Source: Chitiniphilus purpureus
GTDB lineage: Bacteria; Pseudomonadota; Gammaproteobacteria; Burkholderiales; Chitinibacteraceae
Assembly: GCF_025642115.1 (NCBI RefSeq)
Contig: NZ_CP106753.1
Coordinates: 3,411,501 to 3,475,500, forward strand
Direction of reading: 5' to 3'
Length of the DNA: 64,000 bases
This document shows, piece by piece, positions 1 through 64,000 of this stretch. The translations under genes were made by a program, and so were the position numbers. The notes beneath the pieces are model-generated. The model searched no databases. It was not told where the DNA came from and was given only the letters and a program-made list of their open reading frames with translations. Every line of letters starts with the position of its first letter. The first letter of the stretch is position 1.

Positions 1-679
1 GATCGAAGACGATCTCATCCGCAGTGAGCGTGCCCAGGTTATATCGGCCAGACAGGGAGACCCGTTTTGTCACGGCAAACATTGCAGACAGCGCGGTCCG
101 ATCGTTGGTAACACCATCACCCGTTGCGCCCCACCATTTCGGATCGGCCAGGCCGGTATATTTGCGCTTCCACCGCCTGGACCCCACCCCAACAAGCACG
201 GTCCCGTCGTTGTCGGCAGTGGTGATGTCCGTTGAGTCGTAATAGAATTCCCCATGCCCGCCGTCCCCCTCGGTTTCACGGCAGCGCACCTGAACAGCGC
301 CCGTCCCGGAATAACTTCTCAGTGCCGAGTAATCCTTGAGCCAGGGGCCGCGGTAGCTATTACTGCTCGGGTCCGACATTTCGCCGATGACCCCGATATC
401 CTCTGCCGTGGCAAGCGATTTGACCGGATCTTGCGTATAAATCCCTACATCGTCGGCGTCAGTGAGCACGACCTTGTAGTTGCCGTCCCAATAGATCGAT
501 GCCTCTCCGCGTGCATCCAGAATGATGGGGTTGGTATTGGCCGCCAGCTTTGCCGAGTCCACCCACGTCGCTTTTGGCGTGCTAGTGCCGGCCTCATAGG
601 TGTACAGTTTCCCGCCCGACAGCGGGCCGTTCGAGTCAAAAAACTGGTTCTTGCCGTTCGGCATCAATGTTGCGGCCAT
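1..679 (-). CDS. Phage tailspike, N-terminal part (runs off left edge)
   Basis: The first 226 residues of a tailspike are visible and the 3' end is outside the window. Residues 1-85 (starting MAATLMPNGKNQFFD) resemble a P22-type head-binding domain, with the typical motifs GGKLYTYEAGTSTPKATW and NPIILDARGEASIYWDGNYKV. Around residues 182-200 the stretch WWGATGDGVTNDRTALSAM matches the usual start of a beta-helix depolymerase domain. Tailspikes bind and often cleave surface polysaccharide to start infection. The ATG at 679 is preceded by an AGGGAG ribosome-binding site. It is the last gene of the leftward late operon, as in P22, separated from its upstream neighbour by a terminator. The catalytic part cannot be judged. 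Confidence 0.88.
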   Translation of the reverse strand, partial: MAATLMPNGKNQFFDSNGPLSGGKLYTYEAGTSTPKATWVDSAKLAANTNPIILDARGEASIYWDGNYKVVLTDADDVGIYTQDPVKSLATAEDIGVIGEMSDPSSNSYRGPWLKDYSALRSYSGTGAVQVRCRETEGDGGHGEFYYDSTDITTADNDGTVLVGVGSRRWKRKYTGLADPKWWGATGDGVTNDRTALSAMFAVTKRVSLSGRYNLGTLTADEIVFD

Positions 680-697
680 TTATGGCTCCCTGTAATG

Positions 698-727
698 CAA
701 AAAGCCCCGGCCAGATGGCTCGGGGCT
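698..727 (-). terminator. Intrinsic terminator upstream of the tailspike gene
   Basis: The stem AGCCCCG (703-709) pairs with CGGGGCT (721-727). On the minus strand the hairpin is followed by a T run. It follows the 45-aa membrane gene and precedes the tailspike. It resembles the hairpin at 945-980, so the small gene sits between two related terminators. Confidence 0.75.
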
Positions 728-754
728 TCTATCGTTTGAAGTTCTAGGACTTGG

Positions 755-892
755 CTACCACCAGCGGATCGCAGCAATCACCGCTGCCACCGCGGCGACA
801 AACGCGGAACAGGAGGCAATGACGTACGCGTCGCCAATACGCTTGGCAAATTGCGCCGCTCCGTCGGAATCCAGTTGGCCTTGTACGTTCAT
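755..892 (-). CDS. 45-aa single-helix membrane protein of the prophage
   Basis: A short gene encoding 45 residues that begins MNVQGQLDSDGAAQFAKRIG. It has one strongly hydrophobic segment at about residues 22-42 (YVIASCSAFVAAVAAVIAAI) and ends RWW. A 20-residue soluble N-terminus plus one helix suggests a small inner-membrane protein such as a holin-like or exclusion protein, but I recognise no family. The start is uncertain: a TTG at 907 in the same frame has a better ribosome-binding site (AAGAGGAAG) and would add five residues. It lies between ejection and tailspike genes and is flanked by similar terminators, an arrangement typical of a moron cassette. Confidence 0.6.
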   Translation of the reverse strand: MNVQGQLDSDGAAQFAKRIGDAYVIASCSAFVAAVAAVIAAIRWW

Positions 893-944
893 CTTGGTAA
901 TCTTCAATCAGGTCTTCCTCTTGTCGCTGCAAGGGGTGGAACAA

Positions 945-985
945 GAAAGCCCCGGCTGTTGGTAGCAGCGCGGGGCTTTCGCTTT
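945..985 (-). terminator. Intrinsic terminator after the ejection-protein operon
   Basis: GAAAGCCCCG (945-954) pairs with CGGGGCTTTC (971-980), a 10-bp stem with a 16-base loop. On the minus strand it lies just after the stop codon at 999, with a T-rich stretch beyond it. Confidence 0.7.
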
Positions 986-998
986 TAGGGTTGGGCTT

Positions 999-2624
999 CT
1001 ATCTGCTGCGTGTCTCGGACTGCAGCACCGACAGCGGGACAAGCAGGCTATTGCCTGCGGTCTGCGGGTCAACCCGATTCGGGGGCGCTGCCATCCTGTT
1101 TTGGTAGGGGCCGCTCAGGATCAGAGACCGCGCCAGCGGCCGGCCAAGCACGGACCCGAGCAAGCCGGGTTGCTGCGCAATCACCGCAGTCCCGAGTGCT
1201 GCCGTCGAGTCAAGCGGGCTGATGCCGGGCATGCTGCTGCGGATTTCCTGCGTCGCCTTGGGGAACGCCTGGGCGATCCGGGCGACCTGCAGAAGGTCTC
1301 CGCTCAACGGCTTCTGCCGTGCCAGCATGCCGCCCAGCTTCTGCGCGTTCACATCACCCGTCGCCGGGTTCATCGCCTTCTCGACGGTATAGGTCTTGGC
1401 GATCAGCTGGCGCGCCGCGCGGAAGCTGTCCACGGCCTCTTTGTCGCCAGTACGGGCCAAGTGCCGTTCCATCGCACGCTCGATCGAATCGGCAAGGCCA
1501 CGGTAGGTCTTGGCCAGCGCCTTGTCATTCATCGCCACCGAATCCGCCTGGTCTCGTAGGACTCTCGTCGCGTCGATCGCGTCGCCGGCATCGAACACGC
1601 GCTGATTCAACGCTCTAACAGTCCGCTCGATCTCGGACTTCTTCAGGCCCGGGAAGCTCCGTGCTGCATTCCGGTCCTTCATGACCGCGTCCATCAATTC
1701 CTTGGTGTAGGCCGCATCCGCTTTGATCGGCCCCTTCCCGCGCAGAGCCTCATACGCTTGTCCAGCTTCCCGGCGCACCGAGGCCAGCACGTCCGGCGAC
1801 AGCGGCGTATCTTCGGACAGTCCGAGGGCTCGCGCGGCCATGGCATTGGTTTTGGCCTGATTCTTGAGCGAGGCGCCCTGCTCGACCGAGATCTTGCCGG
1901 CCACGCCTTCAAGCGCTCGATTGACGATCGTTGGATTGCTGGTCGACGGCGGCAATGTATATCCCGCATCACGCGCCTCTTTTGCGAGGCCCTGCTTGGG
2001 GGTAGGCGGGAGCGCCTTCACTCCAGTGGCAGACTTGGGCAACACGCGCCCAGCCGCCCCGGCGCCACCCAAAGCGCCCGCGACACCGGCCACCAGTTGA
2101 CCGGCCGTTCCCGCGCCGCCCTGCCGGGCTGCATCGGCCGAGGCGCCGCCGGTGGCGCTCGACACAGCCTGAACTGCAGGCCCCTGGGTAGCCCGCTGCG
2201 CAACGGCCTTGGCCACCGGTGAAGCCAGGGCGCCCCCCACCTGCCGCGCCAACCCGATGCCGCCAGCAGCACCGACCACCCCGCGAGATCCGGCCCCAAC
2301 CGCCTCTTCAAGGCCGCCTTCTGGGCTGGGCAGTCCGATCTTGTCGGCAAGCTGTGCTGCTTGGGTGCCCAGCGCGGGGACGTTGCCCCCCGTTACCTTG
2401 TTCTGTATGTAGGCGACAGGGTCGTAAACGATGCCCCCCAGTTGGCCGGCCCCCTCAAGGATGTAGCGTCCGGCCAGGCCAAGCTGGCGGCCGAACTCCT
2501 GGGAAGTGCTGCGCTTCTGACGCTGAGTTGGGCCGGCCTTTTCCTGAACCACTGGCGCTGCCTTGTACCAGTCATCGCTGGCAGCTCGATCCACCTTCGG
2601 GGCGTCTTCCCACCAATCAGCCAT
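999..2624 (-). CDS. Phage DNA-ejection (injection) protein, 541 aa
   Basis: A large Ala/Gly-rich virion protein. Residues about 95-200 form long low-complexity, weakly hydrophobic stretches (GAAGGIGLARQVGGALASP; AGVAGALGGAGAAGRVLP). The rest is helical and charged with few cysteines. Such composition is typical of podovirus ejection proteins that leave the virion with the DNA and form a conduit across the cell envelope (P22 gp16/gp20 position). It starts at 2624 in a TAATG overlap with the upstream gene's stop and is followed by a terminator. Order with its neighbours (ejection genes, small gene, tailspike) is P22-like. The exact equivalence to gp7, gp20 or gp16 is inference. Confidence 0.7.
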   Translation of the reverse strand: MADWWEDAPKVDRAASDDWYKAAPVVQEKAGPTQRQKRSTSQEFGRQLGLAGRYILEGAGQLGGIVYDPVAYIQNKVTGGNVPALGTQAAQLADKIGLPSPEGGLEEAVGAGSRGVVGAAGGIGLARQVGGALASPVAKAVAQRATQGPAVQAVSSATGGASADAARQGGAGTAGQLVAGVAGALGGAGAAGRVLPKSATGVKALPPTPKQGLAKEARDAGYTLPPSTSNPTIVNRALEGVAGKISVEQGASLKNQAKTNAMAARALGLSEDTPLSPDVLASVRREAGQAYEALRGKGPIKADAAYTKELMDAVMKDRNAARSFPGLKKSEIERTVRALNQRVFDAGDAIDATRVLRDQADSVAMNDKALAKTYRGLADSIERAMERHLARTGDKEAVDSFRAARQLIAKTYTVEKAMNPATGDVNAQKLGGMLARQKPLSGDLLQVARIAQAFPKATQEIRSSMPGISPLDSTAALGTAVIAQQPGLLGSVLGRPLARSLILSGPYQNRMAAPPNRVDPQTAGNSLLVPLSVLQSETRSR

Positions 2625-3919
2625 TACGGCTTCCTCCGCACGCTGCCATCGGGCGCAATAAACTGCGTGCCCGACGGGAGTCGGTCATATTCCGCCTTGC
2701 TGGTGATCTTCAACTTTGTTGCCGGCTTGGTGGGTGCTGTGTTCTGCGCCGGCTTTGCCCCACCAGCACTGGATGTGGGCTTGCCCGCGGCGGCGCCCCT
2801 CTGAATTGGCTCCGGTCTCGCCACCCGCTCTGGATCCGCACCGTAGTCAGCAGCGTAGCTCCGGTATCGCTCGGCGAGATCGTTGTACCGGCCAACCCGC
2901 GAGCTGTAGACATCCCCAGCGGACCGTACGAATTCATTGCGCTGACCCGGGTTCAGGCGCTCGCCACTGATTGCCTTGTTGTAAACGTTCCGGATTCGAT
3001 CCGGGATACCGGCCGCGTTCTGTGCCGTGGCAAACTCGCCCTCTCTGACCACAGAGCCCGGATCGAGCATCTTCATGTAGCTGAAAATGAGCGCGATGTC
3101 ATTGGGCGCAGATGGGTTTGCTGCGACGCCCTTGATTGTCAGATAGCTTTGCCGCACATCGTTGAACGCCTTTACATCAGGCAGTGAATCGAATTCCTTG
3201 CGCAACGAGCCTTCGTCCCGCCGCATTTGCCGGCCTTCTTTGCCGCCTCCTGCAGCATTGATGGCCATCTGTTGCCGCGCGCGGCTGTCGACCATGTTTT
3301 GCCCACGGATTTGCACGGCACGGTTTTCAGCATCGTTCCGTTGTCCGTACTGGAATTTCTCGACGTCCAGGTCATATTCTTTGCCCTTCCACTCCTGCTG
3401 CACCTGCTGCGAGACCGTCAGCGCCCGATTGCGCGCGTTCGCAACGAATGTAGGGTCGTACACATCCGGGATTTGCCCCAGGTCGACGCCGGCCTGTGCC
3501 AGCATCTGTCTCGCCTGGTCGTAGCTGGCCTGATCTTTCACGCCAGCCGTGACGCGGCCGATCAGCTCCATCTGCTCGCCAGTGCGCATCAGGCGGGCCT
3601 TGTCAGCTTCGATTTCTGCCTTGTCTTGATCGGCGAAGCCTTTCTGCAGCTCAGGGATTTGAGCGCCCATGCCGGAATCAGCAAGGCCGCGCAGGAGCAC
3701 ATTGCGGTCGAGCTTGCCATCGCTGCCGTAAGCTTTGGCGTAGAGCTGGTTGCGCGTAGCCTCCTGCTGCGCGGCGGCGCGCTTGGCCTCACGCTCGGCT
3801 TGGCGGTCCTGCAGCAGCGCCTCCTGCGCCCGGATCTGCAGTGCGTTCTGGCGCACCTCGAACGGGCTCTGGATCTGCGGCTGCTGCACCATCAACGGGA
3901 TACGGGGATCGAGTGGCAT
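2624..3919 (-). CDS. Phage DNA-ejection/virion protein, 431 aa
   Basis: The second of the consecutive late genes. The N-terminal region (about residues 20-60) is a Gln/Ala/Arg-rich coiled coil (LQIRAQEALLQDRQAEREAK). A helical middle follows, and the C-terminus is a Pro/Ala/Lys-rich linker ending with a compact motif (KAEYDRLPSGTQFIAPDGSV). That last motif occurs at the C-terminus of many phage virion proteins of this type. I start it at the ATG at 3919 because the upstream gene stops at 3921-3923 and the extra 27 residues upstream are that gene's shadow. It probably enters the cell with the DNA; the precise role is not known. Confidence 0.68.
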   Translation of the reverse strand: MPLDPRIPLMVQQPQIQSPFEVRQNALQIRAQEALLQDRQAEREAKRAAAQQEATRNQLYAKAYGSDGKLDRNVLLRGLADSGMGAQIPELQKGFADQDKAEIEADKARLMRTGEQMELIGRVTAGVKDQASYDQARQMLAQAGVDLGQIPDVYDPTFVANARNRALTVSQQVQQEWKGKEYDLDVEKFQYGQRNDAENRAVQIRGQNMVDSRARQQMAINAAGGGKEGRQMRRDEGSLRKEFDSLPDVKAFNDVRQSYLTIKGVAANPSAPNDIALIFSYMKMLDPGSVVREGEFATAQNAAGIPDRIRNVYNKAISGERLNPGQRNEFVRSAGDVYSSRVGRYNDLAERYRSYAADYGADPERVARPEPIQRGAAAGKPTSSAGGAKPAQNTAPTKPATKLKITSKAEYDRLPSGTQFIAPDGSVRRKP

Positions 3920-3920
3920 A

Positions 3921-4495
3921 TCAGTTGAACCAGGAGTAGACGCCATTCGGGGCGGCTTGGTTGTACGGCTGGATCGGGTACTGGGGCTGCCCTCCGTCAA
4001 GCGCCTGTTGCTGCTGCCAGTAGTTGATGCCCTGGCCGATCGCCCCGCTCAAGGCATTGCCGGTGCCGACGTAGCCGGAGGCACGCGCATTGGCGCCCTG
4101 CATCATCGCGTTGCCCATGTTGCTGGCAGCGTTGGTGATGTTCTGGCCTACCTGGCTGGCATAGTTCTGCCCGGCCTGCCCGAGCTGATTCACCGCGGTC
4201 TGCCCCACCCCCGCGACCCCGGCGAGACGGTTGTAGCGATTGCCCTGCTGCAGCTGGAAGCGATTGAACGCGTTGCCGAACTCATCGCTAGCCAGCCCCT
4301 GGCTATATTCGGTCAGGTCCTTGACGGCCTTGCCGGAATTGAAAAGCCCCCGCGATGCGAGTGCCCTGTCGATGGCCTGCGTCCCTTGCTGTAGCCGGAA
4401 CTGGTAGCCGGGGTCCGCCTGGTAGTCCCGCATCGTGAACGACCGCACCAGGTCGCCGCCGGGCTTGATGCCGGCACTCAGGTATCGTTTTTCTT
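3921..4495 (-). pseudogene. 5'-truncated ejection protein (p32-like) at a deletion scar
   Basis: The reading frame contains the core of the phage 'DNA transfer protein' family: DYQADPGYQFRLQQGTQAID, then SRGLFNSGKAVKDLTEYSQG and ASDEFGNAFNRFQLQQGNRY, and a Gly/Asn/Ala-rich tail. Family members normally have a longer N-terminus. Here recognisable sequence begins around the codons for YLSAGIKPGGDLVRSFTM, and upstream it collides with the stop codon of the replication gene at 4501. The first in-frame ATG is at 4433 (170 aa if used), with no clear ribosome-binding site. I read this as a late gene that lost its start in a deletion joining early and late regions. Translation of a shortened protein from 4433 remains possible. 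Confidence 0.7.
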
Positions 4496-4500
4496 GTCGC

Positions 4501-5388
4501 TCACAGCAGGCCTCCTTGACCGTAGTCGCGGCGCTGCCCATCGTCGTAGCTGGGGCGGCAAACAGGCTTGGCAGCCCCAGGCTGCTTGACCTCATCCTCC
4601 CAGCGCTTGGCATTCAGCCACGTTGCGGCGTGTGGAACGAACTGCCCACCCTGCTTTAGCCAATCCGGCAAACGGGACTGCACAGCCAGCGCCGACAAAA
4701 TCTGGGCTTGCAACTCGGCATCCGGCTTCAGCTTCTCCCAGCGTTTGCGAGCGGCATCCTTCGCGACCTTTTTCGGGTAGGCATCCCAGAACTCAGCGAA
4801 GCCGTCAGGCGTAGCGGCTGGGGGTTGGGGGGTAGGTGTTGGTTTTCCCTCGTGTGTGGGGGTGTGGGTATGGGGGGTGTGGGGGGAAAGGGCGAGGGGG
4901 AGAGAGGCCCCACTTACTGCCAGCGAGTTACCGTCTACGGTAAGACTTACCGTCTGCGGTATACCGTGTACGGTAAGTGCCACCATTGAGTTACCGCCTA
5001 CGGTAAGTGGTGACTTACCGTCTGTGGTAAGTGCACTTACCTTCTGCGGTAACTGCTCAGCCGCCGAACGGAACTCATACAGGCGGCCGTCCTCGCACTC
5101 CGTCACCGTTAAAATGCCATGTCGCTTTAACTCGGCGACGGCATTCGAGACATGCGTCTGCTGCATGCCCAGTCGATCAGCGACGGCCTTCTGCTCGATC
5201 GGCCTCTGATGCCCGCCCAGTTCGACGATGGCCAGCGCAACGCGCAACGTGCGTGCGCCGCTGATGTCAGTGTCAAGCAGCAGCGTGTTGATCTGGGCAA
5301 CATCCATAGTGCCCCCTGGATGGTTGGCCGCGCCGTAGGACGTGATGCAGTCGCCTTGATAGTCGGCGAGATAGGCAAGCGCCCTCAC
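4501..5388 (-). CDS. O-like phage replication initiator carrying the origin
   Basis: A protein of 295 aa. Residues about 45-100 form a winged helix (AVADRLGMQQTHVSNAVAEL). A low-complexity Pro/Thr/His linker follows, and the C-terminus has the module common to phage O/DnaT-like replication proteins (FAEFWDAYPKKVAKDAARKR ... FVPHAATWLNAKRWEDE). The gene itself contains six iterons (4928-5052), as lambda O contains its origin. The GTG start at 5388 overlaps the previous stop (GTGA) and has a GGAGGG site; an ATG at 5307 with AGGGGG upstream is a good alternative (268 aa). It is expected to bind the iterons and recruit a helicase, but no helicase or loader gene follows. Confidence 0.85.
   Translation of the reverse strand: MRALAYLADYQGDCITSYGAANHPGGTMDVAQINTLLLDTDISGARTLRVALAIVELGGHQRPIEQKAVADRLGMQQTHVSNAVAELKRHGILTVTECEDGRLYEFRSAAEQLPQKVSALTTDGKSPLTVGGNSMVALTVHGIPQTVSLTVDGNSLAVSGASLPLALSPHTPHTHTPTHEGKPTPTPQPPAATPDGFAEFWDAYPKKVAKDAARKRWEKLKPDAELQAQILSALAVQSRLPDWLKQGGQFVPHAATWLNAKRWEDEVKQPGAAKPVCRPSYDDGQRRDYGQGGLL
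4812..4911. other. Strongly strand-biased G-rich tract beside the iterons
   Basis: The plus strand holds many runs of three to six G with almost no C between them, such as ggggttggggggtaggtg and ggggggtgtggggggaaagg. In the replication protein this encodes a His/Pro/Thr linker (SPHTPHTHTPTHEGKPTPTP). Its place next to the iterons corresponds to the easily melted region of lambda-type origins. Here the asymmetry is G/C rather than A/T, and G-quadruplex formation is possible. Confidence 0.6.
4928..5052. repeat. Six palindromic iterons, probable prophage replication origin
   Basis: Six copies of a 16-bp imperfect palindrome with consensus TTACCGTCTACGGTAA lie at 4928-4943, 4947-4962, 4961-4976, 4991-5006, 5015-5030 and 5037-5052. 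Copies 2 and 3 share two bases. Differences are mostly in the four central bases. They lie inside the replication initiator gene, in its linker-coding part, next to a G-rich tract. This is the lambda/P22 arrangement of an origin in the O gene, so these are the expected initiator binding sites. Confidence 0.85.
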
Positions 5389-5663
5389 GCTACTGCCCTC
5401 CAGCGCTCATACAGGCCGATGCGCTCTACCGTGATCAGCCCCTCATCCATCAGGCCACGTAGCGCTACCTCCACCACCTCCCGCCCCCGATACAGCCGGC
5501 GACGGCACGCGTTGGTCGTCATGCCCGACTCGCCCTCATCACGCAGCAGGCTCAGCAGTGCATGCCGTAACCCGGCGTTGCCAGATGCCGCCCCGTTTTT
5601 TCCGCTAACTTCCCAGAACGAGGGCATCATGATTTGACGCATGCTGTGTTCCAACGGACTCAT
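5385..5663 (-). CDS. Small early phage protein, winged-helix-like, 92 aa
   Basis: A 92-residue protein in the early leftward operon. Residues about 30-90 (GLRHALLSLLRDEGESGMTT, then REVVEVALRGLMDEGLITVE) have the pattern of a small winged helix-turn-helix domain. The start at 5663 has GGGGGAGCG upstream, and its stop overlaps the GTG of the replication gene. The position between Cro and the O-like gene is that of CII or a replication accessory, but the sequence does not identify it. Confidence 0.7.
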   Translation of the reverse strand: MSPLEHSMRQIMMPSFWEVSGKNGAASGNAGLRHALLSLLRDEGESGMTTNACRRRLYRGREVVEVALRGLMDEGLITVERIGLYERWRAVA

Positions 5664-5665
5664 AG

Positions 5666-5899
5666 CTATCGCTCCCCCATGTGGCCCAGCATGGGCCAGT
5701 ACGCTTTCTCGAACTCGACCACCCGTGGATCGAGCGCCCCAAATGCGCTCTTGATTGCGCAGTAGCCAATCAGCGCCTCAGTCGGCACGCCCTCTTTGGC
5801 TGCCGCAGTCACAAACCCCGCAGCGCAATCAGCCGGCATTGCCGCCGTCACCGTCACGCTGCTGGCCAGTACGGCCATCTGTGTTTTTCTATCGCTCAT
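5666..5899 (-). CDS. Hypothetical early phage protein, 77 aa
   Basis: A small protein of 77 residues, Ala-rich at the N-terminus (MAVLASSVTVTAAMPADCAA), with a C-terminal charged part (DPRVVEFEKAYWPMLGHMGE). No family recognised. It has a G-rich ribosome-binding site just before the ATG and is two bases from the next gene, so it is cotranscribed in the leftward early operon. Confidence 0.6.
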   Translation of the reverse strand: MSDRKTQMAVLASSVTVTAAMPADCAAGFVTAAAKEGVPTEALIGYCAIKSAFGALDPRVVEFEKAYWPMLGHMGER

Positions 5900-5923
5900 C
5901 CCCGCCCCCGCGGATTAGTGCGT

Positions 5924-6145
5924 TTAGTGCGTCCCAACCTGGTCCTGTGCTGGACTGACCGATTCGGAGACACGTAGTACCCTGTGCACACTGCCTAACA
6001 GATGGTCCTCAACGATGCGCTCCAGGGTCTCGGATTCGGACTTGATGCCGTGCACCGTCTGGTAGAGCAGGAATGCGTCGTAGACCCGGTCTCGCAGTCT
6101 CGTTTTGATCTCGTTGCGGCCTCTCAATGGTCGCGGGCTAGCCAT
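5924..6145 (-). CDS. Small basic phage protein, possible ribbon-helix-helix, 73 aa
   Basis: 73 residues with a basic N-terminus (MASPRPLRGRNEIKTRLRDR) followed by two predicted helices (VYDAFLLYQTVHGI; SESETLERIVEDHLL). The spacing is like a ribbon-helix-helix DNA-binding fold. A good AGGAG site precedes the ATG. It is the second gene of the leftward operon, the position of a lambda CII-type regulator, though it is not related to CII in sequence. Two operator-like palindromes lie upstream at 6178-6213. Confidence 0.62.
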   Translation of the reverse strand: MASPRPLRGRNEIKTRLRDRVYDAFLLYQTVHGIKSESETLERIVEDHLLGSVHRVLRVSESVSPAQDQVGTH

Positions 6146-6177
6146 AGCTATCTCCTGGTGTGGTTGGTCGAGTGGTG

Positions 6178-6213
6178 GTCAAGTAAACTCTGCCGCGGGC
6201 AACTAAAGTTGTT
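6178..6213. promoter_or_regulatory. Two operator-like palindromes downstream of the cro-like gene
   Basis: The site at 6198-6213 (GGCAACTAAAGTTGTT) shares the CAACTAAAGTTG core with the operators at 9345-9389. A weaker copy (GTCAAGTAAACTCTGC, 10 of 16 matches) is at 6178-6193. They lie between the Cro-like gene and the 73-aa gene, so repressor could also act here. Confidence 0.5.
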
Positions 6214-6249
6214 CCACGGGCATCGGCTGGACATAAGCACCGGGTAGCT

Positions 6250-6456
6250 TCATGACTCGCTATCCCGGCGCTCCTGCCGCGGGGACACCACGAGGAACCC
6301 ACGAGCTACTAGCCGCCCGACGCCTGATTCAGGAACGATTCCTGATCTGCGCCATTTGTTGATCGCTGTCCTCGACAGACCAAGTTGACGCGAGATCTCT
6401 GCATCAATGCCTGGCCGGTCGCCGCCAAAAAGGGTAAGTAGGGTGTCGAATTTCAT
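6250..6456 (-). CDS. Cro-like repressor, 68 aa
   Basis: A small helix-turn-helix protein: residues about 15-37 (GIDAEISRQLGLSRTAINKW) form the DNA-binding unit typical of Cro-type proteins, and the C-terminus is basic. It is divergent from the repressor gene at 6527 and opens the leftward early operon. No Shine-Dalgarno sequence precedes the ATG at 6456. A candidate promoter (-35 TTGCAC at 6491-6486, -10 TTTACT at 6468-6463, 17-bp spacer) would place the transcript start almost on the ATG, so the mRNA may be leaderless. Predicted role: control of the lysis/lysogeny switch. Confidence 0.85.
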   Translation of the reverse strand: MKFDTLLTLFGGDRPGIDAEISRQLGLSRTAINKWRRSGIVPESGVGRLVARGFLVVSPRQERRDSES

Positions 6457-6462
6457 AGATGC

Positions 6463-6527
6463 AGTAAACCATAGTTCACCGCAAAGTGCAACCGAAGTTT
6501 ACCGTTCAGCTGTTAACCTAGGTTGCA
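6463..6527. promoter_or_regulatory. Immunity operator region with three 16-bp operators and early promoter
   Basis: Three dyads of consensus GTNAACCTARGTTNAC lie at 6464-6479 (GTAAACCATAGTTCAC), 6487-6502 (TGCAACCGAAGTTTAC) and 6512-6527 (GTTAACCTAGGTTGCA), centre spacing 23 and 25 bp. They occupy the whole gap between the divergent cro-like and repressor genes, as in lambda OR. The candidate leftward promoter has its -35 in the second and its -10 in the first. The third reaches the A of the repressor ATG. Confidence 0.82.
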
Positions 6528-6937
6528 TGACGAATCTTGCTGACCGCCTAGAGCAGGCGCTAAATGAAAAGAAGCGCACGGACCGCACGGCAAGCCGAGC
6601 CGGCCTAGCGCGCTATGTGGGGATATCTAAGACGGCGGTGGGGAAATGGTTTAACGGAGATACGCAGATCATCGACCCCAGGTACGCGCCCAAAGCCGCG
6701 GAATACCTGGGTGTCAATGAGCGCTGGCTACAGCATGGTCAAGGCACGATGAGTGCCGGGGAAGCAGCCACAGGGCACCCGTCAGAAGACGGGGAGGCGC
6801 TCCGTCTGCAACGAGTGCGCTTGTTCTCCGAGCAGTTGTATCGGCTGGTCGGGGGGATGAGCGACCAGGAGGCCGAGGAAACGCTAAAGATCATGTCTGA
6901 AATCGCAGAAGCCAAGGCTATGCGGCATCGGCGATAG
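6527..6937 (+). CDS. CI-type prophage repressor without a cleavage domain, 136 aa
   Basis: The N-terminal half (residues about 5-60) is a Cro/CI helix-turn-helix domain, with SRAGLARYVGISKTAVGKWF and the conserved APKAAEYLGVNERWLQHGQG end. The C-terminal half is short and helical, and there is no room for an S24 LexA-type peptidase, so this repressor is not obviously RecA-cleavable. I start at the ATG at 6527, where the domain begins, although the frame stays open further upstream through the operators. It faces the cro-like gene across three operators, one covering its own start codon, which suggests self-regulation. Confidence 0.88.
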   Translation: MTNLADRLEQALNEKKRTDRTASRAGLARYVGISKTAVGKWFNGDTQIIDPRYAPKAAEYLGVNERWLQHGQGTMSAGEAATGHPSEDGEALRLQRVRLFSEQLYRLVGGMSDQEAEETLKIMSEIAEAKAMRHRR

Positions 6938-7082
6938 GCGGTTCACGATCACACAAGACCTCTCCGCAGCGCATGACTAACTCTGCCTGCTTGGGGTCGA
7001 GGTCTGCTAACTGCTCGGCCAGTTGCGCGACTAAGCCGGCGATCTCGCTGGTCCCATCTGTGTTGGCTTTCTTGTCTTCCAT
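6918..7082 (-). CDS. Possible small acidic phage protein, 54 aa
   Basis: An open frame convergent with the repressor, overlapping its last 20 bases. From the ATG at 7082 it gives an acidic helical protein (MEDKKANTDGTSEIAGLVAQ, then LAEQLADLDPKQAELVMRCG). The frame is open up to 7148 but the extra N-terminus looks non-coding. Composition and a predicted heptad-like helix support it; the ribosome-binding site is weak and no family is recognised. Confidence 0.4.
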   Translation of the reverse strand: MEDKKANTDGTSEIAGLVAQLAEQLADLDPKQAELVMRCGEVLCDREPPIADAA

Positions 7083-7280
7083 TCTTACGCACTCATCATA
7101 AGACAGGCTGATAACGGCAAAGCTAGATGCGTATGGAATGGTCCGCAAGAGCTTGCTAATGTGATGGCAGATATTGGTACCTTTGGCGGCCGCGCGCCAT
7201 CGTTAGCCGACAAAAGTGTATGCATTTTGTGTACTTACAATAATCAAGATGTAACTTACGCGCACCCTTGAGGGGGAAAG

Positions 7281-7625
7281 ATGAAGAAATTTTTCGCCGT
7301 GTGGCCGCTGCTGCTGGCAGGGTGCATGAATATGCCAACGTCGCCGGCGCAAATTACCGGCGCTCAGATATCTAGCCTGAAGTATGAGACGCTCGATTGC
7401 AGGGCGTTAGCAGGAGAGCTGGATTCGCTGTCCCGTCGCGAAAACCAGCTTGTTATCGCACAAGAGCAAAGAATTAAAAGCAGCCAGACACAAGCACTCT
7501 TGGTGGGGTATGGACAAGGGGATGGCATTGAGGCGTCAGAGCTGGCAAACGTACGAGGCGAGCGGGAAGCTGTACTCAAGGCTAGAGCTATAAAGCGCTG
7601 TGAAGATCACACAGCAAAGAAGTGA
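7281..7625 (+). CDS. Prophage-encoded small lipoprotein, 114 aa
   Basis: The N-terminus MKKFFAVWPLLLAGCMNMP is a lipoprotein signal with an LAGC lipobox; Cys15 would be the lipid-attached residue. The mature part is a helical, charged protein with a likely coiled coil (SRRENQLVIAQEQRIKSSQT) and two further cysteines. Asp-free residues after the lipobox Cys (Met, Asn) suggest outer-membrane sorting, though that is inference. The ATG has a strong AGGGGG site. It stands alone on the plus strand beside the repressor, the usual position of a gene expressed from the lysogen and altering the host surface. Confidence 0.75.
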   Translation: MKKFFAVWPLLLAGCMNMPTSPAQITGAQISSLKYETLDCRALAGELDSLSRRENQLVIAQEQRIKSSQTQALLVGYGQGDGIEASELANVRGEREAVLKARAIKRCEDHTAKK

Positions 7626-7985
7626 TCTGATAATTTCATCCAGAGCGGCTGCTCGACCCCGTCCCCGAGTCGATGGGCGAGACGATGAACAAGAGCGCGT
7701 GTGCCGCCATGCTTCGGCAGTAGCGAATGTTCAAAAACAAAATAGATTTCATGGGGGGCATCTACAAGGGTGCGTGCCGCGGTGATTGACCATCTCCGAC
7801 TATCTACCCTATTACGCTGCATCATTCTGCGGCGGCACACTTGGCGCTATGAATGCAGCCCACCAGAGGGCGGCAAGCTGTTTTGCTGCGCGCGCTGCGG
7901 GGCCGTCTATTGGGCGGGCTACGGAGTGATGATCAAGCGTAGTGCTTGGCTAAGGCGGGGATAGTCCGATCAGAAGATGGAGCTG
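7626..7985. other. Low-coding stretch between accessory genes
   Basis: No convincing full-length gene is seen. The only protein-like traces are a 65-codon frame at 7770-7964 (listed separately) and very short frames such as one starting at 7729. It may be remnant sequence from gene turnover in the accessory block. Confidence 0.4.
7770..7964 (+). CDS. Possible small zinc-ribbon protein
   Basis: This frame encodes HTWRYECSPPEGGKLFCCAR followed by CGAVYW. Cys spaced before a loop and a CCARCG knuckle resembles short zinc-ribbon proteins common in phages. Only GTG-type starts are available (7770 or 7782) and no good ribosome-binding site precedes them, so the true N-terminus is uncertain. It could be a decayed gene. 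Confidence 0.3.
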   Translation: MRAAVIDHLRLSTLLRCIILRRHTWRYECSPPEGGKLFCCARCGAVYWAGYGVMIKRSAWLRRG

Positions 7986-8537
7986 TTACTTACCAGTGAT
8001 AGCCCTGCGCAGGTCCACAAGACGCCGCAGAAGGAACGCCCATGCGTGCCAAAGTAAAAATGGCGTGGACAAGATGCCGCCGAGGCATAGTGCGATGAGC
8101 CCCCATAGCTCGATCAAATCGCCGCGGACCGGTAGATTTGAGACTGGGAACTCTGCAGAAATAGCCGCCATGCGTTTAGCACAGATTCTGCCGGCCCACT
8201 CTTCATCTGCTATTGCAGCCCGTTCAGGGCGCCGTCCGGATAGCTCTGCATTGTCGCCTTGTAGCTCCTCCCAGGGCCCGTCCTGATCGAGCCTGTCGAG
8301 CTGGGCTCCTTTCTGCAGAGCTACAGACTCAGCCCTAAGCCACCACTTGCCCTGCTTTGAGACGGCAGCTATGTGCGCCCTTGCGGCCTCAAGACAGGTC
8401 TTTGTCTGCGTATCAATAAGGCGGGGGCCGCCTATCCAAAGCGTGGCCGACACCGCAATCGCAGAAAATGCGCCAAGCAGAGCATGCTTTGTCCACTTGG
8501 GTGGGTGATTAGCAAAGGCTTGCGTGGCTTCTTCCAT
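7986..8537 (-). CDS. Two-helix membrane protein of unknown function, 183 aa
   Basis: Two transmembrane segments, at about residues 20-38 (LLGAFSAIAVSATLWIGG) and 143-168 (LWGLIALCLGGILSTPFLLW), flank a soluble, charged middle domain of about 100 residues with two cysteines that would face the periplasm. The topology suggests an inner-membrane protein. No family recognised. It lies alone in the accessory block between the immunity genes and the repeat-protein gene, where phages often carry exclusion or lysogenic conversion genes; that role is inference only. Confidence 0.65.
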   Translation of the reverse strand: MEEATQAFANHPPKWTKHALLGAFSAIAVSATLWIGGPRLIDTQTKTCLEAARAHIAAVSKQGKWWLRAESVALQKGAQLDRLDQDGPWEELQGDNAELSGRRPERAAIADEEWAGRICAKRMAAISAEFPVSNLPVRGDLIELWGLIALCLGGILSTPFLLWHAWAFLLRRLVDLRRAITGK

Positions 8538-8610
8538 ATTGAGAACTCAGGGGTCGGCGTCTTGCCAGAGTGTAGCCGCAGTCAAATGGCATTGATAGGC
8601 CGCCGCCCCA

Positions 8611-9210
8611 CTACAACGACTCCTGCCCATCCCGCACATAGTGCCGCACGGTATTCACGCTCAGCCCGCAGACGCGGGCAATGTTTTTGGGCACGTACCC
8701 ACTCACCCCATAGGCCGCGCAGATGCTGCGCCGTGACACTGGCCCATCCTGCAGCACCATCTGGTAGACCGCCCCCAGCACCGCGTCAGCGGTCATCTGC
8801 ATCGCGCAGGTCACGTGTTGCTGACGCTCAGCATCCATCCCCCGCGCATAGATCGCAGTGAGCGCCACGGCCTGTCCCGTCGGCGCATGCACCGGCACCG
8901 TGATCGCCACCGAATCCGGCGGCACCGCGGGCAGATAGCAACGCATGCTGGCATCGACCCGCCACACCACCGGCAACACCCCCAGCCGGATCTGATGCGC
9001 AAGCCGGCACGGAGGCGCATGCCACGCCGCCTCAAACTCCGGCATATCCGAATAGACCGGGATATACCCCAACCGCCGGGTCAGGCGTACATGCAGCATC
9101 ACCGCATCGGCGCACAGGCGTTGCGCCATGGAGCCTGCTAGCCGCCGGAGCACAGCCAGGTCGGCGCTTTGCCGCAGTGCCTGCATGTATTGAGCGTTCT
9201 CGGGCCACAT
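8611..9210 (-). CDS. LuxR-like putative transcriptional regulator, 199 aa
   Basis: The N-terminal two thirds contain patterns reminiscent of a ligand-binding LuxR domain (CADAVMLHVRLTRRLGYIPV; SDMPEFEAAWHAPPCRLAHQ). The C-terminus ends with a helix-turn-helix (YVPKNIARVCGLSVNTVRHY). The start has a clear AGGAG site at proper distance. It is transcribed away from the repeat-protein gene; the 281-bp gap between them holds three repressor operators. Whether it binds a small molecule cannot be told; a phage-specific sensor/activator is plausible. Confidence 0.55.
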   Translation of the reverse strand: MWPENAQYMQALRQSADLAVLRRLAGSMAQRLCADAVMLHVRLTRRLGYIPVYSDMPEFEAAWHAPPCRLAHQIRLGVLPVVWRVDASMRCYLPAVPPDSVAITVPVHAPTGQAVALTAIYARGMDAERQQHVTCAMQMTADAVLGAVYQMVLQDGPVSRRSICAAYGVSGYVPKNIARVCGLSVNTVRHYVRDGQESL

Positions 9211-9325
9211 GGCGCGCTCCTATATCACGATTCGATGATATTCCCCTGTCGTGCACTGGTATGTAAGGACAAACCTTACAGAGAAATGCTATCGAGGCAA
9301 TAGGCGCAGCCCATGCCGTTCGTCG

Positions 9326-9389
9326 GTAAACCTAGGTTTACTTGGTCAACTAGAGTTGACGAAAGCGGGTATAGTCAACTAAAGTTCAC
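9326..9389. promoter_or_regulatory. Second cluster of three repressor-type operators
   Basis: Three 16-bp dyads match the immunity-region consensus: 9326-9341 GTAAACCTAGGTTTAC (a perfect palindrome), 9345-9360 GTCAACTAGAGTTGAC (7-bp arms, two central bases) and 9374-9389 GTCAACTAAAGTTCAC. They lie between the divergent LuxR-like gene (start 9210) and the repeat-protein gene (start 9492). The dyads themselves supply TTGAC -35-like elements on both strands, but no good -10 box is evident. Phage repressor or Cro is expected to regulate one or both flanking genes. Confidence 0.8.
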
Positions 9390-9491
9390 TCAACACAGCG
9401 CAACACACAGCGCCCCGCTCTTTAACAACCCGCAGCAAGAAACGGCAGCCATCCGCCGTGATGTGTCGGCAGCGACCGATACGCGAAGAGG

Positions 9492-10484
9492 ATGAACAAC
9501 GCCGATGCGCGAAGCGAGCTTGCCCGGCATACGGGTGATTCGAAGGTGGCGAGCAAAACCGTGGAATTGAAAGCCGAACTTTCCATTGCCGGCCTGGTGA
9601 AGGCGGCGATCGAATACACCATGAGCAAATGCCAGCCGGTCGACCCCGAATCACCCGCCAGCAGCACCGGCGACTACGGCGCAGCCAGCAGCACCGGCTA
9701 CCGAGGCGCAGCCAGCAGCACCGGCGACTACGGCGCAGCCAGCAGCACCGGCTACCAAGGCGCAGCCAGCAGCACCGGCGACTACGGCGCAGCCAGCAGC
9801 ACCGGCTACCAAGGCGCAGCCAGCAGCACCGGCAACCAAGGCGCAGCCAGCAGCACCGGCAACCGAGGCGCAGCCAGCAGCACCGGCAACCAAGGCGCAG
9901 CCAGCAGCACCGGCGACTACGGCGCAGCCAGCAGCACCGGCAACCAAGGCGCAGCCAGCAGCACCGGCGACTACGGCGCAGCCAGCAGCACCGGCTACCA
10001 AGGCGCAGCCAGCAGCACCGGCAACCGAGGCGCAGCCAGCAGCACCGGCAACCGAGGCGCAGCCAGCAGCACCGGCAACCAAGGCGCAGCCAGCAGCACC
10101 GGCAACCGAGGCGCAGCCAGCAGCACCGGCAACCAAGGCGCAGCCAGCAGCACCGGCGACTACGGCGCAGCCAGCAGCACCGGCAACCAAGGCGCAGCCA
10201 GCAGCACCGGCGACTACGGCGCAGCCAGCAGCACCGGCTACCAAGGCGCAGCCAGCAGCACCGGCAACCGAGGCGCAGCCAGCAGCACCGGCAAGCACGC
10301 AGTGGCACTAGCCTCCGGTTTTGGAGGTCGCGCAATGGCCGCAGAAACGGGTGCCATCGTGCTGGTGTACCGCAATGACGACGGTGAGGTCGTGCACATC
10401 CGCGCAAGCAAGGTCGGCGAGAACGGCATTAAGCCGCACGTTTTTTACATGCTGAACGCTGACGGGGAATTCGTGGAGGCCTGA
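9492..10484 (+). CDS. DUF7666-like repeat protein, N-terminus short, 330 aa
   Basis: A short N-terminal part (KVASKTVELKAELSIAGLVK then AAIEYTM) leads into 23 full copies of a nine-residue repeat ASSTGxxGA, then a conserved C-terminal domain (GFGGRAMAAETGAIVLVYRN; NGIKPHVFYMLNADGEFVEA). From memory, this plan (short beta module, nine-residue Ala/Gly repeats, final KIKPxTWY-like module) fits proteins now named DUF7666. Those usually have an additional domain of about 70 residues in front, which is missing here: the frame is closed by TGA at 9459 and the first start is the ATG at 9492, with AAGAGG immediately before it. Function unknown. Three phage operators lie 100-165 bp upstream, and a 50-aa gene is translationally coupled behind. 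Confidence 0.75.
   Translation: MNNADARSELARHTGDSKVASKTVELKAELSIAGLVKAAIEYTMSKCQPVDPESPASSTGDYGAASSTGYRGAASSTGDYGAASSTGYQGAASSTGDYGAASSTGYQGAASSTGNQGAASSTGNRGAASSTGNQGAASSTGDYGAASSTGNQGAASSTGDYGAASSTGYQGAASSTGNRGAASSTGNRGAASSTGNQGAASSTGNRGAASSTGNQGAASSTGDYGAASSTGNQGAASSTGDYGAASSTGYQGAASSTGNRGAASSTGKHAVALASGFGGRAMAAETGAIVLVYRNDDGEVVHIRASKVGENGIKPHVFYMLNADGEFVEA
9657..10295 (+). repeat. 27-bp minisatellite, 23 full units plus a partial unit
   Basis: Unit: gccagcagcaccggc, six variable bases, ggcgca. By eye the 21 constant bases are identical in all units. The variable codon pairs are GAC-TAC, TAC-CGA, TAC-CAA, AAC-CAA or AAC-CGA, giving DY, YR, YQ, NQ or NR. Order: DY YR DY YQ DY YQ NQ NR NQ DY NQ DY YQ NR NR NQ NR NQ DY NQ DY YQ NR, then a diverging unit with KH. 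Units 7-14 (9819-10034) repeat exactly in order as units 16-23 (10062-10277). A 27-bp period keeps all six frames open, creating false ORFs. Confidence 0.95.
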
Positions 10485-10636
10485 TGCTGCAAATCATCCT
10501 GATCGGCCTATCCCTCGCGCATGAGGCACCGCACATGCCTATCGATGCGCATCGAGATGCTGCCGATCCAAGCGCAGTACAGCATTGCCAGATTAACGGG
10601 CGAATATGCATCGGGGTTCATGTGTGCGTGACATGA
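10484..10636 (+). CDS. 50-aa protein coupled to the repeat-protein gene
   Basis: The ATG at 10484 overlaps the stop codon of the repeat-protein gene (TGATG) and has a GGAGG site seven bases upstream. It encodes 50 residues: a hydrophobic start (MLQIILIGLSLAHEAPHM) then a His/Cys-containing part ending GRICIGVHVCVT. Three cysteines and a signal-like N-terminus could mean an exported small protein. No family recognised. The overlap argues for coexpression with the repeat protein. Confidence 0.55.
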   Translation: MLQIILIGLSLAHEAPHMPIDAHRDAADPSAVQHCQINGRICIGVHVCVT

Positions 10637-10844
10637 ACCCCGCCAAGAAAACTTAACAGGTCATGGAAAGGGCGCCTTACTTGGTACGCCCTTTCTGCGA
10701 ACTGCAGCGGTGGTGTGTGTGGTGCGGCGTTGATGGAAACGCAGAAGCGCAGCGTATGAAGGTGGACGGAAGATCGGTGCAGTTCGCACCACTTCATCCT
10801 CCTCTTGGCCCCGGCATGTCCGGGGCATTTTTTTGGAGTCGATC
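10637..10844 (+). other. Non-coding leader of the rightward phage operon
   Basis: 208 bp without a convincing gene. It holds an inverted repeat GAAAGGGCG (10666-10674) / CGCCCTTTC (10687-10695) with no following T run, and the strong terminator at 10808-10834. A small transcript between the two is possible. An open frame starting at 10663 reads through both hairpins and looks non-coding. Confidence 0.5.
10808..10834 (+). terminator. Strong intrinsic terminator before the phage small-gene operon
   Basis: GCCCCGG (10808-10814), loop CATGT, CCGGGGC (10820-10826), then seven T (10828-10834). The next gene starts 11 bp later, so it may end transcription of the repeat-protein operon or serve as an antitermination target. 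Confidence 0.88.
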
Positions 10845-11192
10845 ATGTATAGATCACGGCAACAGTGGGCGTCCTGCGCGCCGGCTGATACGGCTGAGCC
10901 GGCCGAGCTTCATCGTCTGTATCGCGAGGCGCAGGCGGATATTGCTGCGCTGTTCGCCGTGCTGGACAAGGCCACATCGGTGGCTAGCCAGCTGGAATTT
11001 GCGATCTTCGCCTACGACATCGCCTGCACGACGGGCGGGAGCGATGAGCAGCGCGCCCTGGCAGCCAGGAAGGACCTGTACGCAATGAGGCAGCAGGCGG
11101 CCCATGTCATCGATGGCATGGACTACATCCTGACCGGCGAATGGCCGGAAGACCGTAATCAACATCCCCAGCGCGGGCTGGCGAGGCGCTAA
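10845..11192 (+). CDS. Hypothetical phage protein, 115 aa
   Basis: First gene of the rightward operon. It is helical and charged (ELHRLYREAQADIAALFAVL; AARKDLYAMRQQAAHVIDGM), with few hydrophobic stretches. The ATG at 10845 is chosen because of GGAG seven bases before it; a start at 10833 would lie in the terminator. Its stop overlaps the next ATG (TAATG). No family recognised. Confidence 0.65.
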   Translation: MYRSRQQWASCAPADTAEPAELHRLYREAQADIAALFAVLDKATSVASQLEFAIFAYDIACTTGGSDEQRALAARKDLYAMRQQAAHVIDGMDYILTGEWPEDRNQHPQRGLARR

Positions 11193-11398
11193 TGGACCCC
11201 AACGATATTGCCAGCGAGCTGGAGCAGGCAGCTCGCGACGAGGCGCTGTCCGCCGCCCGCGGCCGGCAGCGGAACCTGTTCCGGGCCGACTGCGCGGATT
11301 GTGGCGACGATCTGCCGCCCTATCGCCAAGTGTATGGCACGTGCATCGACTGCCAGGAGCGGCGCGAGCACATGGACAAGTTGCGGGGAAAATCATGA
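11192..11398 (+). CDS. TraR/DksA-type zinc-finger protein, 68 aa
   Basis: A short member of the TraR/DksA C4 family: an N-terminal helix (DIASELEQAARDEALSAARG) and four cysteines in CADCGD...CIDCQERRE. Family proteins enter the RNA polymerase secondary channel and alter initiation at certain promoters; phage copies often lack the long coiled coil, as here. It starts in a TAATG overlap and ends in an ATGA overlap, so it is translationally coupled on both sides. Confidence 0.85.
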   Translation: MDPNDIASELEQAARDEALSAARGRQRNLFRADCADCGDDLPPYRQVYGTCIDCQERREHMDKLRGKS

Positions 11399-11673
11399 GC
11401 GCGCGAGCAGAACTGATCGCAAACATGCTGGAAACACCGGCCTATTCGCCGAATATCGCAGCAAATATCGTCGAGGCACTGAGCGAAATCGAGTCCGCAG
11501 AGGTCGAGCGGGCGTGGTTGCAAGGCGCCGCCGCGGTTGAGCGGATCGTCAACGACTACTGGTGGGCCAGGGCTGATCAGCATCTGGACAAACACCCCTG
11601 GGAGCTGGCCGAGTACATCGACCGGGCGCGGGAAGATCATTTGGCCGCAATGGCGGAGCGGAGGGCGGCATGA
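11395..11673 (+). CDS. Hypothetical helical phage protein, 92 aa
   Basis: The start at 11395 overlaps the previous stop (ATGA). The protein is helical and acidic, Trp/Tyr-rich in the middle (VERIVNDYWWARADQHLDKH) and ends Ala/Arg-rich. No family recognised; part of the coupled small-gene operon. Confidence 0.62.
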   Translation: MSARAELIANMLETPAYSPNIAANIVEALSEIESAEVERAWLQGAAAVERIVNDYWWARADQHLDKHPWELAEYIDRAREDHLAAMAERRAA

Positions 11674-12251
11674 CCCAACACACCGAAGCGGAAGTGCGCG
11701 AGCTGCTGGTCGATCTGGAGTGGTCGGTTGGTGAGTACGACAGATCGGGCGATAGCAAGAGCTGGTGCCCGGACTGCGGCGGATGCCAGACCGACTACTG
11801 TGACGGGGAAGCAGGGCACAAGGCCGGATGCCGGCTTAGCGCCATGCTTGCCGCCGCCGCGCAGCCATCCGGCAATGCCGCAGTGGTGGATGTGGAGCCG
11901 GGCTCGCGGGAGGGGGCGATGGTTGTCATCCAGCGCGACGAGAATGGCGCACCGACGGTATGGTGCGACCCAGAAATCGTCGATCTTGTTACGGCACTCA
12001 ACCAAGGCAGTGTTACCACCACTGCGTCGTGCAGCGGGCACGGCGAGCGATTCGGAACCATCATGCTAGCCGATGGACGCGAGTTGATAGTATCCCCCGA
12101 TTACTACACGACGCGTCTCGCCGAGCGACTGCTCCCTAGCCCTAAGAGGCTTCGGGAAATCGTTACCGAAATGGTTGCGTACCACGAACAGGACGCAGCC
12201 ATGGCCGCAGAAGCAGGCGCCGCTGCCGATGCCGCGCGAGGGGACACATGA
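11670..12251 (+). CDS. Cys-rich phage protein with repeated QPSGNAA linker, 193 aa
   Basis: The N-terminus contains a Cys cluster (SWCPDCGGCQTDYCDGEAGH), probably zinc binding, then a linker QPSGNAAVVD. A conserved phage-type domain follows with VTTTASCSGHGERFGTIMLA, and a tail AAMAAEAG. DNA for the linker (around 11841-11890) and the tail (12195-12218) recurs in the gene at 16005-17027, so the two share mosaic segments. ATGA overlap with both neighbours. Function unknown. Confidence 0.65.
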   Translation: MTQHTEAEVRELLVDLEWSVGEYDRSGDSKSWCPDCGGCQTDYCDGEAGHKAGCRLSAMLAAAAQPSGNAAVVDVEPGSREGAMVVIQRDENGAPTVWCDPEIVDLVTALNQGSVTTTASCSGHGERFGTIMLADGRELIVSPDYYTTRLAERLLPSPKRLREIVTEMVAYHEQDAAMAAEAGAAADAARGDT

Positions 12252-12394
12252 CAGACCACTACCCTGCCCTACGACGTAGACATAAGATCCGCTCCATTGT
12301 GAGCGGTTTTTTTTCGGCCCTGATATTGATCGCCCTGGCCCTGGTGTTGATGTGGGCGCCCATAGGCGAGCATTTATTGATGAGCGCATCTTAG
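12248..12394 (+). CDS. 48-aa single-helix membrane protein
   Basis: Starts in an ATGA overlap with the previous gene. A basic N-terminus (YPALRRRHKIRSIVSG) leads into one transmembrane helix (FFSALILIALALVLMWAPIG) and a short tail. The positive charges predict an N-in orientation. Small phage membrane protein of unknown role. Confidence 0.6.
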   Translation: MTDHYPALRRRHKIRSIVSGFFSALILIALALVLMWAPIGEHLLMSAS

Positions 12395-12403
12395 GAAAAT
12401 CCC

Positions 12404-12703
12404 ATGAATCCCATCACCCGAGCACGCATTGCGTGGCACCGGCTGTGCGCCTGGTGGCATAGCGGCGAGCAGCAGCACGCGCAGGCCATCGCCTTCGAAA
12501 TCGAAGATGACCATCACGACGACATGATGGATCTGAGTCGCGCCAACCTGCCGATCGCCGATCGCAGCTGGCATCACGCGTACCTCCAGGAGGTATACGC
12601 CGCCATGATGATGGAGGCCGGCGGCAGGAGGCAGCGCCACCTTGCGAAGCTGAAATGGCATCGCAGAGCGATCGACAAATTGACCAACAAACAGGCCGCA
12701 TAA
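12404..12703 (+). CDS. Hypothetical phage protein, 99 aa
   Basis: A 99-residue protein rich in His, Met, Trp and charged residues (FEIEDDHHDDMMDLSRANLP; EVYAAMMMEAGGRRQRHLAK). The HHDD stretch could bind metal, but no family is recognised. Its stop codon lies inside the terminator-like hairpin that follows. Confidence 0.6.
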   Translation: MNPITRARIAWHRLCAWWHSGEQQHAQAIAFEIEDDHHDDMMDLSRANLPIADRSWHHAYLQEVYAAMMMEAGGRRQRHLAKLKWHRRAIDKLTNKQAA

Positions 12704-12720
12704 GCGGCCTTTCTTCTTCC
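12693..12720 (+). terminator. Hairpin with T/C-rich tail, possible terminator
   Basis: AGGCCGC (12693-12699), loop ATAA, GCGGCCT (12704-12710), then TTCTTCTTCC. It overlaps the stop codon of the preceding gene and may thin transcription within the operon. Confidence 0.6.
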
Positions 12721-12731
12721 TGGAGTGGGCC

Positions 12732-12908
12732 ATGAGAGGCAGCCAACTCATCGACGAAATGGATGAAGCGGAGCGGAGCGACTACTTCGCCTGCCCGTGG
12801 AATCAAGCGCCAGCCGATGCGCCTGAATCGGTAGACCGAAACAGCCAATGCAAAGGGGAACCCTCAAATGGCACTCACCATCAAGCACGAACCGACCTCG
12901 AATTTTGA
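12732..12908 (+). CDS. Small acidic phage protein overlapping the SSB-like gene, 58 aa
   Basis: ATG at 12732 with GGAG eight bases upstream. It encodes 58 residues, acidic at the start (MRGSQLIDEMDEAERSDYFA) with CPWNQ following. The last 13 codons overlap the next gene in another frame. The charged N-terminal part looks real and resembles short phage proteins of this kind, but no function is known. Confidence 0.5.
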   Translation: MRGSQLIDEMDEAERSDYFACPWNQAPADAPESVDRNSQCKGEPSNGTHHQARTDLEF

Positions 12909-13485
12909 ACACGCGCCCGCCGGCACCTTCCCTGCCCGTTGCGTCCGTCTCATCGACATGGGCACGCAAGTGACCGAGTATCAAGGACGGGTGAAGCACC
13001 AACAGAAGGTGCTGATTAGTTTTGAGCTGCTGGGCGACGAACGCATGAGCGATGGTCGTCCCTTCATAGTCAGCAAGCGATATACCGCATCCCTCCACGA
13101 GAAGAGTGCATTCCGCAAAGATTTGGCCTCGTGGCGAGGCCGCGATTTCACGGATGAAGAACTCTCCGGCTTTGACGTGCGCAAACTGCTCAACGCCCCA
13201 TGCCTGCTCGGCATCGTCGTGACCGAGAAAGATGGGAAGGAATTCTCAGATATCTCCAGCATCATGAAATTGCCCAAGGGCATGGAGGTGGACTCCCCGC
13301 ACAATGCCCCGGTTTGCTTCGACCTCAATGACCCGGACTGGGGCATCTTCGAAGCCCTATCCAACGGGCTGAAAGAAGCGATCACGAAGTCCCCCGAATA
13401 TCACGCGGCCAAGGGGCGCAGCCCCATCGCAGATCATGCATCAGCTCGAAGATCCGACGACTTCGAGGAAGATATTCCGTTCTGA
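12868..13485 (+). CDS. SSB-like phage DNA-binding protein, 205 aa
   Basis: Residues 1-150 look like an OB-fold domain conserved in phage recombination modules (HAPAGTFPARCVRLIDMGTQ; VLISFELLGDERMSDGRPFI; SKRYTASLHEKSAFRKDLAS). The C-terminus is acidic and ends DDFEEDIPF, the tail by which SSB proteins bind partner enzymes. It probably coats single-stranded DNA during phage replication or recombination. No recombinase or exonuclease gene is next to it, which is unusual for a complete recombination module. Confidence 0.75.
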   Translation: MALTIKHEPTSNFEHAPAGTFPARCVRLIDMGTQVTEYQGRVKHQQKVLISFELLGDERMSDGRPFIVSKRYTASLHEKSAFRKDLASWRGRDFTDEELSGFDVRKLLNAPCLLGIVVTEKDGKEFSDISSIMKLPKGMEVDSPHNAPVCFDLNDPDWGIFEALSNGLKEAITKSPEYHAAKGRSPIADHASARRSDDFEEDIPF

Positions 13486-13492
13486 TCCATAC

Positions 13493-13516
13493 AGCCCGGC
13501 CAAGCGCCGGGCTTTC
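13493..13516 (+). terminator. Hairpin between the SSB-like and Gp157 genes
   Basis: AGCCCGGC (13493-13500), loop CAAGC, GCCGGGCT (13506-13513), followed by TTCCC. An 8-bp perfect stem; weak T tail, so attenuation is likelier than full termination. Confidence 0.6.
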
Positions 13517-13530
13517 CCATAGGCGCCGCC

Positions 13531-14028
13531 ATGAAACTCTATGAAATCGGCGATCAGTATCTGGCCGCATTGCAAGACCTATCCGCCCGGGTTGAATCGG
13601 GCGAGCTGGATCCCGCCGTCCTGGCAGACACGATGGAAGGACTGCAGGGCGAGTGGGAGGAAAAGGCGCTCAACGTCGCCAAGTACATAGCCACGCTGGA
13701 AGCCGAGGCCGCGGCGATCAAAACCGTGGAGGAAGTCAAAGCTGCGCGACGCAAGCTGCTGGAGGCACAAGCGGATCGCCTGCGCGCCTACTTGTCGCGC
13801 GAAGCCGAACGGCTGGGCATCTATCCCAAGGATGCAGAGATCGCGATTGCCCCGGTTAAGTCACAGGCCGTGCAGATCGATGATGAAACGCAGCTGCCGG
13901 CGGACTACTGGCGCGAAATCCCTGCCCGCCGCGAGCCGGATAAAGCACTCATCAAGCAAGCCATCAAGGATGGCTTCCGAGTTCCTGGCGCGCACATTGA
14001 GCACCGGCATAGCGTGCGCATCAAATAG
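13531..14028 (+). CDS. Gp157 family phage protein (siphovirus), 165 aa
   Basis: Matches the pattern of the Siphovirus Gp157 family: an N-terminal acidic helix (QDLSARVESGELDPAVLADT), a long coiled coil rich in Glu, Ala and Lys (about residues 45-95) and a C-terminal domain with PADYWREIPARREPDKALIK. Members have been linked to phage-resistance phenotypes in streptococci; the biochemical role is unknown. It usually accompanies SSB and recombination genes, as here. Confidence 0.85.
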   Translation: MKLYEIGDQYLAALQDLSARVESGELDPAVLADTMEGLQGEWEEKALNVAKYIATLEAEAAAIKTVEEVKAARRKLLEAQADRLRAYLSREAERLGIYPKDAEIAIAPVKSQAVQIDDETQLPADYWREIPARREPDKALIKQAIKDGFRVPGAHIEHRHSVRIK

Positions 14029-14037
14029 GAGGCTGAA

Positions 14038-14682
14038 ATGGACAATCACGACGAGCTGCGCCGGCTGGCGCAGGCGGCGACGCCGGGACCGTGGCGCTGG
14101 GAGATCAACGCCAAGCACAAATCCATGCACTTGGTCGGCGGCGTGCCTCAGTATGACCTGACCGTGATGGATTTTGAACGCTGGGGCATGGGCGGCGCTG
14201 TTATCCGTCTTCGGGAGCTATCTGAGCCGGGCATGAACATCATGTCCCGGGTGTGCGACCGCCTCGACTGGATCGTCCCCTTTGCTGGACGCGAACACCA
14301 TGAGGACTGGTGCGCAGATATCGATCATGCAGACGCAAAGTTGATCGCCGCCGCCAACCCCGCCACGGTGCTTGCGCTGCTGGATGAGCTGGCCGCATCG
14401 CAGGCGGAGGTGGCGCGGCTGCGGGGGGCGCTGCAGTTCTATGCCGAATGCCGCCACCTCAAGCTCGACGATGAAATGGGCATCAAGGCCCGCGCCGCCC
14501 TCGCCCGATCCTCCCCCGACGACGCGCTGCGGGCGTATGGGGAGCGGGTGGCGCGGGCGGCCTACGAGGCAGGAGTTAAGGCGTCCCGAGCCTTCGGTCT
14601 TTGTAAGATGAAATCGCTTTCGTCGTGGCGCTTCAGGCGAGAAAACGAAATTGCCAAAGTTCTTGAGGACGTGAAGCCATGA
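14038..14682 (+). CDS. ead: Ea22-like phage protein, 214 aa
   Basis: Has the hallmark of Ead/Ea22-like proteins: ATPGPWRWEI near the N-terminus and DADAKLIAAANPATVLALLD in the middle, followed by a short coiled coil. These non-essential early proteins are common in lambdoid phages and serve as mosaic junctions. An extra Arg/Ala-rich C-terminal domain follows. Coupled to the next gene by an ATGA overlap. Confidence 0.82.
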   Translation: MDNHDELRRLAQAATPGPWRWEINAKHKSMHLVGGVPQYDLTVMDFERWGMGGAVIRLRELSEPGMNIMSRVCDRLDWIVPFAGREHHEDWCADIDHADAKLIAAANPATVLALLDELAASQAEVARLRGALQFYAECRHLKLDDEMGIKARAALARSSPDDALRAYGERVARAAYEAGVKASRAFGLCKMKSLSSWRFRRENEIAKVLEDVKP

Positions 14683-15215
14683 GCACGAACGTGACCCCGT
14701 ATCAGCTCAATCTGCTGCACCACACCCTCGGGCTGCGGCCGGATAGGCGCGAGCCCTACCGCAACCACTTCGTGGCCGGGCCGGAGCATGACGATCTGGC
14801 CGACCTTGAGGCGCTGGTGTCGGTGGGCCTGATGGCTCGCAGCCCCACGCCGAAGTTCTGCAATCCGACCGATATGGTTTTCCACGTCACCGAAGCCGGC
14901 GAGGTATACGCCATAAACAACCTGCCGCCCGCGCCGCCGCCTCCGAAGCGATCCAAGTATGGCGATTGGTTGGACGCCGACACTGGCTTTAGCTTCCGCG
15001 ACTACTTACTCGGCGACAACGCACCGGAATATGAGGGCGCATGGAGGGAGGGCACCGGAACCGGAAGGTCTTGCTGGCACTGGCGAATGTACCGCCGTGA
15101 ATCACCGTGCTGGCAGAACCCCCGCATCGAAGGCGAGTGGAAGCCAACTAAGAAAGAAGCGAAGGCCAGCTACAAGGCAGCGCTCAAAGCCCAGCGCGGC
15201 AAGGGTGGTGAATGA
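14679..15215 (+). CDS. Hypothetical phage protein, 178 aa
   Basis: The N-terminal part looks like a small winged domain (TPYQLNLLHHTLGLRPDRRE; MVFHVTEAGEVYAINNLPPA). A Pro-rich linker and a Trp/Arg-rich C-terminus with a Lys/Ala helix (PTKKEAKASYKAALKAQRGK) follow. This N-terminal pattern recurs in phage accessory genes. ATGA overlaps join it to both neighbours. Confidence 0.65.
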   Translation: MSTNVTPYQLNLLHHTLGLRPDRREPYRNHFVAGPEHDDLADLEALVSVGLMARSPTPKFCNPTDMVFHVTEAGEVYAINNLPPAPPPPKRSKYGDWLDADTGFSFRDYLLGDNAPEYEGAWREGTGTGRSCWHWRMYRRESPCWQNPRIEGEWKPTKKEAKASYKAALKAQRGKGGE

Positions 15216-15523
15216 TGCCCTGCTACATCGAGCGCATGAAGAACGGCGACACCATGTTCATATGCGGCGACCTTGGCGCACATTGCGCTGCCGAGCATTG
15301 TGCGGCGGTATCGGGCTATTTGTGTGACTACCCCGTAGGGGAGGGCCTAACGTGCGACCTGCCGTTATGCGCCAGCCATGCCTACGAGGTCGCCCCGAAT
15401 CTGCACTACTGCCCGGCACACCTGCTGATGTGGAACGCCTTTCGGGAGCATGGCGGAGAGAAACCCCCAACAAATCCGCGAGGCCCGGCACAACGCTGGG
15501 CTGACGCAAACGCAGGCAGCTGA
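15212..15523 (+). CDS. Cys/His-rich phage protein, probably zinc binding, 103 aa
   Basis: Ten cysteines and several histidines in a compact order (CYIERMKNGDTMFICGD, CAAEHCAA, LCDYPV, TCDLPLCASHAYEV, YCPAH) suggest two zinc sites. The C-terminal 24 codons overlap the next gene in another frame. No function is known. Confidence 0.62.
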   Translation: MMPCYIERMKNGDTMFICGDLGAHCAAEHCAAVSGYLCDYPVGEGLTCDLPLCASHAYEVAPNLHYCPAHLLMWNAFREHGGEKPPTNPRGPAQRWADANAGS

Positions 15524-15647
15524 ACTAGTCCACGCCAGGATGCGCGCATGGCAGGAATGGGAAGCGGGCAACCGCGCCATGCCCGGTGCAGCGTGGGAGC
15601 TGTTTTTGATCAAGACCGGGCAAGGCCCGGCAAAGGGACGAAATTGA
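15450..15647 (+). CDS. XRE-type helix-turn-helix phage protein, 65 aa
   Basis: Nearly the whole protein is one helix-turn-helix domain (IREARHNAGLTQTQAAELVH) followed by the AWQEWEAGNRAMPGAAWELF motif typical of a widespread small phage regulator. It begins inside the preceding gene (74-base overlap, different frame) with GGGAG very close to the ATG. It could be a minor phage regulator; the target is unknown. Confidence 0.78.
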   Translation: MAERNPQQIREARHNAGLTQTQAAELVHARMRAWQEWEAGNRAMPGAAWELFLIKTGQGPAKGRN

Positions 15648-15811
15648 AATATCTCCTTCTGGCGGTGGTTGTGGCGGCCGTGGCCGTCTGCTCCCGCCGC
15701 GTCACGTGGTCCAAGACCAGCGACGGCTGGCATCGCATCTCCTACGACTCTGATCGCGACAACTGGCGTGATTGGTTCCGGGCGTGGCGTGACAAGCGGG
15801 GGCAGAAATGA
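15644..15811 (+). CDS. Small membrane-anchored phage protein, TTG start, 55 aa
   Basis: The protein-like part begins with a hydrophobic helix (KYLLLAVVVAAVAVCSRRVT) followed by a soluble Trp-rich tail (TSDGWHRISYDSDRDNWRDW). The only well-placed start is TTG at 15644, overlapping the previous stop (TTGA) with AAGGGA upstream; longer versions use the wrong reading of the previous gene. Could be a spanin-like or signal-anchored protein. Confidence 0.55.
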   Translation: MKYLLLAVVVAAVAVCSRRVTWSKTSDGWHRISYDSDRDNWRDWFRAWRDKRGQK

Positions 15812-16008
15812 CCGAGGAAATCCAATGCTGCCGGACGCGAAAATGCGGCTGGCGTGGGATGTGGGCTGACCTCGTGCCGGTACCGTCTACTACGAAGGCG
15901 TATCGCGGGCTGGGGATCAAGGAGAACACCTGCCCGAAGTGTGGCGGGAGGGAGTTTTACCGCATCGAGCAGCCGGCCAGCACCAAACCCACCGAGGAAC
16001 CGAAATGA
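15808..16008 (+). CDS. Zinc-ribbon phage protein, 66 aa
   Basis: Cysteines CCRTRKCGW and, 25 residues later, CPKCGG form a treble-cleft-like zinc ribbon; the ends are Lys/Pro-rich. Coupled by ATGA overlaps on both sides. Such proteins are common in phage early operons; no specific function. Confidence 0.65.
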   Translation: MTEEIQCCRTRKCGWRGMWADLVPVPSTTKAYRGLGIKENTCPKCGGREFYRIEQPASTKPTEEPK

Positions 16009-17027
16009 CACGAGACGAACAGATCGCCCGCGCTGCGATTGAGGCGTGCGCGAAGGTTTGCGCCGAAGAAATGGCGGAATGGGGCATCGACCGTGATGGC
16101 TGGCAGAGCGCGAAGGTCTGCAGGGGCAGCATCCTTGAACTCGACCCCGCCGCCATCGTGGCGAGCGTGCCGCATGACCCGCTCGCCGAAATGGTGGCGC
16201 TGACCGAGGACATCGGCGGGTACGACGAGCCGCAGCCGGCAAACAAGGGGTATGCACTCCTAGGCAATGGTGACTACCTAATCAACCACTCGGCCCCACC
16301 AATCGACGCGGGACTGGGCGCAGAAATCGTCATCACCAACGCCACCACCGCCGATAAGTCGGGCAATCGGCAGGTTGGAGAGTCGCGGGAGAACTCGCCC
16401 GGCAAGGGCATTGCCGCCGATGCAATGGTGATCCGCATCGGCTTCCTAAACATGGCTGCGCTGGATGCACTGGAAGGACAACTTCGCATGCTTCGCCGCG
16501 CCCACTGGCCGAAGTCGGACGAAGCTGAGCCAGCCGCCCCGCAGGTGCCGAGCCGTATGGCTGCTGGCGATCCACGTAACCCGATCAGCCACCCTTTCAT
16601 CCACGATGGGTTTACCTATGGATGGAATGCCTGCATTGACGCCATGCTCGTCGCAGCCCCGCAGCCATCCGGCAATGCCGCAGCGGTGGGGCAGCCCACG
16701 GCCGCCAGATCGGGCACCAGCAAGGCCGAAACAGCACAGTGGCTGCAGCCGGATGATCTGGAACTGCTGATGATGTTCGGCATGCAGGCGGACGACTGCG
16801 ATGCAGATGGTCACACACTCAGCAAGACCGAGGTGCAGCGACTGTGTGAAATTGGCGTGATCCGCAACCTGGGATTCGGCCGCATCGCCATGACCACCTT
16901 TGGCCACCACCTGTTCGACGCGAACTGGGAGCAATACCCAACGCTGCCGCTTCGCACCTATGCCGAGTACAACGCCATTGCTGCCGCCAATGCAGCCATG
17001 GCCGCAGAAGCAGGCAGGGAGGGGTGA
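16005..17027 (+). CDS. Mosaic phage protein with QPSGNAA linker, 340 aa
   Basis: A composite protein. The N-terminal helices (RDEQIARAAIEACAKVCAEE) resemble a module repeated in phage genes. The central part contains ISHPFIHDGFTYGWNACIDA, then the linker QPSGNAAAVG. A small C-terminal domain (DDLELLMMFGMQADDCDADG ... HHLFDANWEQ) and an AAMAAEAG tail end it. Linker and tail DNA duplicate parts of the gene at 11670-12251. Start at 16005 by ATGA overlap; upstream codons belong to the previous gene. Function unknown. Confidence 0.65.
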   Translation: MTRDEQIARAAIEACAKVCAEEMAEWGIDRDGWQSAKVCRGSILELDPAAIVASVPHDPLAEMVALTEDIGGYDEPQPANKGYALLGNGDYLINHSAPPIDAGLGAEIVITNATTADKSGNRQVGESRENSPGKGIAADAMVIRIGFLNMAALDALEGQLRMLRRAHWPKSDEAEPAAPQVPSRMAAGDPRNPISHPFIHDGFTYGWNACIDAMLVAAPQPSGNAAAVGQPTAARSGTSKAETAQWLQPDDLELLMMFGMQADDCDADGHTLSKTEVQRLCEIGVIRNLGFGRIAMTTFGHHLFDANWEQYPTLPLRTYAEYNAIAAANAAMAAEAGREG

Positions 17028-17251
17028 TGGTGAAGCGTAGACCCAGTGGCTTTTGCGCCACCTGCCAATGCGGTGTCGTGATCGGCGCACTCGATGCGAA
17101 GCGCACAGCCCGGCGCGACATGGGGCAGATTCTTGGCAAGTGGCTGTTCGATGGCTGCACTGTTCGGCCCTACTTTGATGGGACGTGGAGCATCGAGATT
17201 CGCCGTTGTGAGTGCGACGCCGCCGAGCGGCAGGGGGACAGTCATGACTGA
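17027..17251 (+). CDS. Cys-rich small phage protein, 74 aa
   Basis: A CATCQCG motif at the N-terminus and RRCECDAAE at the C-terminus form a likely zinc site around a short alpha/beta domain (WLFDGCTVRPYFDGTWSIEI). Start ATG at 17027 in a TGATG overlap; a GTG one codon earlier is also possible. No family recognised. Confidence 0.65.
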   Translation: MVKRRPSGFCATCQCGVVIGALDAKRTARRDMGQILGKWLFDGCTVRPYFDGTWSIEIRRCECDAAERQGDSHD

Positions 17252-17456
17252 CAAAGAACGAGCCGAAGTGCTGGCGAAAGCGGTGCTTCGATCCTGGTGC
17301 TGGGAGGGGGGAGCTTGCTGGCACTGCCAAGGCCACTTCACTTTCACCAAATTCCGGTATGGATTCCAGCACGACGATAGTTGCCCGGTTGTGCTAGCGG
17401 AAAACATCGAAGCGATGCGCGTTCATGCCGCCGAGCGGCAAGGAGAAAGGAAGTGA
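17244..17456 (+). CDS. Small Cys/His phage protein, 70 aa
   Basis: 70 residues with CWEGGACWHCQGHFTFTKFR, a probable zinc knuckle, and DDSCPVVLAENIEAMRVHAA. Overlaps the previous stop by eight bases and has GGGGGA upstream. Same style as its Cys-rich neighbours; function unknown. Confidence 0.62.
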   Translation: MTDKERAEVLAKAVLRSWCWEGGACWHCQGHFTFTKFRYGFQHDDSCPVVLAENIEAMRVHAAERQGERK

Positions 17457-17797
17457 ACCACGACGACAACATCCGCGAGCTGCTGGAGCTGGCGGCGAAG
17501 GCGGCGGGGCTGCGCATCAGCAACCGACTGACTAAAGGAGGGCTGATGGTCTGTAGCGCGGACCGACCGGCCCCTCACAAGTGGAACCCGCGGGATGACG
17601 ACGGCGATGCGCTGCGGCTGGCGGTGGCGTGCCGACTGACAGTCTGCACCGATGGCGATGCGACAGTCTCGGCGTTTGAGGCGTGGCTCGAAGATGGTCG
17701 CGTGTTTGTGACGCAGCGCGTCAGCGAAGGCCGCCGCACCGCCACCCGCCTGGCAATCGTGCGCGCAGCAGCTGAAATCGGCAGGAGGATGCCATGA
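17453..17797 (+). CDS. Hypothetical phage protein, GTG start, 114 aa
   Basis: Starts with GTG at 17453 overlapping the previous stop (GTGA), preceded by AAGGAGAAAGGAA. The protein NHDDNIRELLELAAKAAGLR continues into a domain ending GRRTATRLAIVRAAAEIGRR. The pattern (KWNPRDDDGDALRLAVACRL) recurs in phage accessory proteins with an unknown role. Confidence 0.66.
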   Translation: MNHDDNIRELLELAAKAAGLRISNRLTKGGLMVCSADRPAPHKWNPRDDDGDALRLAVACRLTVCTDGDATVSAFEAWLEDGRVFVTQRVSEGRRTATRLAIVRAAAEIGRRMP

Positions 17798-18213
17798 ACC
17801 ACGACACATTGCTCGCCGTGGCGCGGGCGGCGTACCTCGCCGGGTTCGACCGTAGCTGCGAGGGCTACAACAGCGAATACCCCTACGAGCACAAAGGGGC
17901 CGCCCCCGAGAAGGATGAGGTGTGGGCAGCAGGATGCGAGCAGTCAGCGGCCGAGATCGTCTCCGAGGTGCTGGCGAGCCTGCCGCCGCAGAGCGATATC
18001 GGGATGCCGATGTCGGTGCCGGAGATGCCGCGCGACGAGATCATCCGCATGGCGGCAGAGACTGGGCTTGGAACTCTCCTGCCGACTTGGCATGGCCTTC
18101 CGCCGACTTGGCATGGCCGGCAACTGGATGAGATTGAACGCTTCGCGGTCCTGGTGGCCGACGAGCGCGACCGCCAGTGGCAGGAGATCGTCGCTCGGGC
18201 GAAGGGGGAGTGA
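17794..18213 (+). CDS. Hypothetical phage protein with a short tandem duplication, 139 aa
   Basis: N-terminal helices with MNHDTLLAVARAAYLAGFDR resemble the small helical module seen in the gene at 16005. A 21-bp tandem duplication (18081-18101 and 18102-18122) gives LPTWHG twice. The C-terminus is acidic and helical. ATGA overlap with the previous gene, TGATG with the next. Function unknown. Confidence 0.62.
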   Translation: MNHDTLLAVARAAYLAGFDRSCEGYNSEYPYEHKGAAPEKDEVWAAGCEQSAAEIVSEVLASLPPQSDIGMPMSVPEMPRDEIIRMAAETGLGTLLPTWHGLPPTWHGRQLDEIERFAVLVADERDRQWQEIVARAKGE

Positions 18214-18329
18214 TGGCCACGCCAAATGCCCCGGCGCCACCGCCCGACGCCGACCTCACACGACAGCGCCTCCGATTGGAGGCGTCGCTGTTTCTGGGGC
18301 ACGAACAAATAGGGGTATCTGATGGGTGA
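18213..18329 (+). CDS. Possible 38-aa leader peptide before the excisionase
   Basis: ATG at 18213 in a TGATG overlap with the preceding gene; 38 codons, Pro-rich then basic (APAPPPDADLTRQRLRLEAS), overlapping the excisionase start by eight bases. Its middle lies on a hairpin (CGCCTCC / GGAGGCG, 18269-18286) followed by GCTGTTTC, so the region may work as RNA structure instead. Confidence 0.35.
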   Translation: MATPNAPAPPPDADLTRQRLRLEASLFLGHEQIGVSDG

Positions 18330-18666
18330 AGTTCTAACTCTCAGGGAAGCCGCCGACTTCCTACACATCCACTATAAGACAGCTGCCAAGCTGGCCGCAG
18401 ACGGCAAACTGCCCGGTTGGCGCCCTACCCCCCGTGGGGACTGGCGTTTCCTCCGGGTTGACCTAATCGACATGCTGCGCAACAGTACGCCCCGGCGAGA
18501 AGCGCAGGCTGCAAATTCAGGAAATGCAGAATGGCGCGAAAGCAAGATGGCCTCTACCAAAGGGGCGAAATTTGGTGGGTGCGTTTCAACCACCACGGCC
18601 GGGAGATACGCCGCTCTACTGGAACTACCGACCGAACGGCGGCAGAAGAATACCGGGACCAGCTGA
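18322..18666 (+). CDS. xis: Excisionase-like helix-turn-helix protein
   Basis: Residues 3-50 (LTLREAADFLHIHYKTAAKL ... GDWRFLRVDLIDMLRN) form the winged-helix domain of the excisionase/MerR-like HTH_17 group. Such proteins bend DNA at the attachment site and bias the integrase towards excision. The remaining 60 residues are read in a frame that overlaps the integrase gene by 136 bases and look unstructured, so the active part is probably the first domain. Position directly before int supports the role. Confidence 0.75.
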   Translation: MGEVLTLREAADFLHIHYKTAAKLAADGKLPGWRPTPRGDWRFLRVDLIDMLRNSTPRREAQAANSGNAEWRESKMASTKGAKFGGCVSTTTAGRYAALLELPTERRQKNTGTS

Positions 18667-19562
18667 AAGCCTCGCTCTGGCGGCAGGAAAAGCTGGGCGA
18701 GCGACCTGAATACCGCTGGGAGGAAGCGGTTGAACGATGGCTGATTGATCGACTGGACCGGCCCACGGCCTACAACTGGAAGCTGACCCTGCGATGGCTG
18801 CACCCGCACTTGTGCGGTGTGAGGCTGGCTGACATTACGCGCGAGCGGATCGAGGCCATAAAGCGGGCGAAGCAGAAAGAAGGGGTGAAGCCGCGCACAG
18901 TCAATGACGTACTGAACGTGATCCGCTCTATCCTGCGCGCCGCACACGAATGGGAATGGATTGACCGGGCGCCTGTGGTCAAGACGCTACAGGAACCGAC
19001 TCGCCGAGTGCGCTACCTGACCGACGCCGAAGAAGTCAGGCTATTGCGTGAGGTGCCCGAGCATATGGCGCCGATTGTGCGATTCGCACTCTGCACCGGG
19101 TTGCGGATGTCCAACATCCTGGGATTGGAATGGTCACAGATCGACATGACACGGCGTGTGGCATGGGTTCATCCGGATCAGGCCAAGGAAAGCAAAGCCA
19201 TTCCGGTGCCGCTCAATAGCGATGCGGCGCAGATCCTGCGGGAGCAGATGGGGCAGCATCTGAGCCACGTGTTCACCTATCAGGGGGAGCCGATGCGGAG
19301 GGTAAACGGCCGGGCATGGCGCAACGCACTGCAGCGCGCGGGCATCGAGAACTTCACGTTTCATTGCCTACGCCATACCTGGGCAAGCCGGCACATCCAG
19401 TCCGGCACGTCACTGCATGCGTTGATGGAAATGGGCGGCTGGTCCGATGTGGACATGGTGCGGAAGTACGCGCATTTCGGCGCCGAACACCTGGTGGAAC
19501 ACGCCGAGCGGATCGCACGTTCCGCACAAAAGTCGGCACACAAAGAAAAAGCGACCGGGTGA
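18531..19562 (+). CDS. int: Phage tyrosine integrase, 343 aa
   Basis: A complete tyrosine recombinase: N-terminal arm and core-binding domains (about residues 1-155), then the catalytic domain with Arg192 in CTGLRMSNILGLEW, Lys222, His278-x-x-Arg281 in HCLRHTWAS, Trp304 in GGWSDVDMV and the nucleophile Tyr313 in RKYAHF. All catalytic residues are present, so it may still act. It reads towards tRNA-Pro, 48 bp away, the expected attachment site. It catalyses strand exchange between phage and chromosomal att sites. Confidence 0.96.
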   Translation: MARKQDGLYQRGEIWWVRFNHHGREIRRSTGTTDRTAAEEYRDQLKASLWRQEKLGERPEYRWEEAVERWLIDRLDRPTAYNWKLTLRWLHPHLCGVRLADITRERIEAIKRAKQKEGVKPRTVNDVLNVIRSILRAAHEWEWIDRAPVVKTLQEPTRRVRYLTDAEEVRLLREVPEHMAPIVRFALCTGLRMSNILGLEWSQIDMTRRVAWVHPDQAKESKAIPVPLNSDAAQILREQMGQHLSHVFTYQGEPMRRVNGRAWRNALQRAGIENFTFHCLRHTWASRHIQSGTSLHALMEMGGWSDVDMVRKYAHFGAEHLVEHAERIARSAQKSAHKEKATG

Positions 19563-19609
19563 TGACCGATCGCTTTTGATTGCAACACATTGATTTTATT
19601 GGGCAATAC

Positions 19610-19655
19610 TGGTCGGAATGGCGGGATTCGAACTCGCGACCCCTTGCACCCCATG
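19610..19655. other. Probable prophage attachment region at the tRNA-Pro 3' end
   Basis: Integrases of this type commonly use tRNA 3' ends, and the prophage ends precisely here with the tRNA gene intact. The identical core cannot be measured because the other att copy is outside the window. Confidence 0.55.
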
Positions 19656-19686
19656 CAAGTGCGCTACCAGGCTGCGCTACATTCCG
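19610..19686 (-). tRNA. tRNA-Pro (GGG)
   Basis: 77-nt tRNA on the minus strand. Acceptor CGGAATG pairs with CATTCCG, followed by ACCA encoded in the gene. The anticodon stem CTTGC/GCAAG encloses loop ATGGGGT with anticodon GGG. The T arm reads GAGTTCGAATC. The gene marks the boundary between prophage and chromosome. Confidence 0.96.
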
Positions 19687-19744
19687 AGAGGCACAGATTA
19701 TATCGGGGAAGGTACTGGTTGGCTAGTCGTTTATCGTCTGCTTC

Positions 19745-20101
19745 TCACTCATCCAGCCAAGCCAGCAGTGCTTCAAGCTCGGTGCGCGCTTGGATGAGCG
19801 GATCATCCTCTTCGCGCTCCTCCCCCGGATGGGCAAGCTGGTTGCGGGCACCGCTGATGGTGAAACCTTGCTCGTAAAGCAGCGAGCGGATGCGCCGGAC
19901 CAGCAGCACTTCGTGATGCTGGTAGTAACGGCGGTTGCCACGCCGTTTCACCGGCTTGAGTTGGGTGAACTCCTGCTCCCAGTAGCGCAACACATGTGGC
20001 TTGACGCCACATAGTTCACTTACTTCACCGATGGTGAAGTAGCGCTTGGCCGGGATCGAGGGCAGCTCACTGGTCGGAACGACGTTGCTGCTGTTTTGCA
20101 T
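19745..20101 (-). CDS. MerR-family transcriptional regulator, 118 aa
   Basis: The MerR-type DNA-binding domain is at residues about 20-85 ([40 protein letters not shown]), followed by an acidic C-terminus without metal-binding cysteines. I use the ATG at 20101, which lies inside the 3' end of ihfA (35-base overlap); the longer frame from 20140 is ihfA shadow. A MerR-type gene directly after ihfA is common in beta- and gammaproteobacteria; its target is unknown. Closest chromosomal gene to the prophage. Confidence 0.85.
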
Positions 20102-20384
20102 AGTGGATTTCCACCAAGCCCTTGAGCTTCTGGCTGGCATGAAAGGTGACTACGCGCCGGGCAGAAATCGGGATCTCCTCCCCGGTCTTGGGATTACGGC
20201 CCGGACGCTGGGGCTTGTCGCGTAACTGGAAGTTGCCAAAGCCGGAAAGCTTGACGGAATCGCCGGTTTCAAGCGCGCTGCGAATTTCCTCGAAGAACGC
20301 TTCCACCATGTCTTTCGCTTCACGCTTGTTCAGACCCACCTTGTCAAAGAGCAAATCTGCAAGGTCCGCTTTGGTCAACGTCAT
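20067..20384 (-). CDS. ihfA: Integration host factor alpha subunit
   Basis: 105 aa, full length for IhfA. Starts [20 protein letters not shown] and has the DNA-binding beta arm [20 protein letters not shown]. With IhfB it bends DNA in replication, recombination and transcription, and it is used by many lambdoid integrases. It follows pheT as in other proteobacteria. Start ATG at 20384; the 18 codons upstream are not conserved. Confidence 0.96.
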
Positions 20385-20444
20385 TGTTGTTTTCTCGGTA
20401 CCGTGTGCATCGGTACTAGGGCGAAAGGGGAAGTTCATGTGGCC

Positions 20445-22802
20445 TCAAACTCTTAATGTCGCGCCTGCGGCCTCCGCTTGGCGAATCAGCTTCGCCACCG
20501 CAGCATCGACTTCTTCGTCGGTCAGAGTTTTGTGAGTATCTTGCATTAACACCTTGAAAGCAAGGCTCTTTTTCTGTTCCGGCACCCCTTTGCCGCGGTA
20601 GACGTCAAAGAGCGCGATCTCGGTCACGGGCCCGGAAGCAGCCTGGCGCAGCACTGCCAGCACCTCATCGGCAGGACGTGTCTCATCGACGATCAGCGCC
20701 AGATCGCGCCGGACTGGCTGGAGCCTGGAAACCGGTACCACGACTGTCCTGTCGACCGTGGTCAGCACTGCCACGTCCAATTCGAACACGATCGGGGCGC
20801 TGCCAAGCTCGTAGGCCTGAACCCACTTTGGGTGCAATTCCCCCAACACGCCGATCTGCGTGTCATTGAGCAAGACCGCGGCGGCGCGTCCCGGGTGCAG
20901 CGCAGGATGCCCGGTGATCGCGACGAAACGGGCTTCGCGCGGGGCAAGCAGCGCCGCAACATCGGCCTTCACATCGTAGAAGTCGACCCGCTCGCGACCG
21001 GCCCCCCACTGTTCCGGCTCGCGCGCGCCCCACGCCACGCCGGCCAGACGCTCCGGCTGCTGCTGGGCCGCCTTGCCGTGGAATACGCGCGCCAGTTCGA
21101 ACAACCGCACCCGTTCCTGTTTGCGGTTCTGATTGTGCTTGAGCGAATGAATCAGCCCGCCGAGCAACGTGGAGCGCATGACACTCATCTGGCTCGCGAT
21201 CGGATTGAGCAATCGGATCGGCGCATTGTTGCCGGCGAAATCCGCCTCCCAGCGTGCCTCGACGAAGGCATAGCTGACCGCCTCCTGGTAATCGCGCCCG
21301 ACCAGGATGTGCTTGAGCGCCAGCTTGGGCCGAACCTGGCCCGGCTGTGGCAGCATCGGCGTGCGTGCGAGCGACGTGCCGACCGGGATGCGGTCGTACC
21401 CGTGCGCACGGGCGATTTCCTCGATCAGGTCTTCTTCAATCTGGATGTCGAACCGGTAGGAAGGCGGTGTCACATGGATGACTTCGCCAGCGGGTTCGGC
21501 CACGAGGCCCAGACGTGTCAGGATCGCCACGATCTCATCAACCGGCAGCGTCAATCCCAGCACCCTGGCCACACGCGCAACGCGCAGCGACACGGCAGGC
21601 CGTGCCGGCAGTGGCGCCAGCGCCTCGGTCACCGGACCCGGCTCGCCACCGCAGATGTCCAGGATCAATGCGGTTGCGCGCTCCAGGGCGTCGCGGCAAC
21701 CGTTGAAGTCCACGCCACGTTCGTAGCGATGGCTCGCATCGGAGGAGAAGCCAAGCCGCCGTGCACGGCCGGCGATCGCTTCTGGCGCAAAATAGGCCGA
21801 CTCGAGGAACACATCGCGGGTCGTGTCATCCACAGCGCTTGCCAGGCCACCCATGATGCCAGCCAGCGCCACGGGTCCTGTGGCATCGGCAATGACCAGC
21901 ATGTCTTCCTGCAATGCCAGCGCTTTCTCGTTCAACAGCGTCAGTTGCTCACCGGGCTTGGCAACGCGCACTGTGATCCGACCGTCAAGTTTGCCGTGAT
22001 CGAACGCATGCAGCGGCTGCCCCAATTCGAGCAGGACATAGTTGGTGACATCGACAATCGGTGAAATCGCGCGCAGGCCCGAACGCTGCAGGCGCTGCCT
22101 GAGCCAGTCGGGTGTGCGTGCAGCCGGGTTGACCCCTCGGATCACGCGTCCAGCGTAGCGTGAGCAGGCGCTCTGCGCCTCCAGGACCACTGCGCGCTGT
22201 ACGTCGACTGCAGGCGCGACGGCATCGACGGGCACGGCATTGACCTGCGATCCGGTCAGCGCCGCCACTTCGCGTGCAATGCCCTTGATGGACAGGCAAT
22301 CCGCCCGGTTGGGGGTGAGCTTGAGCGTGAACAGCTGGTCATCCAGTTGCAGATAGTCGCGCAGCGGGGTGCCAACCGGTGCACTGGCGGGCAACACCAG
22401 GAGGCCGTCGACCCCGTCCGGGATCCCAAGCTCGTCGCCGGAACACAGCATGCCGGATGACTCGACACCCCGCACCTTGGCGCGCTTGATCTTGAAGTCG
22501 CCTGGCAATGCGGCACCGATCCGCGCACACGGCACTTTGAGACCGGCAGCGACGTTGGGCGCGCCGCAGACGATCTGCAGCGGCTCGGCTTCGCCGACGT
22601 TCACGCTGCAGACATTGAGCCGGTCGGCATCCGGGTGCTTGACCACCGACAGCACCTCGGCCACGAACACATTGTCAAAGGCCGGAGCGGCGGGCTCCTG
22701 CTCCTCCACCTCCAGGCCAGCCATGGTCAGCAGGTGCGAAAGTTCATCGGAGGTCAGTGCCGGGTTCACCCAGCTGCGCAGCCATTGTTCGGAGAATTTC
22801 AT
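20445..22802 (-). CDS. pheT: Phenylalanyl-tRNA synthetase beta subunit
   Basis: 785 aa, close to the usual length. In order: tRNA-binding EMAP-like domain (residues about 40-150), B3/B4 domain with the editing site, B5 domain, the inactive class II core and the C-terminal FDX-ACB anticodon-binding domain (VSRLQPVRRDLALIVDETRP to ITEIALFDVYRGKGVPEQKK-like end). Forms an alpha2-beta2 tetramer with PheS that charges tRNA-Phe and removes mis-charged Tyr. Lies 42 bp after pheS's stop codon region in the infC-rpmI-rplT-pheST-ihfA order. Confidence 0.97.
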   Translation of the reverse strand: MKFSEQWLRSWVNPALTSDELSHLLTMAGLEVEEQEPAAPAFDNVFVAEVLSVVKHPDADRLNVCSVNVGEAEPLQIVCGAPNVAAGLKVPCARIGAALPGDFKIKRAKVRGVESSGMLCSGDELGIPDGVDGLLVLPASAPVGTPLRDYLQLDDQLFTLKLTPNRADCLSIKGIAREVAALTGSQVNAVPVDAVAPAVDVQRAVVLEAQSACSRYAGRVIRGVNPAARTPDWLRQRLQRSGLRAISPIVDVTNYVLLELGQPLHAFDHGKLDGRITVRVAKPGEQLTLLNEKALALQEDMLVIADATGPVALAGIMGGLASAVDDTTRDVFLESAYFAPEAIAGRARRLGFSSDASHRYERGVDFNGCRDALERATALILDICGGEPGPVTEALAPLPARPAVSLRVARVARVLGLTLPVDEIVAILTRLGLVAEPAGEVIHVTPPSYRFDIQIEEDLIEEIARAHGYDRIPVGTSLARTPMLPQPGQVRPKLALKHILVGRDYQEAVSYAFVEARWEADFAGNNAPIRLLNPIASQMSVMRSTLLGGLIHSLKHNQNRKQERVRLFELARVFHGKAAQQQPERLAGVAWGAREPEQWGAGRERVDFYDVKADVAALLAPREARFVAITGHPALHPGRAAAVLLNDTQIGVLGELHPKWVQAYELGSAPIVFELDVAVLTTVDRTVVVPVSRLQPVRRDLALIVDETRPADEVLAVLRQAASGPVTEIALFDVYRGKGVPEQKKSLAFKVLMQDTHKTLTDEEVDAAVAKLIRQAEAAGATLRV

Positions 22803-22864
22803 GGGAATATCCGTTCGGGTTCATCGCCAGGGGGCCGCATGGCGGCCGCGTCACGCTTGAGGGC

Positions 22865-23884
<1,020 letters not shown>

Positions 23885-23928
23885 CTAAGCCTTGCCGCTT
23901 AGGAATCGGTTCTGCGTCGATCAGGAAC

Positions 23929-23959
23929 AAAAAAGGGAGGCTAGAGAGCCTCCCCTTTC
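23929..23959 (-). terminator. Terminator/attenuator between rplT and pheS
   Basis: On the minus strand GGGAGGCT and AGCCTCCC pair around a four-base loop (arms 23935-23942 and 23947-23954), followed by six T. It can end the ribosomal-protein transcript or attenuate pheST. A second hairpin CCTAAGC/GCTTAGG follows (23884-23903). I see no Phe-rich leader peptide. Confidence 0.75.
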
Positions 23960-23972
23960 AAGGACTTGCCGG

Positions 23973-24332
23973 TCAGGCAGCGAGGCTCGCCTTGGCTTGC
24001 TCGACAAACTTGGCAAAAGCCGGCTTGTCGAACACGGCGAGGTCGGCCAGAACTTTGCGGTCCACCTCGATCCCGGCCTTCTTCAGGCCGTTCATGAAGC
24101 GGCTGTACGCCAGACCCAGTTCGCGGGCAGCGGCATTGATCCGCGCAATCCACAGCTGACGGAACTGACGCTTTCTTTGACGGCGGTCACGGTAGGCATA
24201 CTGACCGGCCTTCATCACCGCCTGCTTGGCGATCCGGTATACGTTCTTGCGACGGCCGCGATAGCCCTTGGCCAGCGCCAGGACTTTCTTGTGGCGGGCG
24301 CGGGCGGTTACACCACGTTTAACGCGAGGCAT
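23973..24332 (-). CDS. rplT: 50S ribosomal protein L20
   Basis: 119 aa, start [20 protein letters not shown], with the basic N-terminal extension and [20 protein letters not shown] typical of L20. It binds 23S rRNA early in 50S assembly and represses its own operon in enterobacteria. Follows rpmI by 16 bases. Confidence 0.98.
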
Positions 24333-24348
24333 GGTTCGTCTCCTTCAG

Positions 24349-24546
24349 TTACGCGTAGGGCAACATCGCGCGCACGTGGCCCATGTTGGTCGCATCGACC
24401 ATGGCGGTGCCGCGCAGCTGGCGCTTGTTCTTGGTGGTCTTCTTGGTCAGGATGTGGCGCTTGAAGGCATGGCTGCGCTTGACGCCGCCCCCGCCGAGCA
24501 CCTTGAAGCGCTTTTTGGCGCTGCTCTTGGTTTTCATCTTGGGCAT
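24349..24546 (-). CDS. rpmI: 50S ribosomal protein L35
   Basis: 65 aa, start [20 protein letters not shown] at 24546. Highly basic, with the typical [20 protein letters not shown] segment and end RAMLPYA. A structured intergenic leader separates it from infC. Confidence 0.98.
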
Positions 24547-24688
24547 GTGAGTGCTCCGAATGACGTTAGATCTGGCAGCAGGCGGCCCGTCGGACGGGCA
24601 CTTGAAGCCTGGCACCACGCTTTTGTGCGACAACCGGCCTTTCGGCCTTGGCGGATGTTGTCGCCAACCCGCTTGATAAACAATCCGA
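24547..24688 (-). ncRNA. Structured infC-rpmI intergenic leader, candidate L20 control element
   Basis: 142 bases without a gene. GCGACAAC (24627-24634) pairs with GTTGTCGC (24657-24664), enclosing a GGCC-TTTC-GGCC hairpin (24636-24647 region). In E. coli the L20 operator of rpmI-rplT is in this same stretch. That this is an L20 site is inference from position and structure. Confidence 0.45.
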
Positions 24689-25216
24689 CTACTTCTTCTT
24701 CGGCGCCAGCATCATGATCATCTGCCGGCCTTCGAGCTTGGGAAACTGCTCGACGACCGCCAGCTCGGTCAGGTCCGACTCGATGCGCTTCAACTGCGCA
24801 AGCCCGATCTCCTGGTGGGCCATTTCGCGCCCCCTGAAACGCAAGGTCACCTTGGCCTTGTCGCCCTCTTCCAGGAAGCGGGTCAGGTTGCGCAGCTTCA
24901 CCTGATAGTCGTTCTCGTCGGTCCCAGGGCGCAGCTTGACTTCCTTGACCTGGATCTGCTTCTGCTTCTGCTTGGCCGCGTGTTCCTTCTTGGACTTTTC
25001 GTACTTGTACTTGCCGTAGTCCATGATGCGGCACACGGGGGGCACTGCCGTCGGCGCGATCTCGACCAGATCGACTTCCGCTTCCTCGGCCAGCGTGATG
25101 GCCTGCGCCAAGCTCACGATACCGAGTTGTTCACCATCCAGGCCTTGCAGACGAATTTCGCGCGCGGTGATCTCACCATTGATCCGCGGCTCTTTATCCT
25201 GAGCAGCTATCGCCAT
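24689..25216 (-). CDS. infC: Translation initiation factor IF-3
   Basis: Around 175 aa. Conserved N-domain ([20 protein letters not shown]), linker helix rich in Lys ([20 protein letters not shown]) and C-domain ([20 protein letters not shown]). IF-3 selects the initiator tRNA and prevents subunit joining. The ATG at 25216 lies one base after the GGAG site; ATA at 25210 lies seven bases after it and gives [14 protein letters not shown] 173-aa protein. Rare start codons (ATT, ATA, ATC) are the rule for infC and allow self-repression, so the ATA may be the true start. Confidence 0.96.
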
Positions 25217-25259
25217 TCTCCAAGTCAGACAAAATAAAAACCGTGCGTTCGGGTGTGAC

Positions 25260-27164
25260 TCAAATCCCCGGGGATTCGGCTGCAATGCGCGCAATCAGCG
25301 CCTGTACCGACATTTGCCCGAGGTCTTCGCCACTACGGCTACGCACGGCCACCAAGCCTGCCGCTTTCTCCTTGTCCCCCACCACCAACTGATAGGGAAG
25401 GCGCTGCAAGCTATGTTCGCGGATTTTATAGGTTATTTTCTCGTTTCTCAAGTCAGCTTCGGCCCGCAGCCCGGCAGCCTTGAGTGCGGCAGCCACTTCG
25501 GCGGTGTATTCGCGCTGCGCCTCGGAGATGTTCATCACCACCACCTGCACGGGCGCCAGCCAGACCGGGAACGCACCGGCGAAGTTTTCGACCAGGATGC
25601 CGATGAAGCGCTCCAGCGAGCCCAGCACCGCGCGATGCAGCATGATGGGGCGATGTTTGCTGTTGTCTTCGCCGACGTACTCGGCACCAAGCCGCTCAGG
25701 CAGGTTGGGATCGATCTGCAGCGTACCGCATTGCCACAGCCGACCGAGGCTATCCTTGAGCGTGAATTCGATCTTGGGGCCGTAGAAGGCGCCTTCGCCG
25801 GGCAGGTAGTCGAACGGCATCTCCTTGGACTGGAGCGCCATCGCCAATGCAGCTTCGGCACGGTCCCAGCTCTCTTCGGTACCGATGCGCTTTTCCGGCC
25901 GTGTCGAGAGCTTGACCAGGATTTCGTGGAAGCCAAAGTCGGCGTACACCTCCTTCAACAGATCGATGAAGGCGGCTGCCTCCTGCTGCACCTGCTCCTC
26001 GGTACAGAAGATATGCGCGTCATCCTGCACAAAGCCGCGTACCCGCATGATGCCGTGCAACGAGCCCGATGGTTCGTTGCGATGGCAGGAGCCGAATTCG
26101 GCGTAGCGCAGCGGCAGATCACGGTACGAGCGCAGCCCCTGGTTGAATACCTGGATGTGCCCCGGGCAATTCATCGGTTTGACCGCGTAGTCGCGCTTTT
26201 CCGATTCCGTGGTGAACATGTTGTCGTGGTAGTTGCCCCAGTGCCCGGACTTCTCCCACAGCGAGCGGTCCATCATCATCGGCGTGCGGATCTCCTGGTA
26301 TCCGTGCCGGTGCAGTTTGCGGCGCATGTACTGCTCGATGGTCTGCCACAGCGTCCAGCCCTTGGGATGCCAGAACACCATGCCAGGCGCCTCGTCCTGC
26401 ATATGGAAGAGATCAAGGGCGCGGCCGATCTTGCGGTGGTCGCGCTTCTCAGCCTCCTCGAGCCGGTGCAGGTAGGCGTCAAGGTCTTCCTTCCTGGTCC
26501 ACGCAGTGCCGTAGACACGCGTCAGCATCTCATTGCGGCTGTCGCCACGCCAATAGGCCCCTGCCACCTTCATCAGCTTGAACACCTTGAGCTTGCCGGT
26601 CGAGGGTACATGGGGGCCGCGGCACAGGTCGGTGAAGCTGCCTTCGCGATACAGGCTCAGCACCTCGCCCTGCGGGATGCTCTCGATGATCTCGGCCTTG
26701 TATGCCTCGCCGATGCCCTTGAAGTAGGCGATCGCCTCGTCCCGCGGCAATTCATAGCGCTCGACCGGAATGTCCTGCCTGGCAAGTTCCGCCATCTTCT
26801 TTTCAATGGCGGCCAGGTCCTCCAACGTAAACGGGCGCTCGTAGCTGAAGTCGTAGTAGAACCCGTCCTCGATCACCGGGCCGATGGTGACCTGGGCACC
26901 CGGGAACAGCTCCTTGACCGCATAGGCCAACAGGTGGGCGGTGGAGTGGCGGATGATGTCCAGACCTTCAGCATCCCGATCGGTCACGATGGCCAGCTGC
27001 GCGTCGCGGTCGATCAGGTGGCTGGTGTCAACCAGCTTGCCATCCACCTTGCCCGCGAGCGCGGCGCGGGCAAGACCCGCGCCAATGCTGGCTGCCACGC
27101 CAGCCACGGTCACCGGCGCGTCGAATTGGCGTTGCGAACCATCGGGAAGCGTAATAACGGGCAT
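25260..27164 (-). CDS. thrS: Threonyl-tRNA synthetase
   Basis: 634 aa: TGS domain (about residues 1-60, [20 protein letters not shown]), editing domain with [11 protein letters not shown], class II catalytic core with zinc ligands in [10 protein letters not shown] and [12 protein letters not shown] and motif 3 ([16 protein letters not shown]), then the C-terminal anticodon-binding domain. Charges tRNA-Thr and hydrolyses Ser-tRNA-Thr. Start MPVITLPDG at 27164 fits the TGS domain; the extra 24 codons to 27236 run through a terminator hairpin and are not coding. First gene of the infC operon. Confidence 0.97.
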
Positions 27165-27210
27165 CGTGGCCACCTGTGTGTGTGAAGTTATGGTTGTCGC
27201 CCCACCGGGC

Positions 27211-27243
27211 AAAAAAAAAGTGCGGCCAAGCCGCACTTTTTCT
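27211..27243 (-). terminator. Strong terminator/attenuator upstream of thrS
   Basis: GTGCGGC (27220-27226), loop CAA, GCCGCAC (27230-27236), extended by A/T pairs. On the minus strand it is followed by nine T, on the plus strand by five, so it can act both ways. It lies 47 bp before the thrS ATG and after tRNA-Val. It may end the tRNA transcript or attenuate thrS. Confidence 0.85.
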
Positions 27244-27336
27244 GAATCGAGCTGGTTGGAACCAGCGCACGGCTACCCGGTTAACAAGATTGGGTAGTGG
27301 TGCGAGTTCGGAACATCCCGATTTCCTTTTATTCGT

Positions 27337-27413
27337 TGGTAGGCACGATTGGACTCGAACCAACGACCCCCACCATGTCAAGGTGGTGCTCTAACCAGCT
27401 GAGCTACGTGCCT
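27337..27413 (-). tRNA. tRNA-Val (GAC)
   Basis: 77 nt on the minus strand. AGGCACG pairs with CGTGCCT, followed by ACCA. Anticodon stem CCACC/GGTGG, loop TTGACAT, anticodon GAC. T arm GGTTCGAGTCC. Confidence 0.96.
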
Positions 27414-27530
27414 GTCGAAGGAAGGCGATCATAGCGGCATTGCCGCCTGTCCGCAAGCCCTGCTGCCGAAAAAACCGTGCAACGGATGCATTCCGCCGGC
27501 TACGGTGGCAAACCGGATGCCGGCCATACG

Positions 27531-27824
27531 TTACAGACCCGGCCGGCGCCAAAAATAGCGCCAGACGAAGCCCGGGAATGCCGCCACCGCGAACAGACAC
27601 AGCGTGACGACATAGAACGGCCATTTCTGCGCATGGATCGGCGAGAAACGCTGCTCCAGGAACAGCGCGAGGGCACCGAGCAGCAGATACAACGCCAGCA
27701 GTTCGGCGGCACGCCAGGCAAAACCCTTGTCCGCAGTCGGCCGGACAAAGAAGATCCGCTCGGTCAGAAACGGTAGATTGGCGGCCAACGCCGCCAATCC
27801 ATAGAGGATGCCCAGTTCCAGCAT
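27531..27824 (-). CDS. DUF2818 family membrane protein, 97 aa
   Basis: Three predicted helices: LGILYGLAALAANLPFL, AELLALYLLLGALALFL and WPFYVVTLCLFAVAAFPGFV. It begins right behind nuoN (ATG at 27824). DUF2818 proteins sit at this position in betaproteobacterial nuo operons and may assist complex I, but no function is proven. Confidence 0.85.
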   Translation of the reverse strand: MLELGILYGLAALAANLPFLTERIFFVRPTADKGFAWRAAELLALYLLLGALALFLEQRFSPIHAQKWPFYVVTLCLFAVAAFPGFVWRYFWRRPGL

Positions 27825-27826
27825 GA

Positions 27827-29278
27827 TCAGAGCGGCAGCGAGAACACCACGGCATCGGTCAGCGTCGACAGCAGCCAATTGGGCGCCAGACCCAGCCCGA
27901 GCAGTGCAAGGCAATTGAGCGACAGTACGACGCGACTGGTGATGCTGCCCGACACGGTAACCTGTCCGGCCGGCTCATCGAAATACATCAGCTTGACCAC
28001 GCGCAGATAGTAGAACCCACCGATCAGCGACATCAGCACCGCAAACACCGCCAGCCATACCAGGCCCAGATTGACCACGACCTTGAGCACGGCCAGCTTG
28101 GCGAAGAAACCGACGAACACCGGCACGCCGGCCATCGAGAACATCACCAGCAGCAGCATGCCGGCAAACCACGGATGGCGCTTGGCAAGGCCCTTGTAGT
28201 CATCGAGCTGGTCGGCTTCGAAGCCTTCCCGCGCCAGCAGCATCACCACGCCGAAGCCGGCAGCGGCGGTCAGCATGTAGGTCATCGCGTAGAAGAAGGC
28301 CGCGGCATAGCCGACCGGGCTTGCCACCAGCAGGCCCAGCAGCAGAAAGCCCATGTGCGAGATGGTGGAGTAGGCGAACATCCGCTTGATATTGGTCTGC
28401 GCGATGGCGGTAAGGTTGCCCAGCGCCAGCGAGAGCACCGCCAGTACGATCAGCATGCCGCGCCAATCCGGGGCGAAGCCTTCCAGCGCCTGCGCAAGCA
28501 GCCGGATCATGAAGGCGAACGCCGCAAGCTTGGGTGCCGAGCCGATCAGTTGGGTGATCGGCGTGGGCGAACCCTGGTACACATCCGGCACCCACATATG
28601 GAACGGGACGGCACCAAGCTTGAATGCAAGGCCGGTGACGATGAACACCAGGCCGAACACGGCGAGAAGCTCGTTGCCTTCGCGCATCAGGATGCGTTGC
28701 CCGATCTCAAGCACGTTGAGGCTGCCGGTGGCGCCATACAGCATCGACATGCCGTAGAGCAGCATGCCGGAGGCCAATGCGCCGAGCACGAAGTACTTCA
28801 TCGCGGCCTCGGTCGCCTGCACCGAATCGCGGCGCAGCGCCACCAGCGCGTACAGCGACAGCGACAGCAGTTCAAGGCCGACGTACAGCACCAGCAGGTT
28901 GATCGCCGAGGCCATCACCATCATGCCCAGCAGCGAGAACAGCGTCAGCGAGTAGAGCTCGCCTTTGAAGATCCCGCGATCCGCCGCGTAGCTGCGTCCA
29001 TAGATCAGCACCAGGGCGACGCCGATCACCATCCCGATCTTGGAGATCGACGCGATGGCGTCATTGACGAACATGTCGCTGAAGCCATAGAGCGGCGCGG
29101 GATGATAACCGCGCCACAGCAGATAGCCGGTGACCGCGAGCGTGGCAAGCGAGAGGGCGTGGGTGAGGCCACGCTTGGCATCGCTGACGAACAGATCGAT
29201 CAGCAGGATGGCGCAAGTGGCACAGAACAGGAAGATTTCCGGCGTCGCCACCCAGGCGTTGAGACTGGTCCAGGTCAT
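27827..29278 (-). CDS. nuoN: NADH-quinone oxidoreductase subunit N
   Basis: 483 aa, about 14 transmembrane helices. Carries the proton-pump residues of the antiporter-like family, with Lys in the GLAFKLGAVPFHMWVPDVYQ region (also the conserved PDVYQGSP). Last subunit gene of the nuo operon. Confidence 0.97.
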   Translation of the reverse strand: MTWTSLNAWVATPEIFLFCATCAILLIDLFVSDAKRGLTHALSLATLAVTGYLLWRGYHPAPLYGFSDMFVNDAIASISKIGMVIGVALVLIYGRSYAADRGIFKGELYSLTLFSLLGMMVMASAINLLVLYVGLELLSLSLYALVALRRDSVQATEAAMKYFVLGALASGMLLYGMSMLYGATGSLNVLEIGQRILMREGNELLAVFGLVFIVTGLAFKLGAVPFHMWVPDVYQGSPTPITQLIGSAPKLAAFAFMIRLLAQALEGFAPDWRGMLIVLAVLSLALGNLTAIAQTNIKRMFAYSTISHMGFLLLGLLVASPVGYAAAFFYAMTYMLTAAAGFGVVMLLAREGFEADQLDDYKGLAKRHPWFAGMLLLVMFSMAGVPVFVGFFAKLAVLKVVVNLGLVWLAVFAVLMSLIGGFYYLRVVKLMYFDEPAGQVTVSGSITSRVVLSLNCLALLGLGLAPNWLLSTLTDAVVFSLPL

Positions 29279-29307
29279 GCTTTCAACCCTTTGATTCTTT
29301 CAATCCG

Positions 29308-30810
29308 TTATTGGGGCAGCTTGGTCTGCGATACATGCCAGATCAGATCGTTGACCGAGAAGTGCATCAGGTCGGTGAACGGCTTCGGGTACAGGCCCAT
29401 GCCGAGCACGGCGACCGCAAGCACCGTCAGCACCAGGAATTCACGTGGATTCACGTCCGACAGATGCGCCACATGGTCATTGGCCACCTCGCCGAAGATC
29501 ACCCGCTTGTACATCCACAGCGTATAGGCCGCGCCGAAGATCAGCGTGGTGGCGGCCAGTACCGCGTACCAGAAGTTGACCTGCACTGCGCCGAGCACGA
29601 CGAAGAATTCGCCGACGAAGCCGCTGGTACCCGGCAGGCCGGCATTGGCCATGGCGAACAGCATGAAGAAGCTGGCGAAGATCGGCATCTTGTTGGCCAC
29701 GCCGCCGTAGTCGGCGATCTTGCGGCTGTGCACGCGGTCGTACATCACACCGATCGAGAAGAACATCGCGGCCGAGACGAAGCCGTGCGAGATCATCTGC
29801 ACGATCGCACCTTCCACTGCGAACGGGTTGAGCTGGGTGCCCTGGGCGAACATGAAGAAACCCAGTGTCACGAAGCCCATGTGCGAGATCGACGAATAGG
29901 CGACGAGCTTCTTCATATCGGTCTGCACCAGCGCGACGAAGCCGATGTAGACCACGGCCACCAGCGACAGCAGCACGAACACCCACGCATATTCGCGGCT
30001 CGCATCCGGCGCGATCGGCAACGCAAAACGCAGGAAACCGTAGGCGCCAAGCTTGAGCGTGATCGCCGCCAGCACCATCGAGCCGCCGGTGGGCGCCTCG
30101 ACGTGGGCATCGGGCAGCCAGGTGTGCACCGGCCACATCGGCACCTTGACCGCAAAGGCGAAGAAGAAGGCCACCAGCACCAGCGTCTGCGCAGTCATGG
30201 TCAGCGGCAGCCGCTGATACTCGGCGATCTCGAAGCTGCCGCCGGACTGGTAGTACAGGTAGATGAAGGCCACCAGCGTCAGCAGCGAGCCGAGGAAGGT
30301 GTACAGGAAGAACTTGATCGACGCATACACCCGGCGCGGACCGCCCCAGATGCCGATCACCAGGTACATCGGGATCAGCATCGCCTCGAAGAACACGTAG
30401 AACAGGATGGCATCGAGTGCGGCAAAGGCACCATTGATCAGGCCGGACATGATGAGGAAGGCCGCCATGTACTGACCGACCCGCTCCTGGATCACCTGCC
30501 AGCCCGCCAGTACCACCATCAGCGTGGTGAAGGCATTCAGGATCACGAACCAGACCGACAGACCATCGACGCCGAGGTGGTAGTTGATGTTGAAGCTGTC
30601 GATCCAGGGCCGCATTTCCTCGAACTGCATGCCGGCGTTGTGCACGTCAAAGCCGGTGTACAGCGGAATGGTCACCAGGAACCCGGCCAAGGCACCCGCC
30701 AGCGCCAGCCAACGCTGCACGCCTGCGTGCTTGTCCCCGCCTGCGGCGAGCACGATCAGGCCGGCAACAATCGGCACCCAGATCGCATAGCTCAGAAGAT
30801 GTCCCGTCAT
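29308..30810 (-). CDS. nuoM: NADH-quinone oxidoreductase subunit M
   Basis: 500 aa, about 14 helices, with the Mrp-type antiporter signature (FAVKVPMWPVHTWLPDAHVE, then APTGGSMVLAAITLKLGAYG). One of three proton-pumping membrane subunits of complex I. Sits between nuoL and nuoN. Confidence 0.97.
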   Translation of the reverse strand: MTGHLLSYAIWVPIVAGLIVLAAGGDKHAGVQRWLALAGALAGFLVTIPLYTGFDVHNAGMQFEEMRPWIDSFNINYHLGVDGLSVWFVILNAFTTLMVVLAGWQVIQERVGQYMAAFLIMSGLINGAFAALDAILFYVFFEAMLIPMYLVIGIWGGPRRVYASIKFFLYTFLGSLLTLVAFIYLYYQSGGSFEIAEYQRLPLTMTAQTLVLVAFFFAFAVKVPMWPVHTWLPDAHVEAPTGGSMVLAAITLKLGAYGFLRFALPIAPDASREYAWVFVLLSLVAVVYIGFVALVQTDMKKLVAYSSISHMGFVTLGFFMFAQGTQLNPFAVEGAIVQMISHGFVSAAMFFSIGVMYDRVHSRKIADYGGVANKMPIFASFFMLFAMANAGLPGTSGFVGEFFVVLGAVQVNFWYAVLAATTLIFGAAYTLWMYKRVIFGEVANDHVAHLSDVNPREFLVLTVLAVAVLGMGLYPKPFTDLMHFSVNDLIWHVSQTKLPQ

Positions 30811-30842
30811 AATCTACCTTTGTTCTCTATTTAATCCGAGCA

Positions 30843-32882
30843 TCACCGTGGCAGCGCCACGCCGCCCAGCCACCACGTCAGCAACGCGATCGCGCCAAGG
30901 ATCATGGCGAAGGCGTAGTGGTAGATGTATCCCGTCTGCAGACGGCGCATCACGTTGGCGAAGAATCCGACCACCCTGGCGGAGCCGTTGACCATCAGTC
31001 CGTCGATCAGCAGCGCATCGCCCACCTTCCACAGCACGGTGCCAAGGCCACGGCCCAGGGCCGCAAAACCGTTGATGTACAGGTGATCCATGTAGTACTT
31101 CTGCTCAAGCAGCTTCCTTACGCCGATCGCACTGAAGACGCGGTCGAAAAGCTGTGGCAGCGCAGGTTTGAGCATGTAGAACAGGTAGGCGGCGGCGACA
31201 CCGGCGGCGGCCAGCCAGAACGGCAGCGTGGCAAAGGCATGCGTCCCCATGGCAAGGGCGTCGTGCGCGTGGTGGGCCACGGCCTGCATCGCCTTGTGCG
31301 CTCCGCCATCGACGAAGATCACACCGTTGAAGAAGCCGCCCGCCAGCATCGGCGCCATTGCCAGGCCACCGATCAGCACCGACGGGATGGCCAGCAGCAC
31401 CAGCGGCAGCGTCACCACCCAGGGCGACTCGTGCGGCTTGTCGTTCGGGCCGAGGCCGTGATGGTGGTCATCGCCATGGTCATCGTGGTGGTGATCATGG
31501 CCATGCTTGGCCGCCATCCAGCGCTCCTTGCCGTGGAACACCAGGAAATACATCCGGAACGAGTAGAACGCGGTCACGAACACACCGGCCACCACGGCGA
31601 AGTAGGCAAAGCCGGCCCCCGGCAACGTCGATGCGCCAACGGCGAGGATGATCGAATCCTTGGAATAGAAACCCGACAGGAACGGCGTGCCGATCAGCGC
31701 CAGCGAGCCGATCAGCGAGGTGAGCCAGGTGATGGGCATGTACTTGCGCAGGCCGCCCATGTTGCGGATGTCCTGATCGTGATGCATGCCGATGATCACC
31801 GAGCCTGCCGCCAGGAACAGCAGTGCCTTGAAGAAGGCATGGGTCATCAGGTGGAACACGGCGACCGAATAGGCCGACGCGCCCAGTGCCACGGTCATGT
31901 AGCCAAGCTGCGACAGCGTGGAATAGGCCACGACGCGCTTGATGTCGTTCTGGATGATGCCAAGCAGCCCCATGAACAGCGCGGTGATGGCGCCGATCAC
32001 CAGCACGAAGTTGAGTGCGGTGTCCGACAGCTCGAACATCGGCGACATGCGTGCCACCATGAAGATGCCGGCGGTGACCATGGTCGCCGCGTGGATCAGC
32101 GCCGAGATCGGGGTCGGGCCTTCCATCGAGTCCGGCAGCCACACGTGCAGCGGGAACTGCGCCGACTTGCCCATCGCGCCGACGAACAGCAGGATGCAGG
32201 TCACGGCCATCAACGACCAGGTATGGCCGGTCCACAGCGTGATGGTGGTGTCCTTGAGCTCCGGTGCCCGGGCGAACACCTCGGCATAGTCGAGGCTGCC
32301 GAAGTAGGCGAGCACGAGTCCGATGCCCAGGAGGAAGCCGAAATCACCGACGCGGTTGACCAGGAAGGCCTTGAGGTTGGCGAAGGTGGCGGTCGGGCGC
32401 TTGAACCAGAAGCCGATCAACAGGTAGGAGACGAGGCCCACCGCTTCCCAGCCGAAGAACAGCTGCACGAAGTTGTTCGCCATCACCAGCATCAGCATCG
32501 AGAAGGTGAACAGCGAGATGTAGCTGAAGAAGCGCTGGTAGCCCGGGTCCTCGTGCATGTAGCCAATGGTGTAGATGTGCACCATCAGCGAGACGAAGGT
32601 GACCACGCACATCATCATCGCGGTGAGGGTGTCGACCAGGAAGCCGACGTTGAAATCGATGCCGTTGATGCTCAGCCAGGTGTAGATGGTGCCGTTGTAC
32701 GGTTGCCCGCCCGACAGCAGGTGGTTGAGCACATAGGCGGAAAGCGCGAACGAGACCGCGACGCCACCGATGGTGACGCAGTGCGCGGCGCGCCGGCCGA
32801 TAGCCCAGCCGAAGAGACCCGCGAGGATGGCACCGAACAAGGGCGCAAGCGGAATCAGCAGGTAGATTGTTTTCATGTCCAT
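30843..32882 (-). CDS. nuoL: NADH-quinone oxidoreductase subunit L
   Basis: 679 aa, with antiporter-type helices, conserved GAMGKSAQFPLHVWLPDSME then GPTPISALIHAATMVTAGIF, and the long C-terminal helix region that runs along the membrane arm. A His/Asp-rich loop (HGHDHHHDDHGDDHHHG) is inserted before the last helices; a similar loop is known in several betaproteobacterial NuoL. The start could be the ATG at 32882 or two codons later. Confidence 0.97.
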   Translation of the reverse strand: MDMKTIYLLIPLAPLFGAILAGLFGWAIGRRAAHCVTIGGVAVSFALSAYVLNHLLSGGQPYNGTIYTWLSINGIDFNVGFLVDTLTAMMMCVVTFVSLMVHIYTIGYMHEDPGYQRFFSYISLFTFSMLMLVMANNFVQLFFGWEAVGLVSYLLIGFWFKRPTATFANLKAFLVNRVGDFGFLLGIGLVLAYFGSLDYAEVFARAPELKDTTITLWTGHTWSLMAVTCILLFVGAMGKSAQFPLHVWLPDSMEGPTPISALIHAATMVTAGIFMVARMSPMFELSDTALNFVLVIGAITALFMGLLGIIQNDIKRVVAYSTLSQLGYMTVALGASAYSVAVFHLMTHAFFKALLFLAAGSVIIGMHHDQDIRNMGGLRKYMPITWLTSLIGSLALIGTPFLSGFYSKDSIILAVGASTLPGAGFAYFAVVAGVFVTAFYSFRMYFLVFHGKERWMAAKHGHDHHHDDHGDDHHHGLGPNDKPHESPWVVTLPLVLLAIPSVLIGGLAMAPMLAGGFFNGVIFVDGGAHKAMQAVAHHAHDALAMGTHAFATLPFWLAAAGVAAAYLFYMLKPALPQLFDRVFSAIGVRKLLEQKYYMDHLYINGFAALGRGLGTVLWKVGDALLIDGLMVNGSARVVGFFANVMRRLQTGYIYHYAFAMILGAIALLTWWLGGVALPR

Positions 32883-32906
32883 TGCGTATACCCGTATGTT
32901 TTCCGG

Positions 32907-33212
32907 TTAGCCCTTGAGGTGATCAAGGTCTCTGACGTTGATCGAGCGCAGGTTACGGAACAGCACGACCAGGATCGCGAGGCCGATGGCCGATTCGGCC
33001 GCCGCCACGGTGAGGATGAAGAACACGAAGATCTGGCCGGCCGAGTCGCCCATGAACTGCGAGAACGCGATGAAGTTCATGTTGACCGCGAGCAGCATCA
33101 ATTCGATCGCCATCAGCAGCACGATCAGGTTCTTGCGGTTCATGAAGATGCCGAACACGGAGATCGCGAACAGGATCGCCGCCAGCACCAGATAGTGGTT
33201 GAGTGTCAGCAC
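32907..33212 (-). CDS. nuoK: NADH-quinone oxidoreductase subunit K
   Basis: 101 aa, three transmembrane helices, with the conserved membrane Glu residues in [16 protein letters not shown] and [16 protein letters not shown]. It belongs to the proton-translocating membrane arm and lies between nuoJ and nuoL. Confidence 0.97.
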
Positions 33213-33233
33213 AAGGGATTCCTTTTATCCGGA

Positions 33234-33869
33234 TCAGGTCTGCTGCTCGCCGTCGGGCTTGGGCGGCTCGAACGACGGCCTGGCTTCGGGCGCCATCTTG
33301 ACAAGACGCACGCGCTCGTCGCGCCCCACCTTGATCTGGTCGGCCGGGTTCAGGTACTTGGTCTGCTTGCGCTTTCTGAGCGTGAGCGCGATGGCGGCGA
33401 TCATCCCCACCAGCAACAGCGCCGCGGCCAGCTGGAACGGCAGGAAGTAGGTGGTGTAGATCTGCACACCCAGTTCACGCACATTGCTGTAGCCGGGAGC
33501 GGGCTCGGTCAATTGGGCGCCCGGCAGCTGGGCGGCCGGATGCAGCAGGATGGCCACCATCTCCGCGGCCATCAGCACCGCGACCACCGAGGCGACCGGC
33601 ACGAACTTCCAGAACCCCTTGCGCAGCTCCTCGAAGTTGATGTCGAGCATCATCACCACAAAGAGGAACAGCACCATCACCGCGCCGACGTAGACGACGA
33701 TCAGCGAGACGGCGAGGAATTCGGCCTGCATCAGCATCCACAGCATGGCGCCGGTGAAGAACGACAATACGAGATAGAGCGCGGCGTGCACCGGGTTCTT
33801 GGCGGTGATCACCATCAGGCCGGCAAACAGCAGCACAGCGCTGAACGCATAGAAAAGGACTTCGGTCAT
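33234..33869 (-). CDS. nuoJ: NADH-quinone oxidoreductase subunit J
   Basis: 211 aa, five helices; typical segments ITAKNPVHAALYLVLSFFTG and VSLIVVYVGAVMVLFLFVVM. The C-terminus is charged and cytoplasmic, ending Pro-rich. Part of the membrane arm junction with NuoA and NuoH. Confidence 0.97.
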   Translation of the reverse strand: MTEVLFYAFSAVLLFAGLMVITAKNPVHAALYLVLSFFTGAMLWMLMQAEFLAVSLIVVYVGAVMVLFLFVVMMLDINFEELRKGFWKFVPVASVVAVLMAAEMVAILLHPAAQLPGAQLTEPAPGYSNVRELGVQIYTTYFLPFQLAAALLLVGMIAAIALTLRKRKQTKYLNPADQIKVGRDERVRLVKMAPEARPSFEPPKPDGEQQT

Positions 33870-33884
33870 GGCGGATTCCTGTGC

Positions 33885-34376
33885 TTAGCGGTACTTGGCG
33901 TCGGCCGCCTTGCGCGCTGCGATCTCGGGTTCATACTTGTCGCCGATGGCCAGCAGCATGGGCTTGGTGTAATAGAGATCGCCGCGCTTCTCGCCGTGGT
34001 ATTCGAGGATGTGCGTCTCGACGATGGCGTCGACCGGACAGGCTTCCTCGCAGAAGCCGCAGAAGATGCACTTGGTCAGATCGATGTCGTAGCGGGTGGT
34101 ACGACGGGTGTTGTCGTCTTCGCGCGCTTCCGACTCGATGGTGATCGCCAGTGCCGGACACACCGCCTCGCACAGTTTGCAGGCGATGCAGCGCTCTTCG
34201 CCGTTGGCGTAGCGGCGCTGCGCATGCAGGCCGCGAAAGCGCGGGCTGAGCGGTGTCTTCTCTTCCGGGAACTGCACCGTGATCTTGCGCTGGAAGAAGT
34301 GGCGCCCGGTGAGCATCAGGCCCTTGACCAGCTCGACGAGCAGGAAGGTCTTGAAGAAATGATTGATTCGTTCCAT
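33885..34376 (-). CDS. nuoI: NADH-quinone oxidoreductase subunit I
   Basis: 163 aa with two 4Fe-4S motifs, [12 protein letters not shown] and [12 protein letters not shown], which carry electrons towards NuoB. Start [20 protein letters not shown] at 34376, the usual N-terminus; upstream codons overlap nuoH sequence in another frame. Confidence 0.97.
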
Positions 34377-34387
34377 GGCTCGGATCC

Positions 34388-35434
34388 TTACTTCCACAGC
34401 GACAACGGGGTCTGCATCCAGGCGCCGACGAAGATGATCCACACCAGCGTGACCGGGATGAAGATCTTCCAACCGAGGCGCATCAACTGGTCATAGCGAT
34501 AGCGCGGGAAGGTGGCGCGGAACCACAGGAAGCAGAACAGCATGAAGGCGACCTTGAGCACCCACCACAGGAAGCTCGGGGCGCCGAGGAAACCCCAGCT
34601 CGCCGGGAACGGGCTCAGCCAGCCGCCGAGGAACATCACCGAGGTCAGCGCCGAGATCAGGATCATGTTCGCGTATTCGGCAAGGAAGAACAGCGCGAAG
34701 CTCATGCCCGAGTATTCGATCATGTGACCGGCGACGATCTCGGATTCGCCCTCGGTCACATCGAACGGCGCACGGTTGGTTTCGGCCACGCCAGCGATGA
34801 AGTAGACAACGAACAGCGGCATCAGCGGGATCAGGTTCCAGCTCAGGATCGAGCCGCCAGCGATGCCCTGCCCCTGCTGGTTCACGATCTCGGTGAGGTT
34901 GAGCGAGCCGGACACCATGATCACGCCGATCAGCGCGAAGCCCATCGCCAGCTCATACGAGATCACCTGCGCCGCGGCGCGCATCGCGCCAAGGAAGGCG
35001 TACTTGGAGTTCGATGCCCAGCCGGCCAGGATCACGCCGTACACGCCCATCGAGGTGATGGCCATTACGTACAGCAGCCCCACGTTCACATCGGCGAGCA
35101 CGAAGCCCGGGTAGAACGGCACCACGGCCCAGGCGGCCAGCGCCGGCACCAGCACCCAGACCGGGGCCAGGAAGAACAGGCCCTTGCTCGACGCCGAAGG
35201 GGCGATGATCTCCTTGAGCAACAGCTTCACGCCGTCGGCGATCGGCTGCAGCAGCCCGAAGGGTCCGACGCGGTTGGGACCGATCCGGATCTGCATGTAG
35301 CCGATCACCTTGCGCTCGGCCAGCGTCAGGTAGGCCACCGCGCCCATCAGCGGCGCGACGATGCAGACGATCTTGAGCAGCGTCCACACCACATAGCCCA
35401 ACTCGGCGCCCAGATAGCTTTGCAACAGTTCCAT
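34388..35434 (-). CDS. nuoH: NADH-quinone oxidoreductase subunit H
   Basis: 348 aa, eight helices. Contains [20 protein letters not shown] and [20 protein letters not shown], the quinone-site loops next to NuoB/NuoD. Start [15 protein letters not shown] at 35434; the track upstream is antisense to nothing but overlaps the nuoG end and is not coding. Confidence 0.97.
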
Positions 35435-35447
35435 CGTGTCGTCGTCC

Positions 35448-37757
35448 TTATGCCTGGGCCGCGCCGACCGGGCCGATGAAGGCACCCAGTGCGCGCGTGA
35501 GCGGGTGGTTGGCCGGTACGCGCAGCACGTCGTCCAGCAGGCCGTCGTCCAGTGCGACATCGAGCGTGGCAACGCCCTCGCCCTGCTTCACCTGGGCCTT
35601 GCCGCCCACCGACAGACCGAGCTTCGCGAGCGTCGCAGCATTGGCCTTCAGGCAGCTTGCGACCTGCGCGTCGGTGGTGGCCTGCAGCGCCGGGGCACGA
35701 CGGGTCAGCATGTCGAGCTGGTAGATCGGCACTTCACCGAGCCGCACGAGGCCGCCTGCAACCTGCGCCTTGACGGGCACCGGCGTGGCCAGCGCGTTGG
35801 ACAGCCTGGCGGTCAGATCACCGGTCAGCGCCAGATCGCGCACTTCCTCGGAGCTGTTGAAGTTGAAGTTCTCAAGGCCGAGCAGATTGCCGAGCACCCG
35901 CAACACCTTCCAGGCCGGCCGGGTCTCGCCAAGCGGACGCACCACGCCGTTGAAGCTCTGTGCCACCCCTTCCATGTTGACGAAGGTGCCGGCGGTCTCG
36001 GAGAACGGCGACACCGGCAGGATCACGTCGGCGTGCTCCAGTGCGCAGCTGCCGAAGCTGGAGAGTGCGACGACCATGTCCGCGCCCTGCACCGCGGCCA
36101 GCGCCTCGGCACCGTTGGCGGTATCGAATTCGACCTCGGCGTTGAGCAGCACGTAAGCCTTCCTGGGCCGGGCGAACAGATTGCCGGCACCGGTGGCACC
36201 GACCAGCTGCGCCCCGACGGCGTTGGCTGCGGTGGCCAGCACGCCCAGCTTGGCGCCGAGCGCGTCGGCGAGTGCAGCGGCGGCAGCGTACAACTCGGCG
36301 TAACGGGGATGCTGCTGTGCCAGGTTGCCCAGCACGATGGCGGCCCTTTCCTTGCCCTCGAAGGTCGCGGCGACAGCGCGCGCGGCCTCGGTGACCTCGA
36401 CACCGGCAAGGTCGATGTGTGCCGGGATGGCGGTGCCGCGGGTCTCGGCCACGGCCTTGAGCACCGCCAGCACCCCTTCGACCAGTTGATCCGGGCGCAC
36501 CACCAGTTGACCGGCCAACGTGGTCAGCAGATCGTCGGCATGCGGGTTGACCATCAACAGCCGGGCACCCTTCTTCACCGCCTGACGCAGACGCTGCGCC
36601 AGCAGCGGCTGCTCCTTGCGCAACGTGGAACCGACCACCAGCACCGCCTCGCTGCCGACGAAGTCGACAACGGACTGCCCCAGCCAGGTCACGCCCTGGG
36701 TCTTGAGGCTGAAGTCGGCGGCTCGCAGCCGGGCCTCGACATTCTGGCTGCCCAGACCGGCGAACAGTTGCTTGAGCAGATACAGCTCTTCGACGGTGGC
36801 GTGCTCGGTCGCGACCGCGGCGATGCTGTCGGCGCCATGGTTGGCGACGATATCCTTCAAGCCATTGACCACGTATTCGAGCGCGGTCTGCCAATCGGCC
36901 TCCTGCCACACGCCGCCCTGCTTGATCAACGGACGGGTGAGACGCTCCTCCGAATTGAGCGCTTCGTAGCTGAAGCGGTCACGGTCGGCGATCCAGCATT
37001 CGTTGATCGCTTCGTTTTCCAGCGGCAGCACGCGCTTGACCCGGTGATCCTTGACCTGGACCACGAGGTTGGCACCCAGGCCATCGTGCGGGCTGACCGA
37101 CTTGCGGCGCGACAATTCCCAGGTACGGGCGCTGTAGCGGAACGGCTTGCTGGTCAGCGCGCCGACCGGGCACAGATCGATCACATTGCCGGAGATTTCC
37201 GAATCGACGGTCTTGCCGATGAAGGTCATCACCTCGGTGTGCTCGCCGCGGCCGGGCATGCCCAGCTCCTGGTAGCCGGCGATCTCTTCGGTGAAACGCA
37301 CGCAGCGGCTGCAATGGATGCAGCGCGTCATGTCGGTGGAGATCAATGGGCCCAGGTTCTTGTTGGGCACCACCCGCTTTTCTTCTTCGTAGCGGGACGA
37401 GGATTGGCCATAGCCGACCGCGAGATCCTGCAACTGGCATTCGCCACCCTGGTCACAGATCGGGCAGTCGAGCGGATGGTTGATCAGCAGGAACTCCATC
37501 ACCCCCTTCTGCGCCTTCACCGCCATGTCGGAGTGGGTGTAGACCTTCATCCCGTCGGTGACGGGCGTGGCACAGGCCGGCAGTGGCTTGGGGGCCTTTT
37601 CCACCTGCACGAGGCACATGCGGCAGTTGGCCGCGATCGACAGTTTCTTGTGGTAGCAGAAATGCGGGATGTGCACGCCGACCGAATTGGCCGCGTCCAT
37701 CACCGTGCTGCCGCCCGGCACTGTCAGTTTCTTACCGTCGATTTCGATTTCGAGCAT
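35448..37757 (-). CDS. nuoG: NADH-quinone oxidoreductase subunit G
   Basis: 769 aa. N-terminal ferredoxin domain with Cys in [17 protein letters not shown] and CATPV (2Fe-2S), His-ligated cluster region [40 protein letters not shown] and a degenerate molybdopterin-type C-terminal domain. Transfers electrons through the peripheral arm. Confidence 0.97.
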
Positions 37758-37816
37758 ATCGATTCGATCCCAATTGCAAAGTCTTTGGCGAACCCGAGAA
37801 AGCCGCCCGGCGCGAT

Positions 37817-39106
37817 TCAGTAGCCGGGCACCAGGCAGTTCTTGTGTTCGATGTGGTGTTCGAATTCAGCACGGAAATGCTTGAGCATCCCCTGGACCGG
37901 CATCACCGCGGCATCGCCCAGCGCGCAGATGGTGCGCCCGGCGATATTGGCCCCCACCGACAACAGCAGGTCCAGGTCCTCCGGACGGCCCTCGCCGTGT
38001 TCGATGCGATGCACCACGCGGTACAGCCAGCCGGTGCCTTCGCGGCACGGCGTGCATTGGCCGCACGATTCTTCGAAATAGAAGTACGACAGACGCTCCA
38101 GCGCCTTGACCATGCAGACGGTCTCATCCATCACGATCACCGCGCCCGAGCCCAGCATCGAACCGGCCTTGGCGATCGAGTCGTAGTCCATCGTGCATTG
38201 CATCATGATGTCGGCCGGCAACACCGGGGCGGACGAACCGCCGGGAATCACCGCCTTGAGCTTCTTGCCGCCGCGCATGCCGCCGCACATCTCCAGCAGC
38301 TCCGGGAATGGCGTGCCGAGCGGGATCTCGTAGTTGCCAGGACGATTGACATGGCCGGAGACCGAAAAGAGCTTGGTGCCACCGTTGTTGGGCTTGCCAA
38401 GTTCGAGGAACTTCTGCCCGCCTTCGCGGATGATGTATGGCACCGAGGCGAAGGTCTCGGTGTTGTTGATGGTGGTCGGCTTGCCATAGAGGCCGAAACT
38501 GGCCGGGAACGGCGGCTTGAAGCGCGGCTGCCCCTTCTTGCCCTCGAGCGACTCCAGCAGCGCGGTCTCCTCGCCGCAGATGTAGGCGCCATAGCCATGG
38601 TGCCCGTGCAGCTGGAAACAGAAATTCGTGCCGAGGATGTTGTCGCCGAGAAAGCCCGCGGCGCGTGCCTCTTCCAGCGCGGCCTCGAAACGCTCATAGG
38701 CTTCGAACACCTCTCCATGGATGTAGTTGTACCCGACGGTGATACCCATCGCGAACCCGCCGATGATCATGCCTTCGATCAGCGCATGCGGATTGTTGAC
38801 GATGATGTCCAGGTCCTTGAAGGTGCCCGGCTCGCCTTCGTCGGTGTTGCACACCAGGTACTTCTGACCGGGGAAGTTGCGCGGCATGAACGACCACTTC
38901 AACCCGGTGGGAAAGCCCGCGCCGCCACGGCCACGCAGGCTGGAGGTCTTCATCTCGGCGATGATCTCGTCCTGCGTCATGCCCCCCTGCAGGATCTTCT
39001 TGAGCGCGGCGTAACCGCCACGGGCCATGTAAGCGTCGATCTTCCAGCTGTTCGGATCGTCGAAATCGACGCCCTCGAACACGACGCCCTTCACGTATAC
39101 GGTCAT
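37817..39106 (-). CDS. nuoF: NADH-quinone oxidoreductase subunit F
   Basis: 429 aa. NADH/FMN-binding subunit: [35 protein letters not shown] and the 4Fe-4S motif [10 protein letters not shown]. It accepts hydride from NADH. One base separates it from nuoE's stop. Confidence 0.98.
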
Positions 39107-39107
39107 G

Positions 39108-39581
39108 TTATTCGAGCTCCGCCAGTTTCTTGTCGATCGCCTCGGGCGTCATGTGGTTGCACATGGTGTGGTTGTTCACCAGCATCACCGGTGCATAGCC
39201 ACAGGCGCCCATGCATTCGCCTTCCACCAGAGTGAAACGCCCGTCCTCGGTGGTCTCGCCATAGCCGACACCCAGCTTCTGCTGCAGGTATCTGCCGGCG
39301 TCAGCGCCGCCGGAGAGGGCACAGGGCAGATTGGTGCAGACGGTGAGCTTGTGTCGCCCCACCGGCTTGCGGTCGAACATGTTGTAGAAGGTAGCGACCT
39401 CGTAGGCCGCCACCGGGGCGATGCCGATGTAGCTCGCCACGTACTCGATCAGTTCATTGGTCAGCCAGCGGTGCTCGGTCTGGGCGATGCGCAGAGCGCT
39501 CATCGTCGCGCTGCGGCGCTGGTCCGCCGGGTACTTCGCGAGTTCCCGGTCGATTTGCGCGAGGGATTCCGGGGTAAGCAT
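39108..39581 (-). CDS. nuoE: NADH-quinone oxidoreductase subunit E
   Basis: 157 aa, thioredoxin-like fold with 2Fe-2S ligands in [10 protein letters not shown] and CMGACGYAP. Forms the NADH-dehydrogenase module with NuoF. Its start overlaps the nuoD stop (39581). Confidence 0.97.
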
Positions 39582-40837
39582 TAGCGGTCGATCTCCCCAA
39601 AAACGATGTCCTGCGTGCCGATGATGGCGACCACGTCGGCCAGCATGTGGCCGCGCGCCATCTCGTCAAGGGCGGCCAGATGCGCGAACCCCGGGGCGCG
39701 GATCTTCAGGCGGTATGGCTTGTTGGCGCCATCGGACACCATGTAGATGCCGAATTCGCCCTTCGGGTGCTCGACGGCGGCATAGGCCTCGCCTTCGGGC
39801 ACGTGCATGCCTTCAGTGAAGAGCTTGAAGTGGTGGATCAGCTCTTCCATGTTGGATTTCATATCCAGGCGCGAGGGCGGCGCCACCTTGTGATCGTCCA
39901 CGATCACCGGGCCTGGGTTCTGGCGCAGCCAATCCACACACTGCTTGACGATGCGATTGGATTGGCGCATTTCCTCGATGCGGACCAGGTAACGGTCGTA
40001 GCAGTCGCCATTCCTGCCGATCGGGATGTCGAAATCGAGCTGGTCGTACACTTCGTAGGGCTGCTTCTTGCGCAGATCCCACTGCACCCCCGAACCACGC
40101 AGCATCGGCCCGGTCAGGCCCAGCGCCATCGCGCGCTCGGGCGTCAGCACGCCGATGCCCACCGTGCGCTGCTTCCAGATACGGTTGTCGGTGAGCAGCG
40201 TCTCGTACTCGTCGACATAGGTCGGGAAGCGCTTGGTGAAATCCTCTATGAAGTCGAGCAGCGAACCTTCGCGGTTGCTGTTGAGCCTCCTGATCGCGTC
40301 GGCATTGCGCACCTTGGAGGCCTGGTACTTGGGCATCACCTCGGGCAGGTCGCGGTAGACACCGCCCGGACGGTAGTAGGCCGCATGCATGCGCGCGCCT
40401 GACACCGCCTCGTAGCAGTCCATCAGGTCTTCGCGCTCGCGGAAGGCATACAGGAAGACGGTCATCGCGCCGCAATCAAGGCCGTGCGCGCCGATCCACA
40501 TCAGGTGGTTCAGGATGCGGGTGATCTCGTCGAACATCACCCGGATGTATTGCGCGCGCACCGGCACCTGGATGCCGGCGAGCTTTTCGATCGCCATCAC
40601 ATAGGCGTGCTCGTTGGACATCATCGACACATAGTCGAGGCGGTCCATGTATGGCAGCGACTGGATGAAGGTCTTGGTTTCGGCCAGCTTCTCGGTGGCG
40701 CGATGCAACAGGCCGATATGCGGGTCGGCGCGCTCCACCACTTCGCCATCGAGTTCCAACACCAGACGCAGCACACCGTGCGCGGCCGGGTGCTGCGGGC
40801 CGAAGTTCAGCGTGTAGTTACGGATTTCAGCGGCCAC
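39581..40837 (-). CDS. nuoD: NADH-quinone oxidoreductase subunit D
   Basis: 418 aa. Conserved [40 protein letters not shown] and the NiFe-hydrogenase-like quinone site. Start GTG at 40837 with GGAG upstream gives [13 protein letters not shown]; it overlaps the 3' end of nuoC by 11 bases. The longer frame (40876) is nuoC shadow. Confidence 0.97.
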
Positions 40838-41420
40838 CGTAATTCTCCTCGCGAATGATGCGCGGCGTGACTTCACGCGGCTCGATGGTGACAGGCTGGT
40901 AGATCACCCGACCCTGCTCGGGGTCGTAGCGCATCTCGACGTAGCCGGACACCGGGAAGTCCTTGCGGAACGGATGGCCGACGAAGCCGTAGTCGGTCAG
41001 GATGCGGCGCAGATCCGGATGCCCTTCGAACACGATGCCGAACAGGTCGAACGCCTCGCGCTCGTACCAGTTCAGCCCCGGCCACACCTCGACCATGCTG
41101 GGAATCACCGGGAAGTCATCGTCGGGGCAATACACACGTACGCGTAGGCGCACATTGTGGGCATAGGAAATCAGGTGGTAGACGGCGGCAAAGCGCGGCC
41201 CTTCCCACAGGCCGTCGCGGTAGGCGCTGTAGTCGACCCCACAGACGTCGAGGGCGCTTTCGAAGCGCAACCCATCGCGCAGCTGCAATGCCGTCGCCAT
41301 CCAGGTCGCGGCCGGCACGTCGATGGTCACCTCGTCGAGCGCCACCTTGAGCGACGCGATGGCGGATGCGGGCAGCTGGGCGCGCAGAGTGTCGACCAGG
41401 GTATTGAGCGTCATCGTCAT
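40827..41420 (-). CDS. nuoC: NADH-quinone oxidoreductase subunit C
   Basis: 197 aa, with [40 protein letters not shown] and a C-terminal [20 protein letters not shown]. Stabilises the quinone-reducing module with NuoD. Start MTMTLNTL at 41420 with GAGGTG seven bases upstream; an ATG two codons later is possible. Confidence 0.96.
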
Positions 41421-41427
41421 GGTCACC

Positions 41428-41931
41428 TCAGGCGCGCGACGCCACGGGCGTCTTGCCACGGGCGATGGTATTGGTGCGCTTGATCTTGTTCTGCAGCTGG
41501 ATCAGCCCGTAGAGCAACGCCTCGGCAGTCGGGGGACAGCCAGGCACATAGACATCGACCGGGACGATGCGATCGCAGCCGCGCACCACCGAGTACGAGT
41601 AGTGGTAGTAGCCACCACCATTGGCACAGGAGCCCATCGAAAGCACCCAGCGCGGCTCGGGCATCTGGTCGTAGACCTTGCGCAGCGCCGGTGCCATCTT
41701 GTTGCACAGCGTGCCGGCGACGATCATCAGATCGGATTGGCGCGGGCTGGGGCGGAACACGATGCCGAAACGGTCCAGATCGTAGCGCGCGGCACCCGCG
41801 TGCATCATCTCGACCGCGCAACAGGCGAGCCCGAAGGTCATCGGCCACAGCGAACCGGTGCGGGTCCAGTTGACCACGGTATCGACCGTGGTGGTGATAA
41901 ATCCTTTTTCGAGGCTTTGAGCTTGCATCAT
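41428..41931 (-). CDS. nuoB: NADH-quinone oxidoreductase subunit B
   Basis: 167 aa. Ligands of the terminal 4Fe-4S cluster N2 in [16 protein letters not shown] and [10 protein letters not shown]. Two tandem ATG codons (41931, 41928) overlap the nuoA stop; either may be used. Confidence 0.97.
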
Positions 41932-42296
41932 TCCCACTCCAGCGCGCCTTTCATCCACTCGTAGACAAACCCGACCACGAGCACTGCGAGGAAAATCATC
42001 ATGGACAGGAACCCAAAGAGACCGATGTCCTCCAACACCACCGCCCAGGGCACGAGGAAGGCCACTTCAAGGTCAAACAGGATGAACAGGATGGCAACGA
42101 GGTAGTACCGCACGTCGAACTGCATGCGGGCGTCTTCGAAGGCCTCGAAGCCGCACTCGTAAGGAGAGAGTTTTTCCGGGTCCGGTCTGCTGGTGCCGAG
42201 CACTTTGCTCACCCCCCAGCCCAGCATCATCGGCAAGACACCTACGACCACGCCCACCGCCAGGAACAGCAGTATGGGGAAATAGTTCTGCAGCAT
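41928..42296 (-). CDS. nuoA: NADH-quinone oxidoreductase subunit A
   Basis: 122 aa, three helices, with [20 protein letters not shown] and [20 protein letters not shown]. First gene of the 14-gene nuo operon, downstream of tRNA-Leu and its terminator; the promoter should lie in the AT-rich stretch 42297-42370, where I can pick out no clear -35/-10 pair. Confidence 0.97.
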
Positions 42297-42370
42297 TCGG
42301 ATCCCCGATCAAATGACAACAAAAAGTAAGGCAGTCGAAAATTATTATTATTTATGACGTTCGATCGTAA

Positions 42371-42393
42371 AAACGCCGGGAGGTCCCGGCGTC
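42371..42393 (-). terminator. Terminator after tRNA-Leu(GAG)
   Basis: ACGCCGGGA (42374-42382) and TCCCGGCGT (42385-42393), a 9-bp stem with a two-base loop. On the minus strand it is followed by TTTTT, ending the secG-tRNA-Leu transcript before nuoA. Confidence 0.85.
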
Positions 42394-42411
42394 TTTGAAT
42401 CGAATCGTTAT

Positions 42412-42495
42412 GGTGCCGACAGTGAGACTCGAACTCACACGGCCGCAGCCACTACCCCCTCAAGATAGCGTGTCTACCAATTCCACCATGTCGGC
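42412..42495 (-). tRNA. tRNA-Leu (GAG)
   Basis: 84-nt class II tRNA on the minus strand: GCCGACA acceptor, D arm GGTAGACACG, anticodon loop TTGAGGG (anticodon GAG), long variable arm, TGTCGGC plus ACCA. A tRNA-Leu(GAG) after secG is conserved in many proteobacteria. Confidence 0.95.
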
Positions 42496-42526
42496 ATGCA
42501 GTTTCAATTCGCCCGGATCGAGAAGC

Positions 42527-42853
42527 CTACTCAGGAATCTTGCTTTGTGCCGGCGCAGAGGCTGCAGGCGCCTCCTGCTTCACATCGTCCATCACCCCCA
42601 GCGAGGCGGACTGCTTGGGCGAGGTCATCAGCACCAACGCAAGACTGGTGGCAAAGAACACCGTGGCCCCCACGGCGGTGGAGCGACTCAGGAAATTGGC
42701 CGAACCCGATGCGCCGAACAGGCTACCGGCAGACCCGCTGCCGAAGGCGGCCCCCATGTCGGCCCCCTTGCCATGCTGCATCAGCACAAGCACGATCACT
42801 GCCAGCGCAGAGACCACGTTCACGACCAAAACCAAGCTATGAATCAGTTCCAT
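42527..42853 (-). CDS. secG: Preprotein translocase subunit SecG
   Basis: 108 aa: two transmembrane helices (LVLVVNVVSALAVIVLVL and TVFFATSLALVLM) flanking the cytoplasmic GADMGAAFGSGSAGSLFGAS loop, with an Ala/Pro-rich tail. Assists SecYE in protein export. Between tpiA and tRNA-Leu, the standard order. Confidence 0.96.
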   Translation of the reverse strand: MELIHSLVLVVNVVSALAVIVLVLMQHGKGADMGAAFGSGSAGSLFGASGSANFLSRSTAVGATVFFATSLALVLMTSPKQSASLGVMDDVKQEAPAASAPAQSKIPE

Positions 42854-42916
42854 CTTCTCTCTTCAGGCGGCGCGCATTTTAGCGCCAATAAGGGTTTATT
42901 GCAATGCCGCGGGCCC

Positions 42917-43633
42917 TCAGCCGGCCTCGCGACAGATCTCCAGAAACTCGGTTGCGGACAGCGCCGCGCCACCCACCAACACACCATCGACACCGTCGAC
43001 CGCCAGTACCTGACCAGCGTTCTCACCCTTCACGCTGCCCCCATAAAGCACCCTGGTGCGCGCATTCAGGGTGCGCTTGATGAAGGCATGCATCTCGGCG
43101 ATCTGCTCGGGCGTGGCCACCACGCCGGTGCCCACTGCCCAGGATGGCTCGTAAGCCACCGCATACAGGCTGGTCGGCACCCCGGCCAGCACCTGCAATT
43201 CCTCGGCGATGATGTCACGCGCGATGCCCTCTTCGCGCTGCGTCAAGGTTTCACCGACACAGTAAACAGGCAACAGGCCTGCATCAAGCGCCGCACGCAC
43301 CTTACGGGCGGCGGTCTCGCTGGTCTCGCCGAAGTAGCGGCGGCGCTCGGAATGGCCGACGATGACCATCTCGCACCCCACATCGGCCAGCATGCCGGCC
43401 GATACTTCGCCGGTATAGGCGCCGATGTGGTATTCGCAGACGTCCTGCGCGCCCAGCTGGATCGCCGATTCGGCCTCACTCAGCATCGACTTGGCCAGCG
43501 CTAGGTAGGGATAGGCCACACACAGCGCGACGTTTGCGCCCAGCCCGGCCCGCACCAGCTCCGGCACGACCGAGCGGATCTGTCCGATGCTGCCATGCAT
43601 CTTCCAGTTGCCGATCACCGTCTGCTTCGGCAT
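42917..43633 (-). CDS. tpiA: Triosephosphate isomerase
   Basis: 238 aa, slightly short for the family. Conserved start GNWKMHGS, catalytic His in GHSERRRYFGE, Glu in VAYEPSWAVGTG and the phosphate loop YGGSVKGENA. Interconverts DHAP and glyceraldehyde-3-phosphate. Start MPKQTVIGNWKMH at 43633. Confidence 0.97.
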   Translation of the reverse strand: MPKQTVIGNWKMHGSIGQIRSVVPELVRAGLGANVALCVAYPYLALAKSMLSEAESAIQLGAQDVCEYHIGAYTGEVSAGMLADVGCEMVIVGHSERRRYFGETSETAARKVRAALDAGLLPVYCVGETLTQREEGIARDIIAEELQVLAGVPTSLYAVAYEPSWAVGTGVVATPEQIAEMHAFIKRTLNARTRVLYGGSVKGENAGQVLAVDGVDGVLVGGAALSATEFLEICREAG

Positions 43634-43825
43634 CCGCGCACGCACCTTCTTTACAAAAGCTGTCGATTCTAGGCTCACACCCATGCTCCGTCAAACCACA
43701 GGCCCGTTGGGCAGACAATTGATTTCCGGGAGGTTGCAAAACAGGGAACTTGTAATATTTCGGAAACAAGCTGCCGATAGCATGCGAAGCCTATTACCTG
43801 AACGCCTTCACCCGGAGAGCAGACC

Positions 43826-44860
43826 ATGACGTTCGCACGCACTTTGCTTGTCACCATCGGCACTGGCCTCACGCTGGCCCATGCTAACGCTGCCGATATC
43901 ACCGGCGCCGGTGCGACTTTCCCCTACCCGCTTTATGCCAAATGGGCCGAACAATACAAAGGCAAGACCGGCAACGGTCTTAACTATCAATCGATCGGTT
44001 CGGGTGGCGGCATCAAGCAGATCACCGCCAAGACGGTCGATTTCGGCGCCTCGGACAAGCCCTTGGGCAGCGCCGAGCTGGCGAAGGCGGGCCTTGTGCA
44101 GTTCCCGACGGTGATGGGCGGCGTCGTGCCGGTGGTGAACCTGGAGAGTGTCAGACCCGGCGAGATCAAGCTCACCCCGACGCTGCTGGCCGACATCTTC
44201 CTTGGCAAGATCAAGAAATGGAACGACCCGGCGATCGCCCGGACCAACCCGGCCGCAAAACTGCCCGACCAGGCGATCACCGTAGTACATCGTGCCGACG
44301 GTTCGGGCACGACCTGGATCTTCACCAATTACCTTTCGAAGGTATCGGACGACTGGAAGACCAAGGTCGGCAACGAGGCATCGGTACAATGGCCCACCGG
44401 TGTGGGTGGCAAGGGCAATGAAGGTGTGGCGCAATACGTGCAACGGATCAAGGGTTCGATCGGCTATGTGGAGTACGCCTACGCCAAGCAGAACAAGATG
44501 AAGCACGTGCTGCTGCAGAACAAGGCCGGCAGCTTCATCAATCCGGATGACACCTCGTTCAAGGCTGCGGCCGCCTCGGCCGACTGGGCGGGCGCGCCCG
44601 GCTTTGGCGTGGTGCTGACCGACCAGGCCGGCAAGGATGCCTGGCCGATCACCGGCGCGACCTTCATCCTGATGCAACAGAAGCAGGACAAGCCCGAACA
44701 GGCCACCGAAGCGCTCAAGTTCTTCGACTGGGCATTCCGCGAGGGCGACAAGACCGCATTGGAGATGGACTACGTGCCGATGCCCGATAACGTCAAGAAC
44801 GTGATCCGCACGTCGTGGAAGCAGATCACCGGCACCAACAACAGCCCGGTCTGGAAGTAA
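43826..44860 (+). CDS. pstS: Phosphate ABC transporter, periplasmic binding protein
   Basis: 344 aa with a Sec signal peptide ([20 protein letters not shown]) and PstS motifs [25 protein letters not shown] and [15 protein letters not shown], the phosphate ligands. Start ATG at 43826 after CGGAGAGCAG. First gene of pstSCAB. I see no convincing Pho box in the 140 bp upstream. Confidence 0.97.
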
Positions 44861-44897
44861 TGCGGGTCGGCCAGCGACAGGCCGCCAGCCCCCAAGA

Positions 44898-44923
44898 CAG
44901 CAGGAGCCGGCAGGCTCCTGCTG
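44898..44923 (+). other. Stable hairpin in the pstS-pstC gap
   Basis: CAGCAGGAGCC (44898-44908), loop GGCA, GGCTCCTGCTG (44913-44923): an 11-bp perfect stem without a T run. As in other transport operons, it probably protects the pstS message and lets binding protein exceed membrane subunits. Confidence 0.65.
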
Positions 44924-44945
44924 CGTTGCAATCCTGGAGATGCGC

Positions 44946-45902
44946 ATGACGCCACAAGAACAACGCCTCAAGCGGCAGCAGACCGAAGATCGCATCTTCA
45001 TGGGCACCACGCGCCTCTTTGCCTTCCTGGTCCTGGCGCTGCTCGTCGGTATCCTGCTCTCGCTATGCTATGGCGCGCTGCCGGCCATCAAGACGTTCGG
45101 CGTGGGATTCGTCCTGAGTGACGAGTGGAACCCGGTGACCGAGCAGTTCGGCGGGTGGAACTCGATCCGCGGCACGTTGTTGTCGTCGTTGATCGCGCTG
45201 CTGATCGGCGTGCCGGTGAGCTTCGGCATCGCCATCTTCCTGACCGAGCTATCGCCGGTGTGGCTACGCCGCCCGCTCGGCGTCGCCATCGAACTGCTCG
45301 CCGGCGTGCCGTCGATCATCTATGGCATGTGGGGTCTGTTCGTATTCGCCCCCTGGTTTGCCGACAACGTCCAGCCCCGTCTGGCCGAAGCGACCGAGGG
45401 CCTGCCGCTGATCGGGTCGCTGTTCCAGGGTCCGCCGATGGGCATCGGCATGTTCACTGCGGGCCTCATCCTGTCGATCATGGTGATCCCGTTCATCGCC
45501 TCGGTGATGCGCGACGTGTTCGAAGTGGTGCCCACCATGCTCAAGGAATCGGCCTACGGGCTGGGTTGCACCACCTGGGAGGTGGTGTGGCATGTGGTGT
45601 TGCCGTACACCAAGAACGGCGTGATCGGCGGCGTGATGCTGGGTCTCGGGCGGGCACTGGGCGAAACCATGGCCGTCACCTTCGTGATCGGCAATGCGCA
45701 GCGTTCGATCGAATCGCTGTTCGACCCGGCCACCTCGATCGCCGCCACGCTGGCCAACGAGTTCACCGAGGCGACCGGCGAGCTGCATACCGCGGCATTG
45801 ATCGAGCTTGGGCTGCTGCTGTTCGTCATCACCTTCATCGTGCTTTCGCTCTCCAAGCTGCTGCTGTTGCGGCTGCGACGCAGCGAAGGCGCACAGGCCT
45901 GA
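44946..45902 (+). CDS. pstC: Phosphate ABC transporter permease PstC
   Basis: 318 aa, six helices (first [16 protein letters not shown]; last [15 protein letters not shown]), with the permease EAA-type loop ([20 protein letters not shown]). Of two ATG codons, the one at 44946 is six bases after GGAG and is preferred over 44940. Forms the membrane channel with PstA. Confidence 0.96.
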
Positions 45903-45919
45903 TCAAGGAAAAGCGCCCG

Positions 45920-46756
45920 ATGAACCTGTACCTGCGCCGACGCGCCATCAACTACATCAGCCTCACCCTGTCGATACTGGCCATGGCTTTCGGCCTCTTC
46001 TGGCTGCTCTGGCTGCTGTACACCCTGCTGAAGAACGGGCTGGGCGGATTGTCGATCGCCCTCTTCACCCAGACCACGCCCGCGCCGGGCAGCCCGGGGG
46101 GGCTGGCCAACGCCATTCTCGGCAGCCTTGCCATGGCCGGGACCGGCACGCTGATCGGGACGCCGATCGGCATCATGGCAGGCACCTACCTTGCCGAATT
46201 CGGCCAGCGCGGCTGGCTCGCACCGACCACCCGCTTCATCAACGACATCCTGCTGTCCGCACCGTCGATCGTCATCGGTCTGTTCATCTACGAAGTGTAT
46301 GTGCGCCAGGTCGGCCACTTCTCCGGCTGGGCCGGGGCCTTCGCCCTGTCGCTGCTGGTGATCCCGGTCGTGGTACGGACCACCGAGAACATGCTGCGAC
46401 TGGTGCCCAATACCATGCGTGAGGCCGCGTATGCGCTGGGCGCGCCGCAATGGAAGATGGTGCTGCTGGTCAGCCTGCGCGCCGCCAAGGCCGGTGTGCT
46501 CACCGGCATATTGCTGGCAGTGGCACGCATCCTGGGTGAAACCGCACCGTTGCTGTTCACCGCGCTGAACAACCAGTTCTACTCGAACATGAACCAGCCG
46601 ATGGCCAACCTGCCGGTGGTGATCTTCCAATACGCGATGAGCCCCTACGAGGATTGGCACGCACTGGCCTGGGCCGGCTCGCTGCTGATCGCCGTATTCG
46701 TGCTCGGCATCAATATCCTGGCGCGCACGCTGGTGCGTATGCCATCGCAGCACTAA
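45920..46756 (+). CDS. pstA: Phosphate ABC transporter permease PstA
   Basis: 278 aa, six helices, with EAA loop [23 protein letters not shown] at 45920 has AAGGAAAAG upstream. The frame is open 795 bases further upstream but that overlaps pstC in another frame and is not coding. Confidence 0.96.
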
Positions 46757-46789
46757 GGCGCTGGCCCTACAAGCGCATCGAGACCCGCC

Positions 46790-47554
46790 ATGACCGAACT
46801 TACGACCAAACTCGCAGTAAAGAACCTCAACTTCTACTACGGCAACTTCCACGCGTTGAAGAACATCAACCTGGATATCTTCGAAGGCAAGGTCACTGCC
46901 TTCATCGGCCCCTCGGGTTGCGGCAAGTCCACGTTGCTGCGCACCTTCAACCGCATGTACGGCCTCTATCCCAAGCTGCGCGCCGAGGGTGAGATCGTGA
47001 TGAACGGCCGCAACATCCTGGACAATGGCGTCGACCTGAACATGCTGCGCGCCAAGGTCGGCATGGTGTTCCAGAAACCGACGCCGTTCCCGATGTCGAT
47101 CTACGACAATATCGCGTTCGGCGTGAAACTCTACGAGCGCCTTTCCAAGTCGGATATGGATGACCGGGTGGAGTGGGCACTGCAGAAAGCCGCACTGTGG
47201 AACGAGGCCAAGGACAAGCTCAGGCAATCGGGCCTTGGGCTGTCGGGCGGCCAGCAGCAGCGTTTGTGCATCGCGCGTGCGGTGGCGGTCAAACCCGAAG
47301 TGCTGCTGCTGGACGAACCGACCTCGGCACTTGATCCGATCTCGACAGCGCATATCGAGGAGCTGGTGCACGAACTGAAGCAGGACTACACCATCGCCAT
47401 CGTGACGCACAACATGCAGCAGGCGGCACGGGTGTCCGACTACACGGCCTACATGTACCTGGGCGAGCTGGTGGAAGTGGGCCAGACCGACCGTATCTTC
47501 ACCATGCCGCAGAAAAAGGCGACCGAAGACTACATCACCGGCAAGTTCGGCTAG
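46790..47554 (+). CDS. pstB: Phosphate ABC transporter ATPase PstB
   Basis: 254 aa. Walker [16 protein letters not shown], signature [14 protein letters not shown], Walker [12 protein letters not shown] and switch His in VTHNMQQA. Energises PstCA. Unlike many operons, no phoU follows. Confidence 0.97.
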
Positions 47555-47682
47555 GCAGTGCCGGGGGCAGTCCAGGGTGGGGGCGCATTCGTCGGCGCAA
47601 GGTGCACCGGCACACGGCCAGGCATAAGGTGGGAAACGGTGCATCCGGGTGCCATCGTACCCGCCGCCGGCAGGAGAACATC

Positions 47683-47910
47683 ATGCGTGTCACTGTGTAT
47701 GGGCCCAACACCACCTATTGCCATCGCGCCGAGGTGGTCGTGCGCCAGACGCTCAAGGCGGCCGGCGCGGCATTCGAGATCGAGACGGTCCGCGATTGCG
47801 CGTCGCTCAATTGTACCGAACCGCCGGAGATCGCAATCGACGGCCAGATGGTGAGCAGCGGCCATATCCCGACGCCGGCCGAGGTGCTGGGCTGGCTCGG
47901 GCGTCACTGA
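47683..47910 (+). CDS. Thioredoxin-fold protein, single-Cys motif, 75 aa
   Basis: A small thioredoxin-like domain: TVYGPNTTYCHRAEVVVRQT, then EIETVRDCASLNCTEPPEIA and IDGQMVSSGHIPTPAEVLGW. It resembles the small redox-active disulfide proteins, but the usual CxxC is replaced by TYCHR, with other Cys at DCASLNC. The start at 47683 has AGGAGAAC upstream; the longer frame is not conserved. A role in redox or metal binding is inference. Confidence 0.7.
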   Translation: MRVTVYGPNTTYCHRAEVVVRQTLKAAGAAFEIETVRDCASLNCTEPPEIAIDGQMVSSGHIPTPAEVLGWLGRH

Positions 47911-48035
47911 CCGGGCTGCGGCAGGCGCCCTGCCCAGCCGGAAGACGCAACTGTTATGCAGCATACCGTGCAGTGCTGTCTGCAGATCGGCGCGTATCCG
48001 GCGGTTAAGCTGACCTCACTACCAGGGAGGCCAGG

Positions 48036-48434
48036 ATGGACGCACAACAATTGCAGCACTATGCCGACAAGCTCGCCTACGAGATCGACTCCGCCGACTT
48101 GGCGCTGGCCGTGGCCAATGCCGAGCGGATCATCATCGTCGATGCGCGTTCGCGGGAAGCCTATGCGCACGAGCACATCCCCGGGGCCATCAATCTGCCG
48201 CATCGCGCCATGGACACCGATGCCGTTGCCGGAATGGATCGCGACGCACTCTATGTGAGCTACTGCGACGGCATCGGCTGCAATGCATCGACCAAGGGCG
48301 CCTACCGGCTGGCGCAGCTGGGCTTTACGGTCAAGGAATTGATCGGTGGCCTGGACTGGTGGAAGCGCGATGGCCATCCCACTGCTGGCGCGGTCGGACA
48401 CGACACCGTCGGCAGCATCAACTGCGGCTGCTGA
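48036..48434 (+). CDS. Rhodanese-domain protein, 132 aa
   Basis: A single rhodanese domain: IIIVDARSREAYAHEHIPGA, INLPHRAMD, active-site loop YVSYCDGIGCNASTKGAYRL with catalytic Cys, and LGFTVKELIGGLDWWKRDGH. The C-terminus ends in SINCGC, adding two Cys. GGGAGG upstream of the ATG. Sulfur transfer is likely; the substrate is unknown. Confidence 0.88.
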   Translation: MDAQQLQHYADKLAYEIDSADLALAVANAERIIIVDARSREAYAHEHIPGAINLPHRAMDTDAVAGMDRDALYVSYCDGIGCNASTKGAYRLAQLGFTVKELIGGLDWWKRDGHPTAGAVGHDTVGSINCGC

Positions 48435-48436
48435 AT

Positions 48437-48470
48437 AAAAAAACGCCGCGATCCGCGGCGCTTTTTTTCA
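48437..48470. terminator. Bidirectional terminator between the rhodanese gene and glmM
   Basis: Stem GCGCCGCGG/CCGCGGCGC-type (GCCGCG and CGCGGC at 48446-48462) flanked by seven A before and seven T after, so it works for both converging genes. Confidence 0.9.
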
Positions 48471-48481
48471 TCTGCCCAATA

Positions 48482-49846
48482 TCACTCGGTGCTGGCTTCA
48501 TGCGTCACCACGTCGGCGATACGCTTGGCCCACTGCTCGGCCACCCCCGCGTCGACGTGCTCGACCATCACCCGGATCACGGGCTCGGTACCCGAGGGGC
48601 GTAGCAGCACACGGCCTTGCTGTGCCATGTCCGCCTCGGCAGCCTTCACAGCTTCGTTGACAGCCGACGAGGCGGTGCAGTCGAAGCCCTTGGCGATCCG
48701 GACATTCTTCAATACCTGGGTGGACAGCACGAGCGACTGGGTCAGCGCCGAGAGCGTCTTCCGCTGCTCGATAACTGCTTCGAGCACCTGCAGCGCCGAC
48801 AGGATGCCATCGCCCGTGGTATGCCGATCCAGGCTGAGGATATGGCCGGAGCCCTCGCCGCCCAGCACCCAGTTGCGTTCCTGCAGGCATTCGAGCACGT
48901 AGCGATCGCCAACCTTGGCCCGGGCAAAGCCGATGCCGGCCTCCTGCAGCGCACGCTCCACCCCCAGGTTGGTCATCAGCGTGCCGACCACGCCGCCGCC
49001 CGGCAAGGTGCCGCGCTGGTGGCGGTAACGCGCCAGCAGATAGATCAGCAGGTCCCCATCGATGACTGAACCGTCGCCATCGACCATGATCAACCGGTCA
49101 CCGTCGCCATCGAGCGCAATACCGTAGTCCGCGCCGTTCGCCAGCACAGTCTTGCGCAGCAGCGCCACGTGGGTGGCGCCACATTCCTCATTGATGTTGA
49201 AGCCGTTGGGCTGGTTGCCGATGGTGACGATATCCGCGCCCAGTTCGTGGAACACCTGCGGCGCCACTTGGTAGGTGGCGCCATGCGCGCAGTCGATTAC
49301 CAGCTTGAGGCCACGCAGATCCAGCTCGTTCGGAAAGGTCGATTTGCAGAACTCGGTGTAGCGGCCCGCCGCATCGTTCATCCGGCGTGATTTGCCAAGG
49401 TGTTTGGACGACACGCAGGGCTGTGGCTCGTCGATCGCAGCCTCGATCGCAAGCTCGACCGCGTCGGGCAGCTTGCGCCCGCCGGCACCGAAGAATTTGA
49501 TGCCATTGTCGTAATAGGGATTGTGCGAAGCCGAGATCACCACACCGGCCGACAGACGCAGCGCGCGGGTCAGATGCGCCACGCCGGGGGTGGGCAACGG
49601 CCCGGTCAGGTACACATCCACCCCCGCCGCATTCAAGCCCGCCTGCAACGCCGCTTCGAGCATATAGCCCGACACTCGCGTGTCCTTGCCGATCAGCACC
49701 GCAGCGTGCTCACCGTTCAGGCGTTTCTCGGCCGCTGCCAGCACCTTGCCGGCGGCGTATCCCAGTTTCATTGCAAAATCCGGGGTGATCGGCGCTTCGC
49801 CAACCAGACCACGTACGCCATCGGTGCCGAAATACTTACGAGCCAT
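48482..49846 (-). CDS. glmM: Phosphoglucosamine mutase
   Basis: 454 aa. Phosphoserine loop [17 protein letters not shown], metal site [13 protein letters not shown], sugar loop GGEGSGH and C-terminal [16 protein letters not shown]. Makes glucosamine-1-phosphate for peptidoglycan and LPS. Follows folP in the ftsH-folP-glmM order. Confidence 0.97.
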
Positions 49847-49890
49847 GAGTACTGCTACTCCCTATTGGAATGGTGACGAAAGACTGACGC

Positions 49891-50718
49891 CTATTTTAAA
49901 GCGGCCCATATCCTGAGCGCATCCACAGTTTCACGCACGTCGTGCACCCGGATGACTCTCACGCCGGCCTGCGCCGCCAGCAACGCAGCGGCGAGACTGG
50001 CCGGCAGGCGCTCGCCCACCGGGCGGCCGGTCAGTTGGCCGAGCATGGTCTTGCGCGATACGCCGATCAGCAGCGCGCATCCCAGCCGGACTTGCAGGCC
50101 CGCAAGCCCCTGGAACAGCGCAGTATTGTGGGCCAAGGTCTTGCCAAAGCCAAAACCTGGATCGAGCAGGATGCGCTCGTGCGCGATACCGCTTGCCAAC
50201 GCCGCATCGCGCCGTGCTGCAAGGTAGGTGCACACCTCGGCACACACGTCCTCATAGGTCGGCTCGCGCTGCATGGACTGGGGATCGCCCTGCTTGTGCA
50301 TCAGACACACTGCGGCCTTCGAGCGGGCCACCAGCGCCAGTGCGCCGTCCTCCTCCAGCGCAGCCACATCGTTGATCAGGTCGATACCGGTCTCCAGCGC
50401 CGCCCGCATCACCGCGGGGCGGCGGGTATCGACCGACAGCGGCACGTTCAGACTCTGCAACGCCGCCAGCACCGGCACCACGCGCCGTGTCTCTTCGTCG
50501 ACGCTGACCGGCGTTGCGCCAGGACGGGTGGATTCACCGCCGATATCGAGGATATCGGCGCCATCGGCGACCAGCCGCTCGGCATGCGCCACCGCGCGCG
50601 CCACTGAGTCGTATCGCCCGCCGTCCGAAAACGAATCCGGGGTGACATTGACGATGCCCATCACGTGCGGGCGGTCCAATTGCAGCTTAAATCGGCCACA
50701 TTGCAAAACGGACATCAT
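49891..50718 (-). CDS. folP: Dihydropteroate synthase
   Basis: 275 aa, TIM-barrel enzyme of folate synthesis: VMGIVNVTPDSFSDGG, ILDIGGESTRPGATPV, LLDPGFGFGKTLAHN and GVSRKTMLGQLTGRP. Two ATG codons (50718, 50715) follow AAGAGG. Target of sulfonamides in general. Confidence 0.96.
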   Translation of the reverse strand: MMSVLQCGRFKLQLDRPHVMGIVNVTPDSFSDGGRYDSVARAVAHAERLVADGADILDIGGESTRPGATPVSVDEETRRVVPVLAALQSLNVPLSVDTRRPAVMRAALETGIDLINDVAALEEDGALALVARSKAAVCLMHKQGDPQSMQREPTYEDVCAEVCTYLAARRDAALASGIAHERILLDPGFGFGKTLAHNTALFQGLAGLQVRLGCALLIGVSRKTMLGQLTGRPVGERLPASLAAALLAAQAGVRVIRVHDVRETVDALRIWAALK

Positions 50719-50792
50719 GGCAACCTCTTGCAATGCAAACACGGCAATGCCCCGCGACAGCGCAGCCGGTTGCAATCCGGAAACTCGATACC

Positions 50793-50820
50793 CAAAAACA
50801 AAGGCGGCCCGCAGGCCGCC
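50793..50820 (-). terminator. Terminator after ftsH
   Basis: GGCGGCC (50803-50809), loop CGCA, GGCCGCC (50814-50820); on the minus strand followed by TTTGTTTTTGGG. Separates ftsH from folP. Confidence 0.8.
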
Positions 50821-50838
50821 CTTGCCGTGAGGGGGCGC

Positions 50839-52749
50839 TCAACCCTCGGTGGCAGGCGTGGTGGTCGCCGCCGGCGCGTCGCCGCTGGGCTTGTCGCCTG
50901 CCGCAGGCACCTTGGGCGGCGGCGGATACTTGGGCGGCCTTGGATCACGTCCTTCCATGATGTCGCGGATCTGGTCGCGGTCGATGGTCTCCCATTCCAT
51001 CAGCGCCGCGGTCATCGCCTCGACCGTCTTGCGGTTCCCATCCAGCAGCTTCACCGCCAACGCATACTGCTCATCGATGATGCGGCGGATTTCCGCGTCG
51101 ACCTGCTGCATGGTGGCCTCGGACACATTCTTGTGCGTGGTCACCGAGCGGCCGAGGAACACCTCGCCCTCGTTCTCGCCGTAGACCATCGGCCCCATCT
51201 TGTCGCTCATGCCGTAGCGGGTGACCATGTCACGCGCCATCCGTGTCGCCCGCTCGAAGTCGTTGGACGCACCGGTGGAGATGCGGTGCACGAAGAGATC
51301 CTCGGCGACGCGCCCACCGAACAGGATGGTGATCTCGTTGAGCATCTGGTCCTTGTACAGCGAGAACTTGTCGCGCTCCGGCAACTGCCAGGTCAGACCC
51401 AGCGCCCGGCCACGCGGCATGATCGTCACCTTGTGCACCGGGTCGGTGCCTTCGAGCAGTTCCGCGATCACCGCATGGCCCGACTCGTGGTATGCCGTGG
51501 CGCGCCGTTCCTCCTCGGTCATCACCATGGTCCGACGCTCCGGTCCCATGTAGATCTTGTCCTTGGCCGACTCGAAATCGTCCATGTCAACCAGCCGCTT
51601 GTTGCGGCGCGCCGCGAACAGCGCGGCCTCGTTCACCAGGTTGGCAAGATCCGCACCGGACATGCCCGGCGTGCCGCGCGCCAGGACCGATGCGTCGACG
51701 TCGTTGGAGATCGGCACCTTGCGCATGTGCACGCCCAGGATCTGCTCGCGCCCACGGATATCCGGCAGCGGCACCACCACCTGGCGGTCAAAGCGCCCAG
51801 GACGCAGCAGCGCCGGGTCGAGCACGTCCGGACGGTTGGTCGCGGCGATCACGATGATGCCCGAGTTGCCTTCGAACCCATCCATCTCGACCAGCATCTG
51901 GTTGAGTGTCTGCTCGCGCTCGTCATTGCCGCCCCCAAGACCCGCACCACGCTGACGGCCCACCGCGTCGATCTCGTCGATGAAGATGATGCAGGGCGCG
52001 TTCTTCTTGGCGTTCTCGAACATGTCGCGCACGCGTGCCGCGCCCACGCCGACGAACATTTCGACGAAATCGGAACCGGAGATCGAGAAGAAGGGTACCT
52101 TGGCTTCGCCGGCGATGGCCTTGGCAAGGAGCGTCTTGCCGGTACCGGGCGAGCCGACCATCAGGATGCCGCGCGGCATGCGGCCGCCCAGGCTCTGGTA
52201 CTTGGACGGGTCGCGCAGGTAGTCGACGATCTCGGTGACTTCCTCCTTGGCCTCGTCGCACCCTGCAACATCGGCAAAGGTGACCACATTGTTGCTGTCG
52301 TCGAGCATCTTGGCGCGGCTCTTGCCAAACGAGAACGCGCCACCGCGTCCGCCGCCCTGCATCTGGCGCATGAAGAAGATCCACACCCCGATCAACAGGA
52401 TCATCGGGAACCAGCTGATGAAGATGTTCATCAGCATGCTCGGCTCTTCCTCGGCCTTGGATGCGAATTTGACGTTGTGTTTGATCAGCGTATCGACCAT
52501 GCGGAAGTCGAACGGCGCCAGCGTGGAGAACTTCTGGCCGTCGGCGCGCTGCCCACGGATGATGTAGCCACGCAGCAGGTTGCCCTCAATGGTGATCTCG
52601 GCCACCCGGTTCTGCTCGACCTCCTGCATGAACTGCGAATAGGGTATCTGCCCCGCAGTCTCCTGCTGTTTGGTGAACTGATTGAACACCGTCATCAGCA
52701 CCAGGCCGATGATCAACCAGATCGCGATGTTCTTGCCGAGATTGTTCAC
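50839..52749 (-). CDS. ftsH: ATP-dependent zinc metalloprotease FtsH
   Basis: 636 aa. Two N-terminal helices ([37 protein letters not shown]), AAA+ domain with Walker [14 protein letters not shown], Walker [12 protein letters not shown], and the zinc site [11 protein letters not shown]. Degrades misassembled membrane proteins and regulators. The C-terminal tail is Pro/Ala/Thr-rich. Coupled behind rlmE. Confidence 0.98.
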
Positions 52750-52800
52750 GGCCTGCTCCTTGCGCAGTGGCGTTGAATCGTGCGTTGCATTCTACCCCGG

Positions 52801-53421
52801 TCAGCCTCTTTTCTGCTTTCCAAGCAGATACATTTCTGAGCTGCGGTCACGGGAGGCCTTGGGCTTGCGGGTGGCGACCTGGGCAAAGGTGGCGCGCATC
52901 GCCGCCATGTATTCGTTGTAGCCATAACCCTGAAACACCTTGACCAGAAAATCGCCGCCGGGTTTCAGATGTGTCTGGGCAAACTCAAGGGCAAGCTCAC
53001 ACAGCAGCATGCTGCGCGCCTGGTCGGTCACGGCATTGCCACTGATATTGGGCGCCATGTCGCAAATCACAAGGTCCACCGAACGGCCTTCCAGCAGCGC
53101 GGTATAGCGGCCAAGCACCTCGTCTTCGCGAAAGTCCCCCTGGATGAACAGCACATCCGGGATCGGCGGCATTTCAAGCACATCGAGCGCGAACACCCGC
53201 CCTTGTGGCCCGACCAGGCGGGCCGCCACCTGCGACCAGCTGCCTGGCGCCGCCCCCAGATCGGCCACCCACATGCCTGGCCGGATCAACCTGTCCTTCT
53301 CGTTGATCTCCAGGAGCTTGTACGCGGCGCGGGCACGGTAGCCCTCCTTTTGCGCCAGATGCACATAGTGATCGTTCACATGCTCATGCAACCATGCGTT
53401 GCTCGATTTACTGCGCGCCAT
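52801..53421 (-). CDS. rlmE: 23S rRNA 2'-O-methyltransferase RlmE
   Basis: 206 aa, FtsJ family: SAM motif [20 protein letters not shown], acidic [14 protein letters not shown] and [15 protein letters not shown] with the catalytic Lys. Methylates U2552 in 23S rRNA. Start [17 protein letters not shown] at 53421; upstream codons are not conserved. Confidence 0.97.
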
Positions 53422-53540
53422 GCGCCCTGCTCCTTGGCGATTACGGACAAGCCGGGCCCGTATCACGCGGCTTGTCGCCGGAATGGGCCGGGTTGGATGA
53501 ATTCAAGTAAAATCCGGGGTTTTGGAAAAAAGCACGCTTT

Positions 53541-53864
53541 ATGAAAATCGAACTGTCGCCAGCCGAGCGGCAATACCTGCGCGGCCTTGCCCACGGACTC
53601 AATCCGGTGGTCATGATAGGGAACAACGGGCTTACCGACGCGGTGATCCGCGAGATCGCGGTCAACCTGGACGCCCATGAACTGATCAAGATCCGGGTAT
53701 TGGGCGATGATCGTGCACTGCGGGAGGAATACCTCGGCCGGATCTGCGATGAGCTCGATGCCGCACCGGTCCAGCAGTTGGGCAAGCTGCTGATCGTCTA
53801 TCGTCCGTCCAGCACCGACAAGCCCCGGATCGTGTTGCCCAAGGGCAAGCACAAACCCGCTTGA
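53541..53864 (+). CDS. yhbY: YhbY-type ribosome assembly RNA-binding protein
   Basis: 107 aa, CRS1/YhbY domain: LSPAERQYLRGLAHGLNPVV and the GNNG loop of the KH-like fold. Binds pre-50S particles. Divergent from rlmE-ftsH, as in E. coli. A Lys/Pro tail follows the domain. Confidence 0.95.
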   Translation: MKIELSPAERQYLRGLAHGLNPVVMIGNNGLTDAVIREIAVNLDAHELIKIRVLGDDRALREEYLGRICDELDAAPVQQLGKLLIVYRPSSTDKPRIVLPKGKHKPA

Positions 53865-53916
53865 CCGCACCCAGGCGGGCCGGCAGACCGGCGGGCCCGC
53901 CCCATCCATCGCGCCA

Positions 53917-54351
53917 TCAGCGCGCATCCCGCCAGACGTAGAACGCACCGAAGAGCGCCTGCACCAGATAGATCAGCGATGAGATGGTGTGCCATTGCTC
54001 CAGCCCGCCCCCGAATACGCCAGTGGCGGCCTGCGACAGGCCCGGCTTGATGCCGGCGATGATCGGAAACACCGCGAACTGATTGATCAGCGTGCAGACC
54101 AGCATGCCGATCACCAGCCACAGCTTGGCCTCCTTGAACGCGCGCAGGCCCTCGGCCCACAGCCAGTAGACCAGCAGGTAGGCGCCGGCGACGATGCCGA
54201 GCCAGCCGATGCCCCGGAAGATCTGACCGGCCACGTTGCCGGCAAGGCGCGCATCGAGCGATTTGAACAGGATAGGCGCCACCAGCACGCCGACGATCCA
54301 TAAACCGCCGATCCACAGGACGGTGAGCAACGATTTCAAGCCGTTAGCCAT
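53917..54351 (-). CDS. DUF4149 family membrane protein, 144 aa
   Basis: Four hydrophobic segments (LLTVLWIGGLWIVGVLVAPI; IGWLGIVAGAYLLVYWLWAE; LWLVIGMLVCTLINQFAVFP; ISSLIYLVQALFGAFYVW). The family commonly lies next to greA or yhbY in betaproteobacteria. No known function. Confidence 0.85.
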   Translation of the reverse strand: MANGLKSLLTVLWIGGLWIVGVLVAPILFKSLDARLAGNVAGQIFRGIGWLGIVAGAYLLVYWLWAEGLRAFKEAKLWLVIGMLVCTLINQFAVFPIIAGIKPGLSQAATGVFGGGLEQWHTISSLIYLVQALFGAFYVWRDAR

Positions 54352-54394
54352 GTGACCCCAACCGGCAGGCCCAGGGCAGGCCCGCCCTCCTTCT

Positions 54395-54877
54395 TCAGAT
54401 GTATCGCACGTCCAGCACTTCGTACTCGCGGATGCCCCCCGGGGCCACCACTTCGGCGATATCCCCGGCGTACTTGCCGATCAAGGCACGCGCAATCGGG
54501 CTGGATACCGAGATCTTGCCATCCTTGAGATCGGCTTCGTCGTCACCGACGATCTGGTAGGTCACCGCGTTGCCGGCTTCGAGATCCTCGAGGTCCACCG
54601 TCGCCCCGAACACCACGCGCCCTTCGGCGGTGTGCTGCAGATCCTTGGGATCGATGACCTGGGCGTTGGAGAGCTTGGCCTCCAGTTCCGCGATGCGCCC
54701 CTCGACGAAACCCTGCCTTTCCTTGGCGGCGTCGTATTCGGCGTTCTCCGACAGATCGCCATGCGAGCGCGCCTCGGCGATCGCCGCGATCACGGCCGGG
54801 CGATCGACGCTCTTGAGGCGCTGCAATTCAACCTTGAGCTTTTCCGCACCGATCACGGTCAACGGAATCTTGATCAT
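54395..54877 (-). CDS. greA: Transcription elongation factor GreA
   Basis: 160 aa. N-terminal coiled coil with acidic tip ([20 protein letters not shown]) inserted into the RNA polymerase channel to stimulate transcript cleavage, and the C-terminal FKBP-like domain ([20 protein letters not shown]). Start [14 protein letters not shown] at 54877. Confidence 0.97.
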
Positions 54878-54980
54878 GTTCACTCCAGTCAAGGACACGC
54901 TTTTGCGCCCCTGCAAAATCAAAGGGCCAAGACGGGGCTTGGCCGAACGGTAGGCCCGATTGCGGGCTTGGACAAAAGGA

Positions 54981-55008
54981 CAGCCGCCGTCTCTTCAGAC
55001 GGCGGCTG
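54981..55008 (-). terminator. Terminator after carB containing a DUS-like decamer
   Basis: CAGCCGCCGTCT (54981-54992), loop CTTC, AGACGGCGGCTG (54997-55008), a 12-bp perfect stem; on the minus strand followed by CCTTTTG. The minus strand reads GCCGTCTGAA within it, identical to the Neisseria uptake-sequence core. Confidence 0.8.
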
Positions 55009-55025
55009 CATTGGGGTTTACGTTA

Positions 55026-58247
<3,222 letters not shown>

Positions 58248-58259
58248 GGTGTTTCCGTG

Positions 58260-58360
58260 AAAAGTGAAACGTGAAATGTGAAAGGTTGGCGGTCAGGCAC
58301 GGCAAAGCCGCGCGCATCTCACAAGGCGCAGCGCGCCATCACGTTTCACGTTTCACTTGC
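58260..58360. repeat. Inverted/tandem CGTGAAA heptamers in the carA-carB gap
   Basis: AAGTGAAACGTGAAATGTG (58263-58281) and CACGTTTCACGTTTCACTT (58340-58358) form a 19-bp inverted repeat with one mismatch, enclosing 58 bp. Each arm is itself a tandem of the heptamer CGTGAAA. The right arm encodes the last codons of carA (VKRET). Confidence 0.85.
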
Positions 58361-59475
58361 TCCATGGAAGCGATGAATCGGTCGAACAAGTACGCCACGT
58401 CATGCGGCCCCGGGCTTGCCTCCGGGTGGCCCTGGAAGCTGAACGCCGGCGCATCGGTCAGGGCGATGCCCTGCACCGTGCCGTCGAACAGCGAGCGGTG
58501 CGTGACACGCACATTGGCCGGCAGGCTGGTTTCGTCCACCTGGAAACCGTGGTTCTGCGAGGTGATCATCACGCGGCCGCTATCCAGATCCTGCACCGGA
58601 TGATTGGCACCGTGATGGCCGAACTTCATCTTGCTGGTGATCCCGCCGGCAGCGAGGCCGAGAATCTGATGCCCCAGGCAGATGCCGAAGGTGGGGATGC
58701 GCTTGGCGATGAACTCGCGCGTGGCGGCGATCGCGTAGTCGCACGGCTCCGGATCGCCCGGGCCATTGGAGAGGAACACACCGTCCGGATCCAGCGCGAG
58801 CACCTCATCGGCCGGGGTCTGCGCCGGCACCACGGTCAGCTTGCAGCCGCGCTCGGCCAACATGCGCAGGATGTTGTGCTTGACGCCGAAGTCGTAGGCC
58901 ACCACATGGTGCTTGGGGTCGCTCTGCACCGTGTAGCCCACCCCCAGCTTCCACTCGGCGGTCTGCCACGGATACGGCTCCCTGGCCGCCACCACCTGCG
59001 CCAGATCCTGGCCGGCCATCGAGCCGAACGATCTGGCCTTCTCCACCGCGGCGGCCGCATCGATGCCTTGGCCGCTGACGATGCAGCCGGGTTGGGCGCC
59101 CTTTTCGCGCAGGATGCGGGTGAGCTTGCGGGTATCGATATCCGCAATGGCGACGGTGCCATTGGCTTTGAGATAGTCCGAAAGACTGAGCGTGGCGCGG
59201 AAGTTGGAATGGCGCAGCGGCAGATCGCGGATGATCAGGCCGGCCGCAAACACGGTGCGGCTTTCCGCGTCTTCGGCATTCACACCGTAATTGCCGATAT
59301 GCGGGTAGGTCAGCGTGACGATCTGACGGTTGTAGGAAGGATCGGTCAGGATTTCCTGATACCCGGTGATCGAGGTGTTGAAGACCACTTCACCGATGGT
59401 TTCACCGTCGGCGCCAATGGAAGTACCGTAGAACAGGGTGCCGTCGGCTAGCGCGAGCAGGGCAGGTTGAGACAC
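58339..59475 (-). CDS. carA: Carbamoyl-phosphate synthase small subunit
   Basis: 378 aa. N-terminal CPSase domain, then a class I glutamine amidotransferase with catalytic Cys in [18 protein letters not shown] and the His/Glu pair near the C-terminus ([20 protein letters not shown]). Supplies ammonia to CarB. Confidence 0.97.
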
Positions 59476-59531
59476 TGGCGGCTCCTGGGCATTGCGCCCG
59501 AATGATGCGAATTTCCGGAAGGTACACGTAG

Positions 59532-59564
59532 AAAAACGGGACTGGTGTGCCCGGTCCCGTTTTT
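59532..59564. terminator. Terminator between the peroxidase gene and carA
   Basis: AAAAACGGGAC (59532-59542) pairs with GTCCCGTTTTT (59554-59564); A/T tails on both sides make it bidirectional. carA therefore needs its own promoter in the 56 bp before its ATG. Confidence 0.85.
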
Positions 59565-59648
59565 GCTGTGCAAAATTGCCGGGATGTTACCGCAAAATGC
59601 CTTTTCTTTCAACGCCGAGGGGTGCCGGCGCCGCCGCCACAGCCCGCC

Positions 59649-60131
59649 TCAGCCCAGCAATTTCTCGATCCGTTCGTGCAGCTGCTCCGGCTTGGTGGTC
59701 GGTGCGAAACGCTCGACGACCTTGCCCGAGCGGTCGACGAGGAACTTGGTGAAGTTCCATTTGATGCCTTCGGTGCCCAGCACGCCCGGCTCGGATTTCT
59801 TCAGAAAGCGATACAGCGGATGCGCGTGCTCGCCATTGACCTCGACCTTGGCAAACAGCGGGAAGTCCACCTGGTAGCTGGTGCTGCAGAATGATTTGAT
59901 CTGTGCTTCGTCATCGGGCTCCTGGGCGCCGAACTGGTTGCATGGAAAACCCAGCACCGCAAAGCCGCGCTCGCAGTAACGCCGGTAGAGCGCCTCCAGG
60001 CCTTCGTATTGCGGCGTGAAGCCGCATTTGCTCGCCACATTAACGATCAGCAGCACCTGTCCCCGAAAGCGCGACAGCGGTACCGCCTGCCCATCGATGT
60101 CCTGCGCCTGGAAGTCGTACACCGTATCCAT
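59649..60131 (-). CDS. Glutathione peroxidase-like thiol peroxidase
   Basis: 160 aa. Catalytic Cys36 in NVASKCGFTPQYEGL, Gln in GFPCNQFGAQEP and Trp in GIKWNFTKFLVDR, the GPx tetrad in Cys form. Reduces hydroperoxides, in bacteria usually with thioredoxin. Start MDTVYDFQAQDI at 60131. Confidence 0.95.
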   Translation of the reverse strand: MDTVYDFQAQDIDGQAVPLSRFRGQVLLIVNVASKCGFTPQYEGLEALYRRYCERGFAVLGFPCNQFGAQEPDDEAQIKSFCSTSYQVDFPLFAKVEVNGEHAHPLYRFLKKSEPGVLGTEGIKWNFTKFLVDRSGKVVERFAPTTKPEQLHERIEKLLG

Positions 60132-60211
60132 GCCCTGCTCCTTGTGATCGGGTCGAAACCATGCGGGGCTTTGGAGGATAATCACCCCAGACCATCGCCT
60201 GCGGCCGACCC

Positions 60212-60667
60212 ATGCTGTTCAATCCATCGCGCGACCAAGCGCGCCGCTTTTTCATCGAATCCTGGCGCAAGCATCACGCCCAGGTGCCGCTCACCGATCT
60301 GGAAAAGATCACGGTGGGCGTGCTGTTGCGCCACCCGGAATACCACCCCTATCTGCATCCGGACTACCTGGACCGCGACTGGCCACCCGAGCTGGGCCAG
60401 ACCAATCCGTTCCTGCACCTGTCGATGCATCTGGCGATCGAAGAGCAGCTTTCGATCGACCAGCCGCCCGGCGTGCGCGACCTGTACAGCGGGCTGTGCC
60501 GCAAATTCGGCGACGAGCACGCGGCCTTGCATGCGATGAGCGAAGGCCTGGCCGAGATGATCTGGCAGGCGCAGCGCCATGGTACGCCTCCTGACCCCAA
60601 CCATTACCTGGATGTTTTGCGGGCTTTGCTGAATCGGCCGACATCCGGCGAGCAGCCACCCCGGTAG
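60212..60667 (+). CDS. DUF1841 family protein, 151 aa
   Basis: A full-length member of DUF1841: MLFNPSRDQARRFF start, LTDLEKITVGVLLRHPEYHP, HLSMHLAIEEQLSIDQPPGV and NHYLDVLRALL end. Widespread in beta- and gammaproteobacteria, function unknown. Stands alone, convergent with the M48 protease gene. Confidence 0.93.
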   Translation: MLFNPSRDQARRFFIESWRKHHAQVPLTDLEKITVGVLLRHPEYHPYLHPDYLDRDWPPELGQTNPFLHLSMHLAIEEQLSIDQPPGVRDLYSGLCRKFGDEHAALHAMSEGLAEMIWQAQRHGTPPDPNHYLDVLRALLNRPTSGEQPPR

Positions 60668-60685
60668 ACGCCGCCGCGATACGGC

Positions 60686-62173
60686 TCAGCGCTGGTTGCG
60701 CTGCGGTGGGCCGAGGCGCTCGCTGTCGCGCTGCAACTCCTGCAGACGCGCCTCGATGCCCGACAGCACATAGAAGTCGTCGCCCGGCTGGCGTTGCGCG
60801 ATCTGCAGCTGTTCGATGGCCGCCTGGTATTCGCGCAACCGGATGTAGTACTCCGCTTGCGCGGCATGGTAGCGCTGCCCCTGCCCCAGCATCTGGTAAC
60901 TGCGTGCCTCGCGCTGGTACAAGGCCGGGTCGGAGGGATAGAGCGCCTGCGCCTCATGGCTCAGCGCCAGTGCCTGCCGGGCCTGCCCGGCCGCCAGCAG
61001 TGCGTCGATCCGGCCGTAGACAAGGCTGCGGCTGCCCGGGAAGCGCCCGGCGGCGGCGGCCAGCTGCGTGGCGGCCTCGGTTGCGCGCCCCTGGGCGATC
61101 AGCAGCTGGCCGCGTAGATACGCCAGGGTGGGATGGGCCGCGCCGTAGGCTGCCTGTGCCTGATCCAGGCTGGTGGCCGCGCCGCTGAAATCGCGATGGC
61201 GCAACTGCGCCAGCGCATAGCCGTACAGATGGGCGGCACGATTGCCGAAGCGCCCGTCGGCGAGGGCCTTGGCATACTCGGCCTGCAGCCGCTTGGCATC
61301 CCCCTGCAGCACGCGGGCCTTCTCGCGCATGAACAGAAAATCGATCGAATCGGGCACCTGCCGGTAGGGCAGGTCGCGCAGGCGGGCCTGGGCATCGGCA
61401 ATGCGCTTGTAGGTGACCGGGTGGGTGCGCAGGAACTCGGGCGCGTTGTTGTCGACCAGCCGGTTATGCTTTTGCAGGCGCTCGAAAAACGCCGGCATCG
61501 CGGCGGGGTCGAAGCCGGCCCGCCCCAGCATCTGCATGCCGACCCGGTCGGCCTCCTGCTCGAACGCATAGGTGAAATCCAGCTGCCGCTGCACCGCCAG
61601 CGCCGGTGCCGAGATCGCCGCGGCACTCGCCACGTCGCCCTGCCCGGCGTGTGCGGCGAGGATCGCTAGACCCAGCGCCGCCAGCGTCATCCACGGCGTG
61701 ATGCGCTGGCTTTCGATCAGCCGGGCGATGTGCTGCTGCGAGACGTGGGCAATTTCGTGGGCCAGCACGCTGGCCAGCTCCGATTCATGCTGTGCCGCCA
61801 CCATCAGGCCACTGTGGATGGCGATCAGTCCGCCGGGCACGGCGAAGGCATTGACCGAAGGGTCCAGGATGGGCAGAAAGGTGAACGAGCCACGCAGATC
61901 GTCGCCGGCATCGGTCAGGCGGCCGCCCAACGCGCTCACATAGGCCATCAGTTCCGGATCGTCGAGTACCACGCCCCGGCGCCGCAATTCGCGCATCACC
62001 GAGGCAGCGATCTGACTCTCCTCGTTGGTCGACAACGATTCGCGCGACGAATCGCCCAGATCGGGCAACGGGCTCTCGAAGGCCTGAGCAGGCAGCGCGA
62101 ACGACCAGGCCAGCACCACCGCCAGGCATCGCCGACGCAGACCGCACCTGCCTCCCCCTGCTGCTCGCCCCAT
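60686..62173 (-). CDS. BepA-like periplasmic M48 metalloprotease with TPR domain
   Basis: 495 aa. A signal peptide (CLAVVLAWSFALPAQAF), zinc motif HEIAH at residues 139-143 with the third ligand Glu205 in FEQEADRVG, then about 250 residues of TPR repeats. This is the architecture of BepA/YfgC, which handles stalled LptD and BAM substrates at the outer membrane. All catalytic residues are present. Confidence 0.92.
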   Translation of the reverse strand: MGRAAGGGRCGLRRRCLAVVLAWSFALPAQAFESPLPDLGDSSRESLSTNEESQIAASVMRELRRRGVVLDDPELMAYVSALGGRLTDAGDDLRGSFTFLPILDPSVNAFAVPGGLIAIHSGLMVAAQHESELASVLAHEIAHVSQQHIARLIESQRITPWMTLAALGLAILAAHAGQGDVASAAAISAPALAVQRQLDFTYAFEQEADRVGMQMLGRAGFDPAAMPAFFERLQKHNRLVDNNAPEFLRTHPVTYKRIADAQARLRDLPYRQVPDSIDFLFMREKARVLQGDAKRLQAEYAKALADGRFGNRAAHLYGYALAQLRHRDFSGAATSLDQAQAAYGAAHPTLAYLRGQLLIAQGRATEAATQLAAAAGRFPGSRSLVYGRIDALLAAGQARQALALSHEAQALYPSDPALYQREARSYQMLGQGQRYHAAQAEYYIRLREYQAAIEQLQIAQRQPGDDFYVLSGIEARLQELQRDSERLGPPQRNQR

Positions 62174-62176
62174 CGC

Positions 62177-62608
62177 CTATCCCCACCATGCCCGCAACGA
62201 TGCGGCCAGAACCAGATAACGGGCGAACTTGCCCAGCACCAGCCATGGCAACACCTGCCGCCACGGCCAACGCAGCCAGCCTGCGGCCAGGCATAGCGCA
62301 TCGCCCAACAACGGCACCCACGACAGCAGCAGCGCGGGGGCGCCGCGCCGCGCAAGCCAATCGGTACGTTTCGGCACCTGCCCTTGCGGCAGGCGCCGGC
62401 CCAGCCACACCGTGACCACGCCACCGAGGCTGTTGCCGATGGTGGCAATGGCAAGCGGCAGCCAGAAGGCCTGCGGGTACCGGAGCAGATAGGCAGTCAG
62501 CGCCGCTTCCGAGTTCCCGGGCAGCACGGTGGCGGACAGGAAAGCCGAGGCACCAAGGCCCGCCAGCCAGCCCCACGCGCCACTATTGGCGGCCAGGCTC
62601 TCGATCAG
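62177..62608 (-). CDS. YqaA family membrane protein, probable CTG start
   Basis: From the GTG at 62527 the protein lacks the N-terminal helix of YqaA (DedA/VTT superfamily). The frame continues upstream with matching sequence (AWGWLAGLGASAFLSATVLP before GNSEAAL) to a CTG at 62608 that overlaps the cyaY stop (CTGA); TGA closes the frame just before. Starting there gives 143 aa, the length of E. coli YqaA (142). Conserved LPGNSE, TIGNSLGGVV, SWVPLLGDALCLAAGWLR. TGAGGA lies at suitable distance upstream. Confidence 0.85.
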   Translation of the reverse strand: MIESLAANSGAWGWLAGLGASAFLSATVLPGNSEAALTAYLLRYPQAFWLPLAIATIGNSLGGVVTVWLGRRLPQGQVPKRTDWLARRGAPALLLSWVPLLGDALCLAAGWLRWPWRQVLPWLVLGKFARYLVLAASLRAWWG

Positions 62609-62916
62609 AGCGTGAAATCCTCACCGGCATGCAGGCGGATCGCGGCAGCAAGATCCGCGAAGAACTCGCCCTCCCCGCGCGTGTTGCGCCAGGCGCCGGC
62701 CTGCTGCCGGTAGTGATAGCCACCGCTGCGTGCCGCGATCCAGAGCTCCTGGTTGGCGGCATGACGATTGACCACAATCTTGCTGTCATCCTCGAACTGC
62801 AGTTCGAGCACATTGCCGGACAGCAGCGGATCGACGTCCAGCCCGGCATGTTCCAGGGCCATCTCGATGCGGGCGAACACGGCGTCGGTCGCGGTCAGGA
62901 ACTCGGATTCGGTCAT
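62605..62916 (-). CDS. cyaY: Frataxin-like iron-sulfur assembly protein CyaY
   Basis: 103 aa, start MTESEFLTATDAVFARIEMA. Acidic N-terminal helix for iron, beta sheet VLELQFEDDSKIVVNRHAAN, QELWIAARSGGYHYR. Regulates Fe-S assembly on IscU/IscS. Divergent from lptM. Confidence 0.96.
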   Translation of the reverse strand: MTESEFLTATDAVFARIEMALEHAGLDVDPLLSGNVLELQFEDDSKIVVNRHAANQELWIAARSGGYHYRQQAGAWRNTRGEGEFFADLAAAIRLHAGEDFTL

Positions 62917-62975
62917 GGCGTAGGCAGTGCAAACGGGCGTGATAACATCCCGATTTTGCCACCAAAGCCCCGCGG

Positions 62976-63131
62976 ATGCGCGCATTTCTCCTTTTGATCC
63001 TGACCCTGGGCCTGGCCGGATGCGGCTTCAAGGGACCGTTGTACCTGCCCGAAGCGCAGCCTGCCCCAGCCACGCCCGCCGCGGCGGCACCGGCCACCGC
63101 TTCCGAGCCGGCAGGCGCTGGCAACAGCTAG
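62976..63131 (+). CDS. lptM: LptM-type small outer-membrane lipoprotein
   Basis: 51 aa: MRAFLLLILTLGLAGCGFKGPLYLP carries the lipobox LAGC and the conserved CGxKGPLYLP motif of LptM (YifL), here CGFKGPLYLP, followed by an Ala/Pro-rich tail. In E. coli LptM helps LptD mature. Divergent from cyaY, as expected. Confidence 0.92.
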   Translation: MRAFLLLILTLGLAGCGFKGPLYLPEAQPAPATPAAAAPATASEPAGAGNS

Positions 63132-63171
63132 GCGTCGCGCGCCGCCCCGGTCCGGGAGCGTGCGCTGCCGC

Positions 63172-63696
63172 TCACTGGCGCTCGCGCTGCCGCTTGCGGT
63201 AATCCCAGGGCGGCTGGGGCCGTGTCGCCTGCCACAAGCCGCGCTGGTCATCACTGGCCAGGCGCTGTGCCGTGGCATAGCGGGCGAAGTCGGTCTTGTC
63301 CTGCCGGCGCTTGGCATAGCGCGGGTAGTGCCAGGCGTAGCCGGCCTCGACCAGCGCCAGATTCACGTCCTCGCCATCACGCTCGATCCGCGCCACGATG
63401 CGGCCATAGCGATCCACCTCGACCACCTCGGCATGCACGCGCCGGCCGTAGACGCGCGTGGAAAGCTGCCACTTGGCCGCCTTGCCGTAGGCCTGGGCCT
63501 TCTCCGGCGCGTCGATGAACGCCAGGCGGACCGCATGCTCACGCAGACCATCGTCGAGCAGGGTCAGCGTGTCGCCATCAGCGATGCGGATCACCCGGCC
63601 ATCCAGCGTCTCGCCCCGTCCCAGCCGGTCCGGCCCGTCGGACAGACAGCCGCACAAGGCCGCGATCGCGAGCACCGCAAGCGCCGCGCCCCTCAT
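63172..63696 (-). CDS. Thermonuclease-family (SNase-like) lipoprotein
   Basis: 174 aa from the ATG at 63696, which overlaps the hpnD stop (ATGA). N-terminal MRGAALAVLAIAALCGCLSD with a lipobox-like LCGC; then the staphylococcal nuclease fold: RVIRIADGDTLTLLDDG, VRLAFIDAPEKAQAYGK, and RYGRIVARIERDGEDVN for the catalytic Arg/Glu. Basic C-terminus. Start 63708 is possible but less likely. Confidence 0.88.
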   Translation of the reverse strand: MRGAALAVLAIAALCGCLSDGPDRLGRGETLDGRVIRIADGDTLTLLDDGLREHAVRLAFIDAPEKAQAYGKAAKWQLSTRVYGRRVHAEVVEVDRYGRIVARIERDGEDVNLALVEAGYAWHYPRYAKRRQDKTDFARYATAQRLASDDQRGLWQATRPQPPWDYRKRQRERQ

Positions 63697-64000
63697 CGTT
63701 TGCGCCACGCGCGCCAGAGCAGGCGCGGCCAGTCGCGGCCGGTCAACACCGGACGGTGCCGGAACATGTCATAGCCGCTTTGCTGCAGCTTGGTCAGGAT
63801 GGCATCGCCCCCCAGCACGGTCAGCCGCAGCTCCAGTCCGATCCTGCCGGGCAGTTGCAGCGCCAGTGGTGCCCCGGCCTGCAACATGCGCCGCGTGCGG
63901 TCCACCTGGAACGCCATCAGCCGGCGCCAATTGGCATCGACTTCGCCCTGCCCGATCTGCGCCTCGCTGACGTTGAAGCGTGCCAGCTCGTCCAGCGGCA
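63693..64000 (-). CDS. hpnD: Presqualene diphosphate synthase HpnD, C-terminal part
   Basis: The last 101 residues of a squalene/phytoene synthase; the rest is beyond the right edge. LPGRIGLELRLTVLGGDAIL then TKLQQSGYDMFRHRPVLTGR is typical of HpnD, which makes presqualene diphosphate for hopanoids. The gene order outside the window would confirm it. Confidence 0.85.
   Translation of the reverse strand, partial: PLDELARFNVSEAQIGQGEVDANWRRLMAFQVDRTRRMLQAGAPLALQLPGRIGLELRLTVLGGDAILTKLQQSGYDMFRHRPVLTGRDWPRLLWRAWRKR

Follow-up and report, generated by a model that had tools for sequence, protein, structure and literature searches.

A homogenised tandem repeat with diverse residue pairs in a prophage protein and its phage relatives

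Results

The window, a 64,000-nucleotide stretch of the Chitiniphilus purpureus genome (contig NZ_CP106753.1, positions 3,411,501 to 3,475,500), carries a prophage in which one open reading frame of 330 amino acids (9492..10484, plus strand) comprises a short remnant of the region that follows the N-terminal domain in relatives, a repeat array and a C-terminal domain. The array, which the preliminary description had rightly recognised as near-identical 27-bp units, consists of 23 exact units at 9657..10277 on the plus strand. They encode 23 nine-residue repeats of the form ASSTG-X1X2-GA that differ only at the two adjacent residues X1X2: DY in seven units, NQ in six, NR in five, YQ in four and YR in one. 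A partial 24th unit (ASSTG, then KH) forms the transition into the C-terminal domain, and this capping unit (ASSTGKHAV) and the domain itself (10278..10484, plus strand) are common to relatives; TRF places the extent of the array at 9657-10294. The variable bases had been described as a six-base window. They are indeed confined to two codons, but only four of the six positions vary (unit columns 16, 19, 20 and 21), the other 23 columns being invariant in 23/23 units; the probability that four variable columns all fall by chance inside one given 6-column window is 8.5e-4. Units 7-14 recur in exact order as units 16-23, and an order of at least eight units is repeated in 3 of 20,000 shuffles. 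The underlying duplication, previously given as a 243-bp block, is an exact repeat of 240 bp (9812..10051 and 10055..10294, plus strand) at an offset of 243 bp, which corresponds to a period of nine units. The start codon of the frame is uncertain: a purine-rich AAGAGG directly abuts the ATG and makes an unconvincing ribosome-binding site.

The gene lies downstream of a CI-like repressor gene of the HTH_3 type on the same strand (6407..6937, plus strand), and an O-like phage replication initiation gene diverges from its operon (4501..5388, minus strand). The prophage further encodes an NGO0469-type replication protein, Gp157, an Ead-like protein and, at the distal end of the array gene's left-type operon, the phage integrase (18531..19562, plus strand) adjoining tRNA-Pro (19610-19686). 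About 100 bp ahead of the array frame sits an operator-like palindrome, GTCAACTAGAGTTGAC (9345..9360), with five matches at up to three mismatches, two sites being counted on both strands, against 0.22 expected. A second operator-like site with one mismatch (9374..9389) pairs with it, a promoter-like sequence (9356..9385, plus strand; one found against 0.2 expected) overlaps both, and a weaker operator-like site occurs near the repressor gene (6198-6213). Short tandem repeats of 22-33 bp inside the O-like gene (4912-5056) are possibly origin iterons. Setting aside near-duplicate records, two records with 1.5-kb flanks only and one unannotated record leaves 14 distinct annotated contexts of relatives, of which 11 have a same-strand gene of repressor type upstream; within the stretches examined for 5371, P7869 and phi1 no such gene is found. 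In the Salmonella phage SEN22, N and a superinfection-exclusion gene on the opposite strand are followed by the array gene and then by a recombination exonuclease. A short relative also occurs, together with a small phage immunity region and ParA, in 5.87-kb circular Salmonella records (CP148862.1).

This context is similar to the accessory section of a left operon of the lambda type, and expression as an early non-structural protein is therefore likely. The gene had earlier been likened to a phase- or antigen-variable one. A surface antigen now appears the less probable product: the gene belongs to a repressor-proximal operon, structural genes lie away from it in the annotated phages compared, and the N-terminal part of one relative bears the NCBIfam name of a phage non-structural protein. 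Phase variation fares no better, because the 27-bp units always remain in frame and provide no on/off switch.

The array protein matches the profile of PHROG 4433, a family of unassigned function, with an E-value of 1.4e-84 over residues 145-329, which include the C-terminal domain. A Pfam scan of the same protein returns Collagen only; DUF7666 (PF24703) is absent from it. The Collagen match (PF01391) exceeds the cut-off but is compositional and was rejected: the unit is nine residues long with glycine only at positions 5 and 8, and the AlphaFold2 (AF2) models predict beta-strands. Two protein searches with different queries retrieved 3,642 relatives among 7,996 scored candidates (first search, 5.8 billion proteins) and 5,827 among 7,998 (second search). 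The precomputed Pfam column assigns DUF7666 to 120/120 relatives among the matches listed for the first search, and alignment and scanning confirm it in 50/50 of the listed relatives examined. The phage proteins of the DUF7666/PHROG 4433 family thus share their repeat and C-terminal parts with the window protein and differ from it in carrying the DUF7666 domain, some with an A1S_2505-type extension at the N-terminus. Judged by these similarities, the window protein is an array and C-terminal-domain homologue of the family without the DUF7666 domain. Alignment to a congeneric genome, whose array matches a Chitiniphilus eburneus record, shows homology at the promoter region (9385-9431) that resumes inside the gene at 9524; about 1 kb, including the region coding for the N-terminal domain, is missing from the window copy. 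Because its start codon is poorly supported, the window copy may be an altered, decaying or inactive version of the gene.

Several observations concern the N-terminal parts of relatives. A model of the DUF7666 domain of one relative (P0005, residues 1-115, a part absent from the window copy) bears a possible resemblance to ADP-ribosyltransferase folds, and its BFVD matches, at weak E-values, include RIIB lysis inhibitors as well as proteins of giant viruses, of which some contain ankyrin repeats. Proteins P0092, P0004, P0040 and P0062 have an additional N-terminal part ahead of DUF7666, as does locus L065 from position 2320; the extension is A1S_2505-type in P0092 (macrodomain-like by published threading) and DUF7831 in L065. 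In an IMG/VR record (3300012840_000003, frame from 2605) the array and C-terminal domain stand behind an unrelated N-terminus. The host genome separately encodes an Arr-type rifampin ADP-ribosyltransferase (G000:C1:2123628-2123924; PF12120, E-value 2.6e-50), the sole match in the 274 genomes of the class sample. The open-licence literature yielded no paper on DUF7666, and none on this repeat system by title or beginning of abstract.

The AF2 model of a relative alternates strands and turns, with X1 in the turn at 12/12 seven-residue strands; the final units form shorter, irregular strands. Each nine-residue unit is thus probably one beta-strand of a solenoid in the predicted structure, with the variable pair at a corner. 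For the solenoid, pLDDT is ~58-79 in the relative's model and 34-77 in that of the window protein, and each of the two models matches a different type of beta-solenoid, so that we infer the exposure of X1X2 at the corner from a model of moderate confidence.

To compare silent and residue diversity we parsed 79 arrays from the window and from IMG/VR, GTDB, phage and plasmid records, many of them short-read assemblies. After removal of capping units, four arrays fell below six units and seven were dropped as identical or contained, which left 68. Thirteen loci had been left out before parsing as repeats of the window or of the congener, or as having long flanks, and loci were read in plus-strand frames only, which missed one minus-strand array (L119) whose product (P0026) was nevertheless included in the protein set. 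Diversity inside an array is very low at the fourfold sites of the backbone, with a median pi of 0, a mean of 0.040 and exactly zero in 40/68 arrays; at positions 1 and 2 of the X codons the median pi is 0.413. X diversity exceeds fourfold diversity in 68/68 arrays, and in 35/35 when one array is kept per backbone (p 5.8e-11). The earlier impression that silent sites are homogenised while the window stays diverse therefore extends to every non-identical array of the set. From one array to another, however, the consensus at fourfold sites differs by 0.50, and 35 backbones occur, so that codon constraint does not account for the silent invariance. Each residue is written with one codon within an array in 179 of 181 residue groups (83 expected), and in 60/68 arrays all X1 codons end in the same base, irrespective of the residue encoded. 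Three phages carry two backbone haplotypes in sizeable numbers within one array, with DY on both haplotypes in two of them, as in a homogenisation still in progress.

Diversity of the pair is universal in the protein sets as well. Arrays of at least six units are present in 107 of the 120 proteins listed for the first search, 13 having no such run; 0/107 are monomorphic at X1X2 and the median array has five pairs. All 120 proteins listed for the second search have arrays, of 9-18 units, again with none monomorphic and a median of four pairs. The pairs are non-random: DY (302 against 153 expected), YQ (456 against 264) and NR (202 against 103) are in excess and YY is depleted (22 against 140), in an alphabet biased by the DY/YQ/NQ-containing patterns with which the IMG/VR and GTDB loci were found.

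Comparisons between close relatives reveal turnover of the arrays. The circular P. aeruginosa phage records NZ_CP137518 and NZ_CP137513, from strains HPA0008 and HPA0271, differ over 62.56 kb by one X1X2 window and two 1-base indels. The proposal, made in advance, that variation between strains would be limited to the six-base window is borne out in this pair, the two indels aside. Unit 17 reads DY in one record and YR in the other, and the swapped-in pair is one that the array already holds, in the unit that follows. The difference looks like unit-to-unit conversion, though one of the two assemblies may contain a polishing error. YA3 and Flu_PA14_4 are alike at 328/330 and 249/250 flanking bases, and the two arrays, 28 and 27 units long (29 and 28 with the capping unit), are separated by an edit distance of 15. 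Among the 120 listed proteins of the second search, mostly from Salmonella enterica and P. aeruginosa, 117 distinct unit orders occur. Identical flanks (100 residues N-terminal, 55 C-terminal) define 19 groups with 54 proteins, and the orders all differ in 18/19 groups, by isolated pair swaps in some and wholesale reordering in others; clustering of the protein database at 90% identity thins identical proteins and partly builds in the 'all differ' outcome. The occurrence of different orders behind identical flanks is itself no product of this clustering. One pair of US records has identical 28-unit arrays, and turnover is not always fast. The suggestion of quick variation in length and pattern accordingly holds in part: number and order do differ behind near-identical or identical flanks, but not in that pair. 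Several of the BR/CF phage records (MK511039-MK511051) begin, end or seem collapsed in the array, and lengths there are unreliable. In another setting, LT-05, a Serratia symbiotica clone from experimental evolution in the laboratory, is listed with a 54-bp deletion in the 1,413-nt gene ydhT_1 in Table 2 of PMC12505973. The deletion equals two 27-bp units; the kinship of ydhT_1 to the array family and the position of the deletion in an array are putative.

Discussion

The reading to which we give somewhat better than even credence is that a repeat protein of the phage DUF7666/PHROG 4433 family undergoes concerted evolution together with diversifying selection on the corner residues of a beta-solenoid, whose repeat face binds a partner. 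The repeat protein would be a non-structural phage product, probably expressed early; in the predicted solenoid X1 would lie in the turn and X2 would open the strand. Recombination among units, through unequal crossing-over and conversion-like swaps, would homogenise the backbone and reshuffle the order, while selection on the protein would retain several residue pairs per array. Simple homogenisation would erase X diversity together with silent diversity, and selection for residue diversity is therefore the simplest cause of the pattern. Under such selection, the likeliest binding partner of the repeat face is one that varies from host to host or among competing phages, such as a host or defence factor.

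A structural explanation is unlikely but the most serious of the rivals: mixed corner residues might fold or stay soluble better than stacks of identical ones, and the order would then have no role in recognition. The small and recurrent alphabet of pairs fits this idea, as does a unit order that is near random at most lags. For X2, identity between units is under-represented at lag 1 (z -3.1) but over-represented at lag 2 (z +3.1), the pattern that stacking of unit i on unit i+2 would produce; these signals are modest among 48 tests. Taken alone, the structural explanation leaves the different orders behind identical flanks unexplained, unless order drifts freely.

A neutral origin, by unequal crossing-over in a repeat of low complexity, deserves very little credence, even though block duplications and length changes are present. 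In a crude simulation of neutral exchange, a minority of single-array snapshots resembles the observed pattern: X diversity of at least 0.25 appears in 19/479, 11/60 and 0/1 of the snapshots with zero silent diversity, whereas 38 of the 40 observed arrays without silent diversity reach this value. Neutral exchange should also affect silent and X sites alike, contrary to the excess of X diversity in every array analysed, on which ground neutral slippage as the sole cause is rejected.

Targeted mutagenesis of the window is less credible still. Diversity-generating retroelements vary codons in a fixed frame, a property the arrays share, and the X1 codons are mostly NNC/NNT with the fixed third base described above. 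Their reverse transcriptase (PF00078), however, is found in 0/10 genomes or records, the prophage's own genome included and four being possibly fragmentary virus records; backbone adenines are invariant, the pairs recur as a small linked set, and the single observed change is to a pair already in the array. An assembly artefact, suggested by the BR-series records, whose sequences break off within the array or seem to have collapsed there, is the least credible of all, given that the window comes from a single-contig 4.19-Mb genome and that the array pattern recurs in unrelated phages and circular PLSDB records.

Returning to diversifying selection on a homogenised array, a stronger version of it can be sketched by analogy with TALE repeats, which are 34-residue, alpha-helical and DNA-binding in plants. 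Like the phage units, TALE repeats are near-identical in tandem and differ mainly at two adjacent residues, the repeat-variable diresidues; the two are without homology and the likeness is one of analogy only. In such a code each strand would display its residue pair as a letter, the order would determine the bound factor, be it of host, defence or rival-phage origin, and swaps and duplications would let phages rewrite that order, the reader being fused in full-length relatives to an ADP-ribosyltransferase-like and sometimes macrodomain-like part. We hold this version to be speculative and rather improbable. Should the pairs decide binding, this widespread family would constitute a natural, shuffling recognition repeat of few letters in prokaryotic viruses, and might represent a new way in which phages come into conflict with hosts or with one another.

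A further comparison is offered by E. coli YdhT (NF007410), which has a similar C-terminal domain and nine-residue repeats that are degenerate. Unlike the window gene, ydhT is a chromosomal operon gene, and in E. coli K-12 it contains no DNA-homogeneous array. Its locus is covered to at least 80% in 5,362 of 5,426 genomes, with at least 95% identity in all 5,367 matching records.

The nearest parallel among known regimes comes from fungal NLR repeats with high internal conservation, exemplified by the WD40 repeats of het-d/het-e in Podospora. The portions of PMC12222747 and PMC4986451 consulted describe near-identity of repeats through concerted evolution, length polymorphism, and a few codon positions under diversifying selection at a predicted interaction surface; the former also relates that short-read assembly fails on these repeats, as it appears to on the BR-series phage arrays. 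The architectures differ: as portrayed there, the fungal repeats form a WD40 beta-propeller in a eukaryotic immune receptor, whereas the phage array is a nine-residue beta repeat. The phage family nonetheless shows the same regime of homogenisation with retained diversity that is known in fungal immune receptors, and its 68 arrays have the evolutionary hallmark of high-internal-conservation recognition repeats: they are homogenised and diversified at a few codon positions.
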